From: Chloroflexota bacterium
Lineage (GTDB): Bacteria; Chloroflexota; UBA6077; CF-72
DNA length: 36,271 bases
Direction of reading: 5' to 3'
Assembly (NCBI GenBank): GCA_005883405.1
Contig: VBGG01000166.1
Span: 1-36,271, forward strand
The notes beneath the pieces were generated by a model. It saw only the letters and a list, made by a program, of their open reading frames with translations. It made no database searches and was not told the origin of the DNA. The stretch's first letter is position 1. Each line of letters begins with the position of its first letter. The position numbers and the translations under genes are program-made. Positions 1 through 36,271 of the stretch are shown here, one piece after another.

Positions 1-2
1 CC

Positions 3-308
3 GAGATTCGCACCGTTGCCTCCGACCAACTGTGGATGAGCCCGCAGTACGGACACGATACCGTGGGATTCCACTTCACCTGGCGACCTGAGCAGGCGGC
101 GGTCGAAGACGTGCTGATTGATCTCGAGTCCGCGCTGGCCCCCTTCAGTGCACGCCCACACTGGGGCAAGCTTTTTCTCGCCAACGCAGAAGAGATCGCC
201 CCGCTGTATGAGCGTCTGCCCGACTTCGTTCGCCTGGTCGAGAAAATCGATCCGCGCAGCGCCTTCCGCAACGCCTGGTTGGACGCCCGCGTGCTCGGCT
301 CCGCCTGA
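3..308 (+). CDS. C-terminal part of FAD-linked alditol oxidase / sugar-lactone oxidase-like protein (5' end outside window)
   Basis: Open reading frame enters from the window edge (EIRTVASDQLWMSPQYGHDTVGFHFTW...ARPHWGKLF); RPHWGK motif typical of the ALO/alditol oxidase C-terminus. Confidence 0.75.
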   Translation, partial: EIRTVASDQLWMSPQYGHDTVGFHFTWRPEQAAVEDVLIDLESALAPFSARPHWGKLFLANAEEIAPLYERLPDFVRLVEKIDPRSAFRNAWLDARVLGSA

Positions 309-464
309 CCCGCACGCTGGAGCGAACAAATCGCGAACGATCGCGCACGGTTTTGAGCGCATTCTGACGCGCGTCCTTCGGCCAGGTGCGATGCCAGCAG
401 CGTTACACCGTAGGAAGGCACGCGCACACCGTTGCCACTCTCGGAAAAGGAGAAACAGCTCCAT

Positions 465-683
465 ATGATGCCGTTGGACTGTGACCTCGCCGCCCAGCAC
501 GTGACCGAATTGCCCGATCGCGACGCGCTGTCGTTGGTCAATTTGAATGCGGCAGTTCCGATCAACCTGGCTGCCGCCCTGAACGTGCTGTCGGACGGAT
601 CGATCGCCGCTGCTGGCGCGCAGCAGAACACGCCCATCAACCAGGGCATGCTGGGAAGCCCGCTGCCAACTGGGACCGGCTAG
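465..683 (+). CDS. Putative RiPP-like precursor peptide A (72 aa)
   Basis: AAAGGAGAA ribosome site upstream of ATGATG at 465; protein MMPLDCDLAAQHVTELPDRDALSLVNLNAAVPINLAAALNVLSDGSIAAAGAQQNTPINQGMLGSPLPTGTG, paralogous to the ORF at 1074..1277. Confidence 0.65.
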   Translation: MMPLDCDLAAQHVTELPDRDALSLVNLNAAVPINLAAALNVLSDGSIAAAGAQQNTPINQGMLGSPLPTGTG

Positions 684-702
684 AAGGGCCCGCACGTGAA
701 TC

Positions 703-1023
703 ATGCAAGACTCCGCATCTCTTCGGTGCGGCCCGCGCGGAGTCGTGGCTGCCATGGTCGCCGCGATCTGCGTCTGGTCAGTCGCATACGCCGACCCCGC
801 CGGCGGCGTGTTTCCCGTCATGCTGCGAGATAACTCATGCCAGGACGTCGCATCCAGGCAGCACATGAATCGGACGACCGATTGTGATCCGGATGCTCCG
901 AGCTGGACAGCGACCGATCGTTCACAGGTCCAGCAGGCGGTCGTGGCAGAAAATGTCGACGCGCCTGGTGCGGTGGCCCCCGCAACGCAGTACCAGGACG
1001 CGCCGATCACCCAGATTCCGTAG
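703..1023 (+). CDS. Small secreted protein of unknown function (106 aa)
   Basis: N-terminal hydrophobic signal-like stretch VVAAMVAAICVWSVAYA; lies between the paralogous peptides; C-terminus YQDAPITQIP echoes their (T/A)PIxQ motif. Confidence 0.45.
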   Translation: MQDSASLRCGPRGVVAAMVAAICVWSVAYADPAGGVFPVMLRDNSCQDVASRQHMNRTTDCDPDAPSWTATDRSQVQQAVVAENVDAPGAVAPATQYQDAPITQIP

Positions 1024-1073
1024 GCCGGAGTCTCATTCGATTCTAAACTCGAGCTTCGCCAAAGGACACCATC

Positions 1074-1277
1074 ATGTTCATCGATAACCGCGCGCTCGGC
1101 ATTACCGAGCTGGATTCCCTGGAGATCACCGAACTGCCCGAGCGCGAGGCGCTTTCGTTGGTCAACGCCAACATCGCAGCCCCGATCAATGCCGCCCTGG
1201 CGCTGAACGTTATGTCAGACGGGGCACTCGCCTACGCGAACGCGCAGCAGACGGCCCCCATCATCCAGGGCGTGTAG
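1074..1277 (+). CDS. Putative RiPP-like precursor peptide C (67 aa)
   Basis: AAAGGA ribosome site; MFIDNRALGITELDSLEITELPEREALSLVNANIAAPINAALALNVMSDGALAYANAQQTAPIIQGV aligns along most of its length with the 465..683 product. Confidence 0.65.
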   Translation: MFIDNRALGITELDSLEITELPEREALSLVNANIAAPINAALALNVMSDGALAYANAQQTAPIIQGV

Positions 1278-1316
1278 CGGCGTCTGCCAGTAATGCGATG
1301 AATGGAGCCTTGCATC

Positions 1317-1628
1317 ATGACAGAACTGCAGACACCCCACCGTGACCTCGAGCCGGACGATGCGTTCGAGCTACCGCCGCGCCACGTCCTGTCACTGATC
1401 AGCCCGACGATCACCGACGGGCTCGTGTCTTACGCGAACGCGGCTCAGAACACGCCCACCAGCCAGGGCACCACCGGCAGCAGCGCGACGTCGAGCCCGC
1501 TGTACTCTCAGGGTTTGTCAGCCGTCACCAGCGCCGCGCAGTCCGCGCCTTCTACACCGAACGGCGCAACGGTCCAGAACCTGGATTCGCCCAATTCGTC
1601 CGGTGTAGCCACCACGTCGCACGGCTAA
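1317..1628 (+). CDS. Putative RiPP-like precursor peptide D with long Ser/Thr/Gln-rich tail
   Basis: MTELQTPHRDLEPDDAFELPPRHVLSLISP...LVSYANAAQNTPTSQGTTGSS...; same ELPxRxxLSL(I/V) and QNTPxxQG motifs; ORF opens at 1302 but 1317 is the likelier start. Confidence 0.55.
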   Translation: MTELQTPHRDLEPDDAFELPPRHVLSLISPTITDGLVSYANAAQNTPTSQGTTGSSATSSPLYSQGLSAVTSAAQSAPSTPNGATVQNLDSPNSSGVATTSHG

Positions 1629-1643
1629 CCGGACTGGCTGATG

Positions 1644-1672
1644 CCGGAGGACGACCCACTGTCGTCCTCCGG
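1644..1672. promoter_or_regulatory. Strong stem-loop between the peptide genes and the M50 protease gene
   Basis: Perfect 12-bp inverted repeat CCGGAGGACGAC-ccact-GTCGTCCTCCGG, extendable outward by T-A, A-T and wobble pairs. Confidence 0.7.
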
Positions 1673-1691
1673 TATTCGCCATGAGGTTGGA

Positions 1692-4355
1692 ATGCACACC
1701 GCTTCGATACCCAGCAGGAGTCGACTGATCGCGCTCGCGCACAGTCTGCGGCTCGGCACGACGGTGCTTCGAGCGCGGCTGAGCCACTCGCACAAAGACG
1801 TGTTGCGACCCAGGCTCGCCGACAACGTGCGGCTGCTGGGTCCCATGACCGAGAGTGCGTTCGCCGCACAGCCGTGGCTGGTGGAGCGCAACGGCAGATT
1901 CCTGCAGGTGACGGAATTCCTGTACCGGGTGGCCGAGCTTTCGGACGGTACGCGCACGATCGACCAGATCGCGGCGGACGCGTCGAGCGCGATTGGCGCC
2001 GAGATTCCGGCCGACCTTGTGCAGCGAACGCTGGAGTCCAGGCTGGTGCCAATGGGGCTCATCGCCGCGGATGCGGCGTTTCACGTACCTGCTGGAGCTT
2101 CGAGACCAGCCGCCGCCACCGCGCCACGCTCGGCTCTGGCGCTCAGCATGCGAATGGCGGTGATCAATCCGCGCCTGATCGACCCGCTGACGCGCGTGCT
2201 GCAATACCTGTACAGCCCGCTGCTTCTGCTGCTGCTCCTGTTTCTGACGCTACAAGCGCAGTACTGGCTGCTGTTCGTCCACGGGGTCGCAGGGGGTATT
2301 TACCAGGCGCTCAACGTGCCGGGCGTCCTGCCGCTCGTACTGGCGCTGGTGGTTTCATCCGCCGCCTTCCACGAATTGGGCCACGCCGCGGCGCTGCGTT
2401 ACGGCGGAGGGCGAGTGCGGAGTATGGGCGTCGGATTCTATCTGATGTACCCCGCCTTCTATACCGACGTGACGGACAACTACCGTCTCAGGCGGTGGGC
2501 GCGGGTGCGAACGGACCTGGGAGGCTTCTACTTCAACCTGGTGTTCTCGCTTGGGCTGATGGCCATCTATCACGTCACGGGACAGGAATTCCTGCTGCTC
2601 GTGGCGCTGCTCACGGACATCGACATTGCCCATCAATGTCTTCCGTTTGTGCGTCTGGATGGGTATTGGGCCCTGGCGGATCTCACCGGCATTCCGGATT
2701 TCTTCTCGTTCATGGGTGCCTACCTGCGGAGCGTTTTACCGGTGCCCGGGTGGAAGGGGCGCAGGCTTCCGGCACTGAAGTGGTGGGCCAAAGCGGTCTT
2801 CGCGCTGTACATCGCCTTCGCGATACCAGCCATCGCGCTGTTCCTCTTCGCAACGTTGAAAGCCACGCCGCGCGTGCTGGTCACGGCCTGGGCGGCGGTC
2901 CACCAGAAACTCGCCGACGTGACGCAGGCGCAGGCGACCGGCGACGCGATCGCGGCTGCCAGTGCCGAAGCACAAGTGCTGCTGCTGCTTCTGCCGGTGT
3001 TCGGGCTGTTGGTAATGCTGTTTACGCTTGGTCGCAGCCTTGCCTGGGGGCTGTGGCGGTGGGGCAGGCCCACGCGTCGGCGGCGGTTGGCCAGCGGGTT
3101 CGTCTCAGCGGCTATCGCCGCCTTGCTGGTCTTTTTGTGGCTACCCGGCCTGCCGAACCCGGCCACTTATGCGCGAGTGCTCGACTGGTTCCGTACTCCC
3201 GACTCGGCGTCCGCGGCGGCCCCCCTGACGGCGGAAGAGCGTGGCACGATACCACAAGCGGTCGCCGCCATTCCGGCCGCGCGTGTACCGACCCCCGCTC
3301 GAGCGGCTGCCAGTGCGAGCGCCACAGCAACGATGGCGGCGACACCGACTGACACGGGTTCTGCCGACGACGGCGGATCAGCCCCGACGCTGAGCGTTGC
3401 CAGCGCGAGGTCGAGCCGCGAGCTGTCGGCGCGGGAACAGTCGCGCGCGCCCGCCGGCTCGGCGCCGGCCGTGCCCACGGGAGTGCCATCCGGCGGGCGC
3501 GGGTCGATAACCGACGAGCGTGCCAGCCGTTCCGTCGGCGGTGGGCACATCGAACCGCCGCCGACCGCGGACGCCACGGATGCCGCGGACGCCACGGCCC
3601 CGCTGCGCGATGCGCCGAACGCGGACGCGAGTGCGGCTCACGATCGCGCGGTGATCGGGTCCTGGCCGCCTTCCCCCGCGCCCGCGTCAACGCCGGCCTC
3701 GTCGGCGCCTTCGCTCAGTTCTTCAGCCTCTTCAGCACCCTCGCCAGCGCCGGCGCCGACTCGTGCAATCCAGGCAGCTTCGCCCGCGCCCACGTCTCAG
3801 CAGCCAACCGCCGTCACGAGCAATGCAATCGTCACCAGCGGAGCCGCGCAGAGCGCAACCTCCGGCCCTGCCGCCTCAGCTGCGAGTCGCCACCGCCGCT
3901 TCCGCGAGTGCGACCGCCGCGCCGTCAAGCGCCACCGCCGCGCCCGCGCCGGCGGCGACCAATCAGACCAGTCCGTCTCCGACGCAAGCGTCGCCGAGCG
4001 CATCGCCCGCGGTAAATCCAGCGCCTTCGCCAGTCGCCCACTGAGCACCGACGGCGGTGCGCGCAGCGAGCTTCAGGCGGTCTTCGCGCAGCGGCCCGCG
4101 CCGGCGACCAATCAGACCAGTCCGTCTCCGACGCAAGCGTCGCCAGGTGCATCGCCCGCCCCAACGATCGCGGAGCAACCCTTCCCGAAACGGTTTTCGG
4201 CCCTCGGCCGGGCAGTGGCGCGAAGCGGGCGCATGAGCCGAATCCAACGCGTCGTTAAGGCCTCGCCCCGCGGGTTCTGCATCGGCGCACCACTCGCGCC
4301 TATCGACCTCCAGCGCGGTCTTCGCGCAGCAGATTGTTCGCTTGACACGTTCTGA
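1692..4355 (+). CDS. PqqD-like domain + M50-type (site-2 protease-like) integral membrane metallopeptidase with low-complexity Ala/Pro/Ser tail
   Basis: HELGHA zinc motif and LDGYWAL motif between TM segments; N-terminal RPRLADNVRL...RFLQVTEFLYRVAELSDGTRTIDQIA resembles a PqqD-type domain. ORF opens at 1641 but that ATG lies in the hairpin; 1692 preferred. The 3' end is uncertain (apparent frameshift near 3890; alternative end near 4044 in another frame). Confidence 0.75.
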   Translation: MHTASIPSRSRLIALAHSLRLGTTVLRARLSHSHKDVLRPRLADNVRLLGPMTESAFAAQPWLVERNGRFLQVTEFLYRVAELSDGTRTIDQIAADASSAIGAEIPADLVQRTLESRLVPMGLIAADAAFHVPAGASRPAAATAPRSALALSMRMAVINPRLIDPLTRVLQYLYSPLLLLLLLFLTLQAQYWLLFVHGVAGGIYQALNVPGVLPLVLALVVSSAAFHELGHAAALRYGGGRVRSMGVGFYLMYPAFYTDVTDNYRLRRWARVRTDLGGFYFNLVFSLGLMAIYHVTGQEFLLLVALLTDIDIAHQCLPFVRLDGYWALADLTGIPDFFSFMGAYLRSVLPVPGWKGRRLPALKWWAKAVFALYIAFAIPAIALFLFATLKATPRVLVTAWAAVHQKLADVTQAQATGDAIAAASAEAQVLLLLLPVFGLLVMLFTLGRSLAWGLWRWGRPTRRRRLASGFVSAAIAALLVFLWLPGLPNPATYARVLDWFRTPDSASAAAPLTAEERGTIPQAVAAIPAARVPTPARAAASASATATMAATPTDTGSADDGGSAPTLSVASARSSRELSAREQSRAPAGSAPAVPTGVPSGGRGSITDERASRSVGGGHIEPPPTADATDAADATAPLRDAPNADASAAHDRAVIGSWPPSPAPASTPASSAPSLSSSASSAPSPAPAPTRAIQAASPAPTSQQPTAVTSNAIVTSGAAQSATSGPAASAASRHRRFRECDRRAVKRHRRARAGGDQSDQSVSDASVAERIARGKSSAFASRPLSTDGGARSELQAVFAQRPAPATNQTSPSPTQASPGASPAPTIAEQPFPKRFSALGRAVARSGRMSRIQRVVKASPRGFCIGAPLAPIDLQRGLRAADCSLDTF
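3954..4144. repeat. 42-bp exact direct repeat, copies at 3954..3995 and 4103..4144
   Basis: GGCGACCAATCAGACCAGTCCGTCTCCGACGCAAGCGTCGCC occurs twice 149 bp apart, i.e. in different reading frames. Confidence 0.9.
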
Positions 4356-4385
4356 CCCACGGCGTACGGTGACGCGCGACGCGGC

Positions 4386-5345
4386 ATGGACCGCATGTTG
4401 GACCAGTTCGTTTCCCGCGCGCCGTCCCGCACAAGCGGGCTGATCGGCATGGTGCTGCCGTCGGTCGTGCGCCACCGCTTCCCCGAGCTGATCGGCGGTG
4501 CGGAAGAGACCATCCGGCGGGCTGGCTACTCGCTCGTCCTGGGCGCGTCCGGTGATGACCGCTCGCTCGAGGCGGATCAACTCCAGCGGATTGTGGACCT
4601 CGGCGCAAGCGGACTGATCGTGTACGCCGTCGATGGCCCGCTCAACGTGCCGGCGCTTCGCCAGCTCTTCGATCGTGGCTTCCCACTCGTGCTCATTGAC
4701 CGCTACTTCGCCGATCTGGCGGTCGATACCGTCACCATGGACAACATCGGAGGTGGCTTCATCGCCGTTCAACATCTGTTCGAGCAAGGCTTCCAACGCA
4801 TCGGTTATATCGGGACCAACAACCTGCGGACCTCGAGCATCGTCGAACGCATGGCTGGCTTCCGCTGGGCCATGGAGGCGTGCGAGCAGCACGTGGAGCC
4901 AGATCAGATCTGCACCGCACTGCGCACAACGCCGTGGCCCGTTCGTGATGCCGAGGTCGAGCGCCACAATCAAACCGTGCTGCGGGCCTACCTGGATCGG
5001 CCCGAGCGGCCCGACGGCGTATTTGCATGCAACGACTTCGTCTCGTTCCAGGTAGTCCAGGCAGCGGAGCGCCTGGGTCTGCGCGTACCCGACGATCTGG
5101 GCGTCGTCGGCTTCGACAACGTCTCGTACGCGGACTACTTCGGTGTGCCGCTCACGACCGTCGAGCAGCAGTTCGAGGAGCTGGGCGCGACGGCTGCCTC
5201 GTTCGTGCTCGACCGCATTAGCGGCCAGCGGACGCGGCTCGGACGGTTTGTCATTTCGCCGCGCCTGATTGTGCGACGCTCCTCGAGTCGTGAGGCCGCT
5301 GGCCACCCCGCGCTCAGCGACGGGGCGATGCCAGCGATCCCCTGA
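4386..5345 (+). CDS. LacI/GntR-LacI-type periplasmic-binding-like regulator, ligand-binding domain only
   Basis: SGLIGMVLPSV...GLIVYAVDG...DNIGGGFIAVQHLFEQGFQRIGYIG...GVFACNDFVSFQVVQAAERLGLRVPDDLGVVGFDNVSYADYFGVPLTTVEQ is classic; no HTH in the ORF. Confidence 0.8.
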   Translation: MDRMLDQFVSRAPSRTSGLIGMVLPSVVRHRFPELIGGAEETIRRAGYSLVLGASGDDRSLEADQLQRIVDLGASGLIVYAVDGPLNVPALRQLFDRGFPLVLIDRYFADLAVDTVTMDNIGGGFIAVQHLFEQGFQRIGYIGTNNLRTSSIVERMAGFRWAMEACEQHVEPDQICTALRTTPWPVRDAEVERHNQTVLRAYLDRPERPDGVFACNDFVSFQVVQAAERLGLRVPDDLGVVGFDNVSYADYFGVPLTTVEQQFEELGATAASFVLDRISGQRTRLGRFVISPRLIVRRSSSREAAGHPALSDGAMPAIP

Positions 5346-5351
5346 ACGACG

Positions 5352-6170
5352 TCAGGCTGGTGCGTGCCAGCCGGCGTCTGCCCACAGCTCGCCGCTGACG
5401 GCCGAGTTGCCGATCAGGAAGCAGATCGCGTCGGCGATCTCCTCCGGACGGATGAGGCGGCCGAGCTGGGTGTACGGCAGGATGTTGCGCGCGATGAACT
5501 CGTCGCCGAGCGCCTGGACCATTGGTGTGTTGGTGTAGCCGGGGTGGATGACCGCGCAGCGGACCCCGTGGAAGATGGCTTCCTTCATGAGCGTCGCCGC
5601 CGCACCCTCCAGGCCGGCTTTGGTCGTCGCGTACGAGATCTGCCCCTTATTGCCCGTGGACGACACGGAGCCGATCAGGATGCCCACACCCTGGACCTCT
5701 TCGCTCGCTACCCAGCGCTTCAAGCCCTGCCGATAGCGCGCCTGAGCAATTCGGGCGACCATCTCGAGCACCCAGTAGACGGGCGCGATCAGGTTGACGT
5801 CGACCACCAGCCGGAAGATCTCTTCCGAGTAGATCTCCGCCTCGCCCGTGGTCCTGTCAATGCGTATCGCCAGGTCATCGCGGGTGATGCCGGCTGCCGG
5901 GACGCAGATGCTGACCAGACCGTAATGAGCGCTGATTGTGTCGAACACGCGTCGCCGGAATGCCGCCTCCGTCACGTCCCCCTGGAACGGCGTGGCCAGC
6001 GGCCAGCCGACGTGCTCGTTCACGGCGGCAGCCGTCGAGGCCACGCATTCGGTGCGGTCGACCAGGGCGATCGCCCTGGCCCCGCGCTTGCCCAGATCGA
6101 GCGCAAGCGCCCTGCCGATGCCGCCGGCCGCGCCGGTGATCACGGCCACTTTGTCCTGGATATTCATCAC
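5352..6170 (-). CDS. SDR family NAD(P)-dependent oxidoreductase
   Basis: TGAAGGIG cofactor motif, YATTK catalytic motif. Confidence 0.9.
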   Translation of the reverse strand: MMNIQDKVAVITGAAGGIGRALALDLGKRGARAIALVDRTECVASTAAAVNEHVGWPLATPFQGDVTEAAFRRRVFDTISAHYGLVSICVPAAGITRDDLAIRIDRTTGEAEIYSEEIFRLVVDVNLIAPVYWVLEMVARIAQARYRQGLKRWVASEEVQGVGILIGSVSSTGNKGQISYATTKAGLEGAAATLMKEAIFHGVRCAVIHPGYTNTPMVQALGDEFIARNILPYTQLGRLIRPEEIADAICFLIGNSAVSGELWADAGWHAPA

Positions 6171-6438
6171 GCCTCCCGGGAGATAAAGCCCCGTCCCCTG
6201 TGCGAACGGTCGCGCTCCCCAGGATGCTGGCCGCGCCGCAACTCGACCAGCGTAGAACTACGCGTTCGGTGTACACGGCGTTGCGCCCTCCGCCGCTGAC
6301 GCGACTCGTTCGCTTGCGAGAGGCGAGCACCAGAGCTCATTGTGATGACATCCGCCCGCGGAGAGCGGCTCGCGCGTTCAGGCCAGGCTGCCAGTCGGCG
6401 GGCGGCAAACCCAAGCAAAACCTGGTGGTGATGAGGCG

Positions 6439-8307
<1,869 letters not shown>

Positions 8308-8345
8308 CTGGAACCTCCCAATGACAGATCACTCCAGGGCCCAGC

Positions 8346-9314
8346 TCATGCCCGACCGTTAGACGGCTGGTTGGTCAGCGCCTCGGCGGTCCAGCGGTCC
8401 GTAATCAGCACGTTGATCCAGCCGCCTGAGAGCGCACCGCGGATGGCATCATGCTTGCGCCGCCCACCAGCAATACCGACCGACCGGGCCACCTTGCGCA
8501 GCTGGTCCGGTCGTATGCCGATCACGCGTTCATCCAGGGGCGTCAGCACCCGCTGGCCCTGGCGATCGAAGAAACGCAAGCAGATGTCACCGACAGCGCT
8601 CCGCGCGCGCAGCAGATCCAGTTCTTCGGCACTGAAGATGTTGCCACTGCTGGCCAGCAGCGTCGACGGCTCGAGCGTGCCGATGCCGACCAGCGCGAGC
8701 GTGACATGATCGAATTTCTCGACTGCCGAGCGCACGAAAGGATCGTCGATATAGATGCGGGCTGCGTCAGCTGACCCGGCGACGCCGGGCGTGGGCAAGA
8801 ACACGGCTTTGCCATGGGTGAAGGCAGCCAGTCGACCGGTGAGGTGCGCGGCGTGCACTTCAGCAGCTGGATTCCCGACGCCGCCCAGGATCTGAACCAC
8901 GTCCGCCTTGGCCGAGCGCGGCAGCGGGTGCATCGCGTCGACCATCGCCAGGAGCGTCGCGCTCCAGGATGAGATGCCGACCACGTCGCCTTCTTTGAGT
9001 GTGCTCTCGACATAAAAGGCAGCCGCCGAGCCGAGGTCGCGCAGGATCTGTTCGTCCTCGCCAACCGTATCGACGACAACGGCCTCTTTCAGACCATACG
9101 TCGCCTCCAGCTCGCTCTCCAGCTCCGTGTGCGCGCCGGGCGGCACGCTGACCGTGATGCGGACGATGCGCTCCTGCTCGGCGCGTTTGAGGAGCCGTGA
9201 CACGGTGGATTGCGACAGGCTCATCTGCGCGGCGATATCAGCCTGGCGCACGCCGCGCTGGTAGTACAGGCCGGCGACCTTGGCGATCTGGCGTAGTTCG
9301 TCGCGGCGTGGCAC
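8346..9314 (-). CDS. SorC/DeoR-type sugar-binding transcriptional regulator
   Basis: N-terminal HTH (QADIAAQMSLSQSTVSRLLKRAEQERIVRITV) plus SorC sugar-binding domain (VDTVGEDEQILRDLGSAAAFYVE..., GICFR-like GDICLRFFD). Confidence 0.92.
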   Translation of the reverse strand: MPRRDELRQIAKVAGLYYQRGVRQADIAAQMSLSQSTVSRLLKRAEQERIVRITVSVPPGAHTELESELEATYGLKEAVVVDTVGEDEQILRDLGSAAAFYVESTLKEGDVVGISSWSATLLAMVDAMHPLPRSAKADVVQILGGVGNPAAEVHAAHLTGRLAAFTHGKAVFLPTPGVAGSADAARIYIDDPFVRSAVEKFDHVTLALVGIGTLEPSTLLASSGNIFSAEELDLLRARSAVGDICLRFFDRQGQRVLTPLDERVIGIRPDQLRKVARSVGIAGGRRKHDAIRGALSGGWINVLITDRWTAEALTNQPSNGRA

Positions 9315-9490
9315 TCAACGGCCTCCGAGGCCACACAGTCGGCCTCGCATAAAGATGCGCATGTGGGGAGATATGCGGTCGGCGGAGTCTAGGGGCGGCT
9401 GGCGGGGCCAGTCAAGCGCCGGCGCGGGGGGATTTTGGCTGTTGACAGAGCGCCGCGGCCACGCTAAGCTCGGCATATCCTTTCAGTATA

Positions 9491-9502
9491 GAATAATTAT
9501 TC
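9491..9502. promoter_or_regulatory. Candidate operator: perfect AT-rich palindrome GAATAATTATTC
   Basis: 12-bp self-complementary sequence in the divergent intergenic region between the SorC regulator and the catabolic operon, in otherwise GC-rich DNA. Confidence 0.5.
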
Positions 9503-9524
9503 AAGACCCATGAGGTGACCGGCC

Positions 9525-9695
9525 ATGGATCACGACCACGCTCAGCTCAGTGCACTGCCCAGTCTCGATGCCGACTACTACTTCGGCCGACCCAAGCTGT
9601 TCCTCACCCCCCGCGAGCTGGCCCGACTCACCCTGGTGCGTTCCAGGCTCGGCGAGACCCGCGACGAGCGCGAGACGGAAGCGCGCCGTGATTGA
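9525..9695 (+). CDS. Small leader ORF (56 aa), first gene of the catabolic operon
   Basis: MDHDHAQLSALPSLDADYYFGRPKLFLTPRELARLTLVRSRLGETRDERETEARRD*; its stop overlaps the GTG start of the transketolase subunit (GTGATTGA). Below the length cutoff of the supplied ORF track. Confidence 0.55.
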   Translation: MDHDHAQLSALPSLDADYYFGRPKLFLTPRELARLTLVRSRLGETRDERETEARRD

Positions 9696-10527
9696 TCGAC
9701 TCCAGCTCGAGCGGCTCAGGGAGCTCGCCACAGACATCCGCCGACGCGATCTGGAGATGGTCCACCGCGCGCGGCTCGGGCACATCGGGGGTGACCTGTC
9801 GGCGACGGACATTCTGGCCACGCTGTATTTCGCGGTGCTCAAGGTGGACCCCGAAGCGCCAGACTGGCCCGAGCGCGACCGCTTCATCCTGAGCAAAGGC
9901 CACTGCGCTGGAGCGCTGTACACCACGCTGGCCGAAAAAGGCTTCATCGAACGCGACGAGCTGCGTACCTACATGCAGCCACACTCGCGCCTCGGCGGCC
10001 ACCCCGACCGGACCAAGATGCCCGGCGTCGAAACCAACACCGGTCCACTCGGGCATGGGTTACCCGTCGCGGTTGGTTGCGCGCTGGGGGCCAAGATCGA
10101 CGGGGCCGCCTGGCGCACGTTTGTCTTGACCGGCGACGGTGAGCTCCAGGAAGGCAGCAACTGGGAGGCTGCGCTGTCCGCGGCGCACTACAAGCTGGAC
10201 AACCTGACCGTCGTTGTCGACCGCAATGGCCTCCAGCAGGGTGATTTCACGGAGCGCACGATGCATCTCGATCCTCTGCCCGACAAGTGGACTGCGTTCG
10301 GCTGGTCTGTCCGTGAAGTCAACGGGCACGATCACGCGGCGCTGCTGGACGTTTTCGATCAACTCCCCTTCCAGTGGGGCAAACCCAACTGCATCATCGC
10401 CCATACGCACAAGGGCCAGGGCGTTTCCTTCATGCGCGATCGGCCGGCCTGGCACCACCGCGTGCCCACCGACGCGGAGCTGGCCCATGCGCTCAGCGAG
10501 CTGAATGGGCACCGGGTGCTGGCATGA
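9688..10527 (+). CDS. Transketolase, N-terminal (TPP-binding) subunit
   Basis: SKGHCAGALYTTLAEKG, GGHPDRTKMPGVETNTGPLGHGLPVAVG, GDGELQEGSNWEAA motifs; probable GTG start at 9688. Confidence 0.93.
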   Translation: MIDRLQLERLRELATDIRRRDLEMVHRARLGHIGGDLSATDILATLYFAVLKVDPEAPDWPERDRFILSKGHCAGALYTTLAEKGFIERDELRTYMQPHSRLGGHPDRTKMPGVETNTGPLGHGLPVAVGCALGAKIDGAAWRTFVLTGDGELQEGSNWEAALSAAHYKLDNLTVVVDRNGLQQGDFTERTMHLDPLPDKWTAFGWSVREVNGHDHAALLDVFDQLPFQWGKPNCIIAHTHKGQGVSFMRDRPAWHHRVPTDAELAHALSELNGHRVLA

Positions 10528-11471
10528 GTGCCCTGTTCGATTGTCGCGACGCTTTCGCCGAAGCGCTCGAAGACGTGGCGCTGCACGATCCGCGTATTTG
10601 TGCGGTGGTCAACGACTCGGTCGGCTCCAGTAAGATCGGCGATTTCGCCAGGCGATTTCCCGAGCGCCTGATCAACGTCGGCATCGCCGAACAGACCATG
10701 GTCGGGCTCGCCGCCGGACTGGCCAACGCCGGCAAGATCCCGTTCGTGTGCGCCGCCTCGTGCTTTCTCACCGGACGCGCGCTCGAGCAGATCAAAGCTG
10801 ACGTGGCCTACTCGGATGCCAACGTCAAGCTGTGCGGGATGAGCCCAGGCATGGCCTACGGCGAGCTGGGGCCCACGCATCACTCCATCGAGGATCTTGC
10901 CTGGACCCGCGCCATCGCCAACCTCACCGTGATTGTGCCGGCCGATCCGCTCGAGACCGACCAGGCGCTGCGCGTCGCGGCCGAGATGTATGGGCCGGTC
11001 TTTCTGCGCATCGCTCGCATGCCCGTGCCGGTGGTTCACGAAGATGGGTACCGCTTCACGATCGGTCGCGCCGATCAGCTCCGGCCTGGGCGCGATGTGA
11101 CGCTGATCGCGAACGGGACGATGGTCAGTCGGGCCCTCGACGGAGCCGAGCTCCTGGCTGTCGCTGGTGTCGATGCGCGCGTGCTGAACATGTCGACCGT
11201 CCGCCCGATCGATCGCGAGGCAATCATCGCCGCCGCGGCTGAAACGGGCCACATCGTGACCGTCGAAGAACACTCCGTGTACGGCGGCCTCGGCAGCGCC
11301 GTGGCGGAGGTGGTGTGCACGACACTGCCGGTGCCGATGCGCATCCTTGGTGTACCCGGTGTCTTTGCTCCCACCGGGTCAGTGAGCTGGTTGTTGGAGC
11401 ACTTCAACCTGACACCCACCGGTATTCGTGACGCGGCCTTCGAGCTGGTGGAGGCGCGGCTCGCGGCATGA
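10524..11471 (+). CDS. Transketolase, C-terminal (pyrimidine-binding) subunit
   Basis: ATGA overlap with preceding gene; RLINVGIAEQTMVGLAAGLA, GPTHHSIEDLA motifs. Confidence 0.93.
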   Translation: MSALFDCRDAFAEALEDVALHDPRICAVVNDSVGSSKIGDFARRFPERLINVGIAEQTMVGLAAGLANAGKIPFVCAASCFLTGRALEQIKADVAYSDANVKLCGMSPGMAYGELGPTHHSIEDLAWTRAIANLTVIVPADPLETDQALRVAAEMYGPVFLRIARMPVPVVHEDGYRFTIGRADQLRPGRDVTLIANGTMVSRALDGAELLAVAGVDARVLNMSTVRPIDREAIIAAAAETGHIVTVEEHSVYGGLGSAVAEVVCTTLPVPMRILGVPGVFAPTGSVSWLLEHFNLTPTGIRDAAFELVEARLAA

Positions 11472-12985
11472 GTGCCGACTGCATTCTGGCGATTGACCAG
11501 GGGACGACCAACACCAAAGCGATTCTGGTCGATGCCACAGGCGCGATCGTCGCTCAGGCCTCGCGGCCGGTGGCCGTGAGCTATCCCCAGCCTGCCTGGG
11601 TTGAACAGGACCCGCGCGTGCTCTGGTCCAGCGTGCAGCAAGCGATGGATGAGTGCCTCGTCGCAGTGTCAGCGGGCAGGCTGGCGGCGGTGGCGATCAC
11701 CAACCAACGCGAAACGATCCTCCTGTGGGACCGCCAAACGGGCGAACCGCTGGGACCGGCGGTTGTGTGGCAATGCCACCGCTCCGCTCCATTCTGCCAG
11801 GAGTTGTCGGCTCGCGGTCTCGAACCGTTCATCCGCGAGCGCACCGGTCTGACCATCGACCCGATGTTCTCCGCGGCGAAAGCTCGCTGGTTGCTGGCGC
11901 ACACGGCTGATGGATCGGAGCGCGCGGCGCGCGGTGAGCTGTGTCTGGGCACCGTCGACAGCTGGTTGCTGTGGAATCTTACCGGGGGCGGGGTCCACGC
12001 GTGCGATGTCACCAACGCATCGCGCACGCAGCTCTTCGATATCCACAACTTGCGCTGGGACACGGAGCTCGCGGACCTGTTTGGAGTGCCACTCGCCGCG
12101 CTTCCTGAAGTGAAGCCATCCAGCGCATCGTTCGGCGCAACGGTTGCACTGAATACGCTGCCTGCCAACGTGCCGGTTGCCAGCATGATCGGCGATTCGC
12201 ACGCGGCGCTGTTTGGCCACGCGGCATTCCGACCTGGCGGGGTGAAGGCGACCTACGGCACCGGCTCGTCGCTGATGGCTTCCACGCCCACCGCCGTCCG
12301 GTCGGAGCGCGGCCTTTCGACGACCATCGCCTGGGCGCGCGACCGCCTCGACCATGCAACGTACGCCCTCGAAGGCAACATCTATGCCACCGGAGCGGCA
12401 GTCGCCTGGCTCGCTGACATCCTTGGGCGTGGCGACTCCGCCGAGGGCATCGAGCGCCTGGCGAGCCAGGTACCGGATTCGGGCAGCGTCTATTTCGTGC
12501 CGGCGCTGGTCGGGCTCGGCGCACCGTACTGGAACGACGCCGCGCGCGGGATGATCAGCGGACTGGTGGGCGGCACCCGCCCGGCTCACCTTGCGCGAGC
12601 CACGCTGGAGTCGATCGCGTATCAGGTACGCGACGTGCTGGATGCGCTGGTACAGGATGTCGGCTTCGAGCCAGGCTGCCTCCTGGCGGATGGCGGCGGC
12701 AGCCGTAACGACCTGCTGATGCAAATCCAGGCCGACATTGTCGGGTTGCCGGTGATCCGCAGTGCGTCGGCTGAGCTGTCCGCGCTCGGGGCGGCCTGGC
12801 TGGCCGGTCTGGCCATCGGACTGTGGTCATCGGAGGACGAGCTCGAGACGCTGGTACCGGCCGGCGATCGGTTTGAACCGCGGCTGTCAGCGGTTGAGCG
12901 CGAGGCGCGTATTGCGGGCTGGCAGCAAGCCGTCGCGTGCACATTGTTCGACGCCACTCGGCGTGCACAGCAGAGAAAGGGGTGA
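11468..12985 (+). CDS. FGGY-family carbohydrate kinase
   Basis: ILAIDQGTTNTKAILVD, ITNQRETILLWDRQTGEPLGPAVVWQ, YGTGSSLM, ADGGGSRNDLLMQIQADI motifs. Confidence 0.93.
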   Translation: MSADCILAIDQGTTNTKAILVDATGAIVAQASRPVAVSYPQPAWVEQDPRVLWSSVQQAMDECLVAVSAGRLAAVAITNQRETILLWDRQTGEPLGPAVVWQCHRSAPFCQELSARGLEPFIRERTGLTIDPMFSAAKARWLLAHTADGSERAARGELCLGTVDSWLLWNLTGGGVHACDVTNASRTQLFDIHNLRWDTELADLFGVPLAALPEVKPSSASFGATVALNTLPANVPVASMIGDSHAALFGHAAFRPGGVKATYGTGSSLMASTPTAVRSERGLSTTIAWARDRLDHATYALEGNIYATGAAVAWLADILGRGDSAEGIERLASQVPDSGSVYFVPALVGLGAPYWNDAARGMISGLVGGTRPAHLARATLESIAYQVRDVLDALVQDVGFEPGCLLADGGGSRNDLLMQIQADIVGLPVIRSASAELSALGAAWLAGLAIGLWSSEDELETLVPAGDRFEPRLSAVEREARIAGWQQAVACTLFDATRRAQQRKG

Positions 12986-13963
12986 GTGTGGACAACCTGC
13001 GTTTTGGGGCCGGAATCTGGCTTTTCGGACAGATGGTGGATCGCTACGCGACCGACGCCTACGGTCCGCCAGTCAGCACATTGGAAGCGATCGACCGCGC
13101 GGGCCAGGTCGGTGAGCTCGACGTGCTTGATGTCAATTATCCCTTCACCGACGCGTCGATCACGGTCGAAGATGTAAAGAGGGCGCTGGAGCGCAGCGAT
13201 TACGCCGCACCTCTACATGCGCGAGTTCCGCATTGGCAGTTTTACGCACCCCGACGCGGCGGTGCGGCGAAAGGCGATCGATCTGGGCAAACGGGCAATC
13301 GGAGTCGCCCGCGCGCTCGACGCGGCGTACGTGAAGTTCTGGCCGGGTCAGGATGGTTTCGACTACCCGTTCCAGGTCGACTACATGCAGATCTGGGACT
13401 ACGCCATCAATGGCGTGCGCGAAGTGGCCGCGGCGGACCCCGCGATGCAATTTGCGATTGAGTACAAGTTCAAAGAGCCGCGCACGCACATGCTCTTCAG
13501 CACCGCGGCGCGCACGCTCTTGGCGATTCAGGAGATGCGCGTTGACAACGTTGGCATCGTACTCGATCTCGGCCACTCCCTTTTTGCAAAAGAGACGCCT
13601 GCCGAAGCCGTCCAGCTGGTTGCACGTCACGGGAAGTTGGTCAGTGTCGAGATGAATGACAACTGGCGCGAGTGGGATGATGACCTGGCGGCTGGTTCCG
13701 TCCACCTGATCGAGACGCTGGAGTTCCTCACGGCGCTGCGTCGGATCGGCTGGACTGGTGAATGGCTGCTGGATCAATTTCCATTCCGCGAAGATGCCGT
13801 CGAGGCAGCGCGTGCAAGTATCCGTCGGTTGCGAGCGATGGATCGGCTGCTCGACCGCCTGGATGTGACGGTACTGGCCGAGGCGCAAGCGCGACAGGAC
13901 GCGCTTGCCGCCCAGAATCTTGTCTACGAGCTGCTGCTGGGCGAACTGGCGGTGGCAGCGTGA
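12982..13963 (+). pseudogene. Sugar phosphate isomerase/epimerase (xylose isomerase-like TIM barrel), reading frame interrupted near 13195
   Basis: Frame 1 encodes VSVDNLRFGAGIWLFGQMVDRYATDAYG...VEDVKRALER; frame 2 continues AITPHLYMREFRIGSFTHPDAAVRRKAIDLGKRAIG...; neither frame alone covers the domain. Confidence 0.75.
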
Positions 13964-13992
13964 AGCACTCTGTACAGGGAGGGAATTCGATC

Positions 13993-16011
13993 GTGGTGAA
14001 TATGGTCCGGCTTACACGGCTCCTGTTTGGGCCAATCGTCGTAGTGGGTCTTGTTGCTGGTTGTGCGCAATCGCCCCAGGTGACCCCCGCGGGCCCTACC
14101 GCCGGCGCGGCCGCGGTCGGCGGTGCGGCTCCTACTGCAGCGGTCGCAGCCAATCCGGTTGGTGGCGGGGCGAGTGCGACGACCGAAGTCGGCACGCCGC
14201 GCAACGAAACGCTCATTGTCCAGACGTTCGACGGCAAGACAGATAACCCGTCGAATATGAATCCTCTTTCCGGCAGTTATTCGATCTGGCGCGGCTTCCG
14301 CGAATTGGGCTGGGGTTATTTATGGGAGATGGATACGGCCAGCGGCAAGTCCTACCCCGAACTGGCAGCCGAGCTGCCGAAGGTGCTCGACGACCAACAC
14401 ACCCAATTCCAGATTTCGTTGAAACCGGGCATCTACTGGAGTGATGGGGTCGAGTTCAGCGCCGACGACGTCATCTACACGCTCGATACCTACATGGCGG
14501 GCAAGGGCAAGCTGACCTACTTTGGTGTGCCCGTCATCAACGGCTACGTCAAATCCTACAAGAAGATCGACAACTACACGCTCGAAATCGACACCACACA
14601 CCCGGCGTATGACTTCGGGACGACGCTGGGGGTCTACACCTGGGGCTCGGCATTCAACATCGTCCCGAAGCACATCTTCGAAAAGGAATCCGACCTGGCG
14701 GCCTTCAAGAACACCAATCCGGTGACGCTGGGCGCCTACACGATCAAGTCGTTCGATCCAAACGGTCAGTGGCATCTCTGGCAGCGGCGCGACGACTGGC
14801 AGCGCTCGGCTACCGGCGCGCTGGGTGAGCCGGCGGCGAAGTACGTGTTCTACAAGAACTTCGGCGATGAGCAAACGCGCACGTTGGCGTTTATCAAGAA
14901 CGAGTACGACGTCGACACATTCATGAGCCCGGATAGCATCGCCGCCGCGCAGAAGCAGAACCCGAAGATTGCGACCTTCTCGAAAACACTGCCCTTCCAC
15001 GACATGGGCGACGCCTGCTCGTACGGCATCCTCATGAACCAGCAGAAGGCGCCGTTGGACAACCCGAACGTTCGCTGGGCGCTGGCGCTGTCGCTCGACC
15101 TGCAGAGCGTTGGCATCAACGCAATGAGCGGCCAGTTCCGGGCATCTTCGGAGCCGATGCCGGATACGCAGATCACCCGCCCGGCCTACTTCGATTCGAT
15201 GCAACAGTGGCTCACCGACCTGAAGCTGCCGGATGGTTATCAGCCGTACAACCCGAACTTCGGCGCGCAGATGGCCAGCAAGCTGGGCGACATGGGCATG
15301 GACGAATCAACACTGCCCAAGGGCGATGACGTGAGCAAGAGCTTCGGCCTCGGCTGGTGGAAGGCTGACACGACCGAGGCCCAGAAGCTGATGGCTTCGG
15401 CGGGCTATACGAAGGGCGCGGACGGCTTCTACGCCGGACCGGACGGCACGACGTGGCAAGTGGAGCTGGTCATCCCCAGTGACTGGAACAAGGTCATGCA
15501 GCGCGTCGGGTTCTCGATCGCCGATGCCTGGACCAAGGCTGGCTTCAAGGTGAACGCCCGCCAGGTAGACAACGGCGAGTTCACCAAGGTGCAGAACACC
15601 AATGCGTTGCTCACCACGATGGTCAACTGGTCCACCAGCTGCGTCTTCAATACCAACTATTTGAATAGCTGGCGCTCATTCCAGAAGGAAAACCTGAAGG
15701 AGCCCGACTCGAACGACGCGATCACCGGCAACGCCGACCGGATTACTGATCAGAAGGTCTTCGACCTGATCACCAGGGCTTCTTCGATGGACCAGTCGAC
15801 GCCCGAGTTCGTCGACACCGGCCGGCAGGTCATCCAGGAGATGATCCAGAACATGGAATACATCAACATGATGAACATTCCGACCACCATCCCGACCAAC
15901 GGGGCGTACTGGACGAATTTCCCGAAGGCCGAGAACGCCTACGCGGTCCCCTACACCTGGTGGAGCTCGTTCAAGAAGATTCTGGTCAACATTAAGCCCA
16001 CGGCGCAGTAA
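13993..16011 (+). CDS. ABC transporter substrate-binding lipoprotein, family 5 (Dpp/Opp type)
   Basis: Lipobox LVAGC after hydrophobic N-terminus; LKPGIYWSDGVEFSADDVIYTLDTY is typical SBP_bac_5. ORF extends upstream to 13762 but overlaps the preceding gene. Confidence 0.93.
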   Translation: MVNMVRLTRLLFGPIVVVGLVAGCAQSPQVTPAGPTAGAAAVGGAAPTAAVAANPVGGGASATTEVGTPRNETLIVQTFDGKTDNPSNMNPLSGSYSIWRGFRELGWGYLWEMDTASGKSYPELAAELPKVLDDQHTQFQISLKPGIYWSDGVEFSADDVIYTLDTYMAGKGKLTYFGVPVINGYVKSYKKIDNYTLEIDTTHPAYDFGTTLGVYTWGSAFNIVPKHIFEKESDLAAFKNTNPVTLGAYTIKSFDPNGQWHLWQRRDDWQRSATGALGEPAAKYVFYKNFGDEQTRTLAFIKNEYDVDTFMSPDSIAAAQKQNPKIATFSKTLPFHDMGDACSYGILMNQQKAPLDNPNVRWALALSLDLQSVGINAMSGQFRASSEPMPDTQITRPAYFDSMQQWLTDLKLPDGYQPYNPNFGAQMASKLGDMGMDESTLPKGDDVSKSFGLGWWKADTTEAQKLMASAGYTKGADGFYAGPDGTTWQVELVIPSDWNKVMQRVGFSIADAWTKAGFKVNARQVDNGEFTKVQNTNALLTTMVNWSTSCVFNTNYLNSWRSFQKENLKEPDSNDAITGNADRITDQKVFDLITRASSMDQSTPEFVDTGRQVIQEMIQNMEYINMMNIPTTIPTNGAYWTNFPKAENAYAVPYTWWSSFKKILVNIKPTAQ

Positions 16012-16029
16012 CAGATCAGAAAGGAGGAG

Positions 16030-17043
16030 GTGGGGCAGATGAAACTGGCTCAATACGTACTGCAACGGTTTGTGACGTATCTCGCGGTCCTCTTCATCGG
16101 CATCACGATCACGTTCTTCCTGCCCCGCCTCATGCCGGGCGACCCGATCAATAACTACATCTCGCAGGTGCAGTCGCGCGCGGGGCAGACACTCAGTCCG
16201 GAGGCCACCCAGCAGTTGCGTGACTCGCTGGCCCAGTTGTACGGCCTGCAAGGCGATCTCTTCACGCAGTACCTCGGCTTCCTCAGCCGCGTGTTCCTGC
16301 ACTTCGATTTTGGCCCGTCGTTCACGTCGTATCCCGAGCCGGTGTCGACGATCCTGCTCACAGCTCTGCCGTGGACGGCTGGACTGCTGCTGACTACGAC
16401 GCTCATATCCTGGCTGCTCGGCAACCTGATCGGATTGGTGGCTGGCTACTTCAACAAGCATCCGGCGGCCACGGTGCTGGAGATCTTCGGCATCGTTCTC
16501 TACCCGATTCCGTATTACATCGTGGCACTCACCGTCATTGTGGTGCTTGCCTTCGTCTTTCCGATCTTTCCACTGACGCCGACGTTTCTGCCGGGCGCTG
16601 AAACGTTCGCCAGGATCGGCTCGATCCTCTACAACTCCTTCTTGCCGGCGCTGACCCTGGTGCTGGCCGGGTTCGGCTGGAACATCCTGAGCATGAAGGC
16701 GCTGGCCGTGGCTACCAAAGAGGAGCCGTACGTTCAGTTCGCGCGGTTGAAAGGGACGCCCGACTGGACGCGGATGACCGGCTATGTCTTCCGTAACGCG
16801 CTGCTGCCACAGGTGACGGCGCTGGTCCTTTCACTCGGCACGATTTTCAACGGTGCCCTGCTCACCGAGATGCTTTTCACCTATCCGGGGGTTGGACTGC
16901 TGATGCGCACGGCAGCGGGAGCCGGCGACTACAACCTGTTGTACGGTGCGATTACCATGGCCATCATCGCGGTGGCGACCGCGGCCTTTGTGCTCGATCT
17001 GTGCTATCCGCTCTTAGACCCACGCATTCGACTGGCGAGGTGA
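16030..17043 (+). CDS. ABC transporter permease (DppB/OppB type)
   Basis: RBS AAGGAGGAGG; multi-TM; EPYVQFARLKGTPDWTRMTGYVFRNALLPQVT EAA-type loop. Confidence 0.93.
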   Translation: MGQMKLAQYVLQRFVTYLAVLFIGITITFFLPRLMPGDPINNYISQVQSRAGQTLSPEATQQLRDSLAQLYGLQGDLFTQYLGFLSRVFLHFDFGPSFTSYPEPVSTILLTALPWTAGLLLTTTLISWLLGNLIGLVAGYFNKHPAATVLEIFGIVLYPIPYYIVALTVIVVLAFVFPIFPLTPTFLPGAETFARIGSILYNSFLPALTLVLAGFGWNILSMKALAVATKEEPYVQFARLKGTPDWTRMTGYVFRNALLPQVTALVLSLGTIFNGALLTEMLFTYPGVGLLMRTAAGAGDYNLLYGAITMAIIAVATAAFVLDLCYPLLDPRIRLAR

Positions 17044-17048
17044 CCGAG

Positions 17049-17948
17049 ATGAGACAAAGTGTTGCCCTGCCTCGAGGCGTCCAGTTCAAGCCGCGTGTCG
17101 GGGCTCCGTCGCGACGCCGGCGCCCGAAGCTGAACGCCCGACTGTACGTCGGCCTCAGCATCATCGCCATCTTCATCCTGAGTAGCTTTCTGTTGCCGTT
17201 GCTCAACTCCGTCGACCCGGCGGAGCAAGGCACGTATCTGAAGAATCTGCCAATCAGCGGCAGACATCTGCTCGGTACGACCGCGCTCGGACAGGACATC
17301 TTCTGGTTCCTGGTGACCGCCATCCGCAACTCGCTGCTCCTTGGCGTGGGGGTAAGCCTGGGGGTGACGGTGATCTCCACATTTCTTGGCCTGAGCGCGG
17401 GTTTCATCGGTGGCTGGTACGAGCGCATCGTGGTCATCTTCATCGATACGTTCATCACCATTCCGGTACTGCCCATCCTGATCGTGGTCGGAGCGCTGGT
17501 GCGCGGGAACACGTCGTTCGCCATCGTCGGCGTCATCCTGATCTGTTTTGGTTGGGCCTGGAACGCGCGCACCATCCGCTCCATGGCGTTGTCGCTGCGC
17601 GAGCGCGAGTTCGTCAACATGGCTCGCTTCTCGGGGGCCAGCACCATGGACATCATCTATCGCGAAATCTTTCCGTACGTCTACGCCTACATGGTCGTCG
17701 GCTTCATCAACACCATCCTGTTCGCGATCAATACCGAGGCGGCGCTGGCAGTCATCGGCCTGTCGAAAGTGCAGGTTCCAACACTAGGATCGATCATCTT
17801 CTGGGCACTGAACTACAACGCGCTGATGATCGGCCAGACCGCCTGGATCATCGCGCCAATCGCGGCGTCTGTGGTCCTCTTCCTGGGGCTGTTCCTGACG
17901 TCGACCGGGTACAACCAGCTGTTTGCGGAGAGGCGGGGGGTCGCATGA
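17049..17948 (+). CDS. ABC transporter permease (DppC/OppC type)
   Basis: HLLGTTALGQDIFWFLVTAIRNSLLLGVGV; REFVNMARFSGASTMDIIYREIFPYV. Confidence 0.93.
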   Translation: MRQSVALPRGVQFKPRVGAPSRRRRPKLNARLYVGLSIIAIFILSSFLLPLLNSVDPAEQGTYLKNLPISGRHLLGTTALGQDIFWFLVTAIRNSLLLGVGVSLGVTVISTFLGLSAGFIGGWYERIVVIFIDTFITIPVLPILIVVGALVRGNTSFAIVGVILICFGWAWNARTIRSMALSLREREFVNMARFSGASTMDIIYREIFPYVYAYMVVGFINTILFAINTEAALAVIGLSKVQVPTLGSIIFWALNYNALMIGQTAWIIAPIAASVVLFLGLFLTSTGYNQLFAERRGVA

Positions 17949-19039
17949 TCAAGCTCGACAACGTCGTTGCAACGTACACCACACAGCGCGGCCACGTGAA
18001 CGCGGTCGACGGTGTCGACCTGGAGATTCCAGACAGCATGATTCTGGGCATCGCCGGAGAGTCAGGCTGCGGCAAGAGCACGCTGATGAAGGTGATCTAC
18101 GGCGACACCGGCTTCCCGCTGGATTTGTCGGCGGGGTCCGTCAACTATGGCTTCGACAACGATCGCGGCCAGCCGGTGACCAGCAAGAACATCCAGAAGG
18201 AATGGTTCAAGCGCATCTCCTACATCCCGCAAAGCTCGATGAGCTCGCTGAACCCGGTGGTGCGCATCCGTCACCAGTTCACCGACTACCCTGCCACGTC
18301 GAAGAACAAGGCCGAGACGCTGGAACAGGTGCGTACCTTCATCCAGAAGCTGGGCTTGCCGCCCGAAGCGATCGACGCCTATCCGCACCAGCTGTCGGGC
18401 GGGATGCGTCAGCGCATCATGGTCGCAATGGCGACATTCCAGCAACCGGAGATCATCCTGGCGGACGAGCCAACAACAGCGCTGGACGTGGTGGTGCAGA
18501 AAGACATTCTGATGCTGCTGATGGAGCTGCAAAAGGAGATGAAGAACACCATCATCTTCGTTTCCCACGACATGGGCGTGCACTACCAGCTCACCGACCG
18601 GATGATGATCATGTACGCCGCCAAGGCGGTCGAGTATGCCGACACCGCGGACATTTTCAGGGAGCCGCTGCACCCCTACACGCTGATGCTGACCAACTCG
18701 CTGCCGACGATTGGCGACGATCGCGCTCGGGCGGGCCTGCCTGGCAGTCCGCCGAGCCTGTGGGAGCCACCGGTTGGTTGCCGCTTCGCGCCGCGTTGCC
18801 CGCTGGCCACCGACCTCTGCCGCACCGTGGAGCCGCAGCTGGCCCAGCATCGACCCGGCCGCTTCTCGGCCTGTCATTACGCCGAGAGCGTTCCGCAGCT
18901 GAAGGAGACGATCGGCCACGCGCCGAGGCTGAGCGACGTCGCCAGGGATCCGGCGAAGCTGTTCGCCGATGTCGAAAGTGCGCTGAAGTTGGATGAGGCG
19001 CTGGAGCTGGCGACAAAGGTGGAGGAACCAGCCCGATGA
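17945..19039 (+). CDS. ABC transporter ATP-binding protein (DppD/OppD type)
   Basis: GESGCGKST Walker A; LSGGMRQRIMVAMA signature; C-terminal oligopeptide-type Cys motif RFAPRCPLATDLC. Confidence 0.94.
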   Translation: MIKLDNVVATYTTQRGHVNAVDGVDLEIPDSMILGIAGESGCGKSTLMKVIYGDTGFPLDLSAGSVNYGFDNDRGQPVTSKNIQKEWFKRISYIPQSSMSSLNPVVRIRHQFTDYPATSKNKAETLEQVRTFIQKLGLPPEAIDAYPHQLSGGMRQRIMVAMATFQQPEIILADEPTTALDVVVQKDILMLLMELQKEMKNTIIFVSHDMGVHYQLTDRMMIMYAAKAVEYADTADIFREPLHPYTLMLTNSLPTIGDDRARAGLPGSPPSLWEPPVGCRFAPRCPLATDLCRTVEPQLAQHRPGRFSACHYAESVPQLKETIGHAPRLSDVARDPAKLFADVESALKLDEALELATKVEEPAR

Positions 19040-19869
19040 GGACCATCCTCAAGACCGAGGGTCTCAACAAGGACTATCAGCTGGGCGGCTTCCCACGTAA
19101 TGTGACGATCAAGGCGCTCGACAACATCAACATCACCGTCGAGAGCGATGAGCCGGTGATCATCAGCGTCGTGGGCGAGTCCGGCAGCGGCAAAACCACG
19201 CTGGCCAAGGTCATCTTGCGCCTGGTGCAACCCAGCTCCGGCGCCGTCACCGTCGCCGATCACCTGGTCGCGGGTAAACGCGCCAGGCCGGACAAAACCG
19301 AATTCCTGCGGACCGTCCAACCCATCTTTCAGAACCCGTTTGAGGCGTTCAGCCGCTATCGCACCGTCGATGCATATCTGTACGAGACGGCCACGCGTGT
19401 GGCGCAGCTGGGTCGCGACCGGGCCATCGCGGCGATGGAAGAAGCGCTGTCCGTCGTGGGGCTGGAATACAAGGATGTGCGCGGCAAGTACCCCAATCAA
19501 TTCTCGGGCGGCGAGCTGCAGCGAGCCTCAGTGGCCCGCGCCTTGATCCCGCATCCCAGCCTCATCATCGCCGACGAGCCAGTGAGCATGATCGACGCGT
19601 CACGGCGCTTGATCATCATCAACCTGTTCCTGGCGCTCAAGCAGGAGTACAAGACCAGTCTGGTGTACATCACCCACGATCTCGCCACGGCCTACTACAT
19701 CAGCGACTACACCGTGGTGATGAACCACGGCACCGTGGTCGAATTCGGCGAAGCCAAGCAGGTGTTGCAGAATCCGCGGCACGAGTACACGCGGCTGCTG
19801 CTTGACTCCATTCCGTCATTGGACCACAAGTGGACCGAGGAGATCGCAATCGATGCAAGTCGGAACTGA
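19036..19869 (+). CDS. ABC transporter ATP-binding protein (DppF/OppF type)
   Basis: GESGSGKTT Walker [33 protein letters not shown]. Confidence 0.94.
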
Positions 19870-21349
19870 CGTTGAGCAGTGGGGCATCTTTGAGCTGGAG
19901 CTGGCCGGACCTGACGGCGGCAATCCGTTCCAGGACGTTGAGCTCAGCGCTGTCTTTACGCACAAACACCGCGCCATCGAAGTGGATGGCTTCTATGACG
20001 GCGACGGGATCTATCGCGTGCGCTTCATGCCGGATACGCCCGGCACGTGGAGCTACAAGACGCAGAGCAATGCCCGGGCACTGAGCGAAAGAGAAGGCAC
20101 GTTCAACTGCACCGCAGCGGCGTCGGCGTGTAACCACGGGCCAGTGCGCGTCGCCAACACGTACCACTTCGCCTATGCCGATGGCACGCCGTACAAGCAG
20201 ATCGGCACCACGTGTTACGCCTGGACGCATCAGGGCGACGAGCTCGAGGAACAGACGCTGGCGACATTGCAAGAAGCGCCGTTCAACAAGATGCGCATGT
20301 GCGTCTTTCCAAAGAGCTACGACTTCAACCACAACGAGCCGGAGTTCTATCCCTTTCCGCTGCTGGTTCGGGGATCCTCCGACCCACCGCATTTCTGGGA
20401 GCCCGCAGGCTGGGAGTTCGACTGGAGCCGCTTCGAGCCGGCGTTCTTTCGGCACCTTGAGCAGCGGGTTGGCGATTTGCAAAAGCTCGGCATCGAGGCA
20501 GACATCATCCTGTTCCACCCTTACGACCGCTGGGGCTTTATCAGGATGGACGCGGAGACCGACGACCGCTACCTCCGCTACGTCGTTGCGCGGCTGGCTG
20601 CCTACCGCAACGTCTGGTGGTCGATGGCTAACGAGTGGGATCTGGCCAGAAACAAGACCTTGGCCGACTGGGATCGTTACTTCCGCATCGTGCAGGAGAG
20701 CGATCCGTATGACCACCTGCGCTCGATCCACCACTGCTTCGTGATGTATGACCACTCGAAGAGCTGGGTGACCCACCAGAGCGTCCAGCATTCAGATCTG
20801 GCGCAGGTCGCCGTCTGGCGCGAGCAGCACAAGAAGCCGGTGGTGGTCGACGAGTGCTGCTACGAGGGCAACATCCCCCACCGCTGGGGCAACATTACCG
20901 GCGAGGAGATGGTGCGCCGTTTCTGGGAAGGCACGGTGCACGGTGGCTACGTCGGCCACGGCGATACGTTCCTGGATCCACAGGACATCCTGTGGTGGGC
21001 CAAGGGCGGCGTCCTGCGGGGCCAGAGCGCGCCGCGGCTGGCCTTCTTACGACGCATCCTGGAGGAGAGTCCGGCCGCCGGTCTCGAGCCGCTCAAGAAC
21101 ACCGGCATCATGCCCTACTGGTTTCCCTGCGCCGGCCAGGAGCATCAGTACTATCTAACGTATTTTGGCGTGCACCGGCCGTCGCGCATGAGGTTTGACG
21201 TGCCCGAGGGCGAGCAGTACCGCGCCGAGATCATCGATACCTGGGAGATGACGGCCAGCCCGGTGGCGGAACCGGTGGTCCGTGGCAGCTGGGTCGAGCT
21301 GCCAGCCAAACCGTACCAGGCGCTGATCCTCCGCCGACAGACAGAGTGA
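19853..21349 (+). CDS. DUF5060/DUF4038/DUF5605-type glycoside hydrolase-like protein, no signal peptide
   Basis: Ig-like N-terminus ([42 protein letters not shown]), TIM-barrel motifs [10 protein letters not shown] and [13 protein letters not shown] overlaps the end of the ATPase gene. Confidence 0.82.
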
Positions 21350-21376
21350 GTGAGATCAGCCGCACACGCGCGGCGA

Positions 21377-22726
21377 TTACGGGCGTGGCGGCAGCGATAG
21401 GCCCAGGTTCTCCCGCAGCGTCGGGCCCTCGTACTCGAGGTGGTACAGACCACGCCGTTGGAGCTCCGGGACCACCCAGCGGACGAAGTCGGCGTACGCG
21501 CCAGGCACGTGGGTCGCGGCCACGACGAAACCATCGCACGCACCTTCCGCAAACTGCTCCTCGAGGAAGTCCGCAACCTCGCGCGGGCCGCCGACCACCG
21601 CGCCTTCGACGGTGCCGCGAGCGCTGAATTGGACGAAGTCTCGCACGGTCGGGTTCGACTTGCCGCTCGCGGCAAGGACACGGTCGCGGATGCCCTGCAA
21701 GCCCGAAATGCTCTCGAGCTCGGCCTGGGTGAACGGCTCGTCCAGACCCTTGCTGGCGACGTCGAAGTTGATTGCCTCCGCCAGCAGCGACAGAGCGTCG
21801 ATCTCGACCGGCAGCTGCTTGATGATGGCCATCCGGTCCTCAGCCTGTGCTCTGGTTGCACCGCACACCGGCATGACCAGCGTGCAGATCTTCATCTGCC
21901 GCGGGTCGCGCCCCGCATGCTCCGCTTCCTGCTTCAAGGCGGCGTAGCTGCGCTTGCCTGATGCGAGGTCGGCCGCGGTGCTGAAGATGACCTCGCCCCA
22001 ACGAGCCGCGAATCGTCTGCCACGACCACTCTGCCCGGCCTGAATGATCACCGGGTGGCCCTGGGCCGACCGCGGCACGGTGAACGGTCCCCGCGAGCGG
22101 AAGAACCGACCTGCATGGTCCAGACGGTGGACGCGGCTACCGTCGGCGAAGCGACCGCTCTGCTTATCCACGATCAGCGCGTCGTCCTCCCACGCGTTCC
22201 AGTGGCCGAGCACCACTTCCATGAACTCGTCGGCGCGCTCGTAGCGCAGATCGTGCTCCATCACCTCCGCGTGGCCCATGTTGAACGCCTCGCCGTCGTT
22301 CAACGAGGTGACCACGTTCCAGGCAGCACGACCCCCGCTCATCAGGTCGACAGTCGCGAACAGGCGGGCGACATGAAACGGCTCGTAGTAGGTCGTGGAG
22401 CATGTGGCCCCCAGTCCAAGGCGCTCGCTCGCCATACCCATGACCATCAGCGTGACGATGGGGTCGAGTTTGACGCAGCGAATCCCGTGCTCGACGGCGT
22501 GCTGGTGATCGTTACCGTAGCGATCTGGCATCGCCAGTCGATCGTCGAAGAAGGCCAGATGGAACTTGCCCGCTTCGAGGATGCGGGCGATCTCGGCGTA
22601 ATAATCGGCGGAGAGAAAGTCGATGCGCGATTCAGGATGACGCCAGGAAGCCGGTAAGTTGGTGCAGTTTTGGGCCTGAAGGAAGCCCACCAGCACCATC
22701 TGCCGCGCCATGCAACGGGTCAGCAT
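21377..22726 (-). CDS. LLM-class flavin-dependent monooxygenase (NtaA/SnaA/DszA family)
   Basis: GGRAAWNVVTS and HPVIIQAGQSGRGRRFAARWGEVIFS motifs; start may be internal (MARQMVLVGF). Confidence 0.92.
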   Translation of the reverse strand: MLTRCMARQMVLVGFLQAQNCTNLPASWRHPESRIDFLSADYYAEIARILEAGKFHLAFFDDRLAMPDRYGNDHQHAVEHGIRCVKLDPIVTLMVMGMASERLGLGATCSTTYYEPFHVARLFATVDLMSGGRAAWNVVTSLNDGEAFNMGHAEVMEHDLRYERADEFMEVVLGHWNAWEDDALIVDKQSGRFADGSRVHRLDHAGRFFRSRGPFTVPRSAQGHPVIIQAGQSGRGRRFAARWGEVIFSTAADLASGKRSYAALKQEAEHAGRDPRQMKICTLVMPVCGATRAQAEDRMAIIKQLPVEIDALSLLAEAINFDVASKGLDEPFTQAELESISGLQGIRDRVLAASGKSNPTVRDFVQFSARGTVEGAVVGGPREVADFLEEQFAEGACDGFVVAATHVPGAYADFVRWVVPELQRRGLYHLEYEGPTLRENLGLSLPPRP

Positions 22727-22761
22727 AGCCGGACCGACGCACGGCGACTACCCTTTGGCAC

Positions 22762-23271
22762 GTGCTGAATGAGTACCCGACTGTGGTCGGCGTGTGCGGC
22801 AACCCGCATGCTGGGTCACGCACGCTGCACGTCGTCGATACCGCCGCGCAGGTAATCGCCGCCGCCGCCGGCGGCCGTCAGTCGAGCTCGATCGACCTGG
22901 TCGAGCTCGGCGGCGATCTGTTCCGTGCCGGAGCCGCCAGCGTCACGAGTGCCCTTGAGCAGGTCATGCAGGCGGACATCCTGGTGGTCGGCAGCCCGGT
23001 GTACAAGGCAAGCTACACCGGGGTGCTCAAGGCGTTCTGCGACCACATCGCTGCGGGCCAGTTGTCCGGCAAACTGGCCGTGCCACTGATGATGGGCGGC
23101 TCGCTGCAGCATTTTCTCGCGCTGGACGTTCACCTCCGTCCATTACTGGTGGAGCTCGGTGCCACCTGCCTGACACCTGGCCTGTATGTCGTCGAGACTG
23201 AGCTGGAGCAGCTCGATGCCCAGTTGGCGACCTACGTCACGACCGTCCGTGCGGCATTCGCGCGAGCGTGA
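22762..23271 (+). CDS. NADPH-dependent FMN reductase-like flavin reductase
   Basis: VVGVCGNPHAGSRT N-term; ADILVVGSPVYKASYTGVLKAFCDHI flavodoxin-like SsuE motif; GTG start. Confidence 0.88.
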   Translation: MLNEYPTVVGVCGNPHAGSRTLHVVDTAAQVIAAAAGGRQSSSIDLVELGGDLFRAGAASVTSALEQVMQADILVVGSPVYKASYTGVLKAFCDHIAAGQLSGKLAVPLMMGGSLQHFLALDVHLRPLLVELGATCLTPGLYVVETELEQLDAQLATYVTTVRAAFARA

Positions 23272-23274
23272 TGG

Positions 23275-23655
23275 TCAATTGACCACGCCGATGCCCTCGA
23301 TCTCTACCAGCAGCTCGGGCCGCGCTAGTCGGGCTTCGACCGTCGACCGTCCTGGCCGGGGCTCAGGTATCAGCTCGCGATAGACCGCGTTCATCGCCTC
23401 GAACAGACGAATGTCGGCCAGAAACACGGTGGTCTTGACCAGCCGGTCGAGAGACGAGCCGCCGGCCTCCAGCACCGCGCGCAGATTGTCGATCGCCTGG
23501 CGTGTCTGGCTCGCCACGTCTGGACCGGCCACCTGGCCGCTGCGCGGATCGGTGCCGACCTGTCCCGAGGTGAAGACGAATCCATTGGCACGCATGCCAG
23601 CCGAAAACGGTAGAGATGGTGAAGGCATATCGGAGCGGGTGACGACCTCACGCAT
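23275..23655 (-). CDS. RidA family (reactive intermediate/imine deaminase-like) protein
   Basis: FTSGQVGTDPRSGQVAG...TRQAIDNLRAVLEAGGSSLDRLVKTTVFLADI...RSTVEARLARPELLVEIEGI. Confidence 0.92.
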   Translation of the reverse strand: MREVVTRSDMPSPSLPFSAGMRANGFVFTSGQVGTDPRSGQVAGPDVASQTRQAIDNLRAVLEAGGSSLDRLVKTTVFLADIRLFEAMNAVYRELIPEPRPGRSTVEARLARPELLVEIEGIGVVN

Positions 23656-23703
23656 GGGGCGGTTCCTCCCGAAGCAAAGTCGCTGGCCAGTGTAGGGCAG
23701 TCG

Positions 23704-24897
23704 TCACTGGCGCGTGACGTAGGGGATCGTCTGTGGCCCCTGCGGCAGGACGGCCAGCGTGGCCTTCGGACCGGCCGAGGTGAGCGCGGCGCGCACCGCC
23801 GCCGCAACATCGTCGACCGGCTCGAACCAGGCGGTTCGGAGTTGTTGCGCAGTGAGCCCGGTGGCCTTGACGAAGACGCGCGCTCGGCGCTGGATCAAGG
23901 CCTGCACCTGCACCTGCCACTGGTCGTGGGTGGCAAGGCCGGGTTGGGCCAGCCTGGCCAGAAACGCCTCCGGACCGTCCGCCTGGCGCAGTAGCTGCTG
24001 ATAGCCGCCGTGCTCTGGCAGGCCATCCGAGCACTCGCTGGCGATGACGATGGTTCCACCTGGCTTGACGATCTGCGCCGCGGCACTCATGCCCTTGACG
24101 CTCTGATAGAGATTCTGGTCCAGCGGGTAGCCGCTGTTGGTGGTGACGACGACGTCGTATGGGTCCTCGACGCGAACCATGGCGGTCGCGCGCGCGAAGG
24201 CGCAGCCGGCGGCGTGGCTGGCGAACAGCTCACCGGCAAAGACGTTGGTGATGGCGTGGTCGCGGTTGAGCGTCACGTCCAGGTTGAAGCTGACGCCCGC
24301 CAATTCGGCGATCGCTCGCACGCCATCGTGGACCGGATTGCCCTGGGTGATGCCCCACGTCGCCCGCGGGTGTCCGATGCGCGCCGCCGAGTGCAGCTCC
24401 AGCACCGTCTCGAGCGCCGCCAGGCCGGGCGCCACCATCTTCGGGCCGGCAACCCTCGTTTCCGGAATCGTGCCGAGACTGCGGTGCCGACCAATGTCGA
24501 AGGCGTCGTGTTGCTGGACCTGCAGCTGGCCCAGGAGCTCGGGGCCAAACATCTGTAGCAGCTCTGCGTCGCTGCAGCGGCGGTGGGTGCCCGTGGCGAC
24601 GAAAATCGTGATCGCCGCGGGGTGCAGATAGTCGAGCTCTTCGAGCAGGACGGGCAAGACACGCCGGGCTGGGAAGGGACGGGTGACGTCGCACACGGAA
24701 ATGCCGACCGTCGCGCCGCGAGGAACGACATCGTGCAGGGGCGGACTGGCGATCGGCTGTCGCAGCGCCTGGCGCAAGGTGGCTGCCTCGTCCGTCAGGC
24801 CGGGCAGATACTGGGGCTCGATGGTGTCCGCTTCCGCTTCGACGGGCAGATCCACCACCAGCCCGGTGCGGCCATAAGCCAGCTCGACGGTCGTCAT
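23704..24897 (-). CDS. Lactate racemase (LarA)-like protein, apparently lacking a conserved internal segment
   Basis: ISVCDVTRPFPARRVLPVLLEEL, VATGTHRRCSDAEL, GPKMVAPGLAALETVLELHSAARIGHPRATWG; see findings for the missing segment. Confidence 0.85.
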   Translation of the reverse strand: MTTVELAYGRTGLVVDLPVEAEADTIEPQYLPGLTDEAATLRQALRQPIASPPLHDVVPRGATVGISVCDVTRPFPARRVLPVLLEELDYLHPAAITIFVATGTHRRCSDAELLQMFGPELLGQLQVQQHDAFDIGRHRSLGTIPETRVAGPKMVAPGLAALETVLELHSAARIGHPRATWGITQGNPVHDGVRAIAELAGVSFNLDVTLNRDHAITNVFAGELFASHAAGCAFARATAMVRVEDPYDVVVTTNSGYPLDQNLYQSVKGMSAAAQIVKPGGTIVIASECSDGLPEHGGYQQLLRQADGPEAFLARLAQPGLATHDQWQVQVQALIQRRARVFVKATGLTAQQLRTAWFEPVDDVAAAVRAALTSAGPKATLAVLPQGPQTIPYVTRQ

Positions 24898-24904
24898 AGC
24901 AGCG

Positions 24905-25678
24905 TTATTGTGCCGTCCAGCCGCCGTCGAGGACGACAGCCGAGCCGGTCATGAAGCCGGCCTCGTCCGTGGCCAGGTACACGGCAAGGTCCGCCACCTC
25001 CTCCGGGCGGCCCATCCGACCGATGGGCTGGCGGGCGTGCAGCTCCTGGATCGTCTGCTCCTTTGTGTCGGCATGGAATCGCTCGACGTAGCCTTCGACG
25101 AACGGCGTATACACCGTGCCCGGGCAGATCGCGTTGCAGCGGATGCCGTCTTTGACGTAGTCCACCGAGAGCTCTCTGGTCATGGCGATCACGGCCCCCT
25201 TCGTCGCGCAGTAGGCGAAGCGTCGCGCTACCCCGATCTGGCCAGCAACCGATGCGATGTTGACAATCACCCCACCGCGCGGCTGCTGGCGCAGCATCTG
25301 GTTCACGGCGGCGCGACAGCCGTTGAAGACCCCGGTGACGTTCACGTTCAGCAGTCGGTCCCAATCGGCGCGCTGCGTTTCCTGGACCGTGCCGACCAGC
25401 CCCAGTCCCGCGTTGTTGACGAAGACATCCAGCCGGCCGAAGCGCTCCACGGCCGCCGCCACACCGGCCTCGACGCTCGCCGGGTCGGTCACGTCCACCG
25501 CGTGAAACCAGCCCGCCTCGCCAAGCTCATCCGCAACGCGCTGCCCGCCGGCCGGATTGACATCCGCCACGACCACCCGCTCGCCTTGCTCCGCATACGC
25601 TCGGCAGATCGCCGCGCCGATGCCACTGCCACCGCCAGTCACCACTGCCACCCTGTCGTCCAACCTGAACCGCGCCAC
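24905..25678 (-). CDS. SDR family oxidoreductase
   Basis: TGGGSGIG, NNAGLGLVG, YCATKGAVIAMTRELSVDY motifs. Confidence 0.93.
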   Translation of the reverse strand: MARFRLDDRVAVVTGGGSGIGAAICRAYAEQGERVVVADVNPAGGQRVADELGEAGWFHAVDVTDPASVEAGVAAAVERFGRLDVFVNNAGLGLVGTVQETQRADWDRLLNVNVTGVFNGCRAAVNQMLRQQPRGGVIVNIASVAGQIGVARRFAYCATKGAVIAMTRELSVDYVKDGIRCNAICPGTVYTPFVEGYVERFHADTKEQTIQELHARQPIGRMGRPEEVADLAVYLATDEAGFMTGSAVVLDGGWTAQ

Positions 25679-25694
25679 GGGCGTATCTCCTCTG

Positions 25695-26702
25695 CTAATT
25701 CTTTACAGCTGTGGGCCGATCCACGCGCCGGCTCACCACGTTGATCAACTCACGGCCTTCGGACAGCGCGTGCAGATTCCGCAAGATGTCGCCAACCCGG
25801 CCACGGAAGGTATCGCTGGTGACTCCAGACAGATGCGGAGTCATCAAAACGTTGTCCAGCGACGAAAAGGCCAGCTGGCTGGGTTCGCCCTGCCCCGCTT
25901 CGGTTGGGTACTGGTACCACACGTCGATCGCGGCGCCAGCGATGCGGTGAGTGCGAAGTGCCTCGAACAGCGCCTGCTCGTCGACTACGGCGCCCCGAGC
26001 GACGTTCACCAGCACCGCGGTCGTCTTCATTCGCGCAAACTGTGGCGCGCCGATGAGGCCCCTGGTTTCGCTGCTCAGCGGCAGACACACGACGACGTGA
26101 TCGGCTGCTGACAAGAGGTCCTCGAGCCGCTCGGGTCCCGCGCTCCACTCGAGACCCTCGTGTTCAGGGATGGACCGCCCGCTTCTGGTGACGGCGATGC
26201 CCCGCAGACCGAGGCAGCGCAAGACGCGCCATGTCTCGGCGCCGATGGTGCCGAAACCGATGAATCCAGCGGTGGAGCCGCGCAGAATCGGGGGCTGGGT
26301 GAGTTCCGCATCGTAGACCGGCGAGGCCCACCGCCCGCCACGCAGTGCCGTATCGGCGGCCAGGATCCGTCGGGTCAGCACGCCCAGCGCCATGACGACG
26401 TATTCGGCGATGGACCGCCCATGGTGAAAGGTGTTGGCCACCACCGCGCCAGCAGGTAACGCGGAGGCATCGATGTCGTCAGTGCCTGCCCCGGCCACCT
26501 GCACGAGCCTGAGCCGCGGCGCTCGTTCCGCCATTGGGGCGGTGAGCACCGGCCCGATGAACACGTCGGCATCGGCGAGGCTGTCCAGCACGCTGTCGTC
26601 GTCGAATCGCTTGTGGAACACGAACGTGGTGTTCGGGGGTGCGCCACCGGTCAGCTCGGAGCGATAGCGATGGAGGTTGGAGTCGGCGACAACGATTCTC
26701 AT
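25695..26702 (-). CDS. D-isomer-specific 2-hydroxyacid dehydrogenase
   Basis: GFIGFGTIGAETWRVLRCLG Rossmann motif; VNVARGAVVDEQALFEAL; MTPHLSGVT catalytic His. ORF extends to 27266 but MRIVVADSNLH at 26702 overlaps the upstream stop (ATGA). Confidence 0.92.
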   Translation of the reverse strand: MRIVVADSNLHRYRSELTGGAPPNTTFVFHKRFDDDSVLDSLADADVFIGPVLTAPMAERAPRLRLVQVAGAGTDDIDASALPAGAVVANTFHHGRSIAEYVVMALGVLTRRILAADTALRGGRWASPVYDAELTQPPILRGSTAGFIGFGTIGAETWRVLRCLGLRGIAVTRSGRSIPEHEGLEWSAGPERLEDLLSAADHVVVCLPLSSETRGLIGAPQFARMKTTAVLVNVARGAVVDEQALFEALRTHRIAGAAIDVWYQYPTEAGQGEPSQLAFSSLDNVLMTPHLSGVTSDTFRGRVGDILRNLHALSEGRELINVVSRRVDRPTAVKN

Positions 26703-27943
26703 GCGCTCATCGCCGCATGGCTGGGTTCCGCGATCGAAGTGCGCACGCGCGCGTCGCGCCGCTTGCCAATCTCTGGCCGCAGCTCGAGACCGAGGCCCGC
26801 GCCAGGCGGTGGCGTCACCATGCCGTCGGCCACGCGCGGCAGGTCCGTCACCAACTCGCGGTACCAGCCGGTGTAGAACGCCCGCACGGTCTCCTGAATC
26901 AAAGTGTTTGGGGCGTTGAGCGACAGGTGGACGCCAGCGGTCCAGACGACAGGCCCGGTGCAATCGTGCGGCGCGATCGGCAGGCCGAACGCTTCGGCCA
27001 TGCTGGCGATCGCCTTGCCTTCTGAGATACCGCTGCACCAGCCGAGGTCCAGCATCACCACGCTCGCGGCGCGCGCCTCGAGCAGCTCGCGGAACGCCTT
27101 TCGGCCGCCCAGCTGCTCGCTCGCGGTGGTCGGAATCTGCGTTGCCTGGGCGAACCGAGCCAGGCTGGCGATATCGTCCGGTCGCAGCGGGTCCTCGATC
27201 CAGTACGGCCGTAACCCCTCCGATTCGAAAGCGCGCGCGATCTTCAGCGCCGTGGGGAGGTTCCACAGCCCGTGCAGCTCCACCATCAGCTCCATACGCT
27301 CGCCGACCGCGCGACGCACCTGGCGAAACGGCTCCAACGCGCGATCGAGCTCAGCCGCGGTGATATTGGTGCCGCCGCTGGCGTAGGCGTACGCGTCGAA
27401 GGGCCACATCTTCATGCCGCTGATGCCCTGCTCCAGCAGGCTCGACGCGAGCTCGCCGGCGTTGCCGTGCATCCAGGCATCCAGGTCCTCGTACGGGCCG
27501 CTCACCCCACGTCCATCGCCGGGCACCCCCCAGTTGTCGAGCACCTGGCCTTCGGCCGCCCGAATGTAGCGGTAACCAGCACAGGTGTTGTACGCGCGGA
27601 TGGCTGGTCGACTGGCGCCGCCGAGCAGCTGGTGCACCGGCCGGTTGGTTGCCTTGCCGAGCAGGTCCCATAAGGCGATGTCGATGGCGGAGGCGCCGCG
27701 GGCCTCGACACCGGTGCCCTGCGTTCCAACGTAGCCCTTCAGCTTGACGCGTAGCGCATCGATGGCCGAAGGGTCCTGGCCGAGCAGGAGGTGGGCGGCC
27801 GAGTCATGCAGGTAGGTGCTGACTTCGGGCGCACCGAAGAACGTTTCGCCCAGTCCGACGAGGCCCTCATCGGTGTGCAGCTGGACGAACAGGATGTTGG
27901 GGAATTCGGCGAGCTGGATGGTCTCGAGCTGGGTGATCTTCAT
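26699..27943 (-). CDS. Mandelate racemase/muconate lactonizing enzyme (enolase superfamily) family protein, sugar-acid dehydratase-like
   Basis: ASAIDIALWDLLGKATNRPVHQLLGG; KMWPFD; ELHGLW; WIEDPL; SEQLGGR; PIAPHDCTGPV; start MKITQLE at 27943. Confidence 0.9.
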   Translation of the reverse strand: MKITQLETIQLAEFPNILFVQLHTDEGLVGLGETFFGAPEVSTYLHDSAAHLLLGQDPSAIDALRVKLKGYVGTQGTGVEARGASAIDIALWDLLGKATNRPVHQLLGGASRPAIRAYNTCAGYRYIRAAEGQVLDNWGVPGDGRGVSGPYEDLDAWMHGNAGELASSLLEQGISGMKMWPFDAYAYASGGTNITAAELDRALEPFRQVRRAVGERMELMVELHGLWNLPTALKIARAFESEGLRPYWIEDPLRPDDIASLARFAQATQIPTTASEQLGGRKAFRELLEARAASVVMLDLGWCSGISEGKAIASMAEAFGLPIAPHDCTGPVVWTAGVHLSLNAPNTLIQETVRAFYTGWYRELVTDLPRVADGMVTPPPGAGLGLELRPEIGKRRDARVRTSIAEPSHAAMSA

Positions 27944-28058
27944 CGGCGATGGCAGCTCCTTTTTTTGGGTTGGCGGCGGCAATTTCCACGCCATTTCGTG
28001 TGTCCATCACTGCCCGGCGCAGCCAACGTAAAAACCGCACGCTCGCTCGCGCTTCGGC

Positions 28059-28475
28059 CTATGGCTCGTCGTTCGGCGGGCGACGCAGACGCTTGTCGGC
28101 GCCGCGGCGCGCCTTGCTGGCCAGTCGGGCTTCGCGCCTGGCGCGGCTCGGGCGGGTGGGCCGACGGGCAGGCGGGGGCGGAGCGAGCGCTTCGGCGACC
28201 AGCTCGGCGAGACGCTCGACGGCGATCTCCTGGTTGCGGCTGAGGGAACGCTCGTCCTGCACGGAGATACGTAGTGGACGCTGGTCGAGATCCAGCGCGG
28301 CGGCCAGCCTATCAGCGAGGGCTGGCTCGAGCGCGGCCAGGCTGTCGCGATCGATGGTCAGCTCGGCGCGCGTCGAGGCCTTGTCGCGGTGCTGGCCGCC
28401 CGGGCCGCTCGAGCGGCTGGCGGTCCATTGACCGCTCTTGAGCAAGTGCAGCACGACGTCATCCACGCCCATCAT
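28059..28475 (-). CDS. arfB: Peptidyl-tRNA hydrolase ArfB/YaeJ-like (RF-1 domain) protein
   Basis: SSGPGGQHRDKASTRAEL GGQ motif, basic C-terminal tail. Confidence 0.85.
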   Translation of the reverse strand: MMGVDDVVLHLLKSGQWTASRSSGPGGQHRDKASTRAELTIDRDSLAALEPALADRLAAALDLDQRPLRISVQDERSLSRNQEIAVERLAELVAEALAPPPPARRPTRPSRARREARLASKARRGADKRLRRPPNDEP

Positions 28476-28484
28476 CTCATCAGT

Positions 28485-28497
28485 GTAAACTATTTAC
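28485..28497. promoter_or_regulatory. Candidate operator: inverted repeat GTAAA-CTA-TTTAC flanked by direct repeat GTGTAA
   Basis: aGTGTAAACTATTTACGTGTAAttc in the 49-bp divergent interval between the arfB-like and Clp-N genes. Confidence 0.4.
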
Positions 28498-28524
28498 GTG
28501 TAATTCTGCTACAGTGGCGGGAGC

Positions 28525-29262
28525 ATGCCGTTGCGACGACCAGACGCCAGCGCCACCTGGCGCACCGACAAGTTCACCGCTCGCGCCAAAAAGGCGATGC
28601 ACCTCGCCCAGCAGGAGGCCCAACGCCTCCACCAATCGCCCCTGGGGACGCAGCACCTGTTGCTGGGCCTGGTGCGGGAAGGCGAAGGCGTCGCGACACG
28701 CGTGCTCGCGCGCTACGGCGTCGAGCTCGAGGCTGTCCGCCTGGCCGCCGCCAGCACGGACACGTCTGATCCCGGGCCGCCGCTGGCCGCCGCGGTTGAA
28801 CGGGCTGTCGACCGCGCGCGCCACGAGGCGCAGGAGCTTGGTCACAAGTTTGTCGGCACCGAGCACCTGCTTCTGGCCGTGCTGCACGAGGACCACGGCA
28901 TGGCGCTCTCGTTGCTCCAGAGCCTGGGTGTCGATCCAGAAGCGATCGCCGCGGACGTGCTGGTCGCCACCTCTATCAGCGTCACATCGTCGGCCACCCG
29001 GAGCCAGCGCCAAGGTGAACTGGCGCCCGGCCCGAAAGACAACGTTGTCAGCTGTCGAGTGGACGACCGTGCTGTGGAGGCCATCGACGCACTGGTCGCG
29101 GCCGGCATCCGCTCGACGCGCAGCGACGCCGCTGCGTGGCTGATCCGCTCCGGCATCGAAGCCAATCGCGAGTTCTTCGAGCAGGTCTACGCGACCGTCG
29201 GCGAAATCCGCAGACTCCGCGAGCAGGCCCAGGCGCTCGCGCGCCAGTCTCCCTCCGACTGA
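28525..29262 (+). CDS. Double Clp N-terminal domain protein with C-terminal ribbon-helix-helix-like segment
   Basis: FTARAKKAMHLAQQEAQRLHQSPLGTQHLLLGLVREGEGVA and HEAQELGHKFVGTEHLLLAVLHEDHGMA (ClpC-N repeats); C-term VSCRVDDRAVEAIDALVAAGIRSTRSDAAAWLIRSGIEANREF. Confidence 0.85.
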   Translation: MPLRRPDASATWRTDKFTARAKKAMHLAQQEAQRLHQSPLGTQHLLLGLVREGEGVATRVLARYGVELEAVRLAAASTDTSDPGPPLAAAVERAVDRARHEAQELGHKFVGTEHLLLAVLHEDHGMALSLLQSLGVDPEAIAADVLVATSISVTSSATRSQRQGELAPGPKDNVVSCRVDDRAVEAIDALVAAGIRSTRSDAAAWLIRSGIEANREFFEQVYATVGEIRRLREQAQALARQSPSD

Positions 29263-29646
29263 AGCGGCTCGCGCGCGGCTTGACGTCTCCGAGCGCGGTC
29301 GAGGCTACACTGGCCGCACCGTGACTCTCCAAGTTGATCGCGCAACGCTGCGCCAGCACATGCCCGCGCGCGATCACTGCCTGGCTCCGTCCCGCGCGGG
29401 AGTGCGCCGTCGACGCATGCTGGCCGGTACGGCCGCATGTTCCCCGACCTCGCGCTGAGTCGTACCGCTTGGCTGATGCCAGGTGGCGCCGTCGCTACCC
29501 CACCACGGCAGCGTCTTCGGTCTGGGTGATCTTCTGGCGTTCGTCCAGAAAGTACGCGATGTGGAGGTTGGCGCGAGCTGACGGCGTCCGTTCTTCAGCA
29601 CGCTGCTGGCGCGCTGCTGAGCGCACCAGCAGCCAAGCGGAACGTT

Positions 29647-29907
29647 TTACACTGCCACGGTGCGACCGGTCACGAGGCGGCCGATGACGATGATGACAAT
29701 CGCGCCAAATACGGCGATCAGCAGGCTCTCCAGGTTGAAGCCGGAAACGTCGATGCCCAGTAACGCGCTCGTGATCCAACCACCCACGAGTGCGCCGAGG
29801 ATGCCCAGAATGATGTCTCCGACAATGCCGTATCCAGCACCCCGAACCAGCAAGCCGGCCAACCAGCCCGCGATCAATCCCAGCACAATCCAGGCGATAA
29901 CACTCAT
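29647..29907 (-). CDS. GlsB/YeaQ/YmgE family stress-response membrane protein
   Basis: MSVIAWIVLGLIAGWLAGLLVRGAGYGIVGDIILGILGALVGGWI. Confidence 0.93.
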   Translation of the reverse strand: MSVIAWIVLGLIAGWLAGLLVRGAGYGIVGDIILGILGALVGGWITSALLGIDVSGFNLESLLIAVFGAIVIIVIGRLVTGRTVAV

Positions 29908-30145
29908 ATTCCTTCTTCCTCCAGGTCAACTCCAGTCTCCATGCCGGCAGTAGGGAGCGCGCAAGGCGCACGTAAGAAACGCGTTACGTTGGCGTCCGCT
30001 CACGCGGAGATCGGGACGGCAAGGACCAGCACAGCGGCGATACACTCGTACTGGTGCACGCCGGAGATCGTCTCGATGAGGCAGAGCAAATATTGCGTCA
30101 GCACAGCGCGCGGCACGTTGAGCGCGCGCAGGAGAGCGCGATGCC

Positions 30146-30310
30146 TTGATCGATCTCTGGTACAAGAACGCAATCATCTACGCCATCGGGGTGCGAACAT
30201 TTGCCGATGGCAATGGTGATGGCGTGGGCGACTTCCGCGGGCTGGCCGACCGCCTGCCGTACCTACGTGCTCACGCGGAACAAACCGCAATCTTACGCGT
30301 CCATGTCTAG
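30146..30310 (+). pseudogene. N-terminal remnant of a GH13 trehalose synthase/alpha-amylase-like gene
   Basis: [54 protein letters not shown]; canonical LWYKDAIIY...DGNGDGIGDFxGL start, then stop. Confidence 0.75.
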
Positions 30311-30324
30311 AATCGCCGCGAGAT

Positions 30325-30492
30325 ATGAGCTTGCCGGTCGAGTCTGAGGAAGTCTGCGCGCGGTGCCGCCTGCCCCGCGCCGAATGGGGCGGCGTTGGCG
30401 AGGGCTACCCGAAGCTGGAGCAGCGCTACTGCTGTCGCGGCTGTGCCGATAACACCGGCTGCACGTGCCTGGAGGCCGGCCCGGCCGCCTGA
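30325..30492 (+). CDS. Small Cys-rich putative metal-binding protein (55 aa), metallothionein-like
   Basis: MSLPVESEEVCARCRLPRAEWGGVGEGYPKLEQRYCCRGCADNTGCTCLEAGPAA*; seven Cys as CxxC...CCxxC...CxC. Below ORF-track length cutoff. Confidence 0.6.
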   Translation: MSLPVESEEVCARCRLPRAEWGGVGEGYPKLEQRYCCRGCADNTGCTCLEAGPAA

Positions 30493-30634
30493 GAAACGCC
30501 AACTCAGTTACTGTCGGGCCGTGAGACTCAGCACAAGAAGCACCCTTGCAGGCCGAGCGCCTGGTGGACGTACCGCTGGTTCACGCCAGTTAGACTCCGC
30601 TGTGCGTTGCGTCGTGAGGAGGTGATGAGCAAGT

Positions 30635-30865
30635 ATGCGGCTCGACCTACCGGTCACTCGCTTCAGCTGGGGTGGTGAAGGAATCGAGCGGCGGCTGGGC
30701 GACATCGGTCAGGCCGTCGAGGATGCCGGCTTTCACACCGTGGTCGTCTCGCTGCGAGACGTCGAGACCCCGATCCGGACCATCGAGGCGATCGGCCGCG
30801 AGGTCATTCCGCGCGCTCGCAAGCTGGGGCCGTCGTTTGGAGCGCCGCGCATCGCCGCTGCATGA
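30635..30865 (+). pseudogene. Internally deleted LLM/F420-type oxidoreductase remnant (76 aa)
   Basis: MRLDLPVTRFSWGGEGIERRLGDIGQAVEDAGF (N-terminal strand/helix of luciferase-like proteins) joined directly to TVVVSLRDVETPIRTIEAIGREVIPRAR (C-terminal end). Confidence 0.55.
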
Positions 30866-30896
30866 CTCAGAGCCGACGCGTGGCCCACAGCTGGTC

Positions 30897-31421
30897 TTGT
30901 TATTCGGCGGCCCCGGCGCAGGCAAAGGCACCCAGGCGCGACTGCTGAGCGAAGAGCTGGGTATTCCCCACATCTCGAGCGGCGAGCTGCTGCGCGCACT
31001 TGGGGTGCACCGGGAGCTCATGAGCCGCGGGGAGCTGGTGCCGGACGACGTGGTGACTGAGCTTGTGTTCACGCGCCTCGAGCAACCGGATGCTGCCCAG
31101 GGAGCGATTCTCGAGGGGTTCCCACGCACGTTGACTCAAGCGCAAGCGCTCGACCGGTGGCTGGACGAACATGGGGGCGCGATTCGCCGGGCGCTGTACC
31201 TCGATGTTCCCGCCGACGAGCTCGTCCGCCGCCTTGTAGCTCGTGGGCAGGAGAGTGGTCGTGGCGATGATCGCGCGACTGTGGCCGCGAGGCGTTTGGC
31301 CGTCTTCGAAGATCGCCTACCGCTGGTCGTGCAGCACTATGCGGACCGTGGCTTGCTGCAGGTCGTCGATGGCGCACGGCCGATAGAAGAAGTCCACCGT
31401 CAGATTCTCGAGGCACTCTAG
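30897..31421 (+). CDS. Adenylate kinase-like nucleoside monophosphate kinase (start uncertain)
   Basis: LLFGGPGAGKGTQARLL Walker A; ISSGELLR; EGFPRTLTQAQALDRWL; compact lid. The nearest upstream ATG (30863) is out of frame. Confidence 0.85.
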   Translation: MLFGGPGAGKGTQARLLSEELGIPHISSGELLRALGVHRELMSRGELVPDDVVTELVFTRLEQPDAAQGAILEGFPRTLTQAQALDRWLDEHGGAIRRALYLDVPADELVRRLVARGQESGRGDDRATVAARRLAVFEDRLPLVVQHYADRGLLQVVDGARPIEEVHRQILEAL

Positions 31422-31736
31422 ACCGCCACGCGGCCCGCGGGAGGTCAATCAAAACGCAGGCGATGTACGCCAGCGGACGAACGAGGCGGCTGTGACGTGG
31501 AATACTGGGCGCTGGAGCCGGCACGCTTCGCAGACCGGGCTCCGTCGCGAAGGCTGATCGATTATCACCGTGGACAATTGACGATTACCAACCGCATCGG
31601 ACTCGAGGCGGTGGCATGCGAAGACTATCGTCATAGCCGCGACGCGTACAGTCGGATGTTTGACCAGTTGGAGACTCGGGTACCGAGGCTCCGCATGGTG
31701 TGGCGCTCCTGAAAGAACTCCCGCCGGAAGCGCGGG

Positions 31737-32585
31737 CTACACGATCTCGAGCGGTTGCGGACCCGTTGGGGGTGGAAAGGCCAGATCCAGCCAGGCGAGG
31801 TCGCCGCTCGTCAAGGGCACCTCGAAGGCCGCGCGATTCTCAATAACGTGCTCAGGATCGCTTGATTTGGGTATGGCAATCACTCCCGGCTGCCGCAGGA
31901 CCCAGGCGAGCACCACCTGGGCCGGCGTCGCGGCGTGTCCAGCGGCGACAGCCTCGAGAATGGTGTGACTGGACAGGCGCCCCTGCTCGATTGGTGAGTA
32001 CGCCATAATCGGCAGCCCTCGGCCGCGGCACCACGGCAGCAGGTCGTACTCGATGCCGCGCCGGGCCAGGTTGTACAGCACCTGGTCGGTGGTCACCTCC
32101 ACTCCACCCGGCAGGCTGACCAGCTCCTGCATGCTTGCCAGATCGAAGTTGCTGACGCCCCAACGGCGAATCAGACCGGTGTGCTTGAGCACGTGAAAGG
32201 CATCCAGTGTCTCCTGGAGCGGTATGCCGCCACGCCAGTGCAACAGGTACAGGTCCAGGCGGTCCGTCCCCAAACGTCTCAAGCTACGCTCACAGGCGAC
32301 AATGGTGCCGCGCCGAGTCGCGTGATGGGGCAGGACCTTGCTGACCAGGAACACGTCGTCCCGACGGCCGTGGATTGCCTCCCCGACGAGCTCTTCCGTG
32401 GCGCCGCCGGCATACATCTCGGCGGTGTCGATGAGCGTCAGCCCGAGCTCGAGCCCAAGACGCAAAGCCGCGATTTCACGCGTGCGTGACTTCGGATCCT
32501 CGGCCATATGCCAGGTTCCCTGGCCAAGTACCGGCACTGCCTCGCCATCGGGAAGCGTCACCCGGCGCATGTCAGTAGTGGTCAT
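31737..32585 (-). CDS. Aldo/keto reductase
   Basis: LIDTAEMYAGGATEELVGEAI; VSKVLPHHAT; DLYLLHWRGGIPLQETLDAF; GVSNFDLASM. Confidence 0.95.
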   Translation of the reverse strand: MTTTDMRRVTLPDGEAVPVLGQGTWHMAEDPKSRTREIAALRLGLELGLTLIDTAEMYAGGATEELVGEAIHGRRDDVFLVSKVLPHHATRRGTIVACERSLRRLGTDRLDLYLLHWRGGIPLQETLDAFHVLKHTGLIRRWGVSNFDLASMQELVSLPGGVEVTTDQVLYNLARRGIEYDLLPWCRGRGLPIMAYSPIEQGRLSSHTILEAVAAGHAATPAQVVLAWVLRQPGVIAIPKSSDPEHVIENRAAFEVPLTSGDLAWLDLAFPPPTGPQPLEIV

Positions 32586-32665
32586 GTGTCAGCTCGTACA
32601 TTGCACGAGCAGACGCCCACCCGGTGTAAGGGCCGCGTAAGGAGTGAGGCTACGGCCTGAACCGC

Positions 32666-33259
32666 TTACTGGTCTGCCCAGACCTCATGGAACTTCTTGC
32701 CGTATGGAAAAAACCGGTCGCGTTCGCCACGTTCCCAGGCGGCGCGCATTTCCGGTGCGCTGATGTCCCAATCCGGGCGGATCCGGCGCGTCACCTCACG
32801 CAGGTCCGACCACAGCTCGGCGATCGACGGGCGTCCCCAGAACCAGTAGCCGTAGTAGATCTTGTAGATCTTGAGCGCCGGCTCCAGGACCAGCGTGTGC
32901 GGGATCATCGGGTCGTTCGTCGGGTCAGTATATTCCTGGATGTCCAGGTCGCGTTGGACCACCCGTTCCGGGTCCGATAGGAAGGGCCACTGGGCGCCCT
33001 CGCCATCCCGGAATTCGTTGGTTCTGAGCAGGTTGTCGGTGGAAATAGTCACAATCCGTGTGTAGCCCACCTTCACCTCAGGATAGAAATGAACCATGTC
33101 GCGCACCTGGCGACGCTCTTTTGGTCAAAAATGGCCGCGCGAGAGATGCAGGATCATTGGATCGTCCCGCTGTAGCTCGGACAGCCGGCGCTTGCGGCCA
33201 GTGTGATCCGCCAATTCGTAATCCGGGAATAGCGACCCGGGCTGCATGTCAGGGCGCAT
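32666..33259 (-). CDS. Peroxiredoxin-like redoxin with in-frame UGA at the expected catalytic Cys; candidate selenoprotein (197 aa with Sec)
   Basis: Upstream frame MRPDMQPGSLFPDYELADHTGRKRRLSELQRDDPMILHLSRGHF, TGA at 33125..33127, then same frame PKERRQVRDMVHFYPEVKVGYTRIVTISTDNLLRTNEFRDGEGAQWPFLSDPERVVQRDLDIQEYTDPTNDPMIPHTLVLEPALKIYKIYYGYWFWGRP.... Confidence 0.75.
33098..33114 (-). promoter_or_regulatory. Candidate bacterial SECIS hairpin downstream of the UGA
   Basis: RNA-sense GUCGCCAGGUGCGCGAC, 10 nt after the UGA: five contiguous pairs (GUCGC/GCGAC), optional sixth C-G pair with one bulged C, apex AGGU. Confidence 0.55.
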
Positions 33260-33651
33260 GGTGACTCCAGGTACAGTGTGCTCCACGGCGCATAAGAGGC
33301 GCGTAGGAAAAGCTATCAGAAAACGGCCCAGGCAGCAGACTACGCCGTCGGAGTGCACCATGACAGGCTGATGCGACATGTGCAGATCGGTTCGGCACCG
33401 CTCGCCAATCGCGTGCTGGTCATCGACTCCAATGGTCTGCGTCTCGGGCCGCCATTCCGGGCGTTGCGAGGCGTGCTCACAGGAATACCCGTGCCTATCG
33501 AGGGTGTAGCCGGAGCGCACGACATAACGTAGGACTGGACAGCAGGTCAGGCGGAGTTGGCACCCGTAGTTCGCCCGCTGCACGATCTCGCCACTACGCT
33601 CGAATCGTCGGATGGCGCCGCACAATGAACACGCGGGTTGTCTCAGGCGCG

Positions 33652-34254
33652 TCATGTCGTTTTTCGTGCCAGCGCGCGGCTCTGGGGACCGAGGCGCGTC
33701 TCGATGTCGACCTTCGATGCCTTCACATACACGCCGGATTCGTCTGCTCGCTCGATCCATTCGGCCGGGATGCGAATGTCGTGGCCGAAAATTCCGTCGG
33801 CCCGTATCCAGAAGGCGTCCAGCTCGCCTGTTACCGGATCGAGCTCGACCTGGTCCACGCGCCCGATGTCACCATCAATCGCGTGCACTCGCGCACCACT
33901 GGTGATGTCGACATGGTGCTGGCCGAGTCTTTTTCTCTGCCAGACGGGAATATAGAAAGTTCCGTCGGGGTACGGTCCGGCCGCGGTCCATGCTGGCGGC
34001 GGAGCGAGGAGCTCGTTGTAGGCGAACTCCGGGAGCTGGTCGAGTTCATTCTCGTCCAGCGTCAGAACGACTTCGTCACCGACGGCTCGCTCGATGAAGT
34101 CCAGTGGGACGAGGACGTCGCGACTCAGCAAGTGTCCCTTCAGAACGACAATTCCGGTGACCGAGTTGTCATCCAGGTCAACGAGTACGCGGTGCACATG
34201 GCCGACATCGCGGCCGTGCCGCGTGCGGACGCGGGCGCCAATTTCGATCTTCAT
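33652..34254 (-). CDS. PRC-barrel domain protein (two PRC-barrel-like segments)
   Basis: IEIGARVRTRHGRDVGHVHRVLVDLDDNSVTGIVVLKG...DVLVPLDFIERA and ITSGARVHAIDGDIGRVDQVELDPVTGELDAFWIRADG...IRIPAEWIE. Confidence 0.8.
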   Translation of the reverse strand: MKIEIGARVRTRHGRDVGHVHRVLVDLDDNSVTGIVVLKGHLLSRDVLVPLDFIERAVGDEVVLTLDENELDQLPEFAYNELLAPPPAWTAAGPYPDGTFYIPVWQRKRLGQHHVDITSGARVHAIDGDIGRVDQVELDPVTGELDAFWIRADGIFGHDIRIPAEWIERADESGVYVKASKVDIETRLGPQSRALARKTT

Positions 34255-36008
34255 TTCATCTGTTTCCAGTTTCGGCCGGCCGAGTTAAAAAACGCGTATG
34301 GCGCGCGCGTGAAAAGCTTATTGACGACGGACTCCACGCCCGGAAGGCCACGCGCCAGGCGCTCGGCCGCTGCGCTCACCTCAGGTGTTGCGGCTCGACC
34401 GCGCAGTGTCACCCTACCCAGAAGGGCTGACACCTCGAGGTCCTGGATATCCAGACCTTCTCCACGCAGCGCCCGCTCGACACCGACGACAAGCTCTTCA
34501 TCTGCAATCAGCTGGTTGTCGACCGACAGAACGCCGGGAGTGCTGCGTGCCAGCTCCTCGGCGGCTTGTTTCAGGTCGCAGGTGCGCACGCGTCCGCTCA
34601 GGCGGACAAACCCTCCGTACACCTCGATCTTCTGCGTGTAACGATCGATGCCCTGAAACCGCGGATCCTCGTTCAGACGCCGTAACAGCTCGATGCGCAT
34701 GTCGTCGTCTGAGCGAAACTCTGGCAGGTCCAGGAGATCATCGCGGCTTGCTACAAGCTCGATACGTTCCGGGGTGATGGAGCGTGCCCAGCTGAGGGGA
34801 ATCACCACGTCGCGCGGAAGGAGCAACGCGCTCGAGATGCGGACAACGAGGTGCGTCACTGCGCCACTCTGCCGATCGAGCACGACGCGGCGTACCCTGC
34901 CCGCCGGGCCATCGGTGCACATTACTTCTGTTCCGACTGAGACGTTCGGCGGCACGTAGTCGGGAAAACGGTCGAGGTCGCACGCGTCCGCGCGGAGGTA
35001 CGCGACATCCTCGTCGGTGCGTTCGATGACCTCGAGCGGAATCACCACGGACCGATTACCGCGCCGAACAACGACCTGCCGTACACGAGGGCTGCCCGGA
35101 TCGGCAATCAATCGTTCAACCTGGCCTACAACATCGCCGCCGCAAATCACCTCTTTTCCAATGCCTAGCTCCACGAACGCTGCGCGGTGTGTGGTTGCTG
35201 TTGTTGTTTGAATGCGCAGGTCGCGCAGACGCGGTCCGTCGACCGAGAGCACTTCGATACATATGCCTGGCAGCTGGACCACGTCGCCAGGTTTCGGCAC
35301 GCGCCTGAGGTGGTCGTACACCAGCCCACCAATCGTCGCGAAACGAGTTTTGGGGAATCGCACGTCGAGTACCCGTTCGAGCTGATGCAACCTGGCCGTG
35401 GCCCCCACAACCGCGATGCCGTTGTCGATTCGACGGATTGCAGCCCGGCTGTCGTCCGAGTATTCATCTGGAACGGGGCCGACGAACTGCTCGAGCAGAT
35501 CCTCGAGCGTCACGAGACCGGCAAACCCGCCGCGCTCGTCCACGACGAGCGCGATGTGGGCGGCTTGACTACGCATCGCCCGCACCGCCTCGAGTACCGA
35601 CAGGGTGTCGGGCAGAGACAGCGCCGGACGTGCCAACTTGCCTGCCCTTGGCAAACCGCGCGATGACGTGGTCCGCGTTGCCAGCTCGCGCAGAAGGTCC
35701 AGCGCGTGCAAAATGCCGATCGGCCGATCCGGGCTATCACGGTACACCAGTGCGCGTGTGTGGCCGTATGCTGCCATCTGCCGCGCTGCTTCCCGGGCGG
35801 AGCAGTTTTCAGAGACAGCCACGACGTCCACGCGAGGAACCATCACATCGCGCAGCGTCAGCTCGGGCAAGCTCAGGGTCGCTTCCAGGTATTCGAGCAG
35901 GTCGGGTGGAATGGCACCAGTGCCAACAGCCGCTCGTACCAGCGCATGAAGAGATGCGCCGTCTCGTGGCGGAAACAGTCGAGCGAGCATGCGATACGCG
36001 AGGGTCAA
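34251..36008 (-). CDS. CorC/HlyC-like CBS-pair protein fused to PRC-barrel-like and two BON domains (no DUF21 membrane domain)
   Basis: LTLRDVMVPRVDVVAVSENCSAREA...HIALVVDERGGFAGLVTLEDLLEQFVGPVPDEYSDD; IGGLVYDHLRRVPKPGDVV (CorC_HlyC); PRC-like repeats; BON (YGGFVRLSGRVRTCDLKQAAEELARSTPGVLSVDNQL; LLGRVTLRGRAATPEVSAAAERLARGLPGVESVVNKL). Confidence 0.85.
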   Translation of the reverse strand: MTLAYRMLARLFPPRDGASLHALVRAAVGTGAIPPDLLEYLEATLSLPELTLRDVMVPRVDVVAVSENCSAREAARQMAAYGHTRALVYRDSPDRPIGILHALDLLRELATRTTSSRGLPRAGKLARPALSLPDTLSVLEAVRAMRSQAAHIALVVDERGGFAGLVTLEDLLEQFVGPVPDEYSDDSRAAIRRIDNGIAVVGATARLHQLERVLDVRFPKTRFATIGGLVYDHLRRVPKPGDVVQLPGICIEVLSVDGPRLRDLRIQTTTATTHRAAFVELGIGKEVICGGDVVGQVERLIADPGSPRVRQVVVRRGNRSVVIPLEVIERTDEDVAYLRADACDLDRFPDYVPPNVSVGTEVMCTDGPAGRVRRVVLDRQSGAVTHLVVRISSALLLPRDVVIPLSWARSITPERIELVASRDDLLDLPEFRSDDDMRIELLRRLNEDPRFQGIDRYTQKIEVYGGFVRLSGRVRTCDLKQAAEELARSTPGVLSVDNQLIADEELVVGVERALRGEGLDIQDLEVSALLGRVTLRGRAATPEVSAAAERLARGLPGVESVVNKLFTRAPYAFFNSAGRNWKQMK

Positions 36009-36271
36009 GGCCCCTCGTGCTGGAGTGCGTCGTCGATCAGGCGCGCTGCGAGTTCGGCCTGGATGCGAACCTCGCGGGCGACCTGGCGCAAGTCACTGGA
36101 CGTAGAAGTTCGGCCGACAAGCCGGTTTTCGGTACGAGACGCAGTCGGCCGAACTTCTGTGACGTTTGGCCTAGGAAGGCGGCAGGCGCTCTCAGAGTCT
36201 CCCTGAAGGTTCTCGGCCGCCTTCCCAGGCTCCTGTGCGAGGCTGACTTCCAGCAATGCGGCGTACTCGCG
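36005..36271 (-). CDS. 3' part of an uncharacterised gene running off the window end
   Basis: Open frame to the window edge; ends ...SSDLRQVAREVRIQAELAARLIDDALQHEGP* with 4-bp (ATGA) overlap with the CorC-like gene. Confidence 0.4.
   Translation of the reverse strand, partial: REYAALLEVSLAQEPGKAAENLQGDSESACRLPRPNVTEVRPTASRTENRLVGRTSTSSDLRQVAREVRIQAELAARLIDDALQHEGP
36104..36158. repeat. 15-bp perfect inverted repeat (36104..36118 / 36144..36158)
   Basis: AGAAGTTCGGCCGAC ... GTCGGCCGAACTTCT, 25-nt loop. Confidence 0.85.
36169..36230. repeat. Second inverted repeat, 14/15 match (36169..36183 / 36216..36230)
   Basis: GCCTAGGAAGGCGGC ... GCCGCCTTCCCAGGC. Confidence 0.75.

Follow-up and report, generated by a model that had tools for sequence, protein, structure and literature searches.

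Results

A peroxiredoxin-like gene with one in-frame TGA

The gene analyzed here lies on the minus strand of a 36,271-nucleotide stretch of DNA from a Chloroflexota bacterium, which we refer to as the window. It occupies positions 32666..33259 and comprises 197 codons followed by a stop codon, running from an ATG at 33259-33257 to a TAA at 32666-32668, and its sole interruption is a TGA at 33125-33127 (codon 45). An earlier note on this DNA had described one continuous minus-strand frame broken only by this TGA, and we reproduced both the coordinates and the frame. Direct inspection of the sequence revealed a Shine-Dalgarno-like GGAG on the same strand (33265..33268), 5 nt upstream of the ATG. 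The start at 33259 is conserved, with relatives aligning from residue 1 (M-R-x-D-I-x-P-G). Under translation table 11, a gene caller would report only a 146-aa fragment with a GTG start (33106..32666) and a probably spurious 211-aa ORF that terminates at this TGA.

The Pfam AhpC-TSA match (PF00578) spans the TGA with an E-value of 5e-14 and 52.7 bits against a gathering score of 26, and the GC content by codon position is coding-like on either side (0.70/0.41/0.73 and 0.62/0.41/0.78), indicating that the frame across the TGA is not due to chance. We found no further stop and no frameshift in the 197 codons, and conserved family residues flank the TGA on both sides, in agreement with the previous description of both flanks as well-formed family sequence. 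The joined protein contains no cysteine at all, and its active-site motif reads LSRGHFUPKE, where U denotes the TGA.

The downstream neighbor is an aldo/keto reductase gene (31737-32585, minus strand). Upstream, also on the minus strand, are genes for a PRC-barrel protein and a CBS/CorC_HlyC/PRC/BON multidomain protein (33652-36008). An operon link to redox metabolism is not evident from these flanking genes. An Rfam scan of the whole window gave no match. Elsewhere in the same bin, contig C105 carries a remnant sequence closely related to the window gene (L128, about 1270-1501), in which codons 1-14 are fused out of frame to approximately codon 136 onward and the middle part with the Sec codon is gone; this is either a pseudogene or a mis-assembly.

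The TGA occupies an invariant cysteine column

Relatives were collected by scanning one genome per species across 85,462 GTDB species, and the best 80 of 128 were kept. Among these best 80, the codon-45 column is TGC in 57, TGT in 22, and TGA in a single sequence from a Ktedonobacterales metagenome-assembled genome (L085, the same record as G313/L196). Thus, 79 of 80 have Cys where the window gene has TGA, which bears out the proposal that the UGA sits at the expected catalytic Cys. The motif given in the earlier note, (F/Y)RGxWCPxC, did not hold: the relatives have (S/A)RGH(F/Y)CPK(D/E). The second cysteine that such a CxxC center implies is likewise missing from the joined protein, which reads UPKE and has a single-residue center. 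Most Cys homologs also have one cysteine only (98 of 112 sequences). Given CPK(D/E) in the relatives and no Cys in the joined protein, we assign the predicted window protein, as judged from these sequences, to a "1-Sec" type.

More distant relatives also have TGA at the codon-45 column: L104, L106, L107, and L120 from the window's own order, and L203 from elsewhere in the phylum. Their motifs are UPKC in L104 and L120, UGKC in L106 and L107, and UPKE in L203, which falls in a sister group. Sec-containing peroxiredoxin-like proteins are common in the clade of the window organism. In L104 (G014:C289), a TAA also lies inside the matched stretch, reflecting either a real stop with similarity continuing past it or decay. 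In a midpoint-rooted tree, Sec and Cys rows are interspersed, the Sec rows do not form one clade, and at least four changes are needed; the window gene sits on a long branch.

A bSECIS-like hairpin follows the UGA

The published bacterial SECIS (bSECIS) model specifies a loop of 3-9 nt, a stem of 4-16 bp, a G within the first two loop positions, a spacing of 16-37 nt, and a folding energy no higher than -7.5 (PMC13188914). The earlier note had named a bSECIS search as a check on its reading, and a bSECIS-like hairpin is indeed present on the minus strand at 33098..33114 (GUCGCC-AGGU-GcGCGAC, loop 33105-33108). Its geometry is within the model: the loop lies 16 nt after the UGA and reads AGGU, with G in second position, and the stem contains 6 bp and one bulge. 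The isolated hairpin folds at -7.3 kcal/mol, narrowly missing the published limit, and the best fold of nt 4-45, which leaves out the UGA, reaches -9.6 and contains the hairpin. When the UGA is included, the register of the minimum free energy fold changes, and the 48-nt stretch is no better than shuffled sequences (z = -0.18). Since this z-score is uninformative, we relied instead on a model-based comparison with Cys homologs.

In that comparison, which was designed after the hairpin had been seen, a stem of -7 or better was found in all seven Sec sequences versus 3 of 92 Cys sequences (one search; Fisher p = 8e-9, kinship ignored). Shuffles of the window sequence were equally good in 12 of 500 cases. 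L104, L106, L107, and L120 have the hairpin GGUGC-AGUU-GCGCC at the same position as in the window, and L196 has CCAGC-AGUU-GCUGG there, although the search script preferred another, more stable hairpin in that sequence; the best hairpin of L203 lies farther downstream. In an ungapped alignment of six sequences, three of the five stem pairs are changed on both sides, and agreement with the window stem is understated in this alignment because the bulge shifts the window's own stem. We regard these apparent compensatory changes among the Sec relatives as supporting, not decisive.

Selenocysteine machinery and a second UGA peroxiredoxin in the host genome

The host assembly (G000) measures 6.17 Mb in 682 contigs, with 89.75% completeness and 7.9% contamination. 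Of the Sec machinery to which the earlier note had pointed, selA and selB are present, adjacent on contig C615, with 545.9 and 332.8 bits, both above the cut-offs; selA extends to the contig end. The encoded SelA shares 79 and 74% identity with its counterparts in two same-genus genomes. Of the contigs compared, C615 correlates best with the window in tetranucleotide composition (r = 0.91), and it is also the longest of those stretches. Both observations make mis-binning of selA and selB unlikely.

The other part of the machinery, tRNA-Sec (selC) and SelD, was not found in this incomplete bin. Six matches to the tRNA-Sec model turned out to be Ser, Leu, Tyr, and Gly tRNAs according to ARAGORN. 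The best SelD match, L100, scored 92.8 bits, below the cut-off of 125, and it resembles similar-scoring second matches in genomes that also hold a true SelD. Both same-genus genomes, however, carry tRNA-Sec (66 bits) and SelD with an in-frame TGA, and tRNA-Sec together with a TGA-containing SelD is present in most of 60 relatives sampled across the phylum (G001-G060). Gaps in the host assembly are therefore the best explanation for its lack of selC and selD. The SelD genes of the Chloroflexota sample (loci such as L160-L171) mostly contain TGA themselves.

A PF00578 scan of the host genome identified a second peroxiredoxin gene with one TGA (L207/L215), on the plus strand of contig C468 at 21060-21551, the scan match itself covering 21090-21482. 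The protein around the TGA reads FDFGRV-U-RAELEGFR, and peroxiredoxins in the PDB have Cys at this position. The TGA is conserved in genomes of the genus and order (G010, G002, G001, G009, and G003). This putative second selenoprotein independently supports the view that the host actively decodes Sec.

Predicted fold

An AlphaFold2 model built with 27 sequences (pLDDT 76, pTM 0.78) contains a strand at residues 35-40 and a helix at residues 46-64. The predicted helix starts directly after residue 45, which places this residue at the N terminus of the active-site helix in the model. Foldseek matched the model to Bcp, 1-Cys peroxiredoxins (Prx6, AhpE, and LsfA), and ResA.

Discussion

We conclude with high confidence that the window gene encodes a 197-residue peroxiredoxin-like (AhpC/TSA) selenoprotein in which UGA45 is decoded as Sec at the catalytic Cys position. 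The Cys column, the hairpin shared with Sec relatives, and selA/selB support the selenocysteine reading originally proposed. Very probably, this Chloroflexota bacterium reads UGA as Sec in a small peroxide- or thiol-handling enzyme, precisely where the sole catalytic cysteine would be. Counting against this conclusion are the single TGA among the best 80 relatives, the 7.9% contamination of the bin, the failure to find tRNA-Sec and SelD, the flat z-score of the 48-nt stretch, and a hairpin energy slightly short of the published limit.

One alternative is that the gene is a pseudogene, descended from a Cys enzyme whose catalytic codon mutated to a stop. Close relatives nearly all have Cys, the same bin holds the decayed, out-of-frame-deleted relative on C105, and the tree branch leading to the window gene is rather long, all of which fit such an origin. 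We nevertheless consider it very unlikely, given 197 codons without another stop or frameshift, family residues conserved on both sides of the TGA, and a stop falling precisely on the one catalytic codon; the hairpin shared with UGA relatives and the presence of selA/selB and another conserved UGA peroxiredoxin in the genome also speak against decay. An error in sequencing or assembly that turned TGC or TGT into TGA might be suspected in a fragmented draft, yet it would have had to strike exactly a Sec-prone codon with a bSECIS-like hairpin placed as in Sec relatives, and UGA recurs at this column in independent assemblies; we judge this explanation highly improbable. Neither decay nor a base error predicts the hairpin, the exact codon, or the recurrence in relatives.

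General reassignment of TGA (e.g. to Trp or Gly) or readthrough in the host is suggested by nothing beyond the in-frame TGA itself and is contradicted by stop usage, which leaves it negligibly probable. TGA terminates five of the nine clear window genes (PRC-barrel, CBS/CorC/BON, Clp_N, LarA, and FMN reductase), selA and selB also end in TGA, and the only in-frame TGA of the window gene sits at the Cys column.

For the selenoprotein, we propose that SelB and Sec-tRNA-Sec would bind the hairpin just 3' of codon 45, so that UGA is decoded as selenocysteine. Sec45 would then be the only residue to carry out the peroxidatic (or thiol-disulfide) reaction, its selenolate reducing peroxide and becoming a selenenic acid. 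In 1-Cys peroxiredoxins, the oxidized residue is resolved by an external thiol. Because the window protein lacks any cysteine, the oxidized selenium would likewise need an external thiol, such as thioredoxin, glutaredoxin, or a low-molecular-weight thiol. By analogy with established peroxiredoxin chemistry, this is the most likely course for a single redox residue, and a role as a thiol-disulfide or other reductase is possible. We infer Sec insertion itself, as well as the substrate and the reductant.

Standard gene callers split the protein in two, and annotation thereby misses the enzyme and its chemistry. Within the family, Sec and Cys forms can be paired at 60-70% identity, each having one catalytic residue and mostly no further cysteine, which makes a clean setting for studying the contribution of selenium to a peroxiredoxin-like active site. 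It also suits asking how gain and loss of the bSECIS hairpin accompany the codon change.

Comparison with known systems

Exchange of Sec for Cys in AhpC/TSA proteins is well known, and the window selenoprotein, belonging to this general kind, is modestly new. Peroxiredoxin-like thiol:disulfide oxidoreductase selenoproteins of the UxxC/UxxU type (PF00578; PMC13188914) have in common with it the AhpC/TSA fold, a Sec in the first active-site position, and a bSECIS downstream. The near Sec relatives L104, L120 (UPKC), L106, and L107 (UGKC) are of that type, whereas the window protein, with UPKE, has no resolving Cys or Sec at +3. TxxU peroxiredoxin selenoproteins (PF00578/COG1225; PMC13188914) share the peroxiredoxin fold and a single Sec as the peroxidatic residue, but their PxxxTxxU motif is absent from the window protein (RGHFUPKE). 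No NCBIfam model fits: the best match, the SelL-related redox protein NF040769 (E = 4e-6), scored 26.5 bits against a curated cut-off of 120.

The 1-Cys peroxiredoxins (e.g. Mycobacterium tuberculosis AhpE, PDB entry 1xxu; Prx6 family) resemble the window protein in predicted fold and lone catalytic residue; they differ in having Cys in place of Sec, share only about 16% identity with it, and typically carry a PxxxT/SxxC motif that it lacks. An AhpC selenoprotein of Blastococcus saxobsidens was aligned in 2017 with proteins of the Chloroflexota relatives Sphaerobacter and Ktedonobacter (PMC5330540, S4 Fig). The Blastococcus protein is an AhpC-type Sec protein with a UAG codon, and the proteins in that alignment might be related to the window gene.

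A 2026 catalog of prokaryotic selenoproteins (PMC13188914) lists peroxiredoxin/TlpA-like forms with TxxU, UxxC/UxxU, UxxS, UGC, and CxxU, and the UxxE/D form (UPKE) is absent from it. Our results lean toward a subfamily outside current catalogs, made up of peroxiredoxin-like enzymes of a single-Sec "UPK(E/D)" type that lack Cys, within a mainly Cys family, with repeated Sec/Cys exchange (the window gene, L196 of Ktedonobacterales, and L203 in the sister group) and a bSECIS-type hairpin in every UGA gene.
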